A stretch of DNA of 64,000 nt. It comes from Thermalbibacter longus (GTDB taxonomy: Bacteria > Chloroflexota > Chloroflexia > Thermomicrobiales > Thermomicrobiaceae). The stretch spans positions 62,001-126,000 of the forward strand of contig NZ_JAMSLR010000008.1 in NCBI RefSeq assembly GCF_023806485.1, read 5' to 3'. The notes under the pieces were generated by a model. It saw only the letters and a program-made list of their open reading frames with translations. It had not been told where the DNA came from and did no database searches. The position numbers and the translations under genes were made by a program. Shown piece after piece: positions 1 through 64,000 of this stretch (positions are counted from its first letter, which is position 1; each line of letters begins with the position of its first letter).

Positions 1-57
1 TCCGTCATGGCCGGTCTTGGAAGCGTGTCCTTCAGCGCCAGCCGGCCTAGCAGCATG

Positions 58-85
58 ACGACAGCCCGCCGAAGCGGGCTGTCGT
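58..85. terminator. 12-bp perfect hairpin, possible bidirectional terminator
   Basis: The arms at 58-69 and 74-85 are perfectly complementary around a CGAA tetraloop. It lies about 50 bases beyond the stop of the minus-strand gene at 135-344. No strong T-run follows on either strand, so terminator function is inferred from position and stem strength. Confidence 0.5.
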
Positions 86-134
86 GACAACAGGACAGGG
101 CTACTGCGTCACGCCGAGAGAACAGGCGGCGTCT

Positions 135-344
135 CTAGATCGCTTGCGGCTGATACAGCCGGCGGCGAAGCGCCTTCGTGTCAAGCTCCAGCCGATCAGC
201 CAGGGCAAAGGCCGTCTCATACGCCTTGGTCGCCAGGGTATAGGCGGCGTATAGCTCTTCGTCATACTCCGGTGAGCACTCGGTAGCGCCGATCAGGTCA
301 TGCAGCGTCTGCAACAGCCGGTAAGCGTCTTCGTGAGTCATCAT
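135..344 (-). CDS. Small hypothetical protein of the mobile element (69 aa)
   Basis: The start is set at the ATG whose upstream AGAAAGGA lies five bases away; a longer in-frame version from 383 lacks such a site. The protein is acidic and predicted helical (MMTHEDAYRLLQTLHDLIG... ending in a basic KALRRRLYQPQAI tail). No family is recognised. It is the only gene of the element other than the integrase on the minus strand, and it is separated from the rest by the repeat region. A small regulator is possible but nothing in the sequence proves it. Confidence 0.5.
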   Translation of the reverse strand: MMTHEDAYRLLQTLHDLIGATECSPEYDEELYAAYTLATKAYETAFALADRLELDTKALRRRLYQPQAI

Positions 345-807
345 GCATCCTTTCTGATGCCTCAGGCCCTGTCCTGTCGTCATGAGGAAGTGTACCAGAG
401 AACCTTCTGGATGTCAAGAGTCTTTTTCGAGTACTTGTAGTGTGTAGACAACATTATCATCTTTACTGTAGTCAACAGTCACAGAAGAAGTCATCTTAGC
501 GATGAAGACAGCCAGTATTCTGTTGTCAGATCGTGACAGTGAAGTTGTCTATCGGATGGACAGCCGCTGTCTGGCTGTGCTGTCCAAGGCAAAAAACGCC
601 ATTTTCAAACCTGGGTTTTCCCATGCAGACGCGGAAAACGCGAAAAAAAACTAATCGAGTCGAATTCGTGGGAATTTAGCTCAGAAGCTAAAAATCCTGA
701 AAATTTCGTCGGGAAAGCTTCTGAGGGCCGCAGGTCACGAGCCTGCCGTCATCGGCTGAAGTTTTGACCTACTCTCCCCAGTCAAGCAGCCTAAGACGAA
801 TTCGGAC

Positions 808-941
808 ATTCGGCCAGATTTCGGCCATCGGCTATGTGGCCGAAATCCACCTCGCAGAACCCGCGTACAGACGCGGAATCTTAAGATTCCGGCCATTCGG
901 CCACTTCGGCTTAAGAAGATACAAGCTGTAAATGGCCGAAA
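808..941. repeat. Cluster of ATTCGGCCA-type boxes on both strands (iteron-like)
   Basis: Boxes are at 808-816, 819-827 and 895-903 on the plus strand and at 837-845 and 933-941 on the minus strand, with a variant ATTCCGGCCA at 886-895. Boxes 818-827 and 837-846 form a perfect 10-bp inverted repeat around a 9-base loop. Short boxes in mixed orientation within about 130 bases are typical of replication initiator or repressor binding sites; which of the two cannot be decided here. Confidence 0.55.
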
Positions 942-948
942 AGATTTA

Positions 949-1001
949 CTCGGTGAATCGGCGCTGTCATCGTGAGGCTTCACGTCATCCGATTCACCGA
1001 G
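949..1001. repeat. 13-bp perfect inverted repeat with nested hairpin
   Basis: CTCGGTGAATCGG at 949-961 is perfectly complementary to 989-1001. Within the 27-base interval a second stem, CGTGA at 971-975 with TCACG at 980-984, can form. It directly follows the ATTCGGCCA box cluster. Its role is unknown; an origin or recombination structure is possible. Confidence 0.6.
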
Positions 1002-1195
1002 GCGAAGAAGTCTCTTGACTTGAGTCTAGCTTGATTAGTTGGACAGGGCTTGGTGATAGCAGGAGACTTCAGTCAAGTATGTTATCCCTGTCAGAGAAGA
1101 TAGCTACACGATTAGCGACTAGACAAGGCTGTGTCTAGTTGAAGACTAAGACCAAGATAGAAGACCTGTCAGAATAGCCAAGAGGACAACGTTTA

Positions 1196-1492
1196 CCGGC
1201 GTCGCTAGTTAAATTAAGCGACGCCGGCTTAGTCCAGAGACGAAGCCTTCGAGAAGACAGCCGAAGGAATCCTGAGGCTTCGATACCGGTGTCGCTGTCA
1301 TAATCTAGCGACACCGGGCTTCTTCCTGAGACGGCGAAGCGATAGAGACAGCCGCTGTCCTGAAGCCTGAGGCCTCGATGCCGGCGTCGCGAATCTCATA
1401 CAGCGACGCCGGGCTTCATCCGGAGAAGACGACCACAGGAAGAAGCCGGATGCCGGCGTCTGTCATCCTGAGAATCCGCGTCTTGACGCGGA
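1196..1492. repeat. Tandem ~90-bp repeats, each headed by a hairpin
   Basis: Three perfect stem-loops recur at about 90-95 base intervals: 1196-1206 with 1217-1227, 1286-1296 with 1307-1317, and 1381-1390 with 1403-1412. Loops are 10, 10 and 12 bases and differ in sequence. The first two stems differ at one position, CCGGCGTCGCT versus CCGGTGTCGCT, and the partner strand carries the matching change. The sequence after each stem is also related (GGGCTT..., GAGACGGCGAAG..., CCTGAGGC...TCGAT). A fourth partial unit begins at 1452, and a different 8-bp hairpin (1475-1482 with 1485-1492) ends the array beside promoter 1. Confidence 0.7.
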
Positions 1493-1499
1493 AGAAGCC

Positions 1500-1528
1500 T
1501 TGGGACGGCAAAAATTGTGGTATATATT
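1500..1528 (+). promoter_or_regulatory. Tandem promoter 1 of 5
   Basis: The -35 TTGGGA is at 1500-1505 and the -10 TATATT at 1523-1528, with 17 bases between. The spacer contains CAAAAATT and the -10 is followed by AGAGGGGTC, both shared with promoters 2 and 3. The -35 lies 7 bases after an 8-bp hairpin. Confidence 0.75.
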
Positions 1529-1671
1529 AGAGGGGTCTCTTCCCGCCGGCATCCGGAAGACAGCCGCTGTCCTGACAGGCTGAGGCTGTAGCTGCGTCCT
1601 GACGCGGTTTCTGACCGGACATCTTGGCGCTGGCAACAGACCTGTTATCCAATAGGACTAGGCCGGCGACG

Positions 1672-1700
1672 TTGGGAGCGCAAAAATTGCGGTATATATT
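1672..1700 (+). promoter_or_regulatory. Tandem promoter 2 of 5
   Basis: The -35 TTGGGA is at 1672-1677 and the -10 TATATT at 1695-1700, with 17 bases between. Spacer and downstream bases match promoter 1. About 20 bases downstream a GC-rich hairpin (CTACGTCGCC with GGCGGCGTAG, one G-T pair) could shape the 5' end of the transcript. Confidence 0.75.
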
Positions 1701-1831
1701 AGAGGGGTCGTTTTCTATCCCCTACGTCGCCTCGGCGGCGTAGTCAACGCCGGCGTCTTCCCCCTGTCGCCTGCTCGGCCAGAGCGCCTGTCAGCCCTCG
1801 AACACTTCCGCATGACGACGCGGGAAAACGC

Positions 1832-1860
1832 TTGGGAACCCAAAAATTCCGGTATATATT
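1832..1860 (+). promoter_or_regulatory. Tandem promoter 3 of 5
   Basis: The -35 TTGGGA is at 1832-1837 and the -10 TATATT at 1855-1860, with 17 bases between. Spacer CAAAAATT and downstream AGAGGGGTCT are the same as in promoters 1 and 2. Confidence 0.75.
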
Positions 1861-1940
1861 AGAGGGGTCTTTTCCTGCAGCCCTCCCGTGGCCGAGCTTG
1901 ACCGCCTGTCCACCTTGCCCATCCCGACGCTGAAGCCGGC

Positions 1941-1969
1941 GTGGGAGGGAATTATTTCCGGTATAGAGT
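1941..1969 (+). promoter_or_regulatory. Tandem promoter 4 of 5
   Basis: The -35 is GTGGGA at 1941-1946 and the -10 TAGAGT at 1964-1969, with 17 bases between. The spacer ends in AATTATTTCCGG, a variant shared with promoter 5, and AGAGGGGTCT-like sequence follows. It is weaker by consensus than promoters 1-3. Confidence 0.65.
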
Positions 1970-2059
1970 AGAGGGGTCTTCATCCCGAAACCTCGCCTGA
2001 GGCTACGCATCCTGCTACAGCCGCTGTCCAGATTTCCGCGTCTGCACGCGAAAGAAGCC

Positions 2060-2088
2060 TTGGGCATGAATTATTTCCGGTATAGAGT
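2060..2088 (+). promoter_or_regulatory. Tandem promoter 5 of 5, nearest the HTH gene
   Basis: The -35 TTGGGC is at 2060-2065 and the -10 TAGAGT at 2083-2088, with 17 bases between. The 14 bases up to the -35 (GAAGAAGCCTTGGG-like) repeat those before promoter 1. A transcript from here would run about 140 bases before the ATG at 2235. Confidence 0.65.
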
Positions 2089-2234
2089 AGAGGCCCCTTT
2101 TCCTTAGCGAGAGAAGATAGCTCCTTGTAGGACGGTGGCTGGCGTCCACCATCAGGGGCAGCCGTCACTGACAGGACGGCGGCTGCCTCGCTTTTTTCCC
2201 CTGACGTTGCCTAGGTAGCGACTTAGGAGGCACG

Positions 2235-2465
2235 ATGAAGACAATTACCATCCCTGACCGGATCGAGTACAGCATCACCGATGCAGCCCTGCTACTGGGC
2301 GTCAGCGCCGATACCCTTCGGCGTCTGGAGCGCCAGCACAAGATCAAGCCGGCGGTCAGACGCAGAGGACAGCGGCGGTATACCACGGCTGACATCGCGC
2401 TGATCGACCTGTACCGCGAAGGCGTCATCCCCGCCTTCGCTGACGATCCCGAGGCATGGGAGTAA
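2235..2465 (+). CDS. Small MerR/excisionase-type HTH protein (76 aa)
   Basis: A strong AGGAGG at 2225-2230 sets the ATG. Residues 12-55 read as a MerR-like winged helix: YSITDAALLLGVSADTLRRLERQ, then a wing with RRRGQRRYTTADI. The length fits stand-alone excisionase or DNA-binding domains of mobile elements and not full MerR regulators. It is the first gene after the five tandem promoters and may be expressed from them. It could repress those promoters, act as excisionase for the integrase, or both; the sequence cannot decide. Confidence 0.75.
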   Translation: MKTITIPDRIEYSITDAALLLGVSADTLRRLERQHKIKPAVRRRGQRRYTTADIALIDLYREGVIPAFADDPEAWE

Positions 2466-2538
2466 TCCCCTGGGCATCTGTCAGCCCGTCCCTCTTCTTC
2501 CTCGGGCTATCGGCGGCTGACTCCCGCCGGTAGCCGCC

Positions 2539-2932
2539 GGTGTCAGCACGGGGCTGACACCTTGTGGAGTAGGCACCAGCATGGGGCTGGTGCCGTAGTG
2601 CGTGAGGAAGCGGCGGTAACTGCCGTCGCTCACCTGCTAGCGAGCCGGGCTAGGCCGGCTCAGCCATCTTCAGCTTGGCGAAGCCAGTTCTACGCCGGCT
2701 GGCTTCGCTGTCGCCGAAGGGAAGCCGGTCTCGCCCTGGCCGGCTTCCCAGTCGCCGTGCTTGCGCCGTGCTCGGCGGCTGACGAACCACGGGGCACTAC
2801 TCCCGAAATCGGCGGCAGCCGGCTGACTCCCGGCTGCCGTCGCCTTCGCTGGCGAAGCATCGCGGCGACTTCGCCAGGCCGAGCCGGTGCTGAGCCACTC
2901 GGCTGCGGATCGAGCCGGCGCTGAGCCACTCG
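2539..2932. repeat. Array of six hairpins plus a 21-bp direct repeat upstream of the capsid gene
   Basis: Perfect stems occur at 2539-2547/2553-2561, 2572-2580/2586-2594, 2678-2687/2699-2708, 2719-2728/2740-2749, 2813-2822/2830-2839 and 2849-2857/2869-2877. Stem sequences differ, but three have exactly 11-base loops and the first two have 5-base loops. A 21-bp direct repeat with one mismatch follows at 2881-2901 and 2912-2932. The stretch 2466-3060 has no convincing gene. The shared geometry with unrelated stem sequence suggests selection for structure. Confidence 0.6.
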
Positions 2933-3060
2933 TACACGCCGTGTCAGACCGACGGCAGACGCCAGCAGGCACGCGGGCCACCTGACCTGGCGGCCTCAGC
3001 CGCTGTCTGACCCTCGCCGTGTCGGTCTCTCGTAAAGTCACAGACGGAAGGACACGCAAG

Positions 3061-4263
3061 ATGAACCTGCTGGAGCGACGCCAGCAGCTTTACGCAGACA
3101 TGAAGGCGCTGCTGGATCGGGCTGAAGCCCGAGAAGACCGCAGCCTGACCGGCGACGAGTACGCGCTGTACAAGCGGCTTGAAGCCGAATTCGACCAGTT
3201 GACCGAGCAGATGCAGGACAGCCGCAGTCAGCCGGTGACGCTTGACCCGATCCTCCAGGCGATGTTTAACCGCCAGCCTGGCGGTGACAGCCGGGGCTTC
3301 CTGACGGCAGAGCAGCGGATGCAGCCGTCGCCGTCGGGGCTGTCCCTGGCCAAGGCGCTGCGCGGCATGGTCACCGGCGACTGGCGACACGCCGAGGCCG
3401 AGCAGCGGGCACTCGGCATCGGTGCCAATGGCGCTGTCCTGGTGAACGATGTCCTGGCCGGCGAAGTCATCGACCTGGCGCGGGCTAAGTCTGGCGTCAT
3501 CGCCGCCGGCGCGCTGACCTATCCGATGGCGGCGGGCACGGTCAAGCTGCCGAAGCTGATCGCTGACCCGGCGGTGGCCTGGCGGCTGGAGCATGCGCAG
3601 ATCGCCGAGACGACGCCGAACTTCGCTGCCGTCACCTTGACGGCCAAGAGCCTGGCGGCGCTGGTCAAGATCAGCGTTGAACTGCTGCAGGACAGCCCGC
3701 TGACGGAGAACGCCGTCAGGACGGCGATTGCGCAGGCGATGGCGGCAGAGCTTGACCGGGCTGCGCTGCGCGGCAGCGGCACCGATCCCGAGCCTCGCGG
3801 CATCCGCAACGTCGCCGGCGTCAACCTGGTTGACCTGGGTGCCAACGGCAGCGCGCTGACCAGCTATGACCCGATCATCGACGCCGTGACCGCCATCCGC
3901 AGCGACAACCGCGAGCCGAAGGCGTACATCCTGTCGCCGCGTGAGCAGGGCACGCTCTCGAAGTTTAAGGACAGCGCCGGCAACTACCTGACGGTGCCTG
4001 ACGTGGTGGCGACGCTGCGCCAGGTGGCGACCTCGGCGGTGGAGACTACCGAGCCGGCAGGCACGGCGGGCAACGTGGGCGCGACGATCTACGTCGGTGA
4101 CTTCAGCCACTGCATCATCGGAATCCGGCAGGAGCTGACCCTGGTACCGCTGCGGGAGCGGTTCGCGGACTACGGCGAGGTGGGCATCCTGGCCATCCTG
4201 CGGGCTGATGTCGCCGTGACCGATCCCAACGCCTTCGCCCTGGTCACGCCGGTGATCCCGTAG
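3061..4263 (+). CDS. HK97-fold phage major capsid protein (400 aa)
   Basis: The start is the ATG preceded by GGAAGGA at 3046-3052; an upstream in-frame GTG at 3019 lacks a site. The N-terminal 60 residues are a charged helical segment (MNLLERRQQLYADMKALLDRAEARED...) like the delta/scaffold region of HK97 capsids. The rest is typical of the family: GANGAVLVNDVLAGEVIDLARAKSGV, VKISVELLQDSP, an AAELDRAALRGSGTDPEPRGI stretch, and a C-terminal DYGEVGILAILRADVAVTDP. Normally the delta region is removed by a prohead protease encoded next door; none is present, nor portal or terminase. The product may form an empty or satellite shell or serve as a decoy for a helper phage. Confidence 0.88.
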   Translation: MNLLERRQQLYADMKALLDRAEAREDRSLTGDEYALYKRLEAEFDQLTEQMQDSRSQPVTLDPILQAMFNRQPGGDSRGFLTAEQRMQPSPSGLSLAKALRGMVTGDWRHAEAEQRALGIGANGAVLVNDVLAGEVIDLARAKSGVIAAGALTYPMAAGTVKLPKLIADPAVAWRLEHAQIAETTPNFAAVTLTAKSLAALVKISVELLQDSPLTENAVRTAIAQAMAAELDRAALRGSGTDPEPRGIRNVAGVNLVDLGANGSALTSYDPIIDAVTAIRSDNREPKAYILSPREQGTLSKFKDSAGNYLTVPDVVATLRQVATSAVETTEPAGTAGNVGATIYVGDFSHCIIGIRQELTLVPLRERFADYGEVGILAILRADVAVTDPNAFALVTPVIP

Positions 4264-4285
4264 CCTGACGGCAGCCTTCAGGCAG

Positions 4286-4315
4286 GAGACGGCAGGGCTT
4301 CGGCCCTGTCGTCTC
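4286..4315 (+). terminator. Hairpin terminator after the capsid gene
   Basis: A 13-bp stem (4286-4298 with 4303-4315, one G-T pair) is capped by a TTCG tetraloop, 23 bases after the capsid stop, and is followed by TCTTC. Confidence 0.7.
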
Positions 4316-4361
4316 TCTTCGGCCCAGAATCTGCGTGAGCGCAAGAGAAGGAGTGTTCACG

Positions 4362-4580
4362 GTGCAGCAGGAGTACATGACGACAGGTGAGGCCGCGCTC
4401 ATCCTTGGCATCTCCGGCCCACGGGTACGGCAACTGTGTGACGACGGCAGGCTTGAGCATCTCGACACGCCGCTAGGCCGCCTGGTACGACGCGAGAGCG
4501 TGCTTCGGCTGGCGGCGGAGCGGCAGCGTGATCCCGCTGTCCAACGCTGGGAGCGGCGCAAGCGGCGCTTCTCCCGCTGA
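4362..4580 (+). CDS. Small HTH DNA-binding protein (72 aa)
   Basis: The GTG at 4362 has AAGGAG at 4348-4353 with eight bases between, which favours it over the earlier in-frame ATG at 4335. Residues 6-50 form an excisionase/MerR-type helix-turn-helix (MTTGEAALILGISGPRVRQLCDDGRL followed by LVRRESVLRLA). The C-terminus is very basic (RWERRKRRFSR). It is the second such protein in the element. The duplicated 25-base sites just downstream (4618 and 4698) are candidate operators for it. Confidence 0.7.
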   Translation: MQQEYMTTGEAALILGISGPRVRQLCDDGRLEHLDTPLGRLVRRESVLRLAAERQRDPAVQRWERRKRRFSR

Positions 4581-4603
4581 GCCCCCTGTCAGACTTCGCT
4601 TCT

Positions 4604-4722
4604 AAGGGTCAGAAATCGGCTAGGGTAGCCCGTTTCTGACCCTTTCCCATGACACAGGTATCTCGATACCTGAGGACGCAGTACGGCACCGGTTTCTGGC
4701 TACGGTAGGTCGTTTTTGAACC
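4604..4722. promoter_or_regulatory. 12-bp inverted repeat and duplicated ~25-bp motif
   Basis: AAGGGTCAGAAA at 4604-4615 is perfectly complementary to 4633-4644. The loop-proximal half and right arm (4618-4642, GGCTAGGGTAGCCCGTTTC...) are repeated imperfectly at 4698-4722 (GGCTACGGTAGGTCGTTTT...), 80 bases later. The site lies between the HTH gene and the next small genes. An operator pair, or a terminator plus operator, is likely. Confidence 0.5.
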
Positions 4723-4741
4723 GTGGAAGGCATGTCCTGAG

Positions 4742-4969
4742 ATGAAGCTGACCCGTCACGAGATGGAGACACACGCTTGGCTTAACGCGGCTGAGGAGCA
4801 CGCCGAAGTCTTCACCGAGATTCCGGCGGATATCCGCTACTGGCGTCGCATCGCGCAGACTGACCCTGCTGTCAAGGTCAGCGAGACAGCCTACGGCATC
4901 CGCGTGAGCTTGCCGAAGGCCAGGCTGAAGGTGAGCTACCGGTCACGGCGAACACGGAAGGGAAGCTAG
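4742..4969 (+). CDS. Hypothetical small protein of the mobile element (75 aa)
   Basis: The ORF starts with MKLTRHEMETHAWLNAAEEHAEVF and ends very basic (YRSRRTRKGS). No known family is recognised. It is followed at two bases by the next gene in the same direction, which supports a real operon of three small genes (4742-5602) leading to the ATPase. A Shine-Dalgarno site is not obvious before the ATG; the duplicated motif upstream may contain the promoter. Confidence 0.5.
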   Translation: MKLTRHEMETHAWLNAAEEHAEVFTEIPADIRYWRRIAQTDPAVKVSETAYGIRVSLPKARLKVSYRSRRTRKGS

Positions 4970-4971
4970 GC

Positions 4972-5271
4972 ATGGCGGTCTTCTACCTCTGGGCAAGCGA
5001 TGAGCAAGGGCAACCGCTGCGCGTCGGCATCATCCTGGCAGACACCCTCAGCCAGGCTGAAGAGGTCGCGGTCAACCTGGCCAACGGCCAGGAGACGACG
5101 CCGGAGAACGTCACCGCCCTGATTGCCGAGAACTACCAAGACTACTTCGGCGTGGAGCCTGTCGTCATCACCGACCATGAAGGCACCGGGCTGTCCATCG
5201 TCACGCCGAAGACGAGCCTGCCGGCAGTGCTTGCGGCGCTGGAAGGAGAGCCTGACGATGCCATCCACTGA
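4972..5271 (+). CDS. Hypothetical small protein of the mobile element (99 aa)
   Basis: An AAGGGAAG site lies just before the ATG. The protein begins with a hydrophobic strand (MAVFYLWASDEQGQPLRVGII) and is acidic overall, with no signal peptide or membrane segment. It starts two bases after the stop of the preceding gene and overlaps the following one by 14 bases, which suggests translational coupling. Family not recognised. Confidence 0.55.
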   Translation: MAVFYLWASDEQGQPLRVGIILADTLSQAEEVAVNLANGQETTPENVTALIAENYQDYFGVEPVVITDHEGTGLSIVTPKTSLPAVLAALEGEPDDAIH

Positions 5272-5602
5272 CGGCTACGAGACGACCATAGCCTCAGCTT
5301 TCCTGAAGGCGCTAGAGGACGCGCAGCAGTCTAACCAGGCCGATGCCAGCAAGTACGCTGCGGGCTTCCTGGCAGGCTTCCGGCAGGCCCGCGCTGCCGT
5401 CCAGCGGGCTGAAGCCCTCGGCATCCCGCTGGCCGAAGTCGTCACGACCTTGCGCCAGCATGAAGCGCGGCTGATCCCCTGGCGGAACGCCGCCTGTCAG
5501 GAGCCACCGCCTGAACTGCGCAAGTGGCAGGCGCGCTCTCCCGCGAAGCAGCGGCACAGTCAGCAGCGGCTCGAAGCCTTTATCCGCCGTCGTCAGTCAT
5601 AA
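5258..5602 (+). CDS. Hypothetical small helical protein of the mobile element (114 aa)
   Basis: The ATG at 5258 sits inside the end of the preceding gene and has GGAGAG about nine bases upstream; an in-frame extension to 5123 overlaps that gene almost entirely and is rejected. The sequence is predicted helical (IASAFLKALEDAQQSNQADASKYAAGFLAGFRQARAAV...) with an Arg/Lys-rich C-terminus (FIRRRQS). No family is recognised. It precedes the ATPase by 48 bases and may be its accessory protein (inference from position only). Confidence 0.55.
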   Translation: MPSTDGYETTIASAFLKALEDAQQSNQADASKYAAGFLAGFRQARAAVQRAEALGIPLAEVVTTLRQHEARLIPWRNAACQEPPPELRKWQARSPAKQRHSQQRLEAFIRRRQS

Positions 5603-5650
5603 GCACAGTAGCGGGCTGAGGTAGTCCGGCCCGCCAGAGAGGGTATATCG

Positions 5651-6637
5651 ATGGGTTTCGTGTTTGAACAGGCAGGAGACATGACAGAGGCGTCAGCGAT
5701 GCAGTGGCTGATCGAGGGCATCCTGCCGGAGCGCGGGCTTGCCATGCTCTTTGGACGCGGCGGCTCGCTTAAGAGTAGCGTCAGCCTGGACATGATGCTG
5801 CATCTGGCTTACGGGCTACCGTGGCACGGACACGCGGTGAAGCCGGTAGCCGGCCTCTTCATCGCGGCAGAGAAGCCCGACCTGACACGACAACGCAGCG
5901 TCGTCTGGCTGGCCGAGCATGGGCTGAAGCCGTCGCCGCAGGCACGCATCCTCGCGACTGCGCCGAATTTCCGAGATCAGAAGACCGTAGAGACCTTGGT
6001 ACACGAGATGCGGCAGGCTCGCCTGTCGGTAGGCTTCATCGTGGTGGATAGCCTGTCAGCAACCTGGGGAGCCGGCCAACAAGACGGCGAGATGAGCAAC
6101 CCGACGGAAGCCTACCGCTATTTCGACGGCATCAAGCGGCTGTCCGACGCCTTCGGCGCGTCGGTCTTGGTGATTCACCATGAGAACAAGCAGGGCAAGA
6201 TGCGCGACGCTGAAGCCTTCCGCGACATCGTAGACACGCAGATAAGGGCGACTTATCTAACTAAGTCGGGCATGCTGCGACTCGAATGCACGAAGCAGAA
6301 TGCAGCGCCGCTGTTTCAGCCGGTGACGCTGGCGGTCACGACGGCGACGGCTTCGGTAGGCCGTCAGCACTTCACGGCCCCTGTCCTGTCGAATGGCGCT
6401 GCCAAGTCGACGCCGGCGACTGACGACATGCAAGTGCTGCGCCTGATTGCTAAGGCTGGCGGCCAAATGACGACAACAGAAGTCAGTAGAAAGCTGGGCT
6501 GGTCGGACAGGACAGGCCGCCGTCGTGTAAGGCGCTTGCTTGATAACGGCTGGCTACGTGCCGAAGGCGTCACACGTGACCGCTTCCTGTCGCTAACGCC
6601 GGAAGGCTGGCGACTGGTCAGCGCGAAAGCTGAATAG
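5651..6637 (+). CDS. RepA-like AAA (RecA-fold) ATPase with C-terminal winged helix (328 aa)
   Basis: A RecA-fold helicase/ATPase of the AAA_25 / RepA group found in phages and plasmids. Walker A reads GRGGSLKSS (residues about 35-43; the position usually held by Gly is Leu), Walker B is VGFIVVDSLSA, and a sensor-like VLVIHHENK follows. After about residue 250 a winged helix appears (QVLRLIAKAGGQMTTTEVSRKLGWSDRTGRRRVRRLL). The family usually unwinds DNA at a plasmid or phage origin, so it is the best replication-protein candidate here. It closes the plus-strand operon and ends at a strong intrinsic terminator. GAGAGGG precedes the ATG. Confidence 0.8.
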   Translation: MGFVFEQAGDMTEASAMQWLIEGILPERGLAMLFGRGGSLKSSVSLDMMLHLAYGLPWHGHAVKPVAGLFIAAEKPDLTRQRSVVWLAEHGLKPSPQARILATAPNFRDQKTVETLVHEMRQARLSVGFIVVDSLSATWGAGQQDGEMSNPTEAYRYFDGIKRLSDAFGASVLVIHHENKQGKMRDAEAFRDIVDTQIRATYLTKSGMLRLECTKQNAAPLFQPVTLAVTTATASVGRQHFTAPVLSNGAAKSTPATDDMQVLRLIAKAGGQMTTTEVSRKLGWSDRTGRRRVRRLLDNGWLRAEGVTRDRFLSLTPEGWRLVSAKAE

Positions 6638-6649
6638 CCCGAATCAGAA

Positions 6650-6684
6650 GCCCTCAGCCATCGCGGCTGAGGGCTTTTCTTTTG
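6650..6684 (+). terminator. Intrinsic terminator after the RepA-like gene
   Basis: A 10-bp perfect stem (6650-6659 with 6665-6674) with a 5-base loop is followed by TTTTCTTTT. Confidence 0.9.
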
Positions 6685-6787
6685 CCTTCGAAGGCCCCTA
6701 GAAGGCCCTCTGATCCTCGCTTCGGCCTCGCGAGTCCTGAGATACTGGCACGCTGTCTACAGCCCTCACAGGCCATCCTGGCGCGTC

Positions 6788-7861
6788 CTAGCCGGCCTCG
6801 AAGAGCCGATCCAGTAGCTCAGACGCCAGCAGGTGATCTTCCGGCAGCACGTGCATGTAGATTGACAGCGTGATCAGCGGCGATGAGTGGCCCATCCGCT
6901 CTTGGGCTACTTTGATCGGCACGCCAGCCCAGGCCAGCATCGTACAGTGCTGATGCCGTAGCCCGTGCATGCCGATGTACGGCACGCCGGCCCGCTTCGA
7001 GGCCCAGACCAAGGCGCTACGCAAGGCGCTGCGTGACGGCGGCCTGCCGTCCTCATAGCGGAAGACCGGCCCGCTGAAGCCCCCGCGATGCAGAAGCGCC
7101 TGGATCGCCTGATCAGGCAGGCTGACGCTGCGCCGGCTAGCGCGGCTCTTGGTCTCCCGCGTGACGAAGCGCCGGCCCTGAAGCTCGATCAGTCCTCGCT
7201 GTACCGTCAGGCTGCGATGCGCAAGCCGGATGTCTCCCCAGTCCAGGCCGAGAGCCTCAGATGTCCTCAGCCCGGTGTAGAGCACGACAACGAAGAGGTC
7301 ACCCCACTGGCCCGGATCGGCCAGCATGGCATCGGTGAACGCGGCGACTTCTTCCCGCGTCCAGACGATGCGCGGCGCGGCCTCCACCTTCGGCCTGGAC
7401 AGCCGGGCAGCCGGGTTGTCGCCGATGATCCCCCACTCTGTCGCGACTTGAAACAGCCGATGCGAGACGACATACGCCTTCTCCGCGATACGCGGCCCCT
7501 TGGCCTTGCCGGCTGCGATGACCTGCGCGATGTCCTGCGGCTTGACCTGGTCTAGCGGCGTCGCGCCGATCTTCGGCAGGACATGCCGGCGCAGCATCTC
7601 GCGGTAGTGCTCTTCCGTTGACGGCGAGAGCGAGGCCGATGCCAGCCACTGCTCGGCGAAGGCGGCGACGGTCAGCGTCTGATCTCTCGGCGGCGTCGCT
7701 GCCGGCGACAGCGCCAGGCGGCGTAGCTCGGCAAGCAGCGCGTAGGCGTCGTCTTCCGTCGCCGCGTACTCGTAGTGACGTTGTCCCTTGATGGTGATCT
7801 CGGCAACCCAGCGGCCATCACTGCGCCGCTGGTAGACGTAGCCCTGAGGTCGTCTCCCCAC
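6788..7861 (-). CDS. int: Tyrosine recombinase / phage integrase (357 aa)
   Basis: Site-specific recombinase of the lambda integrase family. An N-terminal arm-binding domain (GYVYQRRSDGRWVAEITIKGQRHYEY, residues 7-32) is followed by a SAM-like core-binding domain (about 65-160) and the catalytic domain. The catalytic set is complete: R199 in YTGLRTSEAL, K238, H299 and R302 in HGLRH, H325 in MGHSSP, and nucleophile Y335 in SIYMHV. It is transcribed away from tRNA-Phe. Three direct repeats between its start and the tRNA look like its arm-type sites, which suggests that the attachment site is at or in the tRNA gene. Confidence 0.95.
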   Translation of the reverse strand: MGRRPQGYVYQRRSDGRWVAEITIKGQRHYEYAATEDDAYALLAELRRLALSPAATPPRDQTLTVAAFAEQWLASASLSPSTEEHYREMLRRHVLPKIGATPLDQVKPQDIAQVIAAGKAKGPRIAEKAYVVSHRLFQVATEWGIIGDNPAARLSRPKVEAAPRIVWTREEVAAFTDAMLADPGQWGDLFVVVLYTGLRTSEALGLDWGDIRLAHRSLTVQRGLIELQGRRFVTRETKSRASRRSVSLPDQAIQALLHRGGFSGPVFRYEDGRPPSRSALRSALVWASKRAGVPYIGMHGLRHQHCTMLAWAGVPIKVAQERMGHSSPLITLSIYMHVLPEDHLLASELLDRLFEAG

Positions 7862-7901
7862 GACAGGCCCCTTCCGGCAGGCCCGACAGGGAAGCGCGGC
7901 A

Positions 7902-7947
7902 GATTCTGCTGTCAGATTCTGCTGTCAGTCCGGGATTCTGCTGTCAG
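7902..7947. repeat. Three direct repeats GATTCTGCTGTCAG (integrase arm-type sites)
   Basis: Exact copies are at 7902-7915, 7915-7928 and 7934-7947, between the integrase start and tRNA-Phe. Copy number, spacing (13 and 19 bases) and place fit arm-type binding sites of the integrase N-terminal domain; they could also autoregulate int, whose start is only 40 bases away. Confidence 0.75.
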
Positions 7948-7984
7948 GCGACAGGCCGAAAAAGCGCAGTCAGCGGAGATGTAG

Positions 7985-8057
7985 GGTCGGGTAGCTCAGT
8001 CGGTAGAGCACGTGACTGAAAATCACGGTGTCGCCGGTTCGATTCCGGCCCCGACCA
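7985..8057 (+). tRNA. tRNA-Phe (GAA)
   Basis: A 7-bp acceptor stem (GGTCGGG with CCCGACC), a D arm with AGCTCAGTCGGTAGAGC, an anticodon stem CGTGA/TCACG with loop CTGAAAA (anticodon GAA at 8018-8020) and a T arm GCCGG-TTCGATT-CCGGC. CCA is not encoded. No -10/-35 pair is evident in the short space between the integrase arm repeats and the tRNA, so its promoter may lie within the element. Confidence 0.95.
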
Positions 8058-8064
8058 CAACAGG

Positions 8065-8088
8065 CCCCGCCCTTTGGGCGGGGTTTCC
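8065..8088 (+). terminator. Terminator after tRNA-Phe
   Basis: CCCCGCCC at 8065-8072 pairs with GGGCGGGG at 8076-8083, followed by TTT. Confidence 0.8.
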
Positions 8089-8188
8089 TCATACGTGCCG
8101 GCCCTCTCTCGAGTCATTCGATCACCTGGTACACCACCGGGCCTCAACACGAAGCTCGAAGATTACCGCCACTGATCGCCAACCGCGC

Positions 8189-9055
8189 TCAACGGCTCGG
8201 ATCGATCTGCTGATCCGGCGGCAAAGACGACCCGTCACGCTCCTTGCGTCCCGCTGCGTAGTACTTCATTGTCTGCAGGTCATCCGGGAAGAAATAGATG
8301 ACGCGAAACCGTGCATCCCGCGTGAACGGCTCTGACGCCAATCTGAAGCTGAGCACCCCCGCACCTCCGGCGGTCAGGCGCAACGGTATCAAGGCTCGCG
8401 CCGCTGTCGGCGGTGGAGCGCTCTGCTCGGCCTGCTGCCAGTATTCCCGAAACCGCGGCAGGGCTAGCAACCGGGCGAGCAGCGCCTGGCACCAAGTCTC
8501 GTCGTAGAACTGTGCTAGCTCGTGCCGTAGGGCATAGATCATCGCGAGCAGCGTCGTATCCGGTTCGGCCACCAGCCGGCCCGCCTGCGAGGCCGGATCG
8601 AACCAGGCCACCAGCAGCGGATCCCCTGCTAGGCCGCCGAGTGTCGGATCTCGTGGCGATACAGCGAACAGATCCGGAACTCTCCCGTTCCAGGAGAGTA
8701 ACCGCGTCGTGCAGTCGAGCACGTACGCCGGGAAGGGAAACGCGTCGAGCTCAGCCCGCGAGACGTCCCGCGCCCAGCGGATGTCTTCTTCACTCGGCAG
8801 CGGAACCGAGACGCGATAGCCGAAGAGTTCCATAATCTCCCGCCGCTCACTGAAGCGAGCTCCCAGTGCGTCCAGGATACGCTCGACGGTCTCGCGAGAA
8901 GGTTGCGCCACGCGGCCGGACTCCACGCGCTGGAGGTAGCCCGTACCCAGGCCCGCTTCCAGCTCGACCCACAATTGCGTTCGCCCCAGCCGCTCGCGAA
9001 GCGCCCGCAGGCGGGCACCACCGAGGCTACCACGCTGGATCGTTACCCTCGACAT
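8189..9055 (-). CDS. XRE-family regulator with MmyB-like ligand-binding domain (288 aa)
   Basis: Residues 11-70 form a Cro/C1-type HTH (LRALRERLGRTQLWVELEAGLGTGYLQRVESGRVAQPSRETVERILDAL). The remainder has the MmyB pattern: DAFPFPAYVLDCTTRLLSWNGRVPDLF, a PAS-like ligand-binding fold reported to bind fatty-acid-like ligands in related proteins. The length is typical. It is transcribed divergently from azlC, 79 bases away, and could regulate that exporter, though the ligand is unknown. No Shine-Dalgarno site is obvious upstream of the ATG. Confidence 0.8.
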   Translation of the reverse strand: MSRVTIQRGSLGGARLRALRERLGRTQLWVELEAGLGTGYLQRVESGRVAQPSRETVERILDALGARFSERREIMELFGYRVSVPLPSEEDIRWARDVSRAELDAFPFPAYVLDCTTRLLSWNGRVPDLFAVSPRDPTLGGLAGDPLLVAWFDPASQAGRLVAEPDTTLLAMIYALRHELAQFYDETWCQALLARLLALPRFREYWQQAEQSAPPPTAARALIPLRLTAGGAGVLSFRLASEPFTRDARFRVIYFFPDDLQTMKYYAAGRKERDGSSLPPDQQIDPSR

Positions 9056-9134
9056 GAATCCTCGATTCGACTTCGATGACGATGACCCGCGCAGGGAACA
9101 CCACTAGCATAGCAGTAGAGGGAGCGAATAGAGC

Positions 9135-9827
9135 ATGCTGCACAGCGCGTTCATTCGAGGATTTCGTGCAATGCTGCCGCTCTGGCTCGGTGCCGTGCCC
9201 TCCGGGATCGCCTTCGGGTTCACCGCCCGGCACGTCGGGTTGGACGCGTTCGAGGCTCAGGCCATGAGTCTCCTCGTCTTCTCGGCCCCAGCTCAGATGG
9301 CGACCATCGATCTCCTCGTGCGAGGCGTCACTCCGGTGCTGCCTGTCGTGGTCACCCTCAGCGTGAACGCCCAGCTCGCGCTGATCAGCCTAGCCTGCGG
9401 TCGCATCCTGCGACCAGGAATCTGGCCTGCCGCCGCCGTCGCGTTCCTGCTTACCGAAGGCTCGTTCGCCGTCGCGAGCGCAGCGCCGCCGCTTACCCTG
9501 GCGAGCCTGGGCGGTGCCGCTGCGAGCATGTACCTAGCTTGGAATCTGGGGACGCTGCTGGGACTGGCTAGCGCGGATCGGCTTCCCGCGCTCACCCACT
9601 TCGGGCTAGATTTCGTCATTCCGCTGACATTGATCGCGGTGCTCGGTCGTTGGCTGCGGGAGCCACCAGCCCGCCATCCAGTAGTCGTCTCAGCGCTGGC
9701 GGCCACACTGCTGCTACTGGTACTGCCCTCGACAGTTGCGATCCTGTGCGCAGCCATCTCGGGAGCGCTGGCAGGCACGGTGCAATTTCGGGATCGGGAG
9801 GCGATGTGGAACGGCCCGTCATCCTGA
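9135..9827 (+). CDS. azlC: AzlC-family branched-chain amino acid exporter subunit (230 aa)
   Basis: Integral membrane protein with the AzlC opening MLHSAFIRGFRAMLPLWLGAVPSGIAFGFTAR and about six hydrophobic segments. AzlC forms an exporter of branched-chain amino acids and analogues with the small AzlD. The azlD gene starts inside the 3' end of this gene (22-bp overlap), the usual coupling of the pair. The divergent XRE-type gene may control it. Substrate is inferred from the family. Confidence 0.85.
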   Translation: MLHSAFIRGFRAMLPLWLGAVPSGIAFGFTARHVGLDAFEAQAMSLLVFSAPAQMATIDLLVRGVTPVLPVVVTLSVNAQLALISLACGRILRPGIWPAAAVAFLLTEGSFAVASAAPPLTLASLGGAAASMYLAWNLGTLLGLASADRLPALTHFGLDFVIPLTLIAVLGRWLREPPARHPVVVSALAATLLLLVLPSTVAILCAAISGALAGTVQFRDREAMWNGPSS

Positions 9828-10117
9828 CGATCGTTGCGATGGGGCTCGCGCTCTACTGGGTTCGGCTCAGCGGCCTCCTGCTTTCGAGGATTTCGATGCC
9901 CCGAAACCTGGAAAATGCTTTCAAGGGACTGGCACCAGCGACACTGGCCGCACTGGTCGTAGCAAGCCTGCTCGCGCACCCCCAAGAGTTGGGCTGGCGC
10001 GCACCGGCCGCGGTCGCGGCGCTAGCGGTCGCGATCCGCTGGCCACGCATGGAGGTGTGCCTCGCTACCGGCATGTTCGTGTACCTCGTGCTCCGGTGGA
10101 CAGACGTCGGCATGTGA
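9806..10117 (+). CDS. azlD: AzlD-family small membrane subunit (103 aa)
   Basis: The GTG at 9806 has GGGAGG just upstream and yields VERPVILTIVAMGLALYWVRLSGLLLS, the expected AzlD start; a longer ORF from 9650 overlaps azlC and is rejected. Three to four hydrophobic helices follow (NAFKGLAPATLAALVVASLLAHP, AAVAALAVAIRWPRMEVCLATGMFVYLVLRW). It is the partner of AzlC in amino acid export and is translationally coupled by the overlap. Confidence 0.82.
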   Translation: MERPVILTIVAMGLALYWVRLSGLLLSRISMPRNLENAFKGLAPATLAALVVASLLAHPQELGWRAPAAVAALAVAIRWPRMEVCLATGMFVYLVLRWTDVGM

Positions 10118-10154
10118 GTAGATCTGGCTTCGCGCTTGCGAGGGGGTAACGGCG

Positions 10155-10691
10155 ATGGAAGAGCTGTTGGGCATCGAAATCACCGTCCGCCACGATCTGC
10201 GCCCCGGAGACCTGGGGCGCGTTACAGAGATGCACGGCCTCGTCTACGCTCGGGAGTACGCCTTCGATCACACCTTCGAAGCCTATGTGGCCGCAACCCT
10301 CGGCGAGTTCGGCCAGCAGTACCGGCCGGGCCGCGATCGGCTGTGGCTGGCCGAGCAGGGAGATCGGCTGGTCGGCTCGATCGCGATCGTGGGCCGCTCG
10401 GAGGACACCGCCCAGTTGCGCTGGTTCCTGGTGCTTCCCTCGTGTCGTGGGTATGGCCTCGGCTCCCGCCTGCTCGCGCACTCGCTGAGTTTTTGCCGCA
10501 GTGCCGGTTATCGCCACGTCTACCTCTGGACGGTCCACCCGCTGGAGAACGCCGCCAGGCTCTACCGGCGCTTCGGATTCCGACTCACCGAGGAGCTTCC
10601 AGAGAAGCCGCTCTGGGACCACCAGCTGCGTGAGCAGCGCTACGATCTCGAGCTCGCGGATGACTCTGATGATCGCCCAAGGGGCAGGTAG
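10155..10691 (+). CDS. GNAT-family N-acetyltransferase (178 aa)
   Basis: Acetyl-CoA-dependent acetyltransferase of the GNAT fold. The acetyl-CoA pyrophosphate loop is RGYGLGSRLL (about residues 98-107) after strand AQLRWFLVLPSC. The C-terminal NAARLYRRFGFRLTEE is the usual motif B. The N-terminal part (RHDLRPGDLGRVTEMHGLVYAREYAFDHTFEAYVAATLGEF) resembles the acetyltransferase halves fused to MarR regulators. The substrate is unknown. It starts 37 bases after azlD in the same direction and may share its transcript. Confidence 0.85.
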   Translation: MEELLGIEITVRHDLRPGDLGRVTEMHGLVYAREYAFDHTFEAYVAATLGEFGQQYRPGRDRLWLAEQGDRLVGSIAIVGRSEDTAQLRWFLVLPSCRGYGLGSRLLAHSLSFCRSAGYRHVYLWTVHPLENAARLYRRFGFRLTEELPEKPLWDHQLREQRYDLELADDSDDRPRGR

Positions 10692-10794
10692 AGTCCTTCC
10701 GTATGAGCACTGTCAAAATGATGAGCGGTACCTGGTGCACATGCCCGCTTCCAGGACTGCCCGTCGATTCGTGAGCCGTAGGTGAGCGGGCTGG

Positions 10795-11874
10795 TCAGGT
10801 AGTCTCTCGCGTCCACAGCACCTTCACAGTACGCCGCCCGGAACGCCTGCGCCCTGCGCGCCCCCGAGCGCCTGGCTTGCCCGATCCCGGTGCCGTCCTG
10901 TCGCGCCTTACCGGCATCGCCGATACGGTGAGTGCCTGCACGGTGTGCGCGCCTGAACGGTGTCGCGGGGCCGGTCGGGCCGCTCTACCCAACGGTGGCT
11001 CACCAAGCTGCGACCGCCAATTGTTGGTCTGCCGGCTGGCATCCATAGCCTCCGCCAGTGCCTGTATCGTCTCCAGAAGTCGTACCGTCGAGTCACGTCC
11101 CCGGCTTACTCGGGCTGTATAATCCCGTTGCCTGCGCTGGTAGCTGCCATTCCGTCGCCCCAGGGGCGTCTCCGGAGCGAACTGGAACGGGCCCCATCCC
11201 AGCCAATGATCATCGCCGGAGAACCAATCGCTCAACTGGGCGAATCGCTGGCGCACGCGAAGGCGCGTGACCGCATCGACGAGCACGAGGAGGAGCCAGG
11301 GAGTCCCGAGCATGAGCAGCAGGAGCGCCAGTTGCTGCGTGAGCGACGCGCTGCGCGTGCTCATCGTGCCCCGGTGCCGAACGCTCACCCGCGACGAGGC
11401 GTTCGCCCCCGCTCTATGGCCGAAATCGGGCTCACCGCTGCCCACCGACACAACTGGAATGTGAACCGGTGAGCCAAAGAGACCACCTATCAATGGGATG
11501 GTGTGACCAATGCTGGCTGGCCCCGCCCCACTCTCAGGTTGGCCAGCCTGCACTCGGTGCCAGATAATCTCTACAGAGAAGACCCACTGTCGAATCCAGC
11601 CCAGCATGCTGTCAAGTAATCGCCGTGCCCAGAGCATGCCTGGCTGGTAGTTCCATCTCGGTTGAGAAGAAGGGGTAATTGAGTTCGACACCTGGCTGGC
11701 CGTGAGTGAGGCTCCATCTGTGATCCCGCCCAGCTCCCCTTCTGGCCCCCGGGCTACCGGCCACGGGGAGCGCTGTTGAAGCCCTGGCAGCGGTGGAGGA
11801 CAGCAACCCGCCTCTGCAACCGCGAGCAGCAGGAGCAACACACAGATCGCCAGCGACCACAGGAGTGCGCGCAC
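10795..11874 (-). CDS. Hypothetical membrane-anchored protein (359 aa)
   Basis: The GTG at 11874 is preceded by GGAGGGAGG and gives a classic N-terminal hydrophobic signal (VRALLWSLAICVLLLLLAVAEAG), which is better supported than the ATG at 11931. A second hydrophobic segment (LALLLLMLGTPWLLLVLVDAV) lies near residues 182-202. Between them is a Pro/Ser/Gly-rich extracytoplasmic stretch; the C-terminal 150 residues are cytoplasmic and very Arg-rich. No family is recognised. The composition is odd for a folded protein, so reading-frame reality is likely but not certain. Confidence 0.55.
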   Translation of the reverse strand: MRALLWSLAICVLLLLLAVAEAGCCPPPLPGLQQRSPWPVARGPEGELGGITDGASLTASQVSNSITPSSQPRWNYQPGMLWARRLLDSMLGWIRQWVFSVEIIWHRVQAGQPESGAGPASIGHTIPLIGGLFGSPVHIPVVSVGSGEPDFGHRAGANASSRVSVRHRGTMSTRSASLTQQLALLLLMLGTPWLLLVLVDAVTRLRVRQRFAQLSDWFSGDDHWLGWGPFQFAPETPLGRRNGSYQRRQRDYTARVSRGRDSTVRLLETIQALAEAMDASRQTNNWRSQLGEPPLGRAARPAPRHRSGAHTVQALTVSAMPVRRDRTAPGSGKPGARGRAGRRRSGRRTVKVLWTRETT

Positions 11875-12475
11875 TATCCTCCCTCCTCGATCCCACTGCT
11901 CATCTTCGGATAACCGTGCAGTGGCTGCCATGGCTAATCCTGCCCACCGAAATGATCGACGGAGGTCATTCGGGGCACGTGCACGGCATGTACTGCAAGT
12001 ACTGGAGGATGAAGTACTCGAGATAGTTTTCTAGTACGAATAGTGTGAGATGAGGATTATTGTAGGTGCACTGCGAATGAACAGTTTGATAGTTCCTATC
12101 AGACCGAATATGAAGAGCTGCGTGCTCCGAGCGGACGCTAGCGCAGAGGTCTCAAGAGTGCCGGAAACCCCTCCCGAAGGCAGCCGCCGAGATTCGGTAC
12201 CGCCCCGCTCTTTTCCGACGAAGAGGCCGGTGGCCTCGGGATCATCCCTGAGCCACCAGCCTCCCAACATCCACCACTCGAGCGGGCTCGGCACGCCGGC
12301 CGCAGTTGCGGCGCCGGTGTCCGCGTCCACCGGTTTCCTCCGCGGCTTCTCATCGGCCCTGGCGTACAATGCTGCCCAACGTGCAGACCAGATGGATCGC
12401 GGGGTCCCACTGTGAAGCCAGCGAACCGCCATGTGCCTGCCTGCGACCGCGACGTCAGCAACGAGAGGAGCGACG
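11875..12475. other. Intergenic stretch without a convincing gene
   Basis: Two AGTACT palindromes (11998 and 12013) lie in a short AT-richer patch (about 11990-12120), the lowest-GC part of this neighbourhood. Overlapping ORFs on both strands from 12031 to 12707 lack start sites and have low-complexity, Arg/Ser/Pro-rich products, so none is called. TACAAT at 12365-12370 could be the -10 of the next gene, but a -35 is not clear. Confidence 0.5.
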
Positions 12476-13180
12476 ATGCACGCCGGAACCCCTGGGCCGG
12501 CTCTGTTCGAACTCGGGAACCGCTGGCGCGAGACCTACCCGGGCGCATCGGCCGGGATCCTCGTGCTGCGGGGGGTGCGGAATCCCAGCGGCGAGCCCTC
12601 CCTCGAGGAGTCGAAGCGGGGGCTGGAGATTGAGCTGCGGGCGCGCTACGCCGGCTTCTCGCGAGCGGATTTGCGGGCGCTGCCGGTGATCCGGGCCTAC
12701 GAGGCATACTACCGCCGGTTCGGAGATACGTACCACGTCCTGCTCCAGCTCGAATCGGTGGTCCTCAAGGGGAAGCCGCTGCCGCACGCCACGACGTTGG
12801 TAGAGGCGATGTTCATGGCGGAGCTGAGCGATCTGCTGCTCACCGCCGGGCACGACCTGAGCACCCTAGCCCTTCCAGTTCGCATCGAGATCGCTGAGGG
12901 CCACGAGCGCTATACCCTGCTCAACGGTCGCGAGCAGACCCTGAAGGCCGGGGACATGCATATGGCCGATGGACTCGGCGTCATCTCCAGCGTCCTGTAC
13001 GGACCGGACGTCCGCACGCGCATCACTCCCGAAACGCGGGATGTGCTCTACGCGGTGTACGCACCTCCTGGCATCGAGCCCGAGGCCGTGGCCGTTCACC
13101 TGGATCGGATCGAGGCCTACGTCCGGCTGGCTGCCCCGGATGCGCGCTGTGAGCTGAAGGCGGTGTACCCGGCCGGGTAG
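12476..13180 (+). CDS. B3/4-domain protein (PheT-like tRNA-binding fold), 234 aa
   Basis: The ATG at 12476 has GAGAGGAG just upstream. The protein matches the B3/4 domain of the phenylalanyl-tRNA synthetase beta subunit, which occurs alone in many bacteria: RALPVIRAYEAYYRRFG, KGKPLPHATTLVEAMFMAELSDLLLTAGHDL and DGLGVISSVLYGPD. In PheT this domain takes part in editing of mischarged tRNA; stand-alone versions are presumed to edit or bind small molecules, but their function is not settled. It is transcribed toward the sugar operon and ends at a strong terminator. Confidence 0.82.
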   Translation: MHAGTPGPALFELGNRWRETYPGASAGILVLRGVRNPSGEPSLEESKRGLEIELRARYAGFSRADLRALPVIRAYEAYYRRFGDTYHVLLQLESVVLKGKPLPHATTLVEAMFMAELSDLLLTAGHDLSTLALPVRIEIAEGHERYTLLNGREQTLKAGDMHMADGLGVISSVLYGPDVRTRITPETRDVLYAVYAPPGIEPEAVAVHLDRIEAYVRLAAPDARCELKAVYPAG

Positions 13181-13202
13181 CCCTAGTGACGGAGGATACC
13201 GG

Positions 13203-13248
13203 GGCAGAGGGAGCGGCCCCGGGGAGCTTCGGGGCCGCTCCCTCTGCC
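13203..13248. terminator. 19-bp perfect bidirectional terminator hairpin
   Basis: Arms 13203-13221 and 13230-13248 are fully complementary around an 8-base loop. It lies between the converging B3/4 gene and the aldolase operon, so it probably stops transcription from both sides although no T-run is present. Confidence 0.75.
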
Positions 13249-13270
13249 ACCTCAGGCAGGGTGCTCTTGG

Positions 13271-14188
13271 CTAGTCGGCCGCTGCCGCCACTTGAACGAA
13301 GAGATCGATCGCATGCAGGTAGTTCGTGGCGATCTTGTCCGCGGCCTGCTCTCGCGTCAGCGTGCCGTTGAGGAAGCCCTGCACACCATCCCACCACAGG
13401 GTGCGCCCGATCGCGAACCCGATGTACCCGGGTACGCCGGCGCCCTGCCGCAGCCAGTGATCCACCCGCTCGGGGTCCGCGCCACGGCCCAACACCACAC
13501 AGCCTACCCGGTCGCGGCCTCCGCTCCTGACCTGTGCCGCCATCCGCTCGCAGTCCTCGCGGCGATCCAGCCCCTCGATCTTCCAGACGTCAGGCTCCAC
13601 ACCCGCCTCGTAGAACTCTGCTACTGCCTGGATCGTCAAACCTGGACGTACCTCGCGGTCATAACGCTCGCTGTCGCCCCCGACCGATTCGAGCTGCGCC
13701 TTCGTGGCCGGTACAAGGAGTTCGAGCAGGAACTTGCGACCCCGCTCGTGCAACCAGTTGTTCAGCCGCTTCAGTCGCTCGAACTGGATCCGCTTGGTTT
13801 CGGGATCATCGTCAGGATTGAAGCGAACCAGCACCTTGGAGAAAGTCGGATCGAAATCTTCGATGTGCTTGCCGAAATCTTCGCCGTACTCGAAGTCGAA
13901 CACCTTCTGCCCGCTCTTCTCGACCGGCATCGCTAGGATGTACCCCTTGGCTCGGGCCTCCCTGGCTACCTGGCTGCCGTACTGCTCGTCGACGAGAATG
14001 CCGGCCGCCTCGCGCGGAGCGCCACGCGCGATGGCAGCCTCGAAGCCGGCAAAGATGACCGACTTCGCCTCGCTAATGCGCTGCTGCCGCTCTGCTTCCG
14101 GCACCCCCGCCTTCGCGGCCATCTCCTCGAACGAGCTGCGATGATCGAATGCCAGGATGTAGAGTGGCTTGTCATACCCAACAGCCAT
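13271..14188 (-). CDS. DUF2090 / class I aldolase-like protein (305 aa)
   Basis: GAAGGAGGT six bases before the ATG sets the start. The protein matches the DUF2090 family (KPLYILAFDHRSSFEEM at the start), the domain fused to IolC in some myo-inositol pathways and related to LacD-type tagatose-bisphosphate aldolases. A Schiff-base lysine candidate is in PDVWKIEGL (about residue 213), and GYIGFAIGRTLWWDGVQG forms the phosphate-binding end. It is the last gene of an operon with two sugar kinases, so it probably cleaves the bisphosphate (or 6-phosphate) ketose made by them into two three-carbon products. The exact sugar is not shown by sequence. Confidence 0.78.
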   Translation of the reverse strand: MAVGYDKPLYILAFDHRSSFEEMAAKAGVPEAERQQRISEAKSVIFAGFEAAIARGAPREAAGILVDEQYGSQVAREARAKGYILAMPVEKSGQKVFDFEYGEDFGKHIEDFDPTFSKVLVRFNPDDDPETKRIQFERLKRLNNWLHERGRKFLLELLVPATKAQLESVGGDSERYDREVRPGLTIQAVAEFYEAGVEPDVWKIEGLDRREDCERMAAQVRSGGRDRVGCVVLGRGADPERVDHWLRQGAGVPGYIGFAIGRTLWWDGVQGFLNGTLTREQAADKIATNYLHAIDLFVQVAAAAD

Positions 14189-14235
14189 GGTTGACCTCCT
14201 TCGCTCTCCCTGTTCCACGTTCCTAAGCTACCCGA

Positions 14236-15576
14236 TTAAGCCGGAGGAGGCAACTGCTCGACCCCCGAGTAGATCCCGGCCGCGATCCCTGCGAGAAGCG
14301 CCGCGCCCCGGGCACCCGCCTCCGTCACCGGTGGATACTCGAACCGCCCCAGTATCTCTCGCTTGATGGCGCGCACGGCTTCGCTCCGCGCCCAGCCGCC
14401 AGTGACCACCAGCCGCTCCACCGGCCCTGCTATCGCCTCGATCGTCCTCCGGATCCCCGCCGCGTGCCGTGCGACCGCCTCCAGCGCTGCGCGCCAGACC
14501 AGACCCGGTGATACGTCCCAGCCGATCCCCGTCAGCGCCGCGCGGTCTTCAACGACTCCTTCGACTACCAACCCGGCTGCCCCAGCCGGTGCCGCCAGAG
14601 CCGCCGCGTCCAGAGCCGCCCGTCCCGATTCGTCACAGCCGAGCAGGTCGAGGAAACGCTGAAGCGCTTTCCCCGAAAGGAAGCCTCCCTGGAGCGCGAG
14701 CTGGCCAGCCACGACATGCCAGCCGATCGTGACACCCCCAGCCACCGCGCGCAACACCTGCTCGGCGGCCACCGGCGGCCGTATTGCGCGCACCAGCGCC
14801 TCGGCTGTCCCGTTCGAGTCGAACAGGTCGCCCGGGTGGATCGCCCCAGCGCCGACCGAAGCACAGGGATGATCGTGACCGCCAACAGTCAGCACCGCCC
14901 CGTCGGCCCGTTCCAGGAGGCCAGGCCTGGCACGGCCCATCGGTGTGCCGGCCGGCACCGGCGGAGGCAATAGGTCGGGCGGCGCGCCTGCCCACAACAG
15001 CGCCTCGTCCCACCAGGAACGGGACGCGAGGTCGAGAAAGCCGGTGCGCGAGGCGAGCGAGAGTTCGGCGAACTGCTCGCCGCCGAGGCCATACACGACC
15101 CACTCGGAGACGTTGAGCCAGCGTCGCCCTCGCTTCGCCTGCGGGTGATGCGCCAGCAACCAGCGGTACTTGCTCAGCGTGCAGAGCCGGCTGACCGGCA
15201 GGCCGGTGCGTATCATGAAGCGCTCTTCCCCGAGTTCCGTAGCGAGCTGCCGAGCCTCGTCCTCCCCTCGAGCATCGTGCCAGGCAATCGCTGGCGCGAC
15301 CGGCTCGCCGTGCTCGTCGATGAGCGCCCCGGTCTCGGCCATGCTGGTTACCCCGATCCCGATCACCCGGCCACTGGGCACCTGGGCGATGGCCGCGCGG
15401 GCCGCCGCCAGCGCCACCTCGATCAAGGCACGCGGGTCCAGCTCGGCTCCGCTCGGCACTGCCCGCCAGGGCGTGCGTGCCCGGCCATGGGCCAGCTCGC
15501 GCCCCTCGAGCGAGACGACTGTCGCCTTGCAGAAGGTAGTCCCAACATCGATGCCGAGCAGCAGCTCTGTCGTCAT
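14236..15576 (-). CDS. FGGY-family carbohydrate kinase (446 aa)
   Basis: ATP-dependent sugar kinase of the xylulokinase/gluconokinase superfamily. The N-terminal ATPase motif is LLLGIDVGTTFCKATVV, the substrate side has AIAWHDARG, the second ATPase lobe has VTVGGHDHPCASVGAGAI (FGGY signature region) and VVTGGWARSEAVRAIKREILG. The length is slightly short for the family (about 490-510 aa). The AGAGGGGAGAGG site before the ATG lies in the 12-base gap after the pfkB-type gene, so they form one operon. The substrate is probably a ketose or a related polyol product. Confidence 0.88.
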   Translation of the reverse strand: MTTELLLGIDVGTTFCKATVVSLEGRELAHGRARTPWRAVPSGAELDPRALIEVALAAARAAIAQVPSGRVIGIGVTSMAETGALIDEHGEPVAPAIAWHDARGEDEARQLATELGEERFMIRTGLPVSRLCTLSKYRWLLAHHPQAKRGRRWLNVSEWVVYGLGGEQFAELSLASRTGFLDLASRSWWDEALLWAGAPPDLLPPPVPAGTPMGRARPGLLERADGAVLTVGGHDHPCASVGAGAIHPGDLFDSNGTAEALVRAIRPPVAAEQVLRAVAGGVTIGWHVVAGQLALQGGFLSGKALQRFLDLLGCDESGRAALDAAALAAPAGAAGLVVEGVVEDRAALTGIGWDVSPGLVWRAALEAVARHAAGIRRTIEAIAGPVERLVVTGGWARSEAVRAIKREILGRFEYPPVTEAGARGAALLAGIAAGIYSGVEQLPPPA

Positions 15577-15588
15577 GGCCTCTCCCCT

Positions 15589-16539
15589 CTAACCGGCCTG
15601 TATGGTGAGCCCGGCGAGCAACGCGCGAGCCCTCGCCGGATCGAGGCGGCCGGCGAGTGACGTCTCGACGCTCGCCGCGCCGGCCGCAACCGCCTCGAGC
15701 ATTGCATCCTGGAGCGCGCGGCCCCGCTCCAGCGCGGCCGCCAGCCCGGCGACGAAGGCATCTCCTGCGCCGATCGGGTTCCGCACGGTGACCGCGGGCG
15801 CCGAGACCCACCCTCGCACGTCGGCGCTTGCGACGGCGACGCCGGCCGATCCGGCGGTGACGAGCGCGGCGGCCGCGCCGCGCTCGCACAGGCGCATTGC
15901 AGCTTCGAGTGCGCGCGGTCGGACGTCGATCCCGTCCACCTCGACGCGCTCGTCTGCCGATCCATGAACGAGCGCCTCCGCCTCGAATAGGTTGGGAGTT
16001 ACGATGTCCGGGTTTGCTTCCAGCGCCCGTGCCAGCGTTTGCCCGCTCGCATCCACGATAGTCGTGAGCCCGACCGCGCTCGCCAGGTGCACCAGGCGGG
16101 CGTAGGCGTCCGCAGGAGCCCCAGGCGGCAGACTCCCAATAGCGACGAAGACTTGATGCTCCTGAAGGTGAGTCGCGATCGCCTCCTCGAACGACCGCCA
16201 CTCAGCCTCACCGATCGATGGTCCTGGCTCGTTCATCACGGTCACCCGTCCGGATTTTTCCAGCACGATCGTGTTGACTCGCGCTTCCCCCGCTATCGGC
16301 ACGCCCACCACGGGAATCCCTTCGTCAAGCAAGTGATCGATCGCAGCGGAACCCGTTCGCCCGGCCGCGAACCCGACCAGCCGTGCCGGGCAACCTAGGT
16401 CGCGCGCGGCGCGTGCCACGTTCACGCCTTTACCCCCGGCTGTTACGGTGACACTGGTGAACCGGAGGACGTGCCCTGGCCGTAGCTCGTCGAGTCGAGC
16501 GGTGTGGTCGAAGCCGATATTGGGACTGGCAATGAGCAC
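15589..16539 (-). CDS. PfkB-family sugar(-phosphate) kinase (316 aa)
   Basis: The GTG start has GGGAGGGT upstream. The PfkB signature 1 region is TVTAGGKGVNVARAARDLG (residues 32-50) and the anion hole/catalytic base is NPIGAGDAFVAG. The closest groups are 1-phosphofructokinase and tagatose-6-phosphate kinase (LacC/FruK), judged from the N-terminus LIASPNIGFDHT. Being first in an operon with an FGGY kinase and an aldolase suggests a two-kinase route: phosphorylation, second phosphorylation, cleavage. Confidence 0.87.
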   Translation of the reverse strand: MLIASPNIGFDHTARLDELRPGHVLRFTSVTVTAGGKGVNVARAARDLGCPARLVGFAAGRTGSAAIDHLLDEGIPVVGVPIAGEARVNTIVLEKSGRVTVMNEPGPSIGEAEWRSFEEAIATHLQEHQVFVAIGSLPPGAPADAYARLVHLASAVGLTTIVDASGQTLARALEANPDIVTPNLFEAEALVHGSADERVEVDGIDVRPRALEAAMRLCERGAAAALVTAGSAGVAVASADVRGWVSAPAVTVRNPIGAGDAFVAGLAAALERGRALQDAMLEAVAAGAASVETSLAGRLDPARARALLAGLTIQAG

Positions 16540-16734
16540 GCTTACCCTCCCAAGCTCGACCGGCAGTATCCCGAGGTGTCACGCCCCTGGCGAGCCGGCA
16601 TATCTGGCGTCGCTAGGGTCCGGCGGTCACGCCACAAGTCGATCGGCTAGCGGTATCCTCGCGGAGTGAACCAGGTACGTGCGAACTCGTCCAGGAGCTG
16701 GCGAGGATCGAAACGAGGTGATCCGGCGCCACGG

Positions 16735-16764
16735 TTGACAGGATCGGGTACGACGCGGTATGCT
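16735..16764 (+). promoter_or_regulatory. Promoter of tRNA-Gln
   Basis: TTGACA at 16735-16740 and TATGCT at 16759-16764 are separated by 18 bases. The expected start point is 5-8 bases before the tRNA. Confidence 0.8.
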
Positions 16765-16778
16765 TGCCGTTGCTGCGA

Positions 16779-16849
16779 TGGGGAGTCGTCTAACGGTAGG
16801 ACGGCTGACTCTGGATCAGCAAGTTGGGGTTCGAATCCCTGCTCCCCAG
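16779..16849 (+). tRNA. tRNA-Gln (CTG)
   Basis: The acceptor stem TGGGGAG pairs with CTCCCCA. The anticodon stem GCTGA/TCAGC carries loop CTCTGGA with anticodon CTG at 16811-16813. The T arm is GGGGTTCGAATCCCT-like. CCA is not encoded. Confidence 0.93.
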
Positions 16850-16858
16850 CCCGGGACG

Positions 16859-16880
16859 GCCGCCGGAATCTTCCGGCGGC
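16859..16880 (+). terminator. Terminator after tRNA-Gln
   Basis: GCCGCCGGAA at 16859-16868 pairs with 16871-16880, and TCTCGTTTCTC follows. Both arms are perfect, but the 2-base loop means the inner pairs are open. Confidence 0.65.
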
Positions 16881-16946
16881 TCTCGTTTCTCGTATACTTG
16901 CATGTACCGAACCATCGAGACGCCTTGAGCCAGGAGGTAGCGAGAC

Positions 16947-18272
16947 ATCGGACGGCGATACCACATCGATACGCCCACCGAGCGCGCCCTGCTCGTCGGG
17001 GTACAGTGGCAGGACGACGGCTGGGATATCCAGTCCTCTATGGAGGAGCTGGCCCAGCTCGCTGAGACCGCTGGCCTGCGGGTCGTCGGCGCCGTCACCC
17101 AGCGCCTCGATCACCCGAATGGCAAGCACTACGTCGGCGCCGGGAAACTCGCCGAGATCAAGTCCCTCCGGGATGAGCTCGCATATGACGTCGTCCTGAT
17201 CAATGACGAGCTCAGTCCAGCGCAGCTCCGAAACCTCGAAGACGAGCTGCAAGTAAAGGTACTCGACCGCACGGCGCTCATCCTCGATATCTTCGCCCGG
17301 CGGGCCCAGACGCACGAGGGACGGCTGCAGGTTGAACTGGCTCAGCTCGAGTACCGGCTCCCTCGTCTGACGCGCATGTGGACCCACCTGTCGAGGCAAG
17401 CGGTCGGCGGGGTCGGGCTCCGGGGGCCGGGCGAGACGCAGCTCGAGGTCGACCGGCGCCAGGCCCGTCAGCGCATCGCGCTGATCCGGCGCCAACTCGC
17501 CGAAGTCCATCACCATCGCGAACGCTATCGCCAGCGCCGGCGCCAGAACCAGATTCCGGTTATCGCGCTGGTCGGCTACACCAATGCCGGCAAGTCCACG
17601 CTGCTCAATGCCCTGGCCGGCAGTGACGTGCTCGCCGAAGACAAGCTGTTCGCCACGCTGGATCCGACTACTCGTCGCGTTACCCTTCCGAGCGGCCGCG
17701 AGGTCCTAATGACCGATACCGTAGGGTTTATCCACAAGCTCCCCACCATGCTGGTCGCAGCCTTCCGGGCCACTCTCGAGGAAATCCTCGAGGCACGCTT
17801 GCTCTTGCATGTGCTCGATATCACGCATCCGAAGGCGGCCGAGCAGGCAGCGACCGTCCGCGCCGTGCTAGCCGAACTCGGCGCTGAGGGCTATCCGGTG
17901 CTGACGGTGCTCAACAAGATCGACCGGCTAGGAGTGGACATCCAGCCGGCGGAGCTGGCCAGCGAATTCGGCCTGCAGACCGATGCTGTCCCAGTCTCTG
18001 CGCTCACCGGCGCTGGGCTCGACCTGCTGCTCGAGCGGATCGAGACGACGCTGGCGCATGTCGAGCGGCTAACCGAGATCAGGGTACTGGTGCCTTTTCA
18101 GGAGACCAACCTCGTAGCGCTCTTTCACGAGCGCGGCCAGGTGGAAGAAGTCGCCTACCGGCATGACGGCGTGTTGCTTCGGGGGATGCTCCCGGCCTAC
18201 TTGCTCCCGCGCTTCGCGCCATTCTTGCAGGCTGGCATGACAGGCACTCGAGTTCCCCGGCATAGCCCGTAA
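16947..18272 (+). CDS. hflX: HflX ribosome-associated GTPase, probably starting at ATC
   Basis: HflX splits and rescues stalled ribosomes. The G domain has GYTNAGKST (G1), DTVGF (G3) and NKID (G4), after the HflX-specific N-domain with RLDHPNGKHYVGAGKLAEI and GGVGLRGPGETQLEVDRR. The first ATG, at 17040, would remove the conserved strand RYHIDTPTERALLVGVQW, which is encoded in frame upstream. A TAG at 16938 limits the extension, and no ATG, GTG or TTG exists between. AGGAGG at 16932-16937 is nine bases before an ATC at 16947, which is therefore the proposed start. A sequencing error is the main alternative. If the ATG at 17040 is used, the protein has 410 aa. Confidence 0.85.
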   Translation: MGRRYHIDTPTERALLVGVQWQDDGWDIQSSMEELAQLAETAGLRVVGAVTQRLDHPNGKHYVGAGKLAEIKSLRDELAYDVVLINDELSPAQLRNLEDELQVKVLDRTALILDIFARRAQTHEGRLQVELAQLEYRLPRLTRMWTHLSRQAVGGVGLRGPGETQLEVDRRQARQRIALIRRQLAEVHHHRERYRQRRRQNQIPVIALVGYTNAGKSTLLNALAGSDVLAEDKLFATLDPTTRRVTLPSGREVLMTDTVGFIHKLPTMLVAAFRATLEEILEARLLLHVLDITHPKAAEQAATVRAVLAELGAEGYPVLTVLNKIDRLGVDIQPAELASEFGLQTDAVPVSALTGAGLDLLLERIETTLAHVERLTEIRVLVPFQETNLVALFHERGQVEEVAYRHDGVLLRGMLPAYLLPRFAPFLQAGMTGTRVPRHSP

Positions 18273-18348
18273 CGCAGGCTGAGGTCGGCATGAGCAATTG
18301 GGACGAATTTCCTGAACGCGGACGGTATCCTTCCGAGACCTTCACCCG

Positions 18349-18354
18349 TATAAT
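18349..18354 (+). promoter_or_regulatory. Perfect -10 (TATAAT) for the roadblock-pur-mgl cluster
   Basis: TATAAT at 18349-18354 lies 80 bases before the first roadblock gene; a -35 is not clear. The predicted start near 18361 fits a leader ending at the GTG of 18435 and argues against the earlier GTG at 18369. Confidence 0.5.
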
Positions 18355-18434
18355 CCAGGTATGCCTCGGTGAGTGAGAGTCTCATCCATGCATCGGTGCG
18401 TTTCTCGGCCGTGAACGGGAATGGAGGGGATAGG

Positions 18435-18794
18435 GTGGCAGTCGGTGATGTCCTGCAGCGCATGCGCGATGAGTATGGACTGGATCTAGTCGCGATCGTC
18501 GGCACCGATGGCCTCCTGGTTGAGTCCGCGCATGATCCGGCGCTCGACGCGGAGTCGGTCGCGGCGAATGCCGTGAGTGGCCTGTTGATGATGGAGGCGC
18601 TGGGCCGTGAGCTGGGCGGTGTCAGCGCGCGGCAGGCCATCGTGGAGTTCGACGAGCACGTCGTCCTCGTCACACCCCTCGGCCAGGACACTGCGCTGGT
18701 CGTCGTCGCTGCCGGCAGCGCCAATCTCGGCCGGCTACGTCTCGCTGTTCGTCGCGCGCGTGGATCCCTGGAGCAAGAAGCGGCGACGATCTGA
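18435..18794 (+). CDS. Roadblock/LC7 (MglB-like) protein 1 (119 aa)
   Basis: GGAGGGG precedes the GTG at 18435. The single roadblock/LC7 domain is full length: VGDVLQRMRDEYGLDLVAIVGTDGLLVESAHDP, then SARQAIVEFDEHVVLVTPLGQDTALVVVA and a final helix. Such proteins are dimeric partners or GAPs of MglA-type small GTPases. The gene leads a co-directional cluster with purM, a second roadblock gene, mglA, an HD protein and purH. Its target is probably the MglA encoded 1.7 kb downstream. Confidence 0.83.
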   Translation: MAVGDVLQRMRDEYGLDLVAIVGTDGLLVESAHDPALDAESVAANAVSGLLMMEALGRELGGVSARQAIVEFDEHVVLVTPLGQDTALVVVAAGSANLGRLRLAVRRARGSLEQEAATI

Positions 18795-18823
18795 GGAGAG
18801 TTGCAGCGCCGAACGAAGGACGT

Positions 18824-19873
18824 ATGGAAGGGCTCTCCTACAGCCGTACGGGTGTCGATATCGCCGGAGCCGATGCGGTGAAGCGCCGCATCGCCCGGCT
18901 CGCGGAGTCGACGTTCACGCCGGGCGTGCTGAGGGAGATTGGCCACTTCGGAGGATTGTTCGCAGCACCTGGCGAGCAGAACCCGTACGTGCTTGTGTCG
19001 AGTATCGACAGCGTCGGCACGAAAGTACTGATTGCCAGGCTCGCCGGTCACCATCGTTCCATCGGAATCGATCTGGTCAACCACTGCGTGGACGACATCC
19101 TGGCCTGCGGAGCCCGCCCCCTCTTCTTTCTCGACTACTTCGCCACTGACTGTCTGGCACCCGCCGTGCTCGAAGAACTGGTCACCGGGATGACCGAGGC
19201 ATGCGCTGCCGCCGGTTGCGCCCTGATCGGCGGTGAGACAGCTCAACTGCCTGGAATCTACCGGACGGGCGTCTACGATCTCGCCGGATGTATCGTCGGC
19301 GTAGTCCACCGTGACCGCATCGTGGATGGCTCGACGATCCAGGCCGGCGACGTGCTGATCGGCCTGCCGAGCAGCGGGCTTCATACCAACGGTTACAGCC
19401 TGGCCCGCGCGGCACTAGGGCTCGACGACGATCCAGAAGTTGCTCGCGCGCGACTGGCAGAGGTGCCCTCCTGGGCCGACCGCTCGCTCGGAGAGCTCCT
19501 GCTCGAGCCGCATCGGTCATATCTGCCACTGATGGAGCCACTCCTGGATGCCGGAGTCATCCAGGGGCTCGCGCACATTACCGGTGGCGGCCTCGCGGGC
19601 AACGTCGCGCGCATAATCCCACCCGGCTTGCAGGCCCAGATTCAAGCTGGAAGTTGGCCGATTCCACCGATCTTCAATCATATCCAGGAGCACGGGAAAA
19701 TCGACACCCGCGAGATGTATCGGGTCTTCAACATGGGCGTCGGCTATGTGGTCGTCGTCCGCTCAGAGGACGTGCCTGCCGTCCGACAGCGACTTAATGA
19801 AGGATGGGTGATCGGCAGCGTTGTTCCGGCGGCAGAGGCGGACGATCGAGCGGTGGTACGCGGCCTGTCGTAA
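18824..19873 (+). CDS. purM: Phosphoribosylformylglycinamidine cyclo-ligase
   Basis: Fifth step of purine synthesis: FGAM plus ATP gives AIR. The family start SYSRTGVDIAGADAVKRRI is present, with the nucleotide/metal segment SSIDSVGTKVLIA, NHCVDDILACGARPLFFLDYFA and GCALIGGETAQLPGIY. The C-terminal GLAHITGGGLAGNVARIIP is typical. The length of 349 aa is normal. It starts 29 bases after the roadblock gene. The placing of purM between two roadblock genes is unusual. Confidence 0.96.
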   Translation: MEGLSYSRTGVDIAGADAVKRRIARLAESTFTPGVLREIGHFGGLFAAPGEQNPYVLVSSIDSVGTKVLIARLAGHHRSIGIDLVNHCVDDILACGARPLFFLDYFATDCLAPAVLEELVTGMTEACAAAGCALIGGETAQLPGIYRTGVYDLAGCIVGVVHRDRIVDGSTIQAGDVLIGLPSSGLHTNGYSLARAALGLDDDPEVARARLAEVPSWADRSLGELLLEPHRSYLPLMEPLLDAGVIQGLAHITGGGLAGNVARIIPPGLQAQIQAGSWPIPPIFNHIQEHGKIDTREMYRVFNMGVGYVVVVRSEDVPAVRQRLNEGWVIGSVVPAAEADDRAVVRGLS

Positions 19874-19913
19874 GAGCGGTGTAGGTGCCTGGAACTAGCT
19901 GGTGTTTTCGAGC

Positions 19914-20453
19914 ATGGTGGCAACCGGTATGAACGAGCACAAGACTGACCGCCTCGTAGTCCCGCCTGATGCAGTTGCTCAGGTCGCAGCCTGCTTGCAA
20001 CGCCTGATGGCAGACTCCAACGCCTCGTTGAGCATGGTTATCGACCGCTCAGGCCGAGTCATTGCCTCCGAGAGTCGGGATCCTCGATCCGGGATCGCTG
20101 ATCTCGGTGTCCTCATTGCGGCCGCCTATTCTTCGCTGCAGGAGATTGCTCGTCTGCTGCGAGAAGAGAACTTTCAGACGATTCTGCACGAGGGCCTACG
20201 GGAGCGTATCGTCACGGAGACGATCGACGCCCGGTGGTTGCTGGTCGTGCTGTTCGATGAGCAGGTTCAAGTCGGCCTCGTCAGAGTGCTCACGCGGCGA
20301 ACCGCGAGCACGCTGGCCGCCATCCTGGACCTGCAACAGCAGCCACCGAAGTTCTCTCGCCAGCGGCAGAAGCAGTTCAGACGCGCCGCTCAGGATACGA
20401 TAGATTTGATCTTCGGAAAGGACCCTGAGGGGCCGGATCGAGAGCGGACCTGA
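19914..20453 (+). CDS. Roadblock/LC7 (MglB-like) protein 2 (about 179 aa)
   Basis: The domain spans about residues 20-135 (VAQVAACLQRLMADSNASLSMVIDRSGRVIASESRDPRSG, then ARWLLVVLFDEQVQVGLVRVLTRRTASTL). A basic C-terminal extension (KFSRQRQKQFRRAAQDTIDLIFGK) is longer than in protein 1. The start could be 19914 or 19929; neither has a strong site. It is 19 bases upstream of mglA, the classic mglB-mglA order, so it is the likely cognate GAP. Confidence 0.82.
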   Translation: MVATGMNEHKTDRLVVPPDAVAQVAACLQRLMADSNASLSMVIDRSGRVIASESRDPRSGIADLGVLIAAAYSSLQEIARLLREENFQTILHEGLRERIVTETIDARWLLVVLFDEQVQVGLVRVLTRRTASTLAAILDLQQQPPKFSRQRQKQFRRAAQDTIDLIFGKDPEGPDRERT

Positions 20454-20472
20454 TAGGAGACGACACGCGTCC

Positions 20473-21048
20473 ATGGCACTGATCAACGTCGCTGCCCGCG
20501 AGATACACGGCAAGATCGTCTACTATGGACCGGGTTTGTCGGGTAAGACGACGAACCTCCAGTACATCCATGCCCGCATTCCGGCTCACAGTAAGGGTGA
20601 ATTGCTGTCGATCGCGACGGAAGCCGAACGCACGCTCTTTTTCGACTTCTTGCCGCTCGACGTGGGCAAGGTGCACGGTTTTACGATCCGATTCCACCTT
20701 TATACCGTTCCCGGGCAGGTGCTGTACGAGCGGACTCGTGTGGCTGTGCTCAACGGTGCTGACGGAGTCGTGTTCGTGGCCGACGCCCAGCGCGAGCGCC
20801 TGGCCGAGAACTTGCAGAGCCTGCGCGAGTTGGGCCAGAACCTGACCGCGCAGGGCAAGAAGTTCCTCGATTTCCCGCTGGTGCTTCAGTACAACAAGAT
20901 GGACTTGCCCAATGCGCTTCCGACACCGGTGCTCGATCGCTATCTCAACCCCATGCGCGTTCCCCGCTTCGAGGCTGTCGCCATCGAGGGCACCGGGGTG
21001 TTCGAGACGCTGCGCGCCATCTCCAAGCTGGTGGTCAACCGGCTCTAA
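20473..21048 (+). CDS. mglA: MglA-family small Ras-like GTPase (191 aa)
   Basis: Small GTPase that sets cell polarity or spatial organisation in other bacteria. The P-loop GPGLSGKTT (19-27) follows KIVYY, the switch II segment reads TVPGQ (78-82) with the Thr-for-Asp change that marks the MglA group, and NKMD (141-144) is G4. DFLPLDVGKVHGF is the usual beta-strand screw region. The length is right. GGAGACGACACG precedes the ATG. No gliding or pilus genes are in the window, so its output here is unknown. Confidence 0.93.
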   Translation: MALINVAAREIHGKIVYYGPGLSGKTTNLQYIHARIPAHSKGELLSIATEAERTLFFDFLPLDVGKVHGFTIRFHLYTVPGQVLYERTRVAVLNGADGVVFVADAQRERLAENLQSLRELGQNLTAQGKKFLDFPLVLQYNKMDLPNALPTPVLDRYLNPMRVPRFEAVAIEGTGVFETLRAISKLVVNRL

Positions 21049-21134
21049 CCTCCGGCTATAAACTGGCGTGGGAGCTCGCACCCTGGCATCATCGAACCGG
21101 CGTGCAAGAGCGCTGGAGATGCGGAGGCAACACT

Positions 21135-21779
21135 GTGCTACACGATATCCAGCATAGTGAGACTGACCCGTCTCTCGCCCGCGCGCTCGCGGCCGGCAAG
21201 ATCGAGACCCCGGATCCTGAGCACAGCCGGCACGTGGCTCATCTCAGCTTGCGGCTGTACGACCTCCTTCAAGAGCCGCTGGCCTTACCGAAAGAAGGAC
21301 GCGACCTGCTAGCCGCTGCTGCCCTCTGGCACGACTGCGGCCAGATGCGTTCAATGGCCGACCACCACCGGTATAGCTTCGACCGGATCATGGCAGTCCC
21401 GCTGCGCGGGTTCAGCCGGGAGGAGCAACTCCAGATCGCGAACATCGCCCGCTATCACCGGGCAGCACACCCCTCGCCCCAGCATCCCGGTTACCAGCGG
21501 CTTCCGCGCTCGTTGCGGCCCGCAGTCGATCAGATGGCCGCCATTCTCCGCATCGCCGAAGGGCTGGACGCGGGGCACCTCCAAGTCATTAAGGACGTTG
21601 ACGTCGAGGTGCACGACAGGTACGTCACGATCTACGCCATCTCCGATACATACCCCACCATGGAGATCGAGCGCGCGCAGTCGCGAGCCGGGCTTTTCCG
21701 CGAGGTATTCGGGCGTGACGTCGAGATCCTACCGAAAGTGATTCGCTCGCGGACGCGTCGTCCGGTGGAAGGAGCTTGA
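21135..21779 (+). CDS. HD-domain hydrolase, Ppx/GppA C-terminal-like (214 aa)
   Basis: GGAGG at 21123-21127 with seven bases to a GTG fixes the start. The HD motif is ALWHDCGQM, with an upstream metal His in HSRHVAHLSLRLYDLL and downstream IARYHRAAHPSPQHPGYQRL, the arrangement of the HD domain in exopolyphosphatase/GppA. Function may be hydrolysis of a nucleotide or polyphosphate. Its stop overlaps the start of purH, so it is translationally coupled to purine synthesis, and it follows mglA. Confidence 0.78.
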   Translation: MLHDIQHSETDPSLARALAAGKIETPDPEHSRHVAHLSLRLYDLLQEPLALPKEGRDLLAAAALWHDCGQMRSMADHHRYSFDRIMAVPLRGFSREEQLQIANIARYHRAAHPSPQHPGYQRLPRSLRPAVDQMAAILRIAEGLDAGHLQVIKDVDVEVHDRYVTIYAISDTYPTMEIERAQSRAGLFREVFGRDVEILPKVIRSRTRRPVEGA

Positions 21780-23311
21780 AGAGCGTGCGCGCCATTCTCT
21801 CGGTATGGGATAAGACGGGAATCGCTACCCTGGCACGGCGGCTCGCGGAGCTGGGCTGGGAGATCATCTCGACCGGAGGGACGCAACGAGCGCTGGAAGA
21901 AGCTGGAGTCCCGGCCATCCCGGTATCCGACGTCACCCGTTTCCCCGAGCTTCTCCAGGGCCGGGTCAAGACGCTCCACCCGGCAATACATGCGGGTATC
22001 CTGGCACGGCGCGACCAGCCGGAGCAGGTCGCGGCGCTCGCCGAGCACCGGATCAGCCCCATCGACCTCGTGGTCGTCAACCTCTACCCGTTCGGTGAGG
22101 TCGTACGGTCCGAAGCTCCGCTCGACGAGGCTCTCGAACACATCGACATCGGTGGCCCGGCGCTGCTCCGTGCCGCGGCGAAGAACTTCCCATTCGTCTT
22201 GCCCCTCGTCGATCCCCTGGATTACGAGCCTGTTCTCCAGCGGCTCGCCCAAGGCGGCCCAGCCGCCGTCCCACTCAGCGAGCGGCGCCGGCTCGCCGCC
22301 AAAGCCTTTGCCCACGTCGCCACCTACGATGCGGTCATCGCCGATTACCTGCGCGACCCGCGCGAGCTCCCGGACCAGCTTCCGCTCGCGCTCGTGAAGG
22401 CGAGAGAGCTGCGGTACGGCGAGAACCCGCACCAGCAGGCTGCCCTCTATCATCTGGCTCGGCCGACGGCACCGGCTGGTGTTCAGAGGTGGCGCCAGCT
22501 CGGCGGTCCAGAGATGTCGTCCAACAACTACTTAGACGCGGTCGCCGCCTGGCAGGTCGTGTCAGCTCTCCCTCAACCCGCGGCTGTGATCGTAAAGCAC
22601 GCCAACCCCTGCGGAGCCGCTCACGCGCCGGAACTGCGACATGCCTACGAGCTGGCCCTGGCCAGTGACCCGATCTCCGCCTTCGGCGGGATCGTGGCGC
22701 TCAACGCTCCTGTCGATGCCGGGACAGCCTCGGCGCTGGCTGAGCGGGTTTACGATATCGTCATCGCCCCAGCGTTCCTCCCCGAGGCCGTGCATGCCCT
22801 GGCCCGCCGCCGAAATCTGCGCATCGTCGAGGCGCCAGAGCCCCCTGAACCGGGCGCCTGGAGCATTCGATCGCTGGACGGCGCAGCGCTCGTCCAGCAA
22901 GCGGATTACGAGCCCGCGGAGCGAGGTGAGTGGCGCGTGGTAACCCGGCGGCGGCCGACGCTCGAGGAGTGGGACTCGCTCCGCTTCGCCTGGCAGGTGG
23001 TTCGGTTCGTTACGTCGAATGCGATTGTTCTCGCACACGGCACGGCGTCCGTCGGCATCGGCGGTGGCCAGCCGAACCGGGTGGACGCGGTTCGGCTGGC
23101 GGTCGGGCGGGCCGGCGAGCGGGCCCGAGGCAGCGTGCTCGCAAGCGATGCGTTCTTCCCGTTTCCCGATAGCATCCAGGTCGCCGCCGAGGCAGGCGTG
23201 ACCGCGATCGTCCAACCCGGAGGCAGCCGGCGCGACGACGAGGTCGTCCAGGCAGCCGACCAGGCCGGTATCGCGATGGTTTTCACCGGCGTGCGCCACT
23301 TCCGCCACTAG
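21776..23311 (+). CDS. purH: Bifunctional AICAR transformylase / IMP cyclohydrolase
   Basis: Last two steps of IMP synthesis. The TTG start overlaps the stop of the HD gene and has GGAAGGAG upstream. The IMPCH domain shows AILSVWDKTGIATLARRLAELGWEIISTGGT, RVKTLHPAIHAGILARR and IDLVVVNLYPF. The AICARFT domain has RYGENPHQQAALY, VKHANPCG, SAFGGIVALN and the C-terminal ASDAFFPFPDSIQVAAEAGVTAIVQPGGSRRD. The length of 511 aa is normal. It converges on the uracil-DNA glycosylase gene with overlapping stops. Confidence 0.96.
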   Translation: MKSVRAILSVWDKTGIATLARRLAELGWEIISTGGTQRALEEAGVPAIPVSDVTRFPELLQGRVKTLHPAIHAGILARRDQPEQVAALAEHRISPIDLVVVNLYPFGEVVRSEAPLDEALEHIDIGGPALLRAAAKNFPFVLPLVDPLDYEPVLQRLAQGGPAAVPLSERRRLAAKAFAHVATYDAVIADYLRDPRELPDQLPLALVKARELRYGENPHQQAALYHLARPTAPAGVQRWRQLGGPEMSSNNYLDAVAAWQVVSALPQPAAVIVKHANPCGAAHAPELRHAYELALASDPISAFGGIVALNAPVDAGTASALAERVYDIVIAPAFLPEAVHALARRRNLRIVEAPEPPEPGAWSIRSLDGAALVQQADYEPAERGEWRVVTRRRPTLEEWDSLRFAWQVVRFVTSNAIVLAHGTASVGIGGGQPNRVDAVRLAVGRAGERARGSVLASDAFFPFPDSIQVAAEAGVTAIVQPGGSRRDDEVVQAADQAGIAMVFTGVRHFRH

Positions 23312-23913
23312 GCGCTGGTCACCTTCGACCAGAGCGCACCGAGCGCCCGCCAGTCCTCCTCCTGTCGTCCCATCGGGCGGCGCGCTAGCGCACGTGGCGA
23401 CGGGTGATAGAGTGGCAGTAGCCAGCGGCCTTCCCACCGGGTCGGCTGCCCCGCAGCTTCAGCGAGCCGAAGCCCATGATGGGCGATCTGTTCCAGGCTA
23501 GCCAGTGGCACGGCCCCCAGCGTGACGACGATCGGTGGGTCGACGACTTGCAACCGCCATGCCAGCCATCTCGCACACCGACCGATCTCGGCAGCCTGAG
23601 GGCGACGATTTCGCCCGCGCTCGTCGGCGGGATGACAGAGCACGGCATTGGTGCGGTGGACGGCTTCCCGCGGGACACCGGCGACGGCGAGCAGATGCTC
23701 GACGTGTTGTCCAGTCCGATCTCCGTGGAGCGGCACGCCGGTCCGAACCGCTCCGTGACGTCCAGGTGCTTCCCCGATCAGCAGGATCGGTGCTGGTACT
23801 GGCCCATCGCTCGCGCCCAACACCGGCCTGGAACCACGGAGGCCCGGGCAGCTCCGGCAGGCACTCGCCTCGACGATCAGCCGCTGCCAGCCGCCCGGCA
23901 GGGGAAAAAGCAA
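23308..23913 (-). CDS. Uracil-DNA glycosylase, family 4/5-like Fe-S type (about 201 aa)
   Basis: Removes uracil from DNA. Motif 1 is LIGEAPGRHGAVRTGVPLHGD with DRTGQHVEHLL after it, mixing the family 4 GEAPG with a GD-x-TG segment seen in family 5. Motif 2 is PLYHPSPRAL. Cysteines ACRSCPG, VLCHP and GRCARW can hold a 4Fe-4S cluster, as in thermophile UDGs. The start is uncertain: a TTG at 23913 directly after the upstream stop is preferred; an ATG at 23976 would overlap the HAS-barrel gene. Last gene of the nurA operon. Confidence 0.82.
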   Translation of the reverse strand: MLFPLPGGWQRLIVEASACRSCPGLRGSRPVLGASDGPVPAPILLIGEAPGRHGAVRTGVPLHGDRTGQHVEHLLAVAGVPREAVHRTNAVLCHPADERGRNRRPQAAEIGRCARWLAWRLQVVDPPIVVTLGAVPLASLEQIAHHGLRLAEAAGQPTRWEGRWLLPLYHPSPRALARRPMGRQEEDWRALGALWSKVTSA

Positions 23914-23920
23914 CTCTCGC

Positions 23921-24535
23921 TCAGGCCAGATCGGGGTCGAGCGCCTCGAGGAGGGGGACGAGCCGATCGTAGTCATGCTTGAAGATCCGCGCCAGCTCGC
24001 GCGCCGCGCGCTCGAGCCAATCCCGATCGTGCCCGCGCAGCTCGTAGAGATGGCGCGCGTGAGCCGCGAGGAGTTGATCGGCCGGGATCTCTCCTCGGTA
24101 TTGGGCCAGGATCGGGAAGTACCGGGGCTGATCGGTGACCTCCCGCGCCTCGGTTGTCGGCACCCGCTCGACCGAATAGTGGAGCGGTGGTGGCAGCGGC
24201 GGCAGCAGGTAGGAAAGCCGGTCGTCCCGGCGATAGGCGATGGCTGCGGCGGAGAAGACTGACCGCAGCACGTGTCGAAGCTCGGGGTTTTGCTGGTAGA
24301 TCGCCTGGTCACGCAGATCAGCCGATCCCCGGCGTACGACCCGCCGCCCCGGATCGATGCTCCCAGTTTCCCCGTAGGTCACGACTGCATAGATCACATC
24401 ACCTTCCGGCCCATTGACTCTCGCGAGCGAGCCGAGCGGTGGTAGGCAATGCAGCTCATCGCACTCGGCCACGAAGCCGACGGTGCTCGTCTCGATGACC
24501 TCACCCAGTCGTAGCGATTCTGGCTGTTCAGACAT
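23921..24535 (-). CDS. Stand-alone HAS-barrel protein (HerA N-terminal-like), 204 aa
   Basis: The N-terminus LGEVIETSTVGFVAECDELHCLPPLGSLARV is the HAS (HerA-ATP synthase) barrel, which in HerA binds NurA. The protein ends after a helical region and has no Walker A or B, so it is not a HerA helicase. The ATG lies inside the last codons of nurA (8-base overlap), giving tight coupling. It probably forms a complex with NurA, either replacing or recruiting a HerA ATPase encoded elsewhere (inference). Confidence 0.75.
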   Translation of the reverse strand: MSEQPESLRLGEVIETSTVGFVAECDELHCLPPLGSLARVNGPEGDVIYAVVTYGETGSIDPGRRVVRRGSADLRDQAIYQQNPELRHVLRSVFSAAAIAYRRDDRLSYLLPPLPPPLHYSVERVPTTEAREVTDQPRYFPILAQYRGEIPADQLLAAHARHLYELRGHDRDWLERAARELARIFKHDYDRLVPLLEALDPDLA

Positions 24536-25712
24536 ACCGGCCTCGCTTGCTCCGCTCCTTAGCCGACCGGCGCAGTACGACCCCATGCTCGGCCAGCATC
24601 CGGTCGACCAGAATCTCGACCTCCCGTCGCTCCTCGGCCCGGATCACCGCCAGCTCGTGCGCCTCTTGCAGAGCCAGTGGATAACCACGCGCCCGCGAGC
24701 ACTGGTCGATGATGGCCGCGTGCAGCAGGTCGAGCATGGCTCGGTCTCGTGACACCCAGGTTGGGATCTCGACGCGGGCAACCTCAGCGCCGGTATGGAG
24801 ATAGAAGAAGTTGATCCGGTCGGCTTCCGGGTACCGCTCCAGGATGGTGGAAGCGCTGGCGTAGACCGGCGAGCGCTCTCCCGGCGTCAGCTTGAATACC
24901 TGCTCGAATAGCACCCGGTCGGTCACGTCGGGCAAGATGTCGCAGGCGGGCCGGTGGCCTTCGGTACGGATTCGAGCCCGGCAGTGGTCGCAGTTGACCG
25001 GCATGCCCCGCGGCGGGTAATCGCACACCGACACGCGCATGACATTCATCACGTCGCTGGATCCCGGGTAGCTGATGAACCCGGCGACCGGGACACGTGC
25101 GTCTCGCAGCGCTGCCAGCGCCTCCAGGAACGGGCCGAGCGCCCAGTTCACGACGAACTCTGGCTGGCTCTCCAAACCCCACAGAATCAGCGTGCCGTCC
25201 TGCAGCACGACGACCGGTGGATCGAGCGAGCAGGCGAGCTCAGCCGCCTGTCGCAACTCCTCGACCGCGCGCTTGAAACCCAGTACCGTGCCACTGATGG
25301 GTACCCGCCGCGACAGGTCGCTGAGGTACAGATCCTCCTCCCCTGCGTAGAGGCGGGCACGCGACTCCATTCGGGCCTGGGGCGCATCCCCGTAAGCCAG
25401 GACCACGGTTCCAAGATTGATAACGTAGTAGCGCAGGGGGCTATGGCGATCCGGGTTCAACACGGACCCATCGGTGGCGACGACAGTATACCGTTCAGGC
25501 TGCGGGGGACAGGGACTTACCCCGCGGTAACCCTGAATCGCCCGCGCGAGCAGCCACGATGTCTTAGCGGTACGGAGTCGCTGGCGAAGATCCGTCTCAT
25601 CGAGGTCGCGTACGGCTGCGTGCAGAGCGGACCAACCCGCATGCTCCCAGCTAGCCGTCTCGGCTGCCAGCCGGCGCAACTCCTCGGCAATCGCGGCGAC
25701 GTCCAGCGTCAC
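24528..25712 (-). CDS. nurA: NurA-family 5'-3' nuclease (394 aa)
   Basis: DNA end-resection nuclease. The catalytic strand is YTVVATDGSVLNPDRH (DGS at 81-83), and conserved PPVVVLQDGTLILWGLE and PVAGFISYPGSSDVMN segments follow. A Cys-rich insert (VCDYPPRGMPVNCDHCRARI...ACDIL) could bind zinc. The C-terminus has the family's RVEIPTWV and YPLALQEAHELAVI. It heads an operon with the HAS-barrel protein and a uracil-DNA glycosylase, a DNA repair unit. Confidence 0.88.
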   Translation of the reverse strand: MTLDVAAIAEELRRLAAETASWEHAGWSALHAAVRDLDETDLRQRLRTAKTSWLLARAIQGYRGVSPCPPQPERYTVVATDGSVLNPDRHSPLRYYVINLGTVVLAYGDAPQARMESRARLYAGEEDLYLSDLSRRVPISGTVLGFKRAVEELRQAAELACSLDPPVVVLQDGTLILWGLESQPEFVVNWALGPFLEALAALRDARVPVAGFISYPGSSDVMNVMRVSVCDYPPRGMPVNCDHCRARIRTEGHRPACDILPDVTDRVLFEQVFKLTPGERSPVYASASTILERYPEADRINFFYLHTGAEVARVEIPTWVSRDRAMLDLLHAAIIDQCSRARGYPLALQEAHELAVIRAEERREVEILVDRMLAEHGVVLRRSAKERSKRGRYV

Positions 25713-25739
25713 GGTCGCCTCCGGAGGCGAATCGAAAGC

Positions 25740-27101
25740 TCAGTATACGCCCGGAACGGGTTGGGGGCCTCGAGACCCGATCGAGCGCACGCGCTCGACC
25801 CAGCGGTCCGGCTCTCGCAGCTCGTCCATCGAGGGCAAATACTCCGGCCCAGTCCAGACCAGGCGCAGGACATCGTGACCATAACGCTGCACGACCTGAT
25901 TCGCGAACGACTCGCCCAGCCGGTACTGCTCGAGCTTGAGATCCAGTCCGGTCAGTCGAGCAAGCAACTGCTCGGCCACCGTCCGCTGCTGGTGACGCCG
26001 CTCGAACTGCCGCGCAATCTCCGTATAGCTCGGGATGATCGAACGGCCGACCGCATGCATCACGTGGTTGCTGTACCCCTCGATCACCGCCATAGCCGCC
26101 TGCAGTCGCTGGAACAGCGCGCGCTGCTCAGGGCTCATGAACAGCTCCAGCCAGGAGCGCTCACGCTGTGCGCGCGAGATCGAGGGCAGATCGCGGATGG
26201 CCCGCCAGACCCGCTTGAGCGCTTCTGAGTCCGATTGCAGACGGCTGACCCAGTCGTGAATCAAGCCGTTGATGTAGTCGCGCAGCCAGGGGTGGGCTTC
26301 GAACTCGTACGCGTGTGTGGCCTCGTGAAGGGCCAGCCAGAGCCGGAAATCGGCACCGTTCAGCCGCATCATACGCTCGAGCCAGACCACGTTCGGCTCG
26401 ACGAAGTAGAGCCGACCAGCAGCCAGCGGCTCGCGACCGAGCAAGACCAGGTCGTACTGCCCGAGCACACGTCGCGCAAGATAGCCGAGCAGCACGCCGA
26501 CTTCGGTGGTCGCCACCGTCTGGCTCAGCCGCCCCCATGCGAGGAGACCCAAACGCAGCGCGGGCTGGTCCGGCAGCTCCGGCATCGTTTCCAGCGGGCG
26601 CAGAACCTCCGCAAACCCTTCAAGGTTCGCGTCGATCCAATCGATCCGATCGAAGGCGTACACGTGCTGCGCCGGCGAGGGTAGCGCCTCTCCGGTGTAT
26701 TCGGCGATCAACGGAACCGCGCGATCTACGAGCGAGCGATAGTAACTGGTCAACTGTTCCCGCTGCCCGGCGGACATGCGGGAGCCCACGTTCATGCGAA
26801 TGGCGATGGTGCGCGCCCGTTCCCAATCGATTACCTTGGGCCGGCTCTGGGCCGCGGCGTAATCTCTAACCCGAGCCCCGACCCAGGCTCCTACAGTCGC
26901 GCCGACGAACGCTCCGAGCACCAGTAGCTCGCGCTGATTGCGCAATCGTCGATCCAAGGGATCCCTGCCCTCTCTCGCTTGTTGTGCCTCAACTCCGAAC
27001 ACGCGTCGTAAGCGTACCTGCCGGCGGTCGGAACCGCCACCACCGGGAGCTCCGACGCCTCCCGTCCGATCGCCGCTGTCGCAATGCCACGCCCCGCGCA
27101 T
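25740..27101 (-). CDS. Zincin-like metalloprotease family protein (DUF2342 / F420-associated)
   Basis: Belongs to the zincin_2 family seen in Actinobacteria and Chloroflexota. The metal site is WLALHEATHAYEF (HExxH) with the family features HPWLRDYINGLIHDW, AVIEGYSNHVMHAVG and QYRLGESFANQVVQRYGHDVLRLVW. Proteolysis has not been shown for most members. A hydrophobic Gly-rich helix LVLGAFVGATVGAWVGARV near the N-terminus could be membrane associated. The first 35-60 residues are low-complexity and the true start is probably downstream of 27101 (a GTG at 27002 is one option). Confidence 0.8.
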   Translation of the reverse strand: MRGAWHCDSGDRTGGVGAPGGGGSDRRQVRLRRVFGVEAQQAREGRDPLDRRLRNQRELLVLGAFVGATVGAWVGARVRDYAAAQSRPKVIDWERARTIAIRMNVGSRMSAGQREQLTSYYRSLVDRAVPLIAEYTGEALPSPAQHVYAFDRIDWIDANLEGFAEVLRPLETMPELPDQPALRLGLLAWGRLSQTVATTEVGVLLGYLARRVLGQYDLVLLGREPLAAGRLYFVEPNVVWLERMMRLNGADFRLWLALHEATHAYEFEAHPWLRDYINGLIHDWVSRLQSDSEALKRVWRAIRDLPSISRAQRERSWLELFMSPEQRALFQRLQAAMAVIEGYSNHVMHAVGRSIIPSYTEIARQFERRHQQRTVAEQLLARLTGLDLKLEQYRLGESFANQVVQRYGHDVLRLVWTGPEYLPSMDELREPDRWVERVRSIGSRGPQPVPGVY

Positions 27102-27172
27102 CGCTGGAAGCCCGACGGGAACCGTTTGACCGGCCTCCTGGGGGAGAAGCGTTGGCAGCGACGGATACCCTG

Positions 27173-29527
27173 TTACTGGCCGGGCTGAGGCACCGGCTCT
27201 GGCGTCGGCTGTGCGGGTGGCTGTTGCTCGCCAGATGACTCCTGCTGAGGCGGATCTGAGCGCGGGCCCACCAGCGTCACGTTGGAGGACGGCATGTAAT
27301 GGCTGCGCAACACCAGGTCGTCGATGAGCTGATCACCTTGGAAGACCCGGCGACGGATCTCGACGTCGAAGCCGTCTCGAGCCTGCTCGATCACGACCTG
27401 CTGTCCGGGCGCCAGATCCGGTGACTCTCGGTAGACCGGAGTAGGATCAGCCTTCACGACGTTCGTGACGACCGGATCATCGACCTCCACGCGCCAGCCG
27501 GGCTTCGTGCCCCAGATCTCGAATCGCACCCACTGCCCGTCGGCCTTCGCGACGATCGCGATCCAGTCATTCGTCGTATTCTTGAATTTGAAATCCAGTC
27601 CGTAGTCGGTGTCGACCGTCGCGTCGAGCCCGGTAATACCGCTCGGCGGTTGCCCGTAGAGCGGAATCCAGTACAGGTGCCAGTTCCGCTCCACGATGGG
27701 AAAACCACCCCAGAACGCCGCGTGGAACAGGGTCGTCGAGACCTGGCAGACTCCGCCGCCGACCGAGGGAACCGTAGAGACCCGGCCGTTCGTCGCCACG
27801 ATGCCGTAGCCCACCTTGTAGCCGCTGTCCAGGTTGATCTCGCCGACCGTACCGGTGAACGAGAACGTTCCTCCGGGTGGAACCAGCGCCCCGTTGGCCC
27901 GCTGAGTCGCGAGCTCCACGTTGTGCTTACGGTTGGGAACCGAACCACCGTAGTACGTCTGGCCGGAGGAGATGAGCTCGCGGATCACGATCTGCGAGGC
28001 CATCGCCGACGTCACCTGCGGCTGCACAGCGCGGGTTACCAGCTCAGCTTCGCCTGCTCGCTCGAGGATCGCCTCACGCACCCGCTCGGCCGAAGCGGCC
28101 ACGTCGAGCTGACGGCCTGTTTGTTCCGCTTCCACCACCTGTACCTGGCCATCGTAGTATCTCAGCTTCGCGTCCCGCGCCGGCAGATCGACCTGCCCTC
28201 GCAGAGCCTCGAGCACCTGAGCCAGCCGGTCACCATCGACCTCGACGGTTAAGCCGGTCACCTGACCCTGCTGTCGCTCGGGAACGAAGGTCAACAGACC
28301 GGCAATCTGCTCCGGCGAGATCTCGGTCGAGCCCCCATCCCAGCGAAGCGATAGCGGTCCGGCAGCCACGAGTGCCTGGGCCTCCCGCGCCGCCTGTTGG
28401 GCCATGTCGGCCGTCACCGCCGCGGCGACGGGTTTCGCGCGGACTTCGACCTGGTGCTGCCCCGACTCCAACGCAGCCAGCATTGCCTCAACAGTCGCCG
28501 CCGGGTCCAACTCCTGACCATCCACGGGCGGATCGACCACGAACCGCCCCGTTTCCCAGCGCACCGAGGCGTCCTTGGGCGCGACGAACGCGCGCTCGGC
28601 CACCGACGCGACGTACTCCTCCAGCGCCGATCGATCAGCCTCGACCGAGAGCTTCCCGTCGTTTGCCCTCAGGTTGACGAATCCGAGGAGCACCTCGGGC
28701 GAGATCTCCCATCGCAGGTCACGATGCACGAGATAGAACGGCTGACCGAACAGCTCGCGCGCCTTCGGTAGCAGCGGCTCCAGATCGGCAGCCGTGACTC
28801 CGGGCTCGACTTCGACCAACTCGAGCGAAACTGGCTGCGCGGAAAGTGTCACGACTTGTCGTTGGAGTGCTCGATAGGAAGCAGGCACATCGATGCCAGT
28901 GCCCGGCTGTTCCGGCTCGATGACCACCTCGCCACCGTTCCTGACAACGAACCGCGCGTCCTGTGGCGGCCGCGCGACGTCCGGGGCTATTCGCTCCAAC
29001 GCAGCCAGCACGGCGCGCTCGTCAAGTTTCGCTTCGACGGGAAGGTCCTGGCCGAAGACGAGCGCATGGAACCAATCGGCCGAGTCCTGCCACAGGTTAC
29101 CGGTGCGGCCGTACTGGTAGGCGCGAGCGACTGACGCGTCCAGATCCACGGTTAGCCCGAGATCACGGAGCGGGACCTCGTACGAGTGCTCTCGCGCTCG
29201 AAGGCTCAACGACCCGCTGCTGAACGAGGCATACCGTTCGCTCAGGTATCCCTTCGCTTGCTCAGGCGTCATGCCGCCCACGTCGATGCCGGCAACCTTC
29301 ACTCCACGGTAGATCGTCGGGCCATGGCTCAACCCATAGGCGAGCAGTGAGCCTGCGGCGATCGCGAAGGCTACGGCGATAATCGTGCTGATGATGAGAA
29401 GGAGGGTCGAGATGGGCCAGCGCAGGGTCGTAAAGGTTGCGGTCGCCTGCAACGAGCGAACTCTGCCGACCATTCTCCCGTCCGTCCCCCTGCCGCCGAG
29501 TTCCGACTCCGGATGATGTTCGGACAC
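27173..29527 (-). CDS. VanW family protein with PG-binding_4 and G5 domains (784 aa)
   Basis: Cell-surface protein. One N-terminal membrane helix (LLLIISTIIAVAFAIAAGSLLAYGL) is followed by two or more PG-binding_4 repeats (VKVAGIDVGGMTPEQAKGYL and later copies). The VanW domain reads NRKHNVELATQRANGALVPPGGTFSF, SVGGGVCQVSTTLFHAAFWGGFPIVERNWH. A C-terminal G5-like stretch and a Pro/Gln-rich tail end it. VanW occurs beside glycopeptide-resistance genes in some bacteria, but this architecture is general for wall-associated proteins in Chloroflexota. No van genes are near. Divergent from ridA. Confidence 0.88.
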   Translation of the reverse strand: MSEHHPESELGGRGTDGRMVGRVRSLQATATFTTLRWPISTLLLIISTIIAVAFAIAAGSLLAYGLSHGPTIYRGVKVAGIDVGGMTPEQAKGYLSERYASFSSGSLSLRAREHSYEVPLRDLGLTVDLDASVARAYQYGRTGNLWQDSADWFHALVFGQDLPVEAKLDERAVLAALERIAPDVARPPQDARFVVRNGGEVVIEPEQPGTGIDVPASYRALQRQVVTLSAQPVSLELVEVEPGVTAADLEPLLPKARELFGQPFYLVHRDLRWEISPEVLLGFVNLRANDGKLSVEADRSALEEYVASVAERAFVAPKDASVRWETGRFVVDPPVDGQELDPAATVEAMLAALESGQHQVEVRAKPVAAAVTADMAQQAAREAQALVAAGPLSLRWDGGSTEISPEQIAGLLTFVPERQQGQVTGLTVEVDGDRLAQVLEALRGQVDLPARDAKLRYYDGQVQVVEAEQTGRQLDVAASAERVREAILERAGEAELVTRAVQPQVTSAMASQIVIRELISSGQTYYGGSVPNRKHNVELATQRANGALVPPGGTFSFTGTVGEINLDSGYKVGYGIVATNGRVSTVPSVGGGVCQVSTTLFHAAFWGGFPIVERNWHLYWIPLYGQPPSGITGLDATVDTDYGLDFKFKNTTNDWIAIVAKADGQWVRFEIWGTKPGWRVEVDDPVVTNVVKADPTPVYRESPDLAPGQQVVIEQARDGFDVEIRRRVFQGDQLIDDLVLRSHYMPSSNVTLVGPRSDPPQQESSGEQQPPAQPTPEPVPQPGQ

Positions 29528-29675
29528 CGGCCCTCTGAGTGTACATGGCGGCTCGGCGTGTTCGCCAGGGGGAACGAGGGTCTAGTCTGATCGACAGGCA
29601 GGGGCGGCTGCGACTCAGTCGAGCCTCGAGGTTCGACCGGCTGGACCCTGCGCCGCACTGAGCGGTGGGGGCTGC

Positions 29676-29704
29676 TTGTATCGCCCTGCGAGCGGTGTTA
29701 GAGT
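29676..29704 (+). promoter_or_regulatory. Promoter of ridA
   Basis: TTGTAT at 29676-29681 and TAGAGT at 29699-29704 with 17 bases between. Transcription would start about 35 bases before the ridA ATG. Confidence 0.6.
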
Positions 29705-29747
29705 GCTCCCGGCGTGGATTGGGACGCAGCCAGGGAAGGAAGCGACG

Positions 29748-30131
29748 ATGGCGAAGCAGGTCATCAGCACCGATCAGGCTCCCAGGGCGATCGGCCCGTA
29801 TTCGCAAGCCGTTCGCTTCGGGAATCTGGTTTTCACCGCGGGCCAGATCGCGCTCGATCCTGCCACCGGCAAGCTGGTTGATGGAGGAATCGCCGCCCAG
29901 ACCGAGCGTGTGATGGAAAACCTGAAGGCGATCCTCGAGGCGGCTGGCAGTTCCCTCGACCGCGTGCTCAAGACGACCTGCTTCCTGGTTAACCTCGACG
30001 ACTTCGCCGAGTTCAATGCCGTTTACGGCCGGTACTTCGGGGACAACCCGCCGCCGCGTAGCACGGTGCAAGCAGCCCGGTTGCCGGCCGGTGCGCTGGT
30101 GGAGGTGGAGTGCGTCGCTGAGTGCGACTGA
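29748..30131 (+). CDS. ridA: RidA family enamine/imine deaminase (127 aa)
   Basis: Hydrolyses reactive enamines and imines, such as 2-aminoacrylate, to ketoacids. AGGGAAGGAAGCG precedes the ATG. The family landmarks are IGPYSQAVRFGNLVFTAGQIALDP, AQTERVMENLKAILEAAG and PPRSTVQAARLPAGALVEVECVA, with the catalytic Arg in AARLP. It forms trimers in known cases. It is probably cotranscribed with the M28-type gene 66 bases downstream. Confidence 0.93.
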   Translation: MAKQVISTDQAPRAIGPYSQAVRFGNLVFTAGQIALDPATGKLVDGGIAAQTERVMENLKAILEAAGSSLDRVLKTTCFLVNLDDFAEFNAVYGRYFGDNPPPRSTVQAARLPAGALVEVECVAECD

Positions 30132-30197
30132 GCCGATCGGCGAGGATCGCGCGAGTCTTGGCGCCTGTCGCTCTCGCAGCAGACCCGGAGGCAGACT

Positions 30198-31946
30198 ATG
30201 GAATACACGCCCCAGGGCCTCGAGCAAGTGCTCGACGAGGTATCTGCCGATACCCTCATGCAACACGTGACGACGATCGCCAGATGGGTGCGGCTCTCGG
30301 GCACGCCAGCGGAGGCAGAAGCGTTCGCATACATCGAGTCAGTCGCGCGTGGCTTCGGTCTCGAGGTGACGCGGTATGCCCCAGTCTGCCTCGTGAGCTT
30401 GCCGCTCTCGGCATCGCTCGTCGTCGTGAAGTCGAACGAGTCGATCCCCTGCATTACCCACTCATTCTCCGCCTCCACCGAGTCGGGTGGCATCGAGGCG
30501 GAGCTGGTCTATGTGGGGAACGCCCGGGAAGCAGACTATGCCGCGACGAGCGCGCGCGGCAGGATAGCGCTTGCCGAGGGGCTGGCGACGCCCGAGAAGG
30601 CGGTGCTCGCCGAGCGCCATGGCGTTGCCGGGATGATCCACATCAGCGGCGAGCACCTGCACGAGATGATCATCTCGCCGGTTTGGGGAAGCCCGACCGC
30701 TGAAACGATCCATCTGCTGCCGACGAGGCCACACGTGTCGATCGATCGCAAGGCCGGCGACCATTTGAAGAGACTGCTGGAGTCTGGCCCGGTGCGAGTT
30801 CGGCTTACGACAGAGGTCGACACCGGCTGGCGTCCCCTGCCGCTGCTCATCGCTGATCTCCCCGCCCCCGACGGCGACGGGAGCTTTGTCCTCTTCAGCG
30901 GCCACGTCGACTCCTGGCACTACGGCGCGATGGATAACGGCAGCGCCAACGCGCTGATGCTCGAGGTCGCTCGGATCCTCAGTCGCCACCGAGAGGATCT
31001 TCGCCGCTCGGTGCGGTTCGCGTTCTGGTCGGGCCACTCCCACGCGCGCTACGCGACTTCCACCTGGTATGCCGACCATGCCTGGGACGAGCTCTGGGAA
31101 CGTTGCGTCGCGCACGTGAACATCGACTCTCCCGGAGCGATCAACGCCACCGTACTGAGCGAGGCCCCGACCATGGCCGAGACCCACGACTTTGCCCGTG
31201 AAGTTATACGCAGCTTGACCGGCCAGGAACTCCGTTACCACCGCATCGGCCGGCTGGGGGATCAGAGCTTCTGGGGTACTGGGATACCGTCGCTGTTCTG
31301 TTCGATTTCCGAACAGGGCGAAGCCCAGGAAGAGGGAGACATCGGGGCGCTGATCGGCGGATCGCGGGCACGTCGCGGAGGGCTCGGCTGGTGGTGGCAC
31401 ACCACCGAGGACACGGTCGATAAGATCGACCCGGCCAACCTGGTCCGCGATACGCGTGTGCTCCTCGCTACGGTGCTGGGCTTGGCGACCGCGCCAGTTC
31501 TCCCCTTCCGCCAGTCGCGCGCGGTCGAGGAGATCCGCGACGCGCTGGCCGACCTCGCGACCGTTACGGGCGCGGAGTTGATCGGTCTAGCGGCTCTGCG
31601 CCAGGAATGCGACCTGCTCCTCAACGCAGCCAGGCGGCTCGACGCTCGCTGTGAGCAACCGGTCGATGCACAGACAGCAAGGCGCCTCAACCGTTGCTCG
31701 ATGCGGGTGAGCCGCGAGCTCATCCCAGTGAACTACACCGCGCGCGGGCCATTCGAGCAGGATCTCGCACTGCCCACGAAGCCTCTTCCAGGCTTGCAGC
31801 GCCTTCATGACCTCAGTCGGCTGCAGCCGGCCGATCCCGGCTACTATCCGCTGCTCCACTCGCTACAGCGCGAGCGAAACCGCGTGCTCCACGCGCTTCG
31901 CTCGGCACGTCGCCACATCGAGGAAACGCTCGACACGAGCGCGTAA
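30198..31946 (+). CDS. M28-type peptidase with PA domain and altered active site (582 aa)
   Basis: GGAGG precedes the ATG. The N-terminal half holds a PA-like insert (SARGRIALAEGLATPEKAVLAERHGVAGMIHIS). The metallopeptidase core has the zinc ligands GHVDSWHYGAMDNGSANAL, NIDSPG and a late WWWHTTEDTVDKID. The usual catalytic Glu-Glu pair after the RFAFW strand is replaced by WSGHSHARYATSTWYAD. There is no signal peptide. A C-terminal helical tail (LDLLNAARRLDARCEQPVD...) fits a dimerisation region. Together with RidA it suggests peptide or amino acid catabolism in the cytoplasm, but activity is uncertain. Confidence 0.82.
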   Translation: MEYTPQGLEQVLDEVSADTLMQHVTTIARWVRLSGTPAEAEAFAYIESVARGFGLEVTRYAPVCLVSLPLSASLVVVKSNESIPCITHSFSASTESGGIEAELVYVGNAREADYAATSARGRIALAEGLATPEKAVLAERHGVAGMIHISGEHLHEMIISPVWGSPTAETIHLLPTRPHVSIDRKAGDHLKRLLESGPVRVRLTTEVDTGWRPLPLLIADLPAPDGDGSFVLFSGHVDSWHYGAMDNGSANALMLEVARILSRHREDLRRSVRFAFWSGHSHARYATSTWYADHAWDELWERCVAHVNIDSPGAINATVLSEAPTMAETHDFAREVIRSLTGQELRYHRIGRLGDQSFWGTGIPSLFCSISEQGEAQEEGDIGALIGGSRARRGGLGWWWHTTEDTVDKIDPANLVRDTRVLLATVLGLATAPVLPFRQSRAVEEIRDALADLATVTGAELIGLAALRQECDLLLNAARRLDARCEQPVDAQTARRLNRCSMRVSRELIPVNYTARGPFEQDLALPTKPLPGLQRLHDLSRLQPADPGYYPLLHSLQRERNRVLHALRSARRHIEETLDTSA

Positions 31947-31993
31947 GGCCTGCCGCTCAGACCATGGGAGACGCGCGTAAAGAACGGGAGAGT

Positions 31994-32021
31994 GAGCGGC
32001 CTGCATGATGGCAGGCCGCTC
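31994..32021 (+). terminator. Terminator after the M28-type gene
   Basis: An 11-bp perfect stem (31994-32004 with 32011-32021) with a 6-base loop, followed only by TTG. Confidence 0.65.
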
Positions 32022-32051
32022 TTGCGTACCGTTGCGGGGCTGTGGTAGACT
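32022..32051 (+). promoter_or_regulatory. Promoter of tRNA-Val
   Basis: TTGCGT at 32022-32027 and TAGACT at 32046-32051 with 18 bases between, directly after the preceding terminator and 13 bases before the tRNA. Confidence 0.55.
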
Positions 32052-32064
32052 CCTTCCAGAAAAC

Positions 32065-32138
32065 GGGTGAGTAGCTCAGCTGGTCAGAGCGCGCGGTTCA
32101 CATCCGCGAGGTCAGGGGTTCAAGTCCCTTCTCACCCA
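32065..32138 (+). tRNA. tRNA-Val (CAC)
   Basis: The acceptor stem GGGTGAG pairs with CTCACCC. The anticodon stem CGCGG/CCGCG holds loop TTCACAT with anticodon CAC at 32099-32101. The T arm is AGGGGTTCAAGTCCCTT. The genomic sequence continues with CC after discriminator A. Confidence 0.94.
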
Positions 32139-32225
32139 CCGAGGGATGCATAGGTCTGGGTCGCCAGCGGCGGTAACGCCGCGGCTGTTCTGTTATGCGC
32201 ACGGGAGATATCCAGGGGCGGGGCG

Positions 32226-32250
32226 GCCGAGGAGGGGGTTCCTCGGCTTT
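32226..32250 (+). terminator. Possible terminator after tRNA-Val
   Basis: GCCGAGGA at 32226-32233 pairs with TCCTCGGC at 32240-32247, followed by TTT. It lies about 90 bases after the tRNA and before greA. Confidence 0.55.
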
Positions 32251-32384
32251 CCGCGTCAGAGGCCCGGGGCGAATCGGCACGTACGCTGGGGCACAGGACA
32301 GCCACCTCGTGCTTTTCCCTCCAGGAAGAGAGTGGGGCTTCGGTGGGATAGTCCGGCCATACCGGATAGGGTAAGGAAACGTCT

Positions 32385-32855
32385 ATGGTGCGTGAGCGTC
32401 CGGTCGTTCTCACGCTCGAAGGCAAAGCGCAATTGGAGCATGAGCTCGAGCAGCTCCGATCCGTTAAGGTACCGATGCTCGTCTCGCGGCTGCAGCAACT
32501 GAGCAATGAGGGTGACATCTCTGACAACAGCGAGTACGAAGACACCAAGGAAGAACTGGTGCTGGCAGAAGCGCGCATACGCGAGATCGAACACATTCTC
32601 CGCCGGGCGCAGGTGATCACCCAGGAAGGTCGTCGCGACGTCGTCCAGCTCGGCTCACGTGTGACGGTCGTCGACGAGGAAGGCATCACCGAGACCTGGG
32701 TGATTGTGAGCCCAGAAGAGGCGAACGCGATGCAGGGGCGCATCTCGATCGAGTCTCCTGTCGGTGCCGCCTTGCTCGGTAAACGCGCTGGCGATACTGT
32801 TGTTGTCCAGGCGCCCGGTGGCGAGACGCGCTTCAGAATCCAATCGGTCGAATAG
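32385..32855 (+). CDS. greA: Transcription elongation factor GreA (156 aa)
   Basis: Rescues backtracked RNA polymerase by stimulating transcript cleavage. The N-terminal coiled coil carries the acidic tip GDISDNSEYEDTKEELVLAEARI, and the C-terminal domain has VTVVDEEGITETWVIVSPEEAN and RISIESPVGAALLGKRAGDTVVV. The length is normal. A start at 32385 is supported by AAGGAAACGTCT upstream. It is followed 107 bases later by lysS, a common arrangement. Confidence 0.95.
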   Translation: MVRERPVVLTLEGKAQLEHELEQLRSVKVPMLVSRLQQLSNEGDISDNSEYEDTKEELVLAEARIREIEHILRRAQVITQEGRRDVVQLGSRVTVVDEEGITETWVIVSPEEANAMQGRISIESPVGAALLGKRAGDTVVVQAPGGETRFRIQSVE

Positions 32856-32962
32856 CTGGCTACGAAGCTGTCGCTAGCGGCCGCGGCGCCTGAGATCGCC
32901 GCGGCCGTACTGTGTGTGCGACCACGGCCACTCGACGCGCAGTGCTGGAGGAGCGATCGACG

Positions 32963-34555
32963 ATGACCCTCAACGATCAACAGGAACAGCGCCTGGCGAA
33001 GCTGCGCTCGCTGCGCGAGCAGGGCATCGATCCATACCCGCCCCGCTGCACGCGCACTCACTCCGCAGCGGAGGCGATCGAGCGGTTCCGGCGCATCGAG
33101 GCATCGCTCGGCGACGAGCCGGACCCTGAAGCGATCAGCGTCGTTGGCCGGGTGGTGGCGATACGAGATCTGGGCAGGATCATCTTCAGCCACATCCGGG
33201 ACGGCTCGGGTGCGATCCAGCTCTATCTCAGGCGCGATCTGCTCGGGGACGAGCGGTTCGCCTGGTTCAAGCGGTTCGTCGACCTCAACGACTTCGTCGA
33301 AGCCCAGGGAAATCTCTTTCGCACCCGTACCGGCGAGATCTCCGTTCAAGTAACTGGCTTTCGTCTTCTCAGCAAGGCGCTGAACCCTCCCCCGGACAAG
33401 TGGCACGGTCTCAGCGACGTCGAGACGCGATATCGACAGCGTTACGTCGACTTGCTCGCGAACGACGAGACCCGGCGGATCTTCGTCGTGCGCGCCAATC
33501 TCGTCCGCGCGCTGCGACGATATCTCGACGAGCGCGGTTTCCTCGAGGTCGAGACGCCGACGCTGCAACCGCTCTACGGGGGGGCTGCCGCGCGGCCGTT
33601 CACCACCTACTACCACGCGCTCGACCAGACCTTCTACCTGCGGATCTCCGACGAGCTGTACCTGAAGCGACTGCTGGTCGGCGGCTATGATCGGGTCTAC
33701 GAGATGTGCAAGGACTTCCGAAACGAGGGAATCGACGCGCGCCACTCACCCGAGTTCACCATGCTCGAGTTCTACGCCGCCTACTGCGACTACCTCGATG
33801 TCATGCAGATGTGCGAGGAGATGGTTGTCCACGCCGCCGAGCAGTCGCTCGGCACGCTGCTCATCCCCTGGGGTGAGCACACGATCGACCTGACGCCACC
33901 GTGGCGTCGGTTGACGCTGCGCGATGCGTTGATCGAGCACACCGGGATCGATTTCCTGGAAGTGAACGATCAGGCGGAGCTATATGCCAGAGCCCGCGCT
34001 CTCGGAGCCGATGTCCTACCGACGACGGTGTGGCCACGCATCCTCGACGAGTTATTGAAGACATTCGTCCGGCCTCGTCTGATCCAGCCCACCTTCGTCT
34101 ACGACTACCCGGTGGAGCTCTCGCCCCTTGCCAAGCGGAAGCCGGAAGACCCTCGCCTGGTCGAGCGGTTCCAGCTCTTTATCGGCGGCCTAGAGCTGGC
34201 CAACGCCTATACCGAGCTGAACGACCCGCTCGATCAGCTCGCGCGGTTCCTCGAGCAGGCACGCGACCGGGAGCTGGGCGACGAGGAAGCGATGCCGATC
34301 GACGAGGACTACGTCAACGCGCTTATGTACGGCATGCCACCCACCGGCGGCTTCGGCATCGGCATCGATCGCCTCGCCATGCTGTTCACCAACCAGCAGA
34401 ATATTCGCGAGGTGATTCTGTTCCCTCAGCTTCGAGTAAAGCCCGAACCCACCGGGTTGGCTGAGGATCTTGCCCCCTATCTCGATCTGGCCGCCGCGCC
34501 CGATCAGGTCTCGGGGGCTGCCCCATCGATCGACAACGATGTTGGCGGATCGTGA
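32963..34555 (+). CDS. lysS: Lysyl-tRNA synthetase, class II (530 aa)
   Basis: Charges tRNA-Lys. GGAGGAGCG precedes the ATG at 32963; an upstream GTG at 32912 lacks a site. The N-terminal OB fold is ISVVGRVVAIRDLGRIIFSHIRDGSGAIQLYL. Class II motifs: motif 1 at RYRQRYVDLLAN...FLEVETPTLQP, motif 2 RVYEMCKDFRNEGIDARHSPEFTMLEFY, motif 3 GGFGIGIDRLAMLFT. The conserved VELSPLAKRKPEDPRLVERFQLFIGGLELANAYTELNDP is present. A short Pro/Ala tail of about 40 residues follows motif 3. Confidence 0.96.
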   Translation: MTLNDQQEQRLAKLRSLREQGIDPYPPRCTRTHSAAEAIERFRRIEASLGDEPDPEAISVVGRVVAIRDLGRIIFSHIRDGSGAIQLYLRRDLLGDERFAWFKRFVDLNDFVEAQGNLFRTRTGEISVQVTGFRLLSKALNPPPDKWHGLSDVETRYRQRYVDLLANDETRRIFVVRANLVRALRRYLDERGFLEVETPTLQPLYGGAAARPFTTYYHALDQTFYLRISDELYLKRLLVGGYDRVYEMCKDFRNEGIDARHSPEFTMLEFYAAYCDYLDVMQMCEEMVVHAAEQSLGTLLIPWGEHTIDLTPPWRRLTLRDALIEHTGIDFLEVNDQAELYARARALGADVLPTTVWPRILDELLKTFVRPRLIQPTFVYDYPVELSPLAKRKPEDPRLVERFQLFIGGLELANAYTELNDPLDQLARFLEQARDRELGDEEAMPIDEDYVNALMYGMPPTGGFGIGIDRLAMLFTNQQNIREVILFPQLRVKPEPTGLAEDLAPYLDLAAAPDQVSGAAPSIDNDVGGS

Positions 34556-34608
34556 CCACGATACTCGAGCTATCCTGGCGACCAGTTCAGCCTTGACAGT
34601 ATGCGAGG

Positions 34609-35730
34609 CTACGCCGGCTCGTCGCCGAGACGGTGGTACAGGTAACGGAACACGTCGCGGCAGATAGCCGCCAGGGGCACGATCACGATCATGCCGACCA
34701 CGCCCCAGAGCGCCCCACCGATCACGATGAGAAGCATGACCAGGGCTGGATTCATCTGCACGACATGGCCGTGAATGCGCGGAACTAATAGATTGTTCTC
34801 GAGCTGTTGGATGATGATGAAGGCCACGCCCACCCACAGCAGCTTCGAAGGCTCAGTAGCGAGCGCCACCAGCGCGATGATGATGAACGTGAGAATCGGC
34901 CCGAGGATCGGGATCAACTCGAGGACGCCGGCGATCAGACCCAACACGATCGGCTGGGTCATGCCGATGACTGCCATCGCGATGCCTGTTGCCAGACCGA
35001 TCACTACCCCGAGCAAGAGCTGTCCACGAATGTACGCGGACAGCGTTCGATCGGTGATGGCGACGATCGTGCGGACGTCCTCGCGCCATCCCTCCGGCCA
35101 CAGGTTATAGAACCACTGCCAGCCCTGGCGCTCGTCCTTGAGCACGTAGAACAGCCAGAACGGGAGGAGCACAACTGCCGAGAAAAACCCGATCGCCGCG
35201 CCCACGGCGCTGAAGGTGGTCATCAGCGCGGTACGGATAGCGGCGATCGCCACTGAGCCGAGCGAGGACAAGCTGCTCTCGATCTGGGTCTGAATCTGTG
35301 GCGGCACCGTCGCCTGATAACGATCCAACCACTGGAAGATCTGATTGTTTGCCGCCTCTACATAGTCAGGAATCGATTGGATGAACTCGGTCGACTGGCG
35401 GATCAAGGGCGGGAACAGGAGAAGCCCAGCCAGCGCAAGCAGACCGCCAGCGACTCCATAGCTCAGCAGGATGGCTAGCGTCCGACAGAGCCCGGGGGAG
35501 CGCGATCGAAACGGGATGACCTGCTCGAATGCCGCGACGAGCGGGGCCAGGAGATAGGCAATCACGGCGCCGACAGCGAACGGCACCAGAGCTCCGCGTA
35601 CCGACCAGACGACCCAGCCGACCACGAGCAGCGCGAGCAAGACCATCAGGACGCGACGGAACCGCCGCGATTCCAGCGGCGAGGGGCTTCGGGCCGTTGG
35701 CTCAGTTCGCGTCGAAACTGGTTCAACCAT
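34609..35730 (-). CDS. AI-2E family transporter-like membrane protein (373 aa)
   Basis: Member of PF01594, a family of permease-like proteins whose substrates vary (AI-2 export, sodium-proton exchange). About eight hydrophobic segments are seen, starting with FRRVLMVLLALLVVGWVVWSVRGALVPFAVGAVIAYLLAPLV. The family-typical segment PEGWREDVRTIVAITDRTLSAYIRGQLLLGVVIGLATGIAMAVIG and the C-terminal NNLLVPRIHGHVVQMNPALVMLLIVIGGALWGVVGMIVIVPL are intact. It is convergent with lysS. The substrate is not predictable. Confidence 0.9.
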   Translation of the reverse strand: MVEPVSTRTEPTARSPSPLESRRFRRVLMVLLALLVVGWVVWSVRGALVPFAVGAVIAYLLAPLVAAFEQVIPFRSRSPGLCRTLAILLSYGVAGGLLALAGLLLFPPLIRQSTEFIQSIPDYVEAANNQIFQWLDRYQATVPPQIQTQIESSLSSLGSVAIAAIRTALMTTFSAVGAAIGFFSAVVLLPFWLFYVLKDERQGWQWFYNLWPEGWREDVRTIVAITDRTLSAYIRGQLLLGVVIGLATGIAMAVIGMTQPIVLGLIAGVLELIPILGPILTFIIIALVALATEPSKLLWVGVAFIIIQQLENNLLVPRIHGHVVQMNPALVMLLIVIGGALWGVVGMIVIVPLAAICRDVFRYLYHRLGDEPA

Positions 35731-35813
35731 GGAGGCAGGTTCCCTCTCGATCCGCGGACTGGCTCGCTCTTCAGCGACTCGCTATGACTATTGTTGCAGA
35801 TCGAGAGATTTAG

Positions 35814-36674
35814 CTACGCCTCGGTGCGGCCCCGGCGGCGTACGAGCTCTGCCGAGAGAAGCACCAGCACCGAAAAGGTAATCAGCATCGACGACACCGA
35901 GGCTATCGTGGGATCGATCTCCAGGCGCAGGCCCTCGAACATCCGCATCGGGAGCGTGCGCCCCTGCGCGCCGGCGATGAAGAGAGCGACGATTAGCTCA
36001 TCGAACGATGCGATGAACGCGAACACCGCCCCCGCGAAGATTCCCGGCGCGATCAGCGGCAAGGTGACATAGCGGAAGGTCTGGAGCGGGTTCGCGCCCA
36101 AGTTCTGCGCCGCCTGTTCGAGACGGATATCGAATCCCCTGAGCGTCGCGGTCACGTTCACGATGACATACGGCAGCGCAAGCACCGTGTGGGCCAGCAC
36201 CAGGCCGAAAAAGGTCTGCACCAGGTGCAAGCGGGCGTAGATCCCGTAGATCGCGATCGCCACGATGATCGTAGGCACGATGAGCGGCGAGACGATCACG
36301 GCATTGATCAAGTCCTTGCCGGGGAAGTTGCCGCGCACCAGCGCCAGCGACGCCATGATGCCGAGCACGGTCGCGAGGATCATCACCGTGAAGGCTACGC
36401 GGATGCTCTGGATCATCGCTGACGTCCAGTCAGACCGGTTGAAGAAGTTCTCGTACCACTGCAGCGAGAAGCCAGGCGGCGGGAACGAGAGATATTTCGC
36501 CGCGCTGAACGACATCGGAATAACGATGACCACCGGCGCGATCAGGAAGAGCAGCACCAGGCCACACAGCACCGCGAGCAGCACGCGAGACCAGGAGAAG
36601 GCGAAGCGCGGCGGCCGTGCCTGGCGTTCGGCTACCGGGCGGGTTCTCGGCTGCGCGGCTGGCTGCGCCGTCAT
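35814..36674 (-). CDS. ABC transporter permease, PotC type (286 aa)
   Basis: Inner-membrane subunit of a spermidine/putrescine-type importer. Six hydrophobic helices are present; the EAA loop reads RLEQAAQNLGANPLQTFRYVTLPLIAPGI. Its ATG overlaps the stop of the PotB-type gene (ATGA), so the two are translationally coupled. It is the last gene of a six-gene operon starting with the ATPase at 43251. Confidence 0.92.
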   Translation of the reverse strand: MTAQPAAQPRTRPVAERQARPPRFAFSWSRVLLAVLCGLVLLFLIAPVVIVIPMSFSAAKYLSFPPPGFSLQWYENFFNRSDWTSAMIQSIRVAFTVMILATVLGIMASLALVRGNFPGKDLINAVIVSPLIVPTIIVAIAIYGIYARLHLVQTFFGLVLAHTVLALPYVIVNVTATLRGFDIRLEQAAQNLGANPLQTFRYVTLPLIAPGIFAGAVFAFIASFDELIVALFIAGAQGRTLPMRMFEGLRLEIDPTIASVSSMLITFSVLVLLSAELVRRRGRTEA

Positions 36675-37582
36675 GACACGTCACCTCCGAAGATCTTGTC
36701 CAGCCCGAGCAAGCGGTTATAGATCACGAAGATTACCAGCGTCACGGCGAGCAGCACCGTACCCAAAGCCGCCGCGAACGGGAAATTGAGCTGCGTGCGG
36801 ATCTGGTCCTCCATGAGTTGAGCGATCATGATTTCGGTTCTTCCACCCATAAGGGCCGGGGTAATGAAGAAGCCTAGCGCCAAAATGAACACCAGCAGGC
36901 TACCTGCCGCCACTCCGGGCAGGCTGAGTGGGAAGAAGATCCGTAAGAAGGCCTGCAATGGCGTTGCTCCCAAGTTCTGCGCTGCCCGGATCAGATCACG
37001 GTCGATCCCGCGCATCACCGCGAACGCCGGAAGCACCATGAAGGGAAGCAAGACATGTACCATCCCCACTAGGACTCCGATGCGGTTGTACATCATGCGC
37101 AACGGCTCGTCGATTAGACCGAGCTCCAGCAGCCACCGGTTCACCACGCCCTGTCGCTGGAGCAATACCATCCAGGCGTACGTCCGCACCAGGATACTGG
37201 TCCAGAAGGGGATGAGCACGAGGATCAGAAGCAGCCGGGCCGTACGGGCACGCAACGTGGAAAGGAAGTACGCGAGGGGGTAGCCGAGGACCAAGCAGAT
37301 CGCAGTCACCTGGAGAGCGATCGTAAAGGTGGTGCGCATGACCCGCAAATACACATCCACCTCCACGATACGCCGGTAGTGCTCCAGCGAGATAATCCCC
37401 TGATCATAGACGCTTGTCACCAGCAGTCGTAGGATCGGGTAGACAAACAGGACCAGTAGCAGTAGGAGCGCGGGGAGTAGTAGCCCGAAGAGAGCTGCTT
37501 GCCTGCGCAGATACAGCTTCCTCATCCTCGGGTCAACCGCGATCTGTGCCCCAACTGCCGGTCTTCGTGCGGTGACTGCCAC
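36671..37582 (-). CDS. ABC transporter permease, PotB type (303 aa)
   Basis: GGAGGGG with seven bases to the GTG at 37582 sets the start; an upstream extension to 37645 lacks a site. The N-terminus is basic, then the first helix LFGLLLPALLLLLVLFVYPILRLL. The EAA loop is RAAQNLGATPLQAFLRIFFPLSLPGVAAG. It pairs with the PotC-type permease. A stem-loop separates it from the upstream binding-protein gene and probably lowers its expression relative to it. Confidence 0.92.
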   Translation of the reverse strand: MAVTARRPAVGAQIAVDPRMRKLYLRRQAALFGLLLPALLLLLVLFVYPILRLLVTSVYDQGIISLEHYRRIVEVDVYLRVMRTTFTIALQVTAICLVLGYPLAYFLSTLRARTARLLLILVLIPFWTSILVRTYAWMVLLQRQGVVNRWLLELGLIDEPLRMMYNRIGVLVGMVHVLLPFMVLPAFAVMRGIDRDLIRAAQNLGATPLQAFLRIFFPLSLPGVAAGSLLVFILALGFFITPALMGGRTEIMIAQLMEDQIRTQLNFPFAAALGTVLLAVTLVIFVIYNRLLGLDKIFGGDVS

Positions 37583-37751
37583 CGAACTACCCCTCCGTGC
37601 GGTATATCCCTGCGTCCCTGTCCCGCGATGTTGACCGTCGAACACACCCAGTGTACTGTACCGGGACTACTCGTCGCCGCCCTTCCCCGCACTGGCACGC
37701 GGTGCCAGTTCTACCCACGCTTCGGGCTAGTAATCGCGCCGCCGGGGAGAA

Positions 37752-37782
37752 GGGAGCGAGCAGCCGGTAGCTGCTCGCTCCC
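37752..37782 (-). terminator. Intercistronic stem-loop between binding-protein and permease genes
   Basis: A 13-bp perfect stem (37752-37764 with 37770-37782) with a 5-base loop lies seven bases after the binding-protein stop and is followed by TTCT on the minus strand. In similar operons such stems attenuate read-through or protect the upstream mRNA, giving more binding protein than permease. Confidence 0.7.
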
Positions 37783-37788
37783 CTTCGC

Positions 37789-39015
37789 TCAGGCCGTCAG
37801 CCAGTTGTCGAATCGCTCCTGGAGCTCCTCGAGGGCGTCGAGCCAGAACTCGTTGTCTGCCTCGATCTGCACGTCCTTCTGTGCCGGTGCGCTGGGAAGG
37901 CGCTGCTTCAGGTCGTCGGAGAGCAAGTCGAAGCCCTTGCCGTTCGTCGGGCTATATGGAATCAACTTCGCCAGCTCCGCCTGCACCTCTGGCCGGGTGG
38001 CGAAGTTGATGAAGTCCATTGCGAGCTCCTTCTCCTTCGCTCCCTTGGGCACGAGGAACGAGTCAGTGCGCAGCAACCCCTCGTTCCACTGGATGGCCAC
38101 TGGCGCACCCTGGCGCTGGATCGCGTCGATGCGGCCGTTCCAGGCGCTGGTCATAACGACCTCGCCGTCGGCGAGAAGCTGTGCTGGCTGCGCGCCCGCC
38201 TCCCACCAGACCGTCACGTGGGGCTTGATTTTATCGAGCGAGGCGAAGGCTCGGTCCACTCCTTCGGGAGTCCGCAGGACCTGGTAGACCTCACTCTTCG
38301 GCACGCCATCGGCCATCAGAGCGAACTCCAAATTGCCGATTGGTCCGTCCACCTTATCCGCTGCGCGAGGCCCCGGGAAACCCTCGACGTCCCAGTAATC
38401 TTTCCAGCCCTGTGGCGCCTTGCCACCGAACTCATCAGTCCGGTAAGCCAAAATCGTGGACCAGAAGATGACTGCAACGTCGAACTCCCTGGCCACGTTC
38501 TCGAGCAGGTCAGCCTTGTCCACGATCGAGTAGTCGATCGGCTCGAGGTAACCCTGGCGCCCCAGCAAACGGGCCTCGAACGTACCTTGCTGGGCAACGG
38601 TCCACTCGACGTTGCCAGCGTCGACCTGCGCCCGGAGCTTACCCAAATCGGTGGAGTCCTCGACGATCTCGGCGCCCGTCAGGCGCTTGAACGGTTCCAG
38701 CACCGCCGCTCGCTGGGCATCCTGCATGGCGCCGCCGAAGCCCGCGAAGACGAGCGTCTTGCCCTTCCACTTGTTCGGATCGTCGTACCCTGCCACGGTG
38801 AATTCTGGGCCCGGCCCGGCTGCCGCTGGGCTCGGCGTAGTCGCAGCACCTCCTCCCGGTGCCGGCGTCTCCTCTTCCTGCTGGCAGGCCACCAGCGCGT
38901 TCAGGCTCACCGCCCCCAAGCCGGCGGCGGCCATCAGGCGGAGGAATTGCCTCCGGCGAATCCGGTTGGCCAGCTCCAGCCTCCGGAGTACCAGTTCCAT
39001 GCGCTCATCGGCCAT
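37789..39015 (-). CDS. Extracellular solute-binding protein, PotD type, Tat lipoprotein (408 aa)
   Basis: The start at 39015 follows GAGGAGGG. The N-terminus has a twin-arginine motif and lipobox (RRRQFLRLMAAAGLGAVSLNALVACQQ), so export by Tat and lipid anchoring at the Cys are expected. The mature part is a group 1/PotD-like fold (KWKGKTLVFAGFGGAMQDAQRAAVLEPFKRLTGAEIVEDS..., then EVVMTSAWNGRIDAIQRQGAPVAIQWNEG). Members bind polyamines, opines or related cations. The neighbouring amidohydrolase and FAD oxidase suggest that the ligand is an amidated or N-substituted amine that is broken down inside the cell. Confidence 0.9.
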   Translation of the reverse strand: MADERMELVLRRLELANRIRRRQFLRLMAAAGLGAVSLNALVACQQEEETPAPGGGAATTPSPAAAGPGPEFTVAGYDDPNKWKGKTLVFAGFGGAMQDAQRAAVLEPFKRLTGAEIVEDSTDLGKLRAQVDAGNVEWTVAQQGTFEARLLGRQGYLEPIDYSIVDKADLLENVAREFDVAVIFWSTILAYRTDEFGGKAPQGWKDYWDVEGFPGPRAADKVDGPIGNLEFALMADGVPKSEVYQVLRTPEGVDRAFASLDKIKPHVTVWWEAGAQPAQLLADGEVVMTSAWNGRIDAIQRQGAPVAIQWNEGLLRTDSFLVPKGAKEKELAMDFINFATRPEVQAELAKLIPYSPTNGKGFDLLSDDLKQRLPSAPAQKDVQIEADNEFWLDALEELQERFDNWLTA

Positions 39016-39150
39016 CCTTATACCCTCCTCCTCGCGCGAACGCGTGTCCTCCAAGACCATTCTGGATTCGGCCATGCGCTCGAGGTACTACCGTGCGTTG
39101 TGTCTCTGCTCTTTCCCCTCCTCGACTACGTATCTTCATAACCATTGGCC

Positions 39151-40758
39151 TCACAGCTTCTGGTATCCCGCCGGGTTCGGAGTAGGGATCCACCACTCTT
39201 CTCCCCGTACGGTCTGCACATACTCTGGCCACCGGAGATCGACGGGCGGCGGGAAGTCACGCGGCAGCAGCGGGGCGACCCACCGATCACCGCCGACGCC
39301 ACCACCGGTTCGCTCTCGGAACTCCGCTTGCGCCCGCTCAAGCGCCTCTGGATACACGATCAGGTCGAGCAGTGTCGCCGCGATGACCTTGCCCGCCACG
39401 AACATGCCCGGGTCGATCACCTCCGGCCTACCACCGAGCGCATTGTATGTCCAGGCTGGGTAGGCATAATTCGGGCTGGGCGGCCTCAACCACGGGCGCG
39501 CAGTGAACAGCCGCACAGTGGGCGCGTGCCAGGTGTACTCTACATAGTCGTCCGATGTGAAGTTCTGCTGCCATTCTGGTAGCGCCGACCGTAACCGAGC
39601 TTCGTACTCTGTGGGCGGAACCAGCCGCTCGATGTCTTCGTTGAACGGCTCTTCCATCGGCGAGAGACCGAGGTTGCGCTGTATCTCCCGCGCGAACTCG
39701 CGTGCCGCCTCGCTGTATCGCGGTGGGCCGACGAGCTCGAGATTGGCGTAGGTCAGTTCTGCCATGGCCCGGTTCGGCAGGCCTACGCGCGTCTTCGTCA
39801 CCCAGCGCACCGAGACCTGGCAACCCGTCGCCTCGGCCGCCTGCTTCGCGTTGTTGGCCAGCACCCGGTAGATCTGCTCCTGGATGCCGAGCGTCGGCGA
39901 CCGCCAGGCATACTGGATCTGCGCGAAGCGCGGCGGCAGGTTGTCGGCCGTCGCGTCACCGGCCGCCAGCACGAACTCGTTGAGAGTCCAGGAGCCAGTG
40001 TGTGGGAACATCGCCTCTTTGGTGTACTTGGTCATCGTGTACATCAAGCATAGAGCATCGATCGCGCCCGGACAGCGCGCCGCCGCGTGGGAACCGCCGA
40101 CCCCCGGGAACAGGCTTCGGTCGATCCACTTCTCAGGTTCCGCACATTCGAACGTGAATACACAGCTCCAATAGGACCCGCAGTGGGTATCCCAAGCGAC
40201 CGTGTTCGTTGCTTTCGGCTGATACGCCGGATGGTAAGCGACGAAGGCATCGAACCCGTCGTAGTAGCCCTTAGCAGCGTGCACCGGCTTGGAGCCGCAG
40301 ACCTTCTCGGCAGGCTCGCCGAAGAACCGCAGCGTGCCGCGCAGCCCGTGCCGCTCCATCGCGACCTTCGCGGCGAGCACGCCGGTGAGCGCGGCCACGC
40401 CGAGCATCGAGTGGGGATCGGTATGGCCGGCAGCCCACGGGTGCAACCCTTCCCGCGGCTTCCTGTAGGGTACAGGCTCTTGGGAGTTGCCGGGAACCGC
40501 GTCGTACTCCGCGTACGCCCCGAGAACCGGCCGCCCGGAGCCCCAGCTCGCGACGAAGGCTGTCGGCATCTCCCCTGAGCCCTCTTCGACCTCGAACCCG
40601 TGGCGGCGCAGGAGATCGACGTACGCCCTCGCCGACTTGTACTCGCGCCACGACGGCTCAGCGTAACGCCAGATCTCGAGGTCGAACTCCGAGAGCCATC
40701 CCTGGTTCTCCTCGATCCAGGCGAACGCGGTCTTCTTCGCGGCGTGCAACTCTGTCAC
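39151..40758 (-). CDS. M20-family amidohydrolase, AbgB-like (535 aa)
   Basis: The GTG at 40758 has GGAAAGG just upstream. The metal site segments are GAYAEYDAVPGN, LHPWAAGHTDPHSMLGVAALTGVLAAK and LRFFGEPAEKVCGSKPVHAAKGYYDGFDAFVAYHP, as in AbgB (p-aminobenzoyl-glutamate hydrolase subunit) and related amidases. The dimerisation lid region lies in the middle (WIDRSLFPGVGGSHAAARCPGAIDALCLMY). No AbgA partner is present. Within this import operon it probably cleaves an amide bond of the imported compound. Confidence 0.88.
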   Translation of the reverse strand: MTELHAAKKTAFAWIEENQGWLSEFDLEIWRYAEPSWREYKSARAYVDLLRRHGFEVEEGSGEMPTAFVASWGSGRPVLGAYAEYDAVPGNSQEPVPYRKPREGLHPWAAGHTDPHSMLGVAALTGVLAAKVAMERHGLRGTLRFFGEPAEKVCGSKPVHAAKGYYDGFDAFVAYHPAYQPKATNTVAWDTHCGSYWSCVFTFECAEPEKWIDRSLFPGVGGSHAAARCPGAIDALCLMYTMTKYTKEAMFPHTGSWTLNEFVLAAGDATADNLPPRFAQIQYAWRSPTLGIQEQIYRVLANNAKQAAEATGCQVSVRWVTKTRVGLPNRAMAELTYANLELVGPPRYSEAAREFAREIQRNLGLSPMEEPFNEDIERLVPPTEYEARLRSALPEWQQNFTSDDYVEYTWHAPTVRLFTARPWLRPPSPNYAYPAWTYNALGGRPEVIDPGMFVAGKVIAATLLDLIVYPEALERAQAEFRERTGGGVGGDRWVAPLLPRDFPPPVDLRWPEYVQTVRGEEWWIPTPNPAGYQKL

Positions 40759-40847
40759 TGGCCTTTCCTTCCCCACTCCACTGCCCTAGACTCTGGTTAC
40801 CTGAGCCACGCGACCTGTCACAAGCGCGAGCGCGCCAAGCCAGCCCA

Positions 40848-42095
40848 TCACGCCTCCAGCTCGAGCCCCTCCGGCGAGTAGTAATGCGTATATTGCCAGA
40901 CCGCGGCCGCAACGAGGTCGTCCTCGGAGAGCTGGCGGCTGAAGCGTCCTGGCGAGAGGGCTCGGATGTCCAGCGAAGGCTCGCCGTGGACGATCCACTC
41001 GGCTAGCAGCCGGCCCAGCGCGGGCGAGAACGAGAACCCGCTGCCGTTGCAACCGGTGAGGGTCCACAGCCCGCGCACGCCCGGCACTGGGCCCACCAGA
41101 AATAGCCCGTCCGCCGTCATGGTGAACAGCCCGCCGCGGTGCTCCTGCACCCCGACCCGCCGAAGGTCGGGAACCGTACGCTCGACCTGGCCGGTCAGTC
41201 GCTCCAGCACCGCGAAATCCAGCGGCACATCGTCCATCGAGAACGACTCATCCCGCCCGGCCGGATCCAGCGGAAGCGGGTCGCTCTCGAATCCGCCCAG
41301 CATGATCCCTCCCCGGGCCGGCCGGACGTAGACCGCCACGTCGATGATCCGCGCGATCGGGTACGATGGCTGCATGCCGAGTACTGGATCAGTTATGTAG
41401 AGTTGATGTCGCATCGGAACGATGGGGACTTCAGCCCCAGCCAACCGACCGACCTCCCGTGCCCAGGCGCCCGCTGCATCGACAACGACCGGCGCGGCGA
41501 TCTTCCCGCTGGGGGTCACGACGCCGGCCACCTCCCCAGCGCGCACGCGAATCCCCGTCACCGGCACATGTCCGCAGACCGCGGCTCCGCGCTTCGCCGC
41601 CCCCTCCTGGTAGGCCTCGAGGAGGCTCGCTGGTTCCTCGATGTAGACGTCTCCGGGAATCCAGCACGCGGCGCGGATTTCATCGGGCTCCACGTAGGGC
41701 GCGAGGCGGCACACCTCGGTGGCGGCGACCAGCTCCAGTTCGACGCCCCAGCGGCGCGACTGCTCGGCCTCGCGCAGAATCAAGGCCGCGTGCGCCTCCG
41801 TGCGGGCGATGAGCAGGCTCCCCGAGCGTTCGACCGGCAACGGCGCCCCGGTCTCCTCACTGAAGCCGAGCACGGTGTCGATCGCTAGCCGGGCTAGTCT
41901 CGTCCGGAGTTCATCCCCTTGGATCAGCTTGAACAGGCCCGCCGCTCGGGGTGAGGTCTGCGAGCGCGGCGCATAGCGGTCCAGTACCACGACACGACCA
42001 GCGCCCTCGCGTGCGAGGAAATAGGCCGTGCTCAGGCCGAAGGCTCCGGCTCCGATCACCACGACATCAGCTTGGCTCGGCACCCGGCCACCCAT
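40848..42095 (-). CDS. FAD-dependent amine/glycine oxidase-like enzyme (415 aa)
   Basis: GGAGGT four bases before the ATG sets the start. The Rossmann motif is ADVVVIGAGAFGLSTAYFLAREGAG (residues 8-32). It belongs to the DAO family near the sarcosine oxidase beta subunit: VVDAAGAWAREVGRLAG, MRHQLYITDPVLGMQPSYPI and the C-terminal GLWTLTGCNGSGFSFSPALGRLLAEWI. It likely oxidises a secondary amine or N-methyl amino acid released after import. It follows potA-like by 19 bases in the same operon. Confidence 0.88.
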   Translation of the reverse strand: MGGRVPSQADVVVIGAGAFGLSTAYFLAREGAGRVVVLDRYAPRSQTSPRAAGLFKLIQGDELRTRLARLAIDTVLGFSEETGAPLPVERSGSLLIARTEAHAALILREAEQSRRWGVELELVAATEVCRLAPYVEPDEIRAACWIPGDVYIEEPASLLEAYQEGAAKRGAAVCGHVPVTGIRVRAGEVAGVVTPSGKIAAPVVVDAAGAWAREVGRLAGAEVPIVPMRHQLYITDPVLGMQPSYPIARIIDVAVYVRPARGGIMLGGFESDPLPLDPAGRDESFSMDDVPLDFAVLERLTGQVERTVPDLRRVGVQEHRGGLFTMTADGLFLVGPVPGVRGLWTLTGCNGSGFSFSPALGRLLAEWIVHGEPSLDIRALSPGRFSRQLSEDDLVAAAVWQYTHYYSPEGLELEA

Positions 42096-42114
42096 CGATA
42101 CCTCCACCATCCGG

Positions 42115-43251
42115 TCAGGCGCTTTCGCCAGAGCCATCCCGGACGATGACGGCGTCGGCGGTGCCCCAGCTCAGCCGTACCCGGTCGCCGCGACGCCAGC
42201 GCATGGTCTCCAGACGGCTCGGTTGCTTCACCGTCAACCACGAACCGTGTTCCAGGCGTACCCGGAACTTAGTCGCCTCGCCGACGTAGATGATCTCCTC
42301 GATCGTCCCCTCGACTACGTTGTCACCGGAGCCGTCGCCGATGACGATCCGCTCAGGCCGCAGGGCGACCGAAACCTGGTCGCCTGGCTGAACACTGTCC
42401 GAGACAGGAATCGAGACACGCCATCCTTCCGGTGTCACGAGGAAGAATCGCCCATCGCCAGGCTCCACCCGGCCACTCAGAAAATTCGACTCACCGATGA
42501 AGTCAGCGACGAACTGGCTCACCGGCTGCTCGTACAGCTCGCGGGGCGTGCCGACCTGTTCGATCCGGCCACCGTTCATGACCGCGATGCGATCGGACAT
42601 GGTCAGCGCCTCTTCCTGGTCGTGGGTAACGTAGATTGTCGTGGTATTGGTCGACTCCTGGATGTGTTTGATTTCGAGCTGCATCTCCTCGCGCAACTTC
42701 TTATCGAGTGCCCCGAGCGGTTCGTCCATGAGGAGAACCGGCGGGCGGAACACCAGCGCGCGCGCCAGCGCCACCCGCTGCTGCTGCCCTCCGGAGAGCT
42801 GGCGTGGAAAGCGTTCCTCGAAGCCGGGTAGCCGCACGAGCTGCAGCACCTCGCGCACGGCCTGCCGGATCTGCTCCCGCGACCACTTTCGCATCTTGAG
42901 CGGGAAAGCAATGTTCTCCGCGACGGTCATGTGTGGGAACAGCGCGTAGTTCTGGAACACCATGCCGATGTTTCGCTTGTGCGGCGGCTGGAAGGCGATA
43001 TCCTCGCCGTTGACCAGGATTTGCCCCGCGGTCGGCAGCACGAAGCCCGCGACCATCATGAGTGTGGTCGTCTTGCCGGATCCCGAGGGGCCGAGGAGCG
43101 TAATGAACTCGCCTGGCGCGATATCGAGCGTGACCTGATCGGCAGCGACGACGTCGCCATACACTTTGGTCAATCCGATCAACTCCAGCCGCGCACCGCG
43201 CTGCTCGCGTTCCCTCCTCGCCGCAGCAGGAGCTTGCTGCACTCCGGCCAT
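42115..43251 (-). CDS. ABC transporter ATP-binding protein, PotA type (378 aa)
   Basis: First gene of the operon. The start at 43251 has GGGAGCGGAG upstream. Walker [17 protein letters not shown]-loop [15 protein letters not shown], signature [15 protein letters not shown], Walker [13 protein letters not shown] and H-loop [14 protein letters not shown] are complete. The C-terminal TOBE-type OB domain is present ([38 protein letters not shown]). It energises the two permeases encoded at the end of the operon. Confidence 0.93.
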
Positions 43252-43511
43252 CGCTCCGCTCCCTGTCTTACCCCGATCTCGCCCCACCGGCCGCCGACAC
43301 GGTGCCGGCTAGTCGGAGACACGGTCTTATGCCATCAGTTCCCAACGGCTCTACGATGCAGGGTTTGGGTATAGGAACTCCCCTGATCCAGCCCCTGCCA
43401 TGACTGATGCGACACCGCCCGCTTAGGTATAAGCTAGCCTGGCAGCGCTGCAGCCTGGCGCGACCAAGCCAGCCCTCGTCTCACGCCAGTGTCGACGTGA
43501 TTCTAGTAGTT

Positions 43512-43540
43512 ACACTAGCCGCTCTCGTGCGTTGCGTCAA
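43512..43540 (-). promoter_or_regulatory. Promoter of the Pot-type operon
   Basis: On the minus strand TTGACG (43540-43535) and TAGTGT (43517-43512) are 17 bases apart. A leader of about 250 bases follows before the ATPase start at 43251; no known riboswitch was recognised in it. Confidence 0.65.
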
Positions 43541-43564
43541 GGGTCGAGTGCGCGATCGGCACCG

Positions 43565-45361
43565 TCACGGCGCAAGCGTGCCTTCTTCCGGCGATTCTTC
43601 TGCCTCGTGTGCGAAGGGCAAGCGTTCGCGCAGCGAGATGAACGTGCGGCTGACCACAGCGCTCAATTCGCTGACCTCCTGCGACACCAGCTCGCGAATG
43701 TAGGTGTTCGTCTGCCCCATCCGCCGGAACTTCCGGTACCGTTCCCGCACCAGCTTATCCGGTGGCATCTCGATGACCTCGGCGAGCGCGCGGACGATGG
43801 CGTCCAGCAGGAGAGCGGCAGCATAGTCATGGTCGCGATGCGCTCCGCCTTCCGGCTCCGGAACGATGCCGTCCACGACTTCCAGGCGCTTCAGATCGGC
43901 AGCGGTGATCTTCAACGACTCGGCGACCTCGGGCGCGCGCGAGGCATCGCGGTAGAGGATTGCCGCCGCTCCTTCCGGCGAGATCACGCTGTAGATCGCG
44001 TTCTCCATCATGAGAACGCGGTCGGCCACCGCCAAGGAGAGTGCCCCTCCGCTTCCGCCTTCGCCAGTGATCACGGCAATTGTGGGAACCGGGAGAACGC
44101 TCATCAGCGCGAGACACTCGCTCAAGGCCATCGCGATCCCGCGCTCTTCGGCTCCCTCGCCGAGATACACCCCGGGCGTGTCGATTAAGGTGATCACCGG
44201 CAGCTTCAGGCGCGCAGCCAGTTGCATCAGGCGCATCGCCTTGCGGTAGCCCTCGGGCAGTGCCTGGCCGTTGCGCCGGGCAGGATCCCCATGCCCGCGC
44301 TCGTGCCCGATCAGGACTACCCCATGCCCCGCGATCTCCCCGAGGCCGCCTACCATAGCCGGGTCATCGCCGAAGAGCCGGTCGCCATGGAGCTCCACGA
44401 ACTGCGGGCTGATCCGCCGGATGTAGTCGAGCGTCGTCGGGCGCTCCGGATGCCTGGCAATCTGGACGACCTCCCACGCTCGCCGCCCGCTGCCGTTGGG
44501 GCCGATCGCCTGCTCCTCCCCTTTGACCGGCAGCGGCGGCCGCGCGCTCACCAGGCGCAAGACCATCGCGATCGCATCGCGCAGCCGTCGCCGGTCGACG
44601 ATCTGATCGACGAACCCGTGGCTCAGCAGGAACTCCGCGCTATGCGACTGGCTCGGCGCTTGTCCCGCTGTCTCCTTGACGACCCGCGGTCCCGCAAAGC
44701 CGATGAGTGCCCCTGGCTCCGCCAGGATGATGTCCCCCTGATTGGCGAACGAGGCATAGATGCCCCCGGTCGTCGGGTGGGTCAGGACTGAAATGTAGGG
44801 CACATTGGAGTCATGCGCTCGCTTCGCTGCTGCGGTCGTCTTGGCCATCTGAACCAGGCTGAGGATACCCTCCTGCATCCGGGCACCGCCTGAGGCGGAG
44901 ACGGTGACGATCGGGAGGCGGCGCTCGGCTGCGCGCTCGAAAGCGAGCGTGACCTTCTCCCCTACGACCGAACCCATGCTGCCCCCGAGGAAGCGGAAAT
45001 CAAGGACAGCCAGAACGACCTCGCGCCCGCGAATACGCGCCGTCCCGGTAACGACTGCCTCGCGCAGGCCGGTCTGCTCACGCGCCTGGAGGATCCGCTT
45101 GCGGTAGGGAAGGCGATCGGAGAAGACCAGTGGGTCGACCGACACGAGGTGCCGGTTGAACTCGTCGAACGTCCCTGGATCGACCAACAGCGCAATGCGC
45201 TCGTCCGCTGACAGGGGAAAGTGATGACCGCAACTCGCGCAGACCCGGTAACGCTGATACACGGGATCGGTCGTCAGGTCGGCACCGCACTGGGGGCACG
45301 TCAGCGGCTCGGCGATCGCCTGCTGAGCTGGTGGGTTCGACACCTGGCTTTTCTCGGACAT
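43565..45361 (-). CDS. accDA: Fused acetyl-CoA carboxylase carboxyltransferase beta-alpha (AccD-AccA), 598 aa
   Basis: Transfers the carboxyl group from biotin to acetyl-CoA, the committed step of fatty acid synthesis. The first half is AccD with its zinc ribbon (CPQCGAD...CASCGHHF), FRFLGGSMGSVVGEKVTLAFE and VSASGGARMQEG. The second half, from about residue 300, is AccA: DRLFGDDPAMVGGLGEIAG, MRLMQLAARLKLPVITLIDTPGVYLGEGAEERG and ITGEGGSGGALSLAVADRVLMMENAIYSVISPEG. In most bacteria these are separate genes. Biotin carboxylase and carrier genes are not in the window. Confidence 0.94.
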   Translation of the reverse strand: MSEKSQVSNPPAQQAIAEPLTCPQCGADLTTDPVYQRYRVCASCGHHFPLSADERIALLVDPGTFDEFNRHLVSVDPLVFSDRLPYRKRILQAREQTGLREAVVTGTARIRGREVVLAVLDFRFLGGSMGSVVGEKVTLAFERAAERRLPIVTVSASGGARMQEGILSLVQMAKTTAAAKRAHDSNVPYISVLTHPTTGGIYASFANQGDIILAEPGALIGFAGPRVVKETAGQAPSQSHSAEFLLSHGFVDQIVDRRRLRDAIAMVLRLVSARPPLPVKGEEQAIGPNGSGRRAWEVVQIARHPERPTTLDYIRRISPQFVELHGDRLFGDDPAMVGGLGEIAGHGVVLIGHERGHGDPARRNGQALPEGYRKAMRLMQLAARLKLPVITLIDTPGVYLGEGAEERGIAMALSECLALMSVLPVPTIAVITGEGGSGGALSLAVADRVLMMENAIYSVISPEGAAAILYRDASRAPEVAESLKITAADLKRLEVVDGIVPEPEGGAHRDHDYAAALLLDAIVRALAEVIEMPPDKLVRERYRKFRRMGQTNTYIRELVSQEVSELSAVVSRTFISLRERLPFAHEAEESPEEGTLAP

Positions 45362-45499
45362 CGAACTTATCTCCACGTTGATTGGCCTCGAAAATCCCTG
45401 CTTTGATCATAGCGCACGATCCGCAGGATACCCACGGTAATGGAGTACAATCCTCCCGGTTTTCGGGCCATCTGGCCGTTCGCCTGGAGCAACGATGGG

Positions 45500-46984
45500 G
45501 TGTTGATCGGCTTCGCTGCGATCCATCAGCGCACCAACACGTTCTCCCGAGTACCTGGGACGCTCGCACAAGATCGACTGCGCTTGCGGGCGTTCGGTAG
45601 AGAGATCCTCCAAACCTTCGCGCATACTCGATCGGTGGCGGGCAGTTTCCTCGCGTCGGCCGAACGACTCGGCATTAGAGCCGTGCCGCTGCTGGCAGTC
45701 TACGCGCGGGCCAGCGGCCCCGTACCCTCGAGCGAGCTCCAGGCGCTGATCGACCGGTTGTCCGCGCAGATTTGCGGCTACTCGAGGCCGCTCGATGGCC
45801 TGTTCCTCCATCTCTCCGGGACGATGTTGACCGACGGCGGGGTGAGCGCCGATGCCTGGCTTCTCCAGCGGCTCAGAGAAACCGTGGGCGCGAGCCTGCC
45901 GATCGCGGTCTTCCTCGATCAGGTCGCGAACGTCGATGCCGAGCTCGTCAGCGGGGCAACGATCGTGGCCGGGCCACAGCAGTGGCCGCCAGTGGATATT
46001 CCTGTCCGGGTCGCAGACCTTCTGGAACGGCTGGTCACTACCGTTGAAGGCCGAATTCGGCCGGTCACCGCCGTGCACCGTGTGCCTTTGCTCCTGCCGC
46101 TAGCCGCCCAGCGGACGGACCGAGAGCCACTGCGAGCCATCGCCGGGCACGTCCGCGAACTGGAGTCGAGATCTGGGGTAGTGGCGGTGACCTGCTTCGG
46201 CGGCTTCCCCTACGCGGACGTTCCCATGGCTGGAGCGGCGGTGGTCGTCGTCGCAGACCGCTCCCTCACGCGTGCTGAGGAGATCGCTGCGGAAGTGAGC
46301 GAACATCTCTGGGCACGCCGTAGCGAGCTGCTCGAGCCCGGCCTCAACATCGAGCAAGCAGTCCACACCGCGATGGCGACCGATCAGGGGCTGGCCGTTA
46401 TCGCTGAGCTCGGGGACGCGCCCGAGGCGGGAGGACCCGGTGAGGGAACCACCGCGCTCTGGGCACTCCTCGACCTCGGCGCAGAGGACGCCGCACTGGC
46501 CATCGTCGTGGATCCAGCCGCCGTTCAAGACGCGGTGAAGGCTGGGGTCGGCTCGGACGTCGAGCTCTCTGTCGGCGGCAAAACCGACCGCCGGCACGGG
46601 TACCCGATCGATGTGCGCGGTCGCGTCCTGCGCATTTCGGACGGCACGTATCGTCGTCGTGGCCCACTCGACAGCGGTCTGATCGAGAGCGCAGGCTCGA
46701 GCGTCGTCATCGAGGCACACGGACGCCACCACGGTCGCTTCGCGTTGATCCTGACCAGTGAACCGGTCGCGGCCAACGATCCGGGCCTGCTCCAGGCGCT
46801 GGGCGTGCCGATCGAGGAACTTCGCTGCCTCGTGCTCAAGTCGGCTGTCGAATACCTGGCAGCCTGGGAACCGGGCGCCGTGTCCGTTCTCCCGGCAGCC
46901 ACGCCGGGTATCACCACACCCGACCTGCTGTTCTTCCCCTACGAGCGCATCCCGCGCCCTATCTGGCCACTCGACCCGCTCTGA
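45500..46984 (+). CDS. M81/MlrC-like protein lacking usual metal ligands (494 aa)
   Basis: The overall fold matches the microcystinase C (MlrC) M81 family: IGFAAIHQRTNTFSRVPGT at the start, a middle MlrC_N region and a C-terminal VEAHGRHHGRFALILTSEPVAANDPGLLQALGV. The family motifs HETNTF, LHGAM and DLHAN read here HQRTNTF, LSGTM and DQVAN, so most expected metal ligands are absent. It may be a non-catalytic relative. The GTG at 45500 with GGAG ten bases upstream puts the start as in homologues; an ATG at 45440 has no site. Divergent from accDA. Confidence 0.78.
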   Translation: MLIGFAAIHQRTNTFSRVPGTLAQDRLRLRAFGREILQTFAHTRSVAGSFLASAERLGIRAVPLLAVYARASGPVPSSELQALIDRLSAQICGYSRPLDGLFLHLSGTMLTDGGVSADAWLLQRLRETVGASLPIAVFLDQVANVDAELVSGATIVAGPQQWPPVDIPVRVADLLERLVTTVEGRIRPVTAVHRVPLLLPLAAQRTDREPLRAIAGHVRELESRSGVVAVTCFGGFPYADVPMAGAAVVVVADRSLTRAEEIAAEVSEHLWARRSELLEPGLNIEQAVHTAMATDQGLAVIAELGDAPEAGGPGEGTTALWALLDLGAEDAALAIVVDPAAVQDAVKAGVGSDVELSVGGKTDRRHGYPIDVRGRVLRISDGTYRRRGPLDSGLIESAGSSVVIEAHGRHHGRFALILTSEPVAANDPGLLQALGVPIEELRCLVLKSAVEYLAAWEPGAVSVLPAATPGITTPDLLFFPYERIPRPIWPLDPL

Positions 46985-47086
46985 TGCGATGACTCGTCGT
47001 CGCGGGCTAATGGAGAGCACAACTCCCAGTACCTGGAACAGCAGGAACCGGGAGGGCCATCCACCCCGCACTGTTGCTCGGAATCC

Positions 47087-47884
47087 CTAGAGCAATCGCC
47101 TCAGATGTTCCAGCAAGGCCGCGACGCCTTCCACTCCGTCCACCAGCGCATCGGCGACCTCGACCAGTTCCGAAGGCGCCTCATCGCTACGAACACCGAT
47201 GCTCATGGCCTCGATCCGGCCCGCTGCACGCAAGCTCGCCAGCATTTGCATGGCGTCGACATCCGTCCGATCGTCGCCGAGGAATACCACCGCTCGCAAC
47301 CCGCGGCGCTCGATCAAGTCCGCGAGTGCCGTGCCCTTATTGCGGTCGATGGGAGGGCGTAGCTCGATCACCATCCGCCCTCGGGTGAGGCGCAGGCGAT
47401 GCTGCTTGGCTAGTGGCTCCAGCGCGCCGAGGAGCTGCTGCTCGACCGCTGCCGGATCATCGGTCCTCCGGAAGTGCACCGAGAGGGATAGCGCTTTCAG
47501 CTCCACCTCTACGGCCGGCGACGAAAACCGGCTCGCCAGTTCTTCCGCAATCTTTTGAATCCGCGGCACCCAGTCCAGAGCATCGGGATCGACTTGGTAG
47601 ACGCCGTGTTCCCACCGTTCCAGTCCATGGTTCCCTATGTAGACCAGGCCGTCGAGCCCGACGCGCCTGCGGACATCGTCGATGGAACGACCGGTAATGA
47701 TGGCGATCACGTCGATCTGGCCAGTCAGCGATTCGAGAACGTCTCGAATCGATGGCTCGATTCGAGCCTGATTCGCGGATGGGACGATCCGAGAGAGCGT
47801 CCCGTCGAAATCGCTGCAGAGCCCGCACGGCCTAACACGCAAGATACTGGCGGCACGGCGGGCAATAAGGTCAATCACACCCAT
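47087..47884 (-). CDS. otsB: Trehalose-6-phosphate phosphatase (265 aa)
   Basis: HAD-superfamily phosphatase making trehalose, a compatible solute. Motif I is CSDFDGTLSRI, motif II ITGRSIDDVRRRV with YIGNHGLERW, and motif IV FLGDDRTDVDAMQML. The length is typical. GGAGAGGGA just before the ATG sets the start; an ATG at 47953 would overlap the divergent MFS gene. The synthase otsA is not in the window. Confidence 0.92.
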   Translation of the reverse strand: MGVIDLIARRAASILRVRPCGLCSDFDGTLSRIVPSANQARIEPSIRDVLESLTGQIDVIAIITGRSIDDVRRRVGLDGLVYIGNHGLERWEHGVYQVDPDALDWVPRIQKIAEELASRFSSPAVEVELKALSLSVHFRRTDDPAAVEQQLLGALEPLAKQHRLRLTRGRMVIELRPPIDRNKGTALADLIERRGLRAVVFLGDDRTDVDAMQMLASLRAAGRIEAMSIGVRSDEAPSELVEVADALVDGVEGVAALLEHLRRLL

Positions 47885-48014
47885 TTCCCTCTCCAGGATC
47901 GGCCTGACCGGAACCGCCGCCTGCAAGCCTAGCAGGTCCTGACAGACAGGCATGGAGGTAATCGGTATACTAGCCGCGAAGCGGCCAGGTTGGTCGTGGA
48001 CGGCTCAGGGGGAC

Positions 48015-49307
48015 ATGCCGGCCGTAACCACGCTGCTCGACGATATTCTGCGATACCTCGCGAGCATCGGCAGCTTTCAGCGCGACATCAAGCTGTTCCT
48101 GATCTATAGTCTGTTCTCCAACATCGGCATTGGGGCCTTCGCGCTCCTCTTCAACCTCTACCTTGTCGAGCTGGGCTATCGCGAAGACGTGATCGGGCTC
48201 TTCAACGGGCTCTCGACCGTTGCGCTCGCCGTGGGCGCTTTGATGCTCGGCCGGATGCTCAACCGTTTCGGCTCCTGGTGGTGCATCACCTATGGCACGG
48301 CCGCCTACGTTGCCGCCTCGGTTCTGCTCGCCTTCATGACCGATCGGCTCGCGATCCTGGTGGTCGGCGCTCTCCAGGGGATCGGTACCGCCTTCATCTT
48401 CGTGCCGTTGATGCCGTTCGTGATCGAGCATGCACGGCCGGAGACACGGTCGACCGTCGCCGCCCTCTCGCTCTCGCTGACCTCCGTGTCCGCTACGGTC
48501 GGTAGCCTGGTCGGTGGCTGGGCTCCCCGTCTCCTCGGCCCGCTCTTCGGGCTGGCGGTGCCGGGAGTTGGAAGCTTCCGGCTGGGACTCCTGCTGAGTT
48601 TGATCCTGACGGCCCTCGCGCTGGTGCCGATGCTTCTCATGCGACAAGCGCGCTACCAGCAGACCCAGTTCACCGCCCAGCACCTTCTCGTCACCAGCGA
48701 GGAGCGCCGCGAGCGCGAGGCGCGCCGGCACGCGCTGGCCTTCGTCCTCACTGGGGGACTACTGAGCCTCGGCGCAGGCGCAGTGATCCCGTTCTACAAC
48801 GTGTTCTTGGCTTCGATCGGGCTCCGGGCGAGCACCATCGGGGTGATCTACGCGCTCGCCAGCCTGCTCGGAGCCGTGCTCGGCCTCTTCGCTCCGGTAC
48901 TGGCCCGGCGCCTAGGCTCGCTGGATGCTATCCTCGTGATTCGCCTGATGCCGGTTCCGTTTTACCTGCTGCTGCTCCTGATGCCGACCGTACCGGTCGC
49001 CATAGCCGCCCACATTGTCCGGGCGATCTCGATCTCGATGGCCTGGCCAATCGACTCGACCATGGTCGCGGACATCCTGCCACCGAGCGCGCGCGCCAAC
49101 GCGTTCAGCCTGCGGAGCGCGGCCTGGAATCTGGGCTTCGCGCTGGCCAGCTTTCTCGCGGGTCCCGTCATCGTCGCGTCCGGTTACGGGCCGGTCTTCC
49201 TCGCGTTCGTCTTCTTCAGCGTTCTCAGCATGGTCGTCTTCGCCCTGAACTTCCGCGGACACCCTGCCGCTGGCCGACGCGAGCAAGCAGTGGCCAAGGG
49301 AAGCTGA
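48015..49307 (+). CDS. Major facilitator superfamily transporter (430 aa)
   Basis: Twelve hydrophobic segments in two bundles. Between segments 2 and 3 the loop GRMLNRFGSWWCITYG is a form of the MFS motif A. The central loop is charged (QARYQQTQFTAQHLLVTSEERREREARRHALAF). AGGGGGAC precedes the ATG at 48015; the longer ORF from 47952 overlaps the otsB region. The substrate is unknown; divergence from otsB gives no clear hint. Its end is convergent with the L-2-hydroxyglutarate oxidase-like gene. Confidence 0.88.
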   Translation: MPAVTTLLDDILRYLASIGSFQRDIKLFLIYSLFSNIGIGAFALLFNLYLVELGYREDVIGLFNGLSTVALAVGALMLGRMLNRFGSWWCITYGTAAYVAASVLLAFMTDRLAILVVGALQGIGTAFIFVPLMPFVIEHARPETRSTVAALSLSLTSVSATVGSLVGGWAPRLLGPLFGLAVPGVGSFRLGLLLSLILTALALVPMLLMRQARYQQTQFTAQHLLVTSEERREREARRHALAFVLTGGLLSLGAGAVIPFYNVFLASIGLRASTIGVIYALASLLGAVLGLFAPVLARRLGSLDAILVIRLMPVPFYLLLLLMPTVPVAIAAHIVRAISISMAWPIDSTMVADILPPSARANAFSLRSAAWNLGFALASFLAGPVIVASGYGPVFLAFVFFSVLSMVVFALNFRGHPAAGRREQAVAKGS

Positions 49308-49330
49308 GCGTTGCGCACAGCCTTTGGCCG

Positions 49331-50524
49331 CTACAGCATCGGCTCGACTTCATCGGCAATCATCCGCGCGATCTCCAAAGAGGAGGTCGCGGCCGGCGAG
49401 GGTGCGTTGCGCACGTGCAGGATTCCTGGCTGGCGATCCAGCACGAAGTCATCCACCAGCTCCCCATCCGGAGACAGAGCTTGCGCACGGACGCCCGATG
49501 GCCCTGGCAGCAGGTCATCGTCCACCAGCTCCGGTACGTAGCGCTGGAGCGAGCGCAGGAATGCACGCTTGCTGAAGTCTCGCCACAGCTCGGCTAACCC
49601 AGTCCGCCAGTACTTGCGAGCCAGCTTGCGAAAGCCAACGTAACGTACCGCCTCCGCTAGCTCCGTGAGGTTCACGGCGGTTCGTTGATAGCCCTCGCGG
49701 GCGAAAGCGAGCACGGCATTCGGCCCTAGCCAGACTTGGCCGTCCATCCGGGGAGTGAAGTGCACGCCCAGAAACGGGAAGCGTGGGTCGGGTACCGGGT
49801 AGACGTTACCGCGTATGAGGCTGGCCCGCTCGGGACGCAGCACGTAGTAGTCGCCGCGGAACGGGACGATCTGCGGCACGGGTGGGGCGCCGGTGAGCCT
49901 GGCGATCCGGTCGGCGTACAACCCCGCGCAGCTCACGATCGCGCGGGCCTCGACGTCGCCAGCCGTGGTCTCGACCACCGTCGAGCAACTTCTCTGGTGA
50001 ATCACCACCACCCGGTAGCCAGTGCAGATCTGGCCGCCACGCTCCAGCACGTCATCAGCGTATGCCCGCGCCACCTGCGAGAAATCGACGATCCCGGTTC
50101 TCGGCGACCAGATGGCCCGCACGCCGGTCACGTGCGGCTCGAGTTCCCGCAACTCCTCGGGCCCCACCATGCGCAGACCGGGCACGCCGTTCGCCTGCCC
50201 CCGACGGTACAGTTCCTCGAGACGTGGGATCTCTTCCGGTGACGTCGCGACCACCACTTTTCCGCAGAGGCGGTACGGTATACCTTTCTCGTCGCAGTAG
50301 CGGATGAGTCGAGCGGCACCGGCAACGCAGGCGCGCGCCTTGAGCGAGCCGGGCTTGTAGTACAGGCCCGAGTGGATCACGCCGCTGTTGTGGCTCGACT
50401 GGTGCGCGGCGATCTCCTGCTCCTTTTCGAGCACGACCAGGCGCAACGAGGGCCGGCGGATCAGAAGCTCCCGGGCGACCGCTAGGCCGACGATCCCCGC
50501 GCCGATAACGGCCACGTCTACCAC
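49331..50524 (-). CDS. L-2-hydroxyglutarate oxidase-like FAD enzyme, LhgO family (397 aa)
   Basis: The GTG at 50524 has GGGAGG nine bases upstream. The FAD motif is DVAVIGAGIVGLAVARELLIRRP, followed by EIAAHQSSHNSGVIHSGLYYKPGSLKARACV, which is diagnostic of LhgO/L2HGDH. Downstream VPQIVPFRGDYYVLRPE and FPFLGVHFTPRMDGQVWLGPNAVLAF agree. In E. coli LhgO oxidises L-2-hydroxyglutarate to 2-oxoglutarate and passes electrons to the quinone pool. It starts 42 bases after the CBS gene and may share its transcript. Confidence 0.92.
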   Translation of the reverse strand: MVDVAVIGAGIVGLAVARELLIRRPSLRLVVLEKEQEIAAHQSSHNSGVIHSGLYYKPGSLKARACVAGAARLIRYCDEKGIPYRLCGKVVVATSPEEIPRLEELYRRGQANGVPGLRMVGPEELRELEPHVTGVRAIWSPRTGIVDFSQVARAYADDVLERGGQICTGYRVVVIHQRSCSTVVETTAGDVEARAIVSCAGLYADRIARLTGAPPVPQIVPFRGDYYVLRPERASLIRGNVYPVPDPRFPFLGVHFTPRMDGQVWLGPNAVLAFAREGYQRTAVNLTELAEAVRYVGFRKLARKYWRTGLAELWRDFSKRAFLRSLQRYVPELVDDDLLPGPSGVRAQALSPDGELVDDFVLDRQPGILHVRNAPSPAATSSLEIARMIADEVEPML

Positions 50525-50565
50525 GACTCCGCACCTCCCGCAGGTTCTCGCCTGACACCCGGTTC

Positions 50566-51051
50566 CTACATGCCAGGTGGTTCGCGGTCGAGCACGAATC
50601 GGCTCGAGCCGCACGCCTCGCACTGCTCGGGCCGCTGGAAGCCCCGGACGAAATAGCCGCAGTCTTCGCACGTCCACCGGGTGATGGCGAATAGCCGGAC
50701 AAGGTCTGCACGACTGATGATGCCGACCAGTTGACCCTCCCGCAGGACAGGCACCCGCCGCACGCGCCGCTCCGACAGAAGCCGAGCCACCGACTCAGCC
50801 GACGTGTCCTCGCTGACGCTGATCACGTCGCGGCTCATGATGTCGGCTGCCGTGCGCCCACGCTTGGAGATCACGTCGTACTCCGAAACGATCCCGATCA
50901 CTCGCCCCTCGTCGTCAACGACCGGCATTCCGGTGATCTGGTGCTCGGCGAGGAGTCGAGCCACCCGGTCCACCGGTGTATCCGGCCGCACTGAGATGAC
51001 ATTGTCGGTCATGATGTCGCGCGCAACGATCGTGTTGTACGTCTCAACCAT
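50566..51051 (-). CDS. Two-CBS-domain protein with C-terminal rubredoxin-like zinc ribbon (161 aa)
   Basis: The ATG at 51051 has GGAGGGAGCGAGAG upstream. Two CBS repeats (VARDIMTDNVISVRPDTPVDRVARLLAEHQITGMPVVDDEGRVIGIVSEYDV and ADIMSRDVISVSEDTSAESVARLLSERRVRRVPVLREGQLVGIISRADLV) form one Bateman module that usually binds adenosyl nucleotides. The end carries CEDCG and CEACG knuckles twelve residues apart, like rubredoxin or a zinc ribbon. It could sense energy charge together with iron or zinc state. No enzyme domain is attached. Confidence 0.85.
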   Translation of the reverse strand: MVETYNTIVARDIMTDNVISVRPDTPVDRVARLLAEHQITGMPVVDDEGRVIGIVSEYDVISKRGRTAADIMSRDVISVSEDTSAESVARLLSERRVRRVPVLREGQLVGIISRADLVRLFAITRWTCEDCGYFVRGFQRPEQCEACGSSRFVLDREPPGM

Positions 51052-51220
51052 CGCTCTCGCTCCCTCCGGCCGGTCCGCTACCGGTGATCGACATGCTACC
51101 AGAGGGTACCAGGTCTGGCGTGCGGCAATGTCCCGGGCAGATTTTGCTCGCTGAGCGGATGCCCGCTGAAATCGGCATGCGCCCCTGTATACTTTCGTGG
51201 GCAGTCGCTTGGACGCGACG

Positions 51221-52399
51221 ATGGAAACGTTTCGAGAAGCGATCTCCCGGATGAGCGAGCGCGCTGACATCGTCATCATCGGAGCCGGCATCATGGGCTG
51301 TAGCGTGGCCTATCACCTCGCTGCCCGCGGAGCTGGCCGGATAATCGTGCTGGAAAAGGACGAGATCGCTCGCGGGGCAACCGCCGACGCCGCCGGTGGT
51401 ATCAGGCTCCAATTCTCCACTGAGACGAATATCGTCCTCTCAAAGCTAAGCTTCGACATCTGGGAGAACTTCGCCGAGCTGTTCGGCGTCGATATCGGGC
51501 TGCACCAGCAAGGATATCTCTTCCTGTTAACCGCCCCGGACGACGTGCCCGTGTTCCGGGCAAACGTCGAGTTGCAGCGCGCGCACGAGGTGCCGGTGCG
51601 GTGGGTCGAGCCCGACGAGATCCGCGAGTTGAATCCGGCGATACGCGTGGACGACGTGCTCGGTGGCACCTACTGCCCGCGCGACGGCTGGTGCGATCCC
51701 TATAGTGCGACGATGGGCTTCGCGCAGGCAGCGCGACGGTTGGGGGTGGACATCCGGGAGGATTGCCCGGCCGTCGGCTTCGACGTTGCCCGCGACCGCG
51801 TCCAGGCCGTGCTGACGCCGGATGGGCGGATCGAAACCTCCCTCGCCATTATTTGCGCCGGCCCCTGGACTCAGGAGGTCGGCAAGCTGGCTGGTGTGGA
51901 CCTACCAGTTCTGCCCTACCGGCGGATGAGCTTCGTAACTGAGCGCTTCGATCCCGTGCCGAAGTCGATCCCGATGACGATCGAGTTTGAAACCTCGCTC
52001 TATTTCCATCCGGAGGGCGAGGGTTTTCTCTTCGGCATGGCAAATCCGGACGAGCCTCCGGGCTTCGACAAGCGCGTCGACGAGGCCTGGATGGTGCGTA
52101 CGATCGAGGCTCTCTGCCGGCGCGCCCCGACCTTCGAGCAGGCACGGATCAAGCGAGGCTGGGCAGGCTTCTACGAAATCACGCCTGACGACAACCCGCT
52201 GCTCGGCTACGTCGACGAGATCGAAGGACTGATCGTGGCTGCCGGCTTTAGCGGGCACGGGTTCATGCAAGGCCCCGCGGTTGGACGCTGTATCGCCGAG
52301 CTGGTGATCGACGGAGCGGTGCAATCGGTCGACATCCGGGGCTTTGCGCCGGGGCGATTCCGCGAGGGTAAGTTGATCCAGGAACATAACGTCATCTAG
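51221..52399 (+). CDS. FAD-dependent oxidoreductase, sarcosine-oxidase-beta-like (392 aa)
   Basis: DAO-family flavoenzyme. The FAD motif is RADIVIIGAGIMGCSVAYHLAARGAGRIIVLEKD, followed by GATADAAGGIRLQFSTETNIVLSKLS. The C-terminus GLIVAAGFSGHGFMQGPAVGRCIAELV is the usual FAD-binding end. The substrate is probably an N-methyl or secondary amino acid. TATACT at 51187-51192 suggests a transcript start near 51199, so the ATG at 51221 or 51251 is more likely than the GTG at 51197. It is the second DAO-type oxidase in the window; the other lies in the Pot-type operon. Confidence 0.87.
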   Translation: METFREAISRMSERADIVIIGAGIMGCSVAYHLAARGAGRIIVLEKDEIARGATADAAGGIRLQFSTETNIVLSKLSFDIWENFAELFGVDIGLHQQGYLFLLTAPDDVPVFRANVELQRAHEVPVRWVEPDEIRELNPAIRVDDVLGGTYCPRDGWCDPYSATMGFAQAARRLGVDIREDCPAVGFDVARDRVQAVLTPDGRIETSLAIICAGPWTQEVGKLAGVDLPVLPYRRMSFVTERFDPVPKSIPMTIEFETSLYFHPEGEGFLFGMANPDEPPGFDKRVDEAWMVRTIEALCRRAPTFEQARIKRGWAGFYEITPDDNPLLGYVDEIEGLIVAAGFSGHGFMQGPAVGRCIAELVIDGAVQSVDIRGFAPGRFREGKLIQEHNVI

Positions 52400-52423
52400 C
52401 GCGCTGGATAGCGTAGAGCGACC

Positions 52424-52717
52424 ATGATCATCGGAGTCTGTCGCCTGGCAATCGAGATCCCCGAGGCCCATTCGCTGAAGGAAAAGCGCGCGGTGATCAA
52501 AGCGATCACGAACCGCGTCCAGCACCGGTTCAACGTTGCCATCGCAGAAGTCGACGGTCACCAGCAGTGGCAGTATGCCGAGCTCGGCTTTGCGTGCGTT
52601 TCGACCTCAGCTAGCCATGCCGATGAGATGATGCAGCGAGTCGTGGCATTTATCGAAGATAACTTGAACGGCGGTTACCTGGCGGACTTCCACACGGAGA
52701 TCCTGAGCCTCGACTGA
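52424..52717 (+). CDS. DUF503 / YlxP family protein (97 aa)
   Basis: The whole protein matches DUF503: MIIGVCRLAIEIPEAHSLKEKRAVIKAITNRVQHRFNVAIAEVDGHQQWQYAELGFACVS. In Firmicutes the family (YlxP) is encoded beside rbfA and infB and is presumed to act in ribosome maturation; the function is not established. Here it follows the FAD enzyme by 24 bases instead of the translation cluster. Convergent with the next gene. Confidence 0.9.
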   Translation: MIIGVCRLAIEIPEAHSLKEKRAVIKAITNRVQHRFNVAIAEVDGHQQWQYAELGFACVSTSASHADEMMQRVVAFIEDNLNGGYLADFHTEILSLD

Positions 52718-52728
52718 ACGGGAGCTCC

Positions 52729-53919
52729 TTAGCCACCGCGCTCTAGCGCGACGGAGGCGATCCGCTCGCGTACCCACGCACTCGCGAGGGGGGCCAGTTC
52801 GCGACTGATCATCGCGAGTTCCTGCAAGATCTCGGCGATTGGCCGGCCGGCTCTAGCAGGGATACAACCCAAACGCGCGATCAATTCCGACCGGTACCAT
52901 GACGTGAGTTCCCGCCGAAGACTTCGCAGGGAGGCTCGGTCCTGTGCCAACCCAGCGTTCTCGACGAGCTCCAGAAGCTCGCGGTTGCGAAGCGGAGGAG
53001 ACAGAAACGGCTCGAGCGCCTCACGGTCTCGACGTATCGCCTCCGTATCGGCAGCCCAGCGCTCCACCAGGCTGAACGCTGATTCGGCCGCTGCGGCGCG
53101 GGACACCACTTCATCGCGTAGCGCGTCGAGGTCGAGCGGGGGCGGCCCGTCGAGCGAGAGCAAGGGCCGGCGTTCCTCCTGCCAGAACCAGGCGCAAGCA
53201 CACGCCAGGCGGACGTAGTACACCGCCGCGACGAGCTCGTGTGCTGGCCTCACCGGCAGCCGGTCGATCCCGGCCAGCACCCCCACCAGGCGCGCCACTG
53301 GCAGCCCGGCGAACATCCGTCGAGGATCGACGGCGAGTGTCACGATCTGCTCCGGGCGCAGCCCAACACTGGGGTCGTTAACCAGGCGATGACGGTAGTG
53401 CTCCGTCAGGATCCCGGCCGGGCTTACGACGAAACCGTCCACCACGCGGGCCTGCCGGATATCGATATCCGGAAGCCGTTGTGACAGCGCGTGCTCCAGT
53501 GCCGGATTTCCCGAGTCGAGCAACGCGCGCAAGGCGCTCGCCCGGATCTGCTCAGGCTTGACGACCTGCACCGCGAACTTTGCGTCGGCCGGCTGAAGCG
53601 CGAGCGCCCCATCGATCGTGTCGTAGATCAACAGGAAATCGGGATTTGCCAGGCCGTTTCGTCCCGCATGTCGCTCGATGGCCGGCTCAGCATCCAACCA
53701 GATCACCCCGCTCAGCCGCGCCGAACCGGCCCCATCGAGGGGCAATTGTCGACCCACCCAGCCTGCCAGTTCTTCGGCGACCAGTCGCGACCAGCGCTCG
53801 CCGATCTGCTGGCTGGCTCCGCCTCGATCGCTCCATGCCTGGAGCCGCCGATCGAGCAGGGCCGCCAGCAATGAACCACCTGGCACCTTCGCGCTCCGCA
53901 GGTGAGCCGGAACTGCCAT
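52729..53919 (-). CDS. Unrecognised protein, possible PD-(D/E)XK nuclease fold (396 aa)
   Basis: No family is recognised with certainty. Residues 91-117 (ANPDFLLIYDTIDGALALQPADAKFAVQVV) contain PD at 93-94 and DAK at 112-114, the spacing and surroundings of a PD-(D/E)XK nuclease core, with an acidic helix before it (ERWSRLVAEELAGWVG). The remaining 270 residues are helical, rich in Arg, Leu and Ala. The ORF is long, has host-like composition and convincing codon structure. It precedes no helicase or methylase, so a restriction system is not indicated. It is convergent with the DUF503 gene. Confidence 0.6.
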   Translation of the reverse strand: MAVPAHLRSAKVPGGSLLAALLDRRLQAWSDRGGASQQIGERWSRLVAEELAGWVGRQLPLDGAGSARLSGVIWLDAEPAIERHAGRNGLANPDFLLIYDTIDGALALQPADAKFAVQVVKPEQIRASALRALLDSGNPALEHALSQRLPDIDIRQARVVDGFVVSPAGILTEHYRHRLVNDPSVGLRPEQIVTLAVDPRRMFAGLPVARLVGVLAGIDRLPVRPAHELVAAVYYVRLACACAWFWQEERRPLLSLDGPPPLDLDALRDEVVSRAAAAESAFSLVERWAADTEAIRRDREALEPFLSPPLRNRELLELVENAGLAQDRASLRSLRRELTSWYRSELIARLGCIPARAGRPIAEILQELAMISRELAPLASAWVRERIASVALERGG

Positions 53920-53998
53920 CTGTCCCCTTCACGTTCGCATCGCGTCTCACAACGTCGCGCGCTGGCTGGACGGGTATGCTCCGAACGCCTGCATGTAC

Positions 53999-54862
53999 TC
54001 AAGAGCTCCGGCGTGCTTCGGCATCAGCGCGGCGGCTCAGTTCCAGACGGCGTTCCTCGATGAGGCGGAGGACACGTCGCCGGCGCAGTCGCTGCACCGC
54101 GAGCTCCCGGCGCAGCGTGACCTCGCGATGGCGCAGATAACGTTCGACCTCATCGCGCCCCTTGGCGAGCAGATGACCTAGGTCCGACCGCCGGAGTCGT
54201 TGTAGTTGTTGACGCAACTCGGCGCATTCGACGCCGCGTTGGGCCACGCGCGACCGAAGTGCCTCGATATCGTACGGCCGATCACCATCATCTTCGCGCG
54301 CCCAGATGGCAAGCAGCCGGCGGAGCTGGTCCACATCGCCGGCCTCCCGAGCCTGGTTCACGATTCGCATGATCGCCTCGCGCTGGGCCCGATCATGGCC
54401 GTCCTGCGCCAGGTCGGGGTGGATTAGGCGAGCGAGCGTCCGGTACAGCCGGCGGAGAAGCACGTCGTCGTGGCCGTTTGCCGAGCCCAGCAGCCGCCCC
54501 TGCGTGGTTTCGCGAGCCGACTGCTGAGCGCGGAACTCGGCGCGCCAGGCCGCCTCTTCAGCGTGCTCCTGTGCGGCCTGCGCATCCAGCTCCGAATCGC
54601 TCAAAGGCCGCGACGCGCGAAGTAGGCGGCGGAGCCGCGCCTCCAGGGCATTGACCTCCGCCTTGAGCTGCTCGATCTCCCGATGCAGCGGTCCGAGTCG
54701 CTCCTCGATGACCCGGCGAAGCGATTGCTGCTCGAGTTCCTCTTGAGTGATCGCCTGGCGCAAATGACTGATCGTCGCGTTACGCCGCAGCAACTCGAGT
54801 TCGAGTTCGATTCGTTCTAGCTCGGTAATCGTCGCCGGAAGTCGTCGTTCCATACGAGACAT
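53999..54862 (-). CDS. Coiled-coil protein with an internal J-domain (287 aa)
   Basis: The ATG at 54862 has GGAG just upstream. The first 95 residues are a heptad-rich coiled coil (LERIELELELLRRNATISHLRQAITQEELEQQSLRRVIEERL...). A J-domain-like segment follows with the HPD motif: VLLRRLYRTLARLIHPDLAQDGHDRAQREAIMRIVNQARE. The C-terminal part is again Arg-rich and helical. DnaJ proteins normally carry the J-domain at the N-terminus, so this is not a classical DnaJ; it probably recruits DnaK to a client held by the coiled coils. It is divergent from the TPP enzyme. Confidence 0.75.
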   Translation of the reverse strand: MSRMERRLPATITELERIELELELLRRNATISHLRQAITQEELEQQSLRRVIEERLGPLHREIEQLKAEVNALEARLRRLLRASRPLSDSELDAQAAQEHAEEAAWRAEFRAQQSARETTQGRLLGSANGHDDVLLRRLYRTLARLIHPDLAQDGHDRAQREAIMRIVNQAREAGDVDQLRRLLAIWAREDDGDRPYDIEALRSRVAQRGVECAELRQQLQRLRRSDLGHLLAKGRDEVERYLRHREVTLRRELAVQRLRRRRVLRLIEERRLELSRRADAEARRSS

Positions 54863-55049
54863 GCCACTCCAAGCCTGCAACCGATTGATTGTAGCCACCC
54901 GGATCGCCGGATGCCAGGATGCTCGCCTCGGGATGTGTACGTTCGCATTCCCCCATGGTATCGCTTGCATTCAGGATGACGTCGGGTATTCTGGTGCTGG
55001 ATCGTCCATGAGTTCCTGGGGATGAGCGCGCGTGTGAAAGGCTCGAGTC

Positions 55050-56729
55050 GTGGCTATCCGGACGCCGTGGCAGCAGATCGTCGCTGGCCTCGAAGCAGAG
55101 GGCATCCCGTACGTATTCGGACTGCCTGGTAGCGCGAAGCAGCTCTATGACGCCCTGTACGATTCGTCCAACGTTCGAGCGGTACTGGTTCGCCACGAGA
55201 CGTCCGGAGCCTTCATGGCGATGGCCTTTGCGCGGGTATCTGGCAAGGTCGGCTGCTGCTTCGGCTGCCCCGGGCCGGGCGTAGCCAACCTGGTGCCCGG
55301 CATCCTCGAAGCCTGGTCGGGCTGCACGCCGGTGCTGGCACTGGGAGTACGCGCGCCGTCGCGCACCTACGGCATGGGCGCATTCCAGGAAGCCGATCAC
55401 CTCTCCATCATGCGTCCGATCACCAAGTGGGCTGTCACCGTAGAGCGACCGGAGCGGGCCGGGTGGGCGCTCCGTCGCGCCGTCTCGCTGGCCACGACCG
55501 GACAGCCGGGCCCAGTCTACCTGGAACTGCCGTCGGATATCGCACTCGAAGCTGTCGAGATGCCCGACTACCGGCCGGCCGACCACGCTGTGCGCCCGGC
55601 GCCGGACCCCGACCGCATCGAGCGGGCGGTGAAGCTCCTGATGCAAGCTGAACGTCCCGTACTGGTCTGCGGGGGCGGAGCAATTCTGTCCCAGGCCTAC
55701 GCCGCCGTCGACCGTTTTGCCGAGTCGCTCGGCATGCCAGTACTGGTGACGCCCGCTGGGCGCGGGATCATGCGCGAGGATCACCCACTTTTCGCCGGGC
55801 TGGTCGGGCTCTATCGCACCGAGTACCCGAAATCGGTCTACGAGGAGGCGGACCTTCTGATCACCGTCGGCTCGCGCATGGAGGAGTTTCAGTCGGGTGC
55901 GTGGCACTATTTCCCAGCACAGGCGACATTCGTGCAGATCGACATCGAAGCCTCCGAGATCGGCCGGAACTGGATCCCGGACCTGGCAATCCAGGGCGAC
56001 GCGCGTCTCACTCTGGAGCGCCTAACCGTAGCTGCGCGCGAAGCTGGTCTACGTCCCAACCAGGCGAGGCTAGCCGACCTCGCCGAGCGCAGGGCCGCGG
56101 CCCTGGCGCAGATGGAGCGCGACGCCGCGGACGACCGCGTGCCGCTCCGAGGGAAGCGCGTCGTGCGGGCGATCAACCGGACGTTCGGGCGAAATACCAT
56201 CCTGGTCAAGGAAAACGGTGCGCAGGACTTGTGGGCTTACTACTGGCCCTACTACCAGGTACTCGATCCCGGATGCGTGGTGCCGCCGGCCGAGCAGACC
56301 GCCATGGGTTTTGGAGTTTGCGGCGCCATCGGGGCCAAGCTCGGGCGGCCCGACCGTTATGTGGTATGCACGACCGGCGATGGCGCCTTCCAAATGGGCT
56401 TGCACGAGCTGCCCACCGCGGTGCAGGAGCAAGCACCGGTGACCTGGGTCGTCTTCAATGACCGGGCTCTCGGTTGGCCGCGCTGGACCCAGCGAACGGC
56501 CCTCGGTGGACGAGTGATCGCGACTGAGTTCTCCGCCACGTTCGATTTCACCGCGGTTGCGCGGGCAGCCGGATGCTGGGCCGAACGCGTCGAGCGTCCC
56601 GATGAGTTGGAACCGGCCCTGGAGCGCGCCAGGAGAGCCAACGATGCTGGTCAACCAGCGGTCGTCGACGTGCAGGTGGATAGCGAGGAGCATCATCCTG
56701 GCTTCAACGAGTTCCACCGGCTCCGTTAA
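55050..56729 (+). CDS. Thiamine pyrophosphate-dependent enzyme, acetolactate synthase-like (559 aa)
   Basis: The three-domain TPP enzyme fold of acetolactate synthase, benzoylformate decarboxylase and relatives. The catalytic Glu is in LVRHETSGAFMAMAFAR. The central domain has RPVLVCGGGAILSQAYAAVDRFAESLGMPVLVT. The TPP motif is TTGDGAFQMGLHEL ending in FND 26 residues later. No regulatory subunit ilvN/ilvH or ilvC is next to it, so a catabolic lyase or decarboxylase is as likely as branched-chain synthesis. The start is a GTG with GAAAGG upstream. Confidence 0.87.
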   Translation: MAIRTPWQQIVAGLEAEGIPYVFGLPGSAKQLYDALYDSSNVRAVLVRHETSGAFMAMAFARVSGKVGCCFGCPGPGVANLVPGILEAWSGCTPVLALGVRAPSRTYGMGAFQEADHLSIMRPITKWAVTVERPERAGWALRRAVSLATTGQPGPVYLELPSDIALEAVEMPDYRPADHAVRPAPDPDRIERAVKLLMQAERPVLVCGGGAILSQAYAAVDRFAESLGMPVLVTPAGRGIMREDHPLFAGLVGLYRTEYPKSVYEEADLLITVGSRMEEFQSGAWHYFPAQATFVQIDIEASEIGRNWIPDLAIQGDARLTLERLTVAAREAGLRPNQARLADLAERRAAALAQMERDAADDRVPLRGKRVVRAINRTFGRNTILVKENGAQDLWAYYWPYYQVLDPGCVVPPAEQTAMGFGVCGAIGAKLGRPDRYVVCTTGDGAFQMGLHELPTAVQEQAPVTWVVFNDRALGWPRWTQRTALGGRVIATEFSATFDFTAVARAAGCWAERVERPDELEPALERARRANDAGQPAVVDVQVDSEEHHPGFNEFHRLR

Positions 56730-56848
56730 TCCCGCGACGGTGTCTCATCCCCTGTGCAAGCGCGCGGCACGGGCGATGCAGTAGACTTGCAGTACGAACG
56801 GCGTGATCCATACCACCGGTCGTCCCGGCAGTAGAGGGGTAGCGGGAG

Positions 56849-57112
56849 ATGCTCGACCATACCGGGCGTTATCGTGTGCGTTACGAGGATATGTTTCGAG
56901 CGCTGGGCCACTATCTGGATAGTCAGCGGTTCACGAGGATCGCGATCGTCGAAACGCCAGAAGGCTTCCTCGTGAAGGGCTACGTGGCCGGAGACAGCCG
57001 CGAGGGAGGCTTGCACTTGGCCCCGCAGACCTACCTGTTTACGAACGAGGATCTCGACATTTTGCTGGAGCAGGCTTACGGGCGACGACGCCAGTCACGC
57101 CCCCAGCACTGA
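56849..57112 (+). CDS. Hypothetical small protein (87 aa)
   Basis: GCGGGAG lies just before the ATG. The sequence MLDHTGRYRVRYEDMFRALGHYLDSQRFTRIAIVETPEGFLVKGYV suggests a small alpha/beta fold; the C-terminus is basic. No signal, membrane segment or known motif is seen. The gene stands alone between the TPP enzyme and the B12 riboswitch region. Family not recognised. Confidence 0.6.
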   Translation: MLDHTGRYRVRYEDMFRALGHYLDSQRFTRIAIVETPEGFLVKGYVAGDSREGGLHLAPQTYLFTNEDLDILLEQAYGRRRQSRPQH

Positions 57113-57298
57113 GCGCCGGGTAGCAGGCTCAGGCGTTCGTCCCCCGTTTTCGCGTCTCCCTGGCTCTCTGGGCATTGCCAGTGTCGTCTGGAGCAAGAAG
57201 GACATGAGCGAGCACGGATGTGCCATCGCGTCTCAGGACGAGAGCGACACGTGCCCGTCATGCTGCGGCTGTTCTGCCAGCGAAGTGCGGCGCAGGCC

Positions 57299-57330
57299 TT
57301 GACACGGCCAGTCGCTGCGGCGAAGATAGT
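57299..57330 (+). promoter_or_regulatory. Putative promoter of the B12-controlled operon
   Basis: A perfect -35 TTGACA at 57299-57304 is followed by AAGATA/GATAGT-like -10 candidates at 57323-57330. It lies about 55 bases upstream of the riboswitch P1 stem. The -10 is weak and its position not certain. Confidence 0.5.
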
Positions 57331-57382
57331 TCCATCAGGCCGTTCAGGCCGTTGTGCACGTTACCATCGCCGGTCAGAGAGA

Positions 57383-57533
57383 CGGCGGCGGGTGCCGGCT
57401 TCGTCCCCGAGCCAGAGCAGGCAACGGGGAGTAGCCGGTCCACATGGGGGAACACCGGTGCAAGTCCGGGGCTGTGCCGCAACTGTGATGCCGCGCCGAG
57501 CGCGCGGCGAAGCCAGGTCTACCATCGCCGCCG
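57383..57533 (+). promoter_or_regulatory. Cobalamin (B12) riboswitch
   Basis: Conserved aptamer features in order: GTGCCGGC..., GCCGGT, then GGGGAA followed by CCGGTGCAAGTCCGG (P5), GGGCTGTGCCGCAACTGTGA (core), a GC-rich P6-type hairpin (CCGCGC...GCGCGG), and the B12 box AAGCCAGGTCTACC at 57510-57523. P1 is an 8-bp perfect pairing of 57383-57390 with 57526-57533. An intrinsic terminator follows at 57607, so control by transcription attenuation is likely: B12 present, operon off. Confidence 0.92.
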
Positions 57534-57606
57534 TGTCCGACCTGCCTCGAGCTAAGGGGGGAGGACGCCAGTGACACGCTGTGCCTCATCACAGTGATCC
57601 ACCGGC

Positions 57607-57640
57607 AGCCCGCCCCGAGCGGGCTGTTTCATTTTGTTCA
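57607..57640 (+). terminator. Riboswitch-linked intrinsic terminator
   Basis: CAGCCCGC at 57607-57614 pairs with GCGGGCTG at 57620-57627, then TTTCATTTTGTT. It lies 73 bases after the aptamer P1 and about 165 bases before the first gene. Confidence 0.85.
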
Positions 57641-57803
57641 CTCGCTGGAGATCGATCGCCCGGGCCGCCGTGCAGGGTCGTCACCGTGCACCTGGACCAC
57701 GCCTGTCCCCCTAGGACTCGTTACGGTCGCTCGACTTGCGTCAGGCGATCGCCCTGCTGGCCTCGAGCAGCTCGTGGCGCTGCGGATGTGAAGTGGAGGG
57801 ATC

Positions 57804-59330
57804 ATGGTACGCTGCCTTATCGGAATTGTCCTCGCATGGGCGCTGCTCCTCGTTCCGGCCGTGCCTGCATCGGCCAACCTGGCCCCGGCGGCAGCCCTGG
57901 CCGACGCAGTTGAGTGGCTGCGCTCCCAGCAGCGACCCGATGGTGGCTTCGCTGGGCTCAGCGGTGAAAGCGACCCCTCGACCACAGCCGACGCAATCTA
58001 CGCGCTGGTGGCTACTGGTATCCCAGTTGAGAGCGTGAGGGCAGGTGGCAAGAGCCCGCTCGAGTTCCTGCTCACGCAGGCCGAGAGCTACAGCTCGACC
58101 ACGGGTGGCGCCGCCAAGCTGGCGTTGGCCGTCATCGCTGCCGGGGCAGATCCCCGCCAGTTCGGCGGCGTGGATCTGGTCGCGCGCATCGAAGGCGCGT
58201 ACGACACGCAGACCGGACTGTACGATCCCCAACTCTTCGTTAATGCCTACGCGCTGATGGCTATCGCCGCGGCAACCGACAACATGGTCCCTCAGGTTCC
58301 ACCGGCAGCGATCCAGGCAGTCTTGAGCCGCCAGGGGCCCGACGGAAGCTGGGCCTGGGATGGCAGCACCGACCCCGGCGCAGGAGACAGCAATACGACT
58401 GCGATCGTCATCCAGGCGCTGATCGCCGCCGGTCTACCTCGAGACCACCAGGCGATCGCCGCTGGCCTGGCGTACCTGCGTTCGGCACAAGCAGCAGATG
58501 GCTCGTTCGCCTACCAGCCCGGAGTCGACCATCTGGTTGGAGATGCCAACTCGACCGCGCTCGCTGTGCAGGCCATTCTGGCCGTCGGCGAAGACCCGAA
58601 CAGCTCGGACTGGCGTCACGCGCTCGACGCCCTGGCTCGTTTCCAGAACCCAGGTGGCGCCCTGCGCTGGCGTGACGACGCCCCAGACGATAGCTTGCTC
58701 GCTACGCTCCAGGCCATCCCGGCGCTGGCCGGCAGAGCCCTGCCCGTTCTCGACTCGGATGTCTCGCTGGTCGATCGGGCACGAGCCGATGAGATCCCGA
58801 GCAGCTCCGAACACTGCGCATACGAGTTGGTCACACGCCATAACGTGTGCGACGTGTTCCGTACCTTCTGGGAGTCGAACGGTGGGCTGGCCAACTTCGG
58901 GTACCCGTTGACCAGGCCCTACTACGAGCCAGCCCTCGGGACAGCGGTGCAGTACTTCGAGCGGGCTCGCTTCGAGCTGCACCGTGGGAGCGACGGAAGC
59001 GCGCTTGTGCTGCTCGGTCGCCTCGGTTCCGAGCGCGCGGTCGGGCGAGAGACCGAGTCACCGTTCAGACTGTCGAGCCCGATCGACCGCCCCGACTGCC
59101 TCTACTTCCCGGAGACGGGCCACAACCTCTGCGCCGGCTTCCGCGCGTACTGGGAGTCCTTCGGCGGCTTGGCCGTGTTCGGCTATCCGATCAGTGAGGA
59201 GTTCAACGAGGACGGGACAGTGGTGCAGTACTTCGAACGCGCGCGCTTCGAGTGGCACCCCGGGGTCTGGTCCGAGCGGTACGACGTGCTGTTGAGCCGG
59301 TTGGGCGCTGAGGTCGTCGAGGCTCGCTGA
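57804..59330 (+). CDS. Secreted alpha/alpha-barrel, transcobalamin-like protein with two GGLxxFGYP repeats (508 aa)
   Basis: GGAGGG before the ATG; a Sec signal peptide (MVRCLIGIVLAWALLLVPAVPASA) follows. Residues about 28-310 are prenyltransferase/squalene-cyclase repeats: AVEWLRSQQRPDGGFAGLSG, AIQAVLSRQGPDGSWAWDG, AGLAYLRSAQAADGSFAYQPG, with intervening STADAIYALVATG-like helices. This alpha6/alpha6-barrel family includes eukaryotic intrinsic factor and transcobalamin. The C-terminal part has two copies (from about 350 and 443) of FRxxWESxGGLxxFGYP...VQYFERARFExH, a repeat seen in secreted Chloroflexota proteins. There are no cyclase DxDD-type catalytic residues. Leading a riboswitch-controlled ECF operon, it probably binds cobalamin or a corrinoid outside the cell. 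Confidence 0.85.
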   Translation: MVRCLIGIVLAWALLLVPAVPASANLAPAAALADAVEWLRSQQRPDGGFAGLSGESDPSTTADAIYALVATGIPVESVRAGGKSPLEFLLTQAESYSSTTGGAAKLALAVIAAGADPRQFGGVDLVARIEGAYDTQTGLYDPQLFVNAYALMAIAAATDNMVPQVPPAAIQAVLSRQGPDGSWAWDGSTDPGAGDSNTTAIVIQALIAAGLPRDHQAIAAGLAYLRSAQAADGSFAYQPGVDHLVGDANSTALAVQAILAVGEDPNSSDWRHALDALARFQNPGGALRWRDDAPDDSLLATLQAIPALAGRALPVLDSDVSLVDRARADEIPSSSEHCAYELVTRHNVCDVFRTFWESNGGLANFGYPLTRPYYEPALGTAVQYFERARFELHRGSDGSALVLLGRLGSERAVGRETESPFRLSSPIDRPDCLYFPETGHNLCAGFRAYWESFGGLAVFGYPISEEFNEDGTVVQYFERARFEWHPGVWSERYDVLLSRLGAEVVEAR

Positions 59331-60286
59331 TGCGCCGGCTCGCTGGTCACCGGCCGTCACCCGTCGCTCGGGCCCTGCTGGCGCTTGCCCTGGCCTTCGC
59401 CCTGGCTCTGCCGGCGGCGGCACCCGGCGATGTCGTTGCCCAGCGGCCGAACGGCGCTGGCCTGGTCATTCGCCACGGCGACGGCCGTGTGTTCACCTAC
59501 TACGTCGAATTCACCGAAACAGAGATCACCGGGCTGGAGCTACTGATGCGCTCCGGTGCAGCCCTGGCCTTGGCCAATTTCGGCGGGCTGGGGACAGCAG
59601 TCTGCGCCATCGACGGCGAAGGATGCCCGGCCGACAACTGCTTCTGCCAGAGCTATGCCTCGCCGGCCTACTACTGGCACTATTTTCGCTTGGAGCCGGG
59701 TGGAACGTGGGTTTTGCAGCAGGTCGGGCCATCGAATCGGCAGGTGCGTGACGGCGATGTCGATGGCTGGTCCTGGACGAGCGGCGAGAGCGGCTTGCCC
59801 GCGATCTCGATCGACGAGATCGCGGCCCAACACGGCGTGGACCGCTCGGCCAGCACTGAGCCGACCGCGACTCCACTCGCCCCGTCCTCGCCAGCGCCGC
59901 CCGCGCCGACCAGCACGCCGCCGCCTGTCACCCCGGTATTGTCCCCAGTAGCTGGGACCGCTACGCCCCAGCCCGAGGGTTCTCCGACAGCGCTGGCTAC
60001 ACACACACCGTCGCCGGCGGCTCCTATGCCGGGTACACCTGAGGTAACGGCAACTGCCCGTGCAACTCCGGTGCCGGCGCCGTCACCGGCTAACCCGTCG
60101 ACTGCCCTGGGAGCGGACACGCCGGCTGCCCAGCCTACGCCAGCAGCGCCCTCCAGTTCGCCTCAAGCGTCATCTCAAGTCTCGAACTATTTCTTCTTCG
60201 CAGCCATGCTATCGGCTCTGCTCGGCCTGGCGGGGTGGCTTGCGTGGCGCCGCAGCGACGACTCGTCGGAAGGCAGCGGCACATGA
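59330..60286 (+). CDS. Membrane-tethered DUF4430-like protein (318 aa)
   Basis: Starts at the A of the previous stop (overlap TGATG). A signal peptide ends near AAAPGDVVA. Residues about 35-150 match the DUF4430 beta domain, the C-terminal domain of transcobalamin-type proteins: GLVIRHGDGRVFTYYVEF, ALANFGGLGTAVCAIDGEGC, then ASPAYYWHYFRLEPGGTWVLQQVGPSNRQVRDGDVDGWSW. A cysteine cluster (CAIDGEGCPADNCFC) is notable. A Thr/Pro-rich linker of about 95 residues leads to one membrane helix (FFFAAMLSALLGLAGWLAW) and a short cytoplasmic tail. It probably forms the second half of the B12-binding site together with the preceding protein and holds it near the importer. Confidence 0.8.
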   Translation: MRRLAGHRPSPVARALLALALAFALALPAAAPGDVVAQRPNGAGLVIRHGDGRVFTYYVEFTETEITGLELLMRSGAALALANFGGLGTAVCAIDGEGCPADNCFCQSYASPAYYWHYFRLEPGGTWVLQQVGPSNRQVRDGDVDGWSWTSGESGLPAISIDEIAAQHGVDRSASTEPTATPLAPSSPAPPAPTSTPPPVTPVLSPVAGTATPQPEGSPTALATHTPSPAAPMPGTPEVTATARATPVPAPSPANPSTALGADTPAAQPTPAAPSSSPQASSQVSNYFFFAAMLSALLGLAGWLAWRRSDDSSEGSGT

Positions 60287-61278
60287 ACGCGCTGATTTGG
60301 CTCGCGTGGGCTGCGGCCACGATGCTCGGCGTCGCGGTCACGCGCAACCCGCTGTATCTGAGCCTCGCGCTGGCAGCGTCGGTCAGCACCTACCTCGCAG
60401 TCAACCTACGCCGGCCGCTCGGCCGGCCACCGGCCAGGTTGCCGTTGCAGATCGGCCTGGTCGTCGCGATCTCTAGCATCGTCTTCAACGCCCTGACCGC
60501 GCACGTCGGCGACTTGGTACTCGGGCGCCTGCCTTCGGGCTGGCCGATCGTCGGTGGGCCGATCACGCTCAACGCCGTGCTCTACGGGTTACTGACAGCA
60601 ATCGTGCTCCTGACTCTCCTGATTACGGGCGCGGTGCTCGACGGCGCGCTCGACCGCGCTCAGGCCTTGCGCCTCGTTCCGCCCGCCTTCGGCTCCGCCA
60701 CCACCAGCCTGGCCCTGGCACTCACGGCCTTACCGATGGCCGCCCGCGCCGTGCGCGAGGTTCAGGAGGCCCAGCAGGCACGCGGGCTCTCCGGCCCGGC
60801 AGCGCTTCGCCTCCGCGCAATCCTGGTGCCTGTGCTGCACCGCGGGCTGGAGCACGCCATCGCGGTCGCCGAAACTCTCGAGTGCCGCGGCTTCGGCGCC
60901 GACGCTCCCTCGCGGCAGGCGCGCTGGCTGATGCTCGCCACGCTCGGGAGTCTCTGCATCCTGGTGCTCGGCATGATTACGGGAGACGGCCGGCTGGCCG
61001 GAACGGGTCTTCTCGCCGCTAGCCTCGCGATCTGCTTTATGGGCCGAGGTACCTGGACAGGTGTCCGGCGCCTGCGCTGGTACCGTCGGGAGAAAGGTCT
61101 GCTCGCGGTGGTGTTGGGCAGCATCGTGATTTTGATCGGCACCCTGGCTCTGGCACCCGAGCAACTGTCGTACAGCACCTACCCGTGGTTGCGATGGCCT
61201 CCGTTCCAGCCGGTCATCGGACTGGCTTACCTGTCGCTGGCTGCGCCCGCTCTCTGGCTGTCCGGGGGACGCTCATGA
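60283..61278 (+). CDS. ecfT: ECF transporter transmembrane subunit EcfT (331 aa)
   Basis: ATGA overlap with the previous stop. Hydrophobic helices surround the two cytoplasmic coupling helices with the EcfT signatures: VREVQEAQQARGLSG and EHAIAVAETLECRGFGAD, both ending in the conserved RG. These dock on the two ATPase halves. The family (also CbiQ) drives vitamin or metal uptake with a separate substrate-binding S protein. B12 control suggests cobalamin or precursor transport. An S component is not encoded in this operon. Confidence 0.9.
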   Translation: MNALIWLAWAAATMLGVAVTRNPLYLSLALAASVSTYLAVNLRRPLGRPPARLPLQIGLVVAISSIVFNALTAHVGDLVLGRLPSGWPIVGGPITLNAVLYGLLTAIVLLTLLITGAVLDGALDRAQALRLVPPAFGSATTSLALALTALPMAARAVREVQEAQQARGLSGPAALRLRAILVPVLHRGLEHAIAVAETLECRGFGADAPSRQARWLMLATLGSLCILVLGMITGDGRLAGTGLLAASLAICFMGRGTWTGVRRLRWYRREKGLLAVVLGSIVILIGTLALAPEQLSYSTYPWLRWPPFQPVIGLAYLSLAAPALWLSGGRS

Positions 61279-63038
61279 TTCAGGCAGAGTATCTCAGCTA
61301 CCGCTACCCACGACAGGACACCGCTGCCCTCCAGGACGTGTGCTGGCGGGTAGAAGAAGGGGAATTCGTCCTGCTCGCCGGCGCCTCGGGGTCCGGCAAG
61401 ACCACCCTGCTGCGTAGCTTGAACGGGTTAGTGCCACACTTCCACGGTGGCACCTTCGGGGGTCGGGTACTGGTCGCCGGCCTGGATACGCGAGAACAGA
61501 GCACCGCGCAGCTCAGCCGGCAGGTCGGCTTCGTCGCGCAGGACCCCGAGTCGCAAACCTTGCTCGATCGAGTAACCGACGAGATTGCTTTCGGCCTCGA
61601 GAATCTCGGTTACGACGAGCGGACGATCCGGCTTAGGTTGGAGGAAGCTCTAGACCTGCTCGGGATCGCTCACCTGCGAGACCGCCGGCTGCAGACCCTC
61701 TCGGGTGGCGAGCGCCAGCGAGTCGCGCTGGCCGCGACGCTCGCATTCCGGCCGCGCATCCTTGCCCTCGACGAACCTACCTCGCAGCTCGACCCCTGGG
61801 CGGCTGAGTCAGTTATCGACGCGCTCAGGCGGCTGGTCGATGACCTGGGGTTGACGATCGTGCTAGCCGAGCAGCGGCTCGAGCGCGTCCTGGGTCTGTG
61901 TAGCCGGATCACGCTCCTCGGTCCGAATGGCCGGTTGGAACGCGATGGTTCGCCGGAGGCAATCGCGCCCGAGCTCCCCTGGCCGCCGCCGCTCGTTCGG
62001 TTAAGCCTGGCGTTAGGCTGGCGACCAGTGCCGCTCACGGTCCGGCAAGCACGAGAGCAGGCGCGTCGTCATGGGCCGGTTCTCTGGGCAGGCGATCCTG
62101 CCCCCAGCGCTCGCCGCCCGGACGGCCCACCGGTCGTCGAGCTCGAGCGGATCTGGGTACGAGCGAGCCAAGGATGGGCACTCGAAGACGTATCGCTCGC
62201 GATCTATCCTGGTACGGTTACGGTCCTGATGGGCCGCAACGGGGCCGGCAAGACCACGCTCTTGAGGCAGATCAACGGACTCCAAAAGCCTGATCGGGGT
62301 CGCGTCGTTGTCCTCGGTCGCGATGCAGCTCGCCTGTCCAGGATAGAGCTCGCCCGAATGGTCGGCTACGTTCCCCAGCATCCCGCGAGCATCCTCTTCA
62401 GCGAGTCCGTGCGCGAGGAGCTGCTGGTGACGCTCCGCGCTCGCGGGCACCGGGACAACGGGGTAGAGTGGACGCTCGAGCGGCTGGGGCTAGCGGGGCA
62501 CGCTGCCCGCCATCCCTATGATCTCAGTGGAGGGGAACGGCAGCGCGCTGCTCTGGCTGCTGTGCTGGTCGGCGGTCCGCCGATCCTGCTGCTCGATGAG
62601 CCGACCCGCGGCCTCGACCCAGAGCGCAAGGCGAACCTCGGGCATCTTCTTCGGGAACTGTCATCGGAGGGTCGGGCCATCGTGGTCGCGACCCACGATG
62701 TCGAGTTCGCGGCCACCTGGGCTGACCGGATCGTCTTCCTGGCCGCAGGCCGCGTCGTGGCTGAAGGGACGCCAGCCGAGCTCCTCGCTGGTACCCTGGC
62801 CTACAGCTCGCAGATCAACCGCGTGTTCGGGGGATCTTTCCTGACCGTCGAAGACGTTCTCGTGGCGACGTGCCAGTCTTCCCGCCCGAGGGAGACCGCG
62901 AGAACCTCCCGACAGGATCGCCCCGGCGTAGAACGCTCGCCTAGGCTGGTGGCGAGCCACGGATCTGCGAGGGGAGGCGCAGTGCCACCGGAGGCTTCGG
63001 AAACGCGTGCAGATCAGGAAGTCGAGTTACGTCGGTAA
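61275..63038 (+). CDS. ecfAA: Fused ECF ATPase with two ABC domains (587 aa)
   Basis: ATGA overlap with ecfT. Domain 1: Walker A GASGSGKTT (36-44), Q-loop VAQDPESQTLLDRVTDE, signature LSGGERQRVALA (142-153), Walker B ILALDEPTS. The switch His is replaced by Gln (VLAEQRLERVL, Q200). Domain 2, from about residue 285: Walker A GRNGAGKTT, VPQHPASILFSESV, LSGGERQRAALA, ILLLDEPTRGLD, intact H-loop VVATHDVEF. So one half has an altered switch residue. The last 60 residues are an Arg/Pro-rich tail that overlaps the convergent gene at 62941. Confidence 0.92.
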   Translation: MIQAEYLSYRYPRQDTAALQDVCWRVEEGEFVLLAGASGSGKTTLLRSLNGLVPHFHGGTFGGRVLVAGLDTREQSTAQLSRQVGFVAQDPESQTLLDRVTDEIAFGLENLGYDERTIRLRLEEALDLLGIAHLRDRRLQTLSGGERQRVALAATLAFRPRILALDEPTSQLDPWAAESVIDALRRLVDDLGLTIVLAEQRLERVLGLCSRITLLGPNGRLERDGSPEAIAPELPWPPPLVRLSLALGWRPVPLTVRQAREQARRHGPVLWAGDPAPSARRPDGPPVVELERIWVRASQGWALEDVSLAIYPGTVTVLMGRNGAGKTTLLRQINGLQKPDRGRVVVLGRDAARLSRIELARMVGYVPQHPASILFSESVREELLVTLRARGHRDNGVEWTLERLGLAGHAARHPYDLSGGERQRAALAAVLVGGPPILLLDEPTRGLDPERKANLGHLLRELSSEGRAIVVATHDVEFAATWADRIVFLAAGRVVAEGTPAELLAGTLAYSSQINRVFGGSFLTVEDVLVATCQSSRPRETARTSRQDRPGVERSPRLVASHGSARGGAVPPEASETRADQEVELRR

Positions 63039-63786
63039 AGCACCAGCGGAGCCACACTGTCTGTTCGAAGTCCCACCCCCAGAGCTCGGTCCAGCCCTCT
63101 CGTGTCTCGACGCGGACCTGCTCCGAGGCCAGCAGCCCGCCGAACGTCAGGTGAACGGCGTCCCAGTCCTGGGCCACGCGTGACCAGTGCGGCACTAGGC
63201 GGCCATCCTCGCCTCCTGCCGGGTAGCTGGTGCAGAGTCGGTGCCAGTCCTCTGGACCGGTGACCTCGAAGACGCGTGCGCTCGGTGATGCGACCAGCCG
63301 ATAGAGGGTCAGAGGCAGGGGAACCTGGTAATCCCCTGCGCCCAGCGCCAGCGCCGCCAGAACGGCACTGGAGCCACCGATAAGGGTAGATGTGAACAAG
63401 CCGCTGGCGGGCTTCTGCGCATATCGCTCCCAGGCATCCGGCGCTGTGCAAGGAACGACGAGCTGTTCAGGCACGGGGGGCTGGCCCCGGCGCGAGATCC
63501 AGAGCTGCGACGTCCGGTCGAGCGGGCCGAACCACCATTTCGCTCGAGGTTGGGCGAGAATGGCACGGGCCATCGTGACGAGTTGAGGACCTTCCGCCAG
63601 GACGGCTCGGAGAGCTCGGTTATGGTCGGCGCGCCAAACTGTCAGCGCGCTGATCGCGATGGCCGAAGCGGCGTGACAGAGGGCTGGTTCAGGCGCCTGG
63701 CTCTGCGGCACGCCAGCTTCTCGAAGTACCAGCAGGAAGGCGCACCCGGCCGGCGCCGCGCAGAGTGCACGAGGTCGATCCTCCAC
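62941..63786 (-). CDS. Hypothetical protein (281 aa)
   Basis: No family could be named. The protein is soluble, Trp-rich in its C-terminal half (RLVPHWSRVAQDWDAVHLTFGGLLASEQVRVETREGWTELWGWDFEQTVWLRWCF), with an N-terminal segment of small residues (LCHAASAIAISALTVW) that could be membrane associated. It converges on the ECF ATPase gene and overlaps its last 98 bases on the opposite strand. Trp-rich secreted or cytosolic proteins with this VAxDWDAVHLTxGG pattern appear to be a coherent family, but the role is unknown. Confidence 0.65.
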   Translation of the reverse strand: MEDRPRALCAAPAGCAFLLVLREAGVPQSQAPEPALCHAASAIAISALTVWRADHNRALRAVLAEGPQLVTMARAILAQPRAKWWFGPLDRTSQLWISRRGQPPVPEQLVVPCTAPDAWERYAQKPASGLFTSTLIGGSSAVLAALALGAGDYQVPLPLTLYRLVASPSARVFEVTGPEDWHRLCTSYPAGGEDGRLVPHWSRVAQDWDAVHLTFGGLLASEQVRVETREGWTELWGWDFEQTVWLRWCFTDVTRLPDLHAFPKPPVALRLPSQIRGSPPA

Positions 63787-63820
63787 AGTTACCTCCCTGT
63801 CCCGACCGTTTCGGCGGTCG

Positions 63821-63849
63821 TTGCCCGTGCACTTGCGCCATCTTATACT
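63821..63849 (+). promoter_or_regulatory. Promoter of the darA-like gene
   Basis: TTGCCC at 63821-63826 and TATACT at 63844-63849 with 17 bases between, about 50 bases before the start codon. Confidence 0.65.
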
Positions 63850-63900
63850 GGAGATTGCCGGGTGGATCAGCCGCAGACGCGGGCAGGCAAGGAGTGACGG

Positions 63901-64000
63901 GTGAAACTGATGGTGGTCATCGTCCAGGACGAGGACGCCGACCGGCTCGTCGGTGAGCTGGTCGAGGAAGGGTTTCGCGTCACCCGCATCGCCAGCACCG
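63901..64000 (+). CDS. darA: Cyclic-di-AMP receptor, PII-like DarA (partial, N-terminus only)
   Basis: AAGGAG at 63889-63894 with six bases to a GTG sets the start. The first 33 residues, KLMVVIVQDEDADRLVGELVEEGFRVTRIAST, match the DarA/YaaQ PII-like family (DUF970), which binds cyclic-di-AMP as a trimer. The gene runs off the window end, so the ligand loop cannot be seen. This suggests that the organism uses cyclic-di-AMP signalling. Confidence 0.85.
   Translation, partial: MKLMVVIVQDEDADRLVGELVEEGFRVTRIAST

Follow-up and report, generated by a model that had tools for sequence, protein, structure and literature searches.

Capture of vitamin B12 outside the bacterial cell by transcobalamin-like proteins was proposed by Burroughs et al. 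in 2007, who described toroid and SLBB proteins encoded in CbiO/CbiQ operons as B12 scavengers (PMC1796856). These SLBB toroid systems were reported from low-GC Gram-positives, planctomycetes and some archaea, and animals were proposed to have acquired transcobalamin from bacteria (PMC1796856). A second related arrangement is that of the acI Actinobacteria, where non-producers have an ECF module preceded by a cobalamin riboswitch (PMC5301498).

We analyzed a 64,000-nucleotide stretch of the Thermalbibacter longus genome (the window), which carries an operon that we read as encoding an ECF importer for cobalamin or corrinoids together with a two-piece receptor outside the cell (probability about 0.8). 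The initial annotation had likewise assigned the locus to B12 import and had regarded it as a type of bacterial B12 system not previously described. The functional reading was supported by the AdoCbl aptamer, the missing cyclase acids, the beta fold, the fused relatives, and the CbrT-like S component and B12 genes that accompany the system, whereas the general idea had already been published in 2007. The present analysis adds the split version, the missing membrane subunit and the wide spread in one phylum.

Leader and gene order of the operon

The features of the operon are as follows.

57416–57570, + strand: AdoCbl/cobalamin riboswitch aptamer (RF01482 plus orthologue-built covariance model)
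57604–57638, + strand: intrinsic terminator serving as expression platform (10-pair stem and T-rich tail)
57804–59330, + strand: secreted alpha/alpha-toroid protein, 508 aa (Pfam SQHop_cyclase_C/N, Prenyltrans)
57804–57875, + strand: predicted signal peptide of the toroid protein (sequence MVRCLIGIVLAWALLLVPAVPASA)
57876–58752, + strand: toroid domain with DSNT replacing the cyclase DXDD (alignments A1 and A8; homologous fused-protein fold)
58837–59264, + strand: two LGFP-like repeats (sub-threshold Pfam LGFP; internal repeats)
59330–60286, + strand: membrane-anchored beta protein, 318 aa (sequence; weak NCBIfam SCO2322_fam)
59435–59851, + strand: beta domain with transcobalamin/DUF4430-type fold (AlphaFold, Foldseek)
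60185–60247, + strand: predicted membrane helix at the C-terminus of the beta protein, then RR (sequence NYFFFAAMLSALLGLAGWLAWRR)
60283–61278, + strand: EcfT, 331 aa, a membrane coupling subunit of CbiQ type (Pfam CbiQ, conserved position)
61275–63038, + strand: fused EcfA-EcfA ATPase, 587 aa (two ABC_tran domains, TIGR04520)

The leader of the window matched the Rfam AdoCbl model RF01482 at 57423–57570 (+) with 44.3 bits (E 9e-7), under the gathering score of 50 bits, and reached 25.6 bits with RF00174, also under its gathering score of 31.5 bits. A default Rfam scan of the window therefore gives tRNAs only. Orthologous leaders, unlike that of the window, score above the Rfam gathering cut-off. 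A covariance model trained on 15 orthologous leaders, with the window's genus excluded, gave 97.3 bits (E 6e-25) on 57416–57550 and indicated a conserved aptamer core common to the window leader and the orthologous leaders. Neither this model nor RF00174 found a second cobalamin riboswitch elsewhere in the whole genome. The association recurs in other genomes: among 80 named orthologous loci, nearly all from Chloroflexota, 73 have the aptamer 5' of the toroid gene, and in 66 of these 73 it is no more than 600 nt from the toroid domain; four of the seven loci lacking it begin too near a contig end.

The terminator comprises a stem of 10 pairs (57604–57628) followed by TCATTTTGTT; the scan returned one terminator against 0.2 expected. 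This hairpin is kept in seven close relatives, and a terminator-like hairpin was found 3' of the aptamer at 27 of 33 loci, compared with 9% in shuffles. Free folding of the whole leader was no more stable than that of shuffles, so no antiterminator was assigned.

Four overlapping genes lie 3' of the riboswitch and terminator, encoding the toroid protein, the beta protein, EcfT and the fused EcfA pair. The toroid gene starts with ATG and has GGAGG immediately 5', and the gene junctions are, in order, TGATG, ATGA and ATGA. The initial annotation had named the riboswitch, the terminator, a squalene-cyclase-type barrel, a transcobalamin-like beta half on a separate protein, and EcfT with a fused EcfA pair, all linked by overlaps, and each of these was recovered. 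Its range began at 57299, and 57299–57415 proved to lie outside the aptamer.

ECF module, S component and cargo

The fused EcfA-EcfA protein has two ABC_tran domains (Pfam, E 5e-62) and exceeds the cut-off of the NCBIfam ECF ATPase model TIGR04520. EcfT gave a weak Pfam CbiQ match (E 0.0013), and its position in the operon is conserved among relatives. The operon thus holds the ECF ATPase pair and the EcfT that characterize an ECF transporter, and contains no S component.

Relatives carry an S component within the operon, and its orthologue was found outside the operon in the same genome (C23:37912-38682, E 7e-84). It is a PF12822 protein whose gene overlaps a BtuF-like gene, and the only PDB match of the S-component profile was 6fnp_A, the CbrT chain of ECF-CbrT (E 5e-5). 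The genome scan found no cobalamin riboswitch near this gene; because it is encoded apart from the operon and lacks a separate riboswitch, its pairing with the operon is based on exclusion and on the relatives. Across genomes, the S component occurred in 77 of the 93 that have the toroid and in 7 of the 65 that do not (Fisher p 2e-20, kinship uncorrected). At locus L139, a corrinoid adenosyltransferase gene follows that of the S component. The genome of the window, which lacks CbiC, encodes MeaB, a CobO-type adenosyltransferase and a mutase subunit that binds B12. An additional FecCD-type importer was considered as the real B12 importer of the genome, but its binding protein is nearest to the iron/molybdate type and no riboswitch is associated with it.

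The same machine may have another corrinoid as its main cargo, such as cobinamide or another cobamide, which salvage enzymes would complete inside the cell. Oscillochloris and one related genome have CobC- and CobS-type genes within the operon, and ECF-CbrT carries cobinamide besides cobalamin (PMC5997447), but the window operon showed no such genes. Sensing of the completed coenzyme by the riboswitch is compatible with either cargo. We consider a main cargo other than cobalamin rather unlikely.

Toroid and beta proteins

The toroid protein, found in 93 of 158 genomes of the class, matched Pfam SQHop_cyclase_C, SQHop_cyclase_N and Prenyltrans, all above cut-off. Its N-terminus, MVRCLIGIVLAWALLLVPAVPASA, is probably a signal peptide. 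In squalene cyclases the catalytic general-acid motif is DXDD. At this position all 67 sampled toroids have DTNT or DSNT in the alignment, and DxDD occurs nowhere in any of them; the catalytic acids by which the initial annotation would have recognized a true terpene cyclase are missing. The alpha/alpha toroid of transcobalamin and intrinsic factor is present in a structure model of the fused homologue, not of the window protein itself. Foldseek matched the toroid to both squalene cyclases and transcobalamin and ranked the cyclases closer.

Downstream of the toroid domain are two internal repeats (58837–58988 and 59119–59264), which the initial annotation had not mentioned. They resemble Pfam LGFP (17.8 bits, under the cut-off of 22) and possibly attach the protein to the cell wall.

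The beta protein consists of a signal peptide, a transcobalamin-type beta domain, a Pro/Thr-rich linker and a C-terminal segment, NYFFFAAMLSALLGLAGWLAWRR, that is likely to be a membrane helix. The AlphaFold model of the beta domain (pLDDT 95, pTM 0.89) has the order strand-strand-helix-hairpin-strands and, judged by secondary structure only, fits a beta-grasp with a post-helix hairpin, as in the SLBB transcobalamin-like clade. It has the beta fold of transcobalamin and intrinsic factor: the Foldseek matches include 3u7z, 7qbe, 5no0 and 4zrp, with probability 1.00 for 5no0, 4zrp, 2bb5, 4kki and 2pmv. At E ≤ 0.001 only 3u7z, which is of DUF4430 type, and transcobalamin chains were matched, followed by haptocorrin and intrinsic factor. 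The window domain matched no Pfam family, and DUF4430 was found in none of the 60 beta domains scanned with Pfam; the DUF4430-like character given in the initial annotation thus holds for the fold and not for the sequence.

In most relatives the toroid and beta domains are on separate chains, as in the window, where distinct genes encode them, and the two genes co-occur near-constantly among relatives. At eight Anaerolineae/Caldilineae-type loci, both domains lie in one open frame with the beta domain before the toroid. The fused protein was modeled from alignment A4 alone, as adding separate beta proteins misplaced the C-terminal ends of the latter, and gave pLDDT 94 and pTM 0.92.

It is conceivable, though improbable, that B12 import requires only the S component, EcfT and EcfA, and that the toroid and beta proteins form no transcobalamin-like sandwich, each binding corrinoids on its own or serving some accessory purpose, for example storage at the cell wall. 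ECF-CbrT works without a soluble receptor (PMC5997447), and both the separate chains of most relatives and LGFP-like repeats that could keep the toroid protein in the wall would suit such an arrangement; the fused chains with their confident joint model, and the near-constant co-occurrence of the two genes, argue against it.

We rejected as very improbable that the toroid is a secreted terpene cyclase, or an unrelated surface enzyme merely sharing the operon: squalene-hopene and related cyclases are its top matches in both sequence and fold, but DxNT replaces the general-acid motif in every sampled homologue, the protein bears a predicted signal peptide, relatives have it joined to a transcobalamin-type domain in one chain, and it is kept under B12 riboswitches. 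A CbiMNQO-like importer of cobalt ions was dismissed with equal firmness; CbiQ and CbiO models do match EcfT and EcfA, and B12 riboswitches are known to control cobalt importers (PMC3766115), but the operon has neither CbiM nor CbiN, the S component resembles CbrT, and a genome without CbiC would gain little from cobalt for making corrins.

Proposed import mechanism and relation to known systems

For a corrinoid importer with a two-piece receptor, the following mechanism is proposed. High intracellular AdoCbl would cause the riboswitch to permit the terminator, switching the operon off, and low AdoCbl would allow the four genes to be expressed. The toroid protein would be exported, and the C-terminal helix of the beta protein would anchor it on the outside of the membrane. 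Like the domains of transcobalamin and intrinsic factor, the two may close around a single corrinoid at the surface of the cell, which would be passed to the CbrT-like S component encoded elsewhere beside the BtuF-like gene. Powered with ATP by EcfT and the EcfA pair, the S component would bring the corrinoid into the cell. We give even odds to the fuller picture, in which one corrinoid is gripped between a wall-associated toroid and a beta protein anchored in the membrane and then passed to the CbrT-like S component, the ECF importer depends on this pair, and the split, fused and double-toroid forms of Chloroflexota show how the one-chain carriers of animals could arise.

In descriptions of well-studied ECF transporters, the membrane S component alone catches the vitamin; a receptor outside the membrane would give an ECF importer an extra capture stage, like that of classical ABC binding proteins. 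Such a system is easily missed by annotation, with a riboswitch below the Rfam cut-off and a beta domain without a Pfam family. Since 3u7z and the animal B12 carriers are the best solved matches of the beta domain, and thermophiles (Thermomicrobium relatives) are among the sources, the proteins should suit binding assays and crystallography, which would test the 2007 idea of a bacterial origin for animal transcobalamin.

Transcobalamin, intrinsic factor and haptocorrin combine an alpha/alpha toroid with the same beta fold as here. The animal carriers have both domains in one chain with the toroid first, whereas the window has two chains and the fused bacterial relatives have the beta domain first. 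Profiles of the toroid and of the beta domain gave no match to transcobalamin among PDB chains, and no significant sequence similarity to it was found in this way for either domain. The toroid shares its fold and repeats with squalene-hopene cyclases; unlike them, it lacks DXDD, has a signal peptide and consists of a single toroid domain. The NCBIfam families SCO2321 and SCO2322 are weakly matched by the toroid protein (93.9 bits, cut-off 300) and the beta protein (E 1e-4, 22.7 bits, cut-off 85), both far under the curated cut-offs.

ECF-CbrT of Lactobacillus delbrueckii is an ECF importer whose S component is related to that of the window's genome; unlike the system described here, CbrT uses a shared ECF module and has no extracellular receptor (PMC5997447). 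The acI Actinobacteria also have an ECF module behind a B12 riboswitch, and the part of that account considered here mentions neither a toroid nor a beta protein (PMC5301498). A close likeness is to the SLBB/CbiO/CbiQ systems, in which exported toroid and beta-grasp proteins are encoded with CbiQ-like and CbiO-like genes, both also present in the window operon (PMC1796856). Toroid–beta fusions, in either order, are a further point in common, as is the presence of another extracellular beta protein among the operon's products (PMC1796856). The present system differs from those reports in its occurrence in Chloroflexota, its separate toroid and beta chains and the absence of a Pfam DUF4430 match, and goes beyond them in that a B12 riboswitch with a terminator is demonstrated computationally and the S component is identified (PMC1796856).

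Riboswitch, terminator and operon

The window (G000:C78:62001-126000) belongs to a genome of 3.63 Mb with a completeness of 99.93%, and the nearest named relatives at the operon locus were Thermomicrobiaceae (Chloroflexota). Sequence, covariance-model and terminator searches located the following feature:

57416-63038, + strand: cobalamin-type aptamer, terminator and four genes whose ends overlap, encoding the secreted alpha/alpha-barrel protein (toroid), the membrane-anchored beta protein, EcfT and a fused EcfA pair

The B12 riboswitch and terminator that the initial annotation had placed ahead of the operon were both recovered. The default Rfam scan of the window reported no riboswitch. Under relaxed thresholds, RF01482 (AdoCbl) aligned end to end to the leader 57423-57570 with 44.3 bits (E 9e-7), short of its gathering score of 50. 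This functional-looking AdoCbl aptamer lies under the Rfam gathering cut-offs of both RF01482 and RF00174, and default annotation will overlook such leaders in Thermomicrobiaceae. Orthologous leaders in other genera cleared the Rfam cut-offs (five leaders in one set, eleven in another), and a covariance model built from 15 orthologous leaders only, with the window's genus left out, scored the window at 97.3 bits. The fold energy of the whole leader showed no gain over shuffles; the evidence for the riboswitch is therefore conservation, not energy. It was the sole one found in a cobalamin riboswitch search of the genome. The terminator GGCAGCCCGCCCCGnGCGGGCTGTT is common to the window and seven close relatives, and a terminator-like hairpin lay 3' of the aptamer in 27 of the 33 loci examined, compared with 9% of shuffled sequences. 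The aptamer and hairpin suggest that the operon would be on, by read-through, at low AdoCbl and off at high AdoCbl, when the terminator would be favoured.

Among the 158 class genomes, 93 carry the toroid gene; the order toroid, beta, EcfT and fused EcfA was kept in most of 40 regions from these 93 and in most of 80 named public-genome loci, nearly all Chloroflexota. An aptamer preceded the toroid gene on the same strand in 73 of the 80 loci, a set that the 15 model-building leaders partly overlap, at a median distance of 243 nt from the toroid domain. Doubled toroids (~770–790 aa, two per chain) were encoded in some genomes of the class (L064:4425-6728, L065:4284-6626 and L066:4610-6979), with beta and EcfT, and in some cases EcfA, nearby. 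Herpetosiphon-type genomes had an additional toroid gene with neither beta nor ECF genes next to it (L058:4634-5788, L060:4618-5826). The system also appeared on short contigs (<4 kb) in MAGs of other phyla (L081, Gemmatimonadales; L093, Gracilibacteria), for which binning error is more likely than transfer.

Toroid and beta proteins

The window toroid protein matched squalene-cyclase and prenyltransferase models in Pfam. The cyclase catalytic acids, named beforehand as refuting, are missing: the catalytic DVDD of squalene-hopene cyclase aligned with a D-x-N-T motif, present as DTNT or DSNT in 67/67 toroids examined, and DxDD was absent anywhere in them. Two LGFP-like repeats in the window protein are mainly a feature of its own family. 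Position 123 of the toroid alignment is His in 38/67 relatives and Asn in the window; judged from the alignment, this His is a possible cobalt ligand in members carrying it.

The beta protein sequence comprises a signal peptide, a Pro/Thr-rich linker and a single C-terminal hydrophobic helix followed by arginines. Its proposed DUF4430-like character held for the predicted fold and not for Pfam sequence models. The AlphaFold model of the domain (pLDDT 95, pTM 0.89) retrieved only 3u7z and transcobalamin chains in Foldseek at E<=0.001, followed by haptocorrin and intrinsic factor; no convincing Pfam match, DUF4430 or other, was obtained among the beta domains of 60 relatives. Four cysteines are near-invariant in the family, and C64 and C71 are missing jointly in 1/60 aligned members, so the domain probably holds two disulphides. 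In L140, whose fused chain lies outside this alignment, both positions are changed as well. Cysteines at window-sequence positions 23 and 130 of the alignment (32/60 and 30/60 members) are perhaps a third disulphide.

Beta and toroid shared one open frame, with beta first, at eight Anaerolineae- or Caldilineae-type loci. The model of one such fused protein (L132) had a pLDDT of 94 and a pTM of 0.92, so the predicted relative placing of its two domains is confident. In Foldseek, its toroid matched cyclases best, with transcobalamin and haptocorrin ranking after them; its beta domain matched 3u7z. These folds and fusions suggest that the two proteins would trap a corrinoid outside the membrane, as the two domains of transcobalamin do, with B12, cobinamide or another cobamide as candidate cargo.

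S component and B12 context

The window operon contains no gene for an S component, the substrate-binding membrane subunit of an ECF importer. In Anaerolineae-type operons, an ORF of 257–304 aa between beta and EcfT matched PF12822, and searching the window's genome with a profile of eight of these gave a single orthologue, at C23:37912-38682 (E 7e-84). Searched against 177,635 PDB sequences, this profile gave a single match, chain A of 6fnp, in which the ECF-CbrT cobalamin transporter was solved (PMC5997447). The genome's three other PF12822 genes each have their own EcfT within ~3 kb and the C23 gene has none; by exclusion, the C23 S component is thus the natural partner of the window EcfT. 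Based on family knowledge, this CbrT-like component would import the corrinoid, driven by EcfT and EcfA. The S component was present in 77/93 toroid-bearing genomes versus 7/65 others of the class, counts uncorrected for kinship and genome incompleteness. In the window's genome the S component gene overlaps a BtuF-like gene, start on stop, and six further genomes of the family have this pair. The BtuF-like protein at L160:5695-6630 (-), whose gene in Thermomicrobiaceae is translationally coupled to that of the S component, has no evident signal peptide and may act inside the cell or with the ECF importer.

CbiC, a corrin-ring enzyme, had no match in the window's genome and was matched in 35/158 genomes of the class. 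Genes for a methylmalonyl-CoA-mutase B12-binding subunit, MeaB and a CobO/BtuR-type adenosyltransferase adjoin one another in the window's genome. Oscillochloris and a related genome carry CobC- and CobS-type genes between beta and EcfT, and an actinobacterial MAG (L139) encodes toroid, EcfT, EcfA, S component and corrinoid adenosyltransferase in succession.

Comparison with known systems

The claim that no such bacterial B12 system had been described does not hold at the level of the concept. Burroughs et al. 2007 (PMC1796856) reported bacterial SLBB proteins resembling transcobalamin. These proteins bear signal peptides and anchors, are fused to toroids with either domain leading, and share operons with CbiO-like and CbiQ-like genes in hosts usually without key B12 biosynthesis enzymes; the authors proposed B12 scavenging, plus transfer to animals. 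The literature search found no experimental test of a toroid/beta receptor. In acI Actinobacteria, cobalamin riboswitches lie ahead of an ECF module (PMC5301498), and Chloroflexi cobalamin regulons, including a Herpetosiphon B12 transporter under riboswitch control, were noted in 2013 (PMC3766115). As far as the literature searched shows, the new elements are the split receptor of Chloroflexota, whose beta domain falls outside Pfam, the riboswitch and terminator of its operon, the CbrT-like S component identified for it, and the variety of forms (split, fused and double-toroid).
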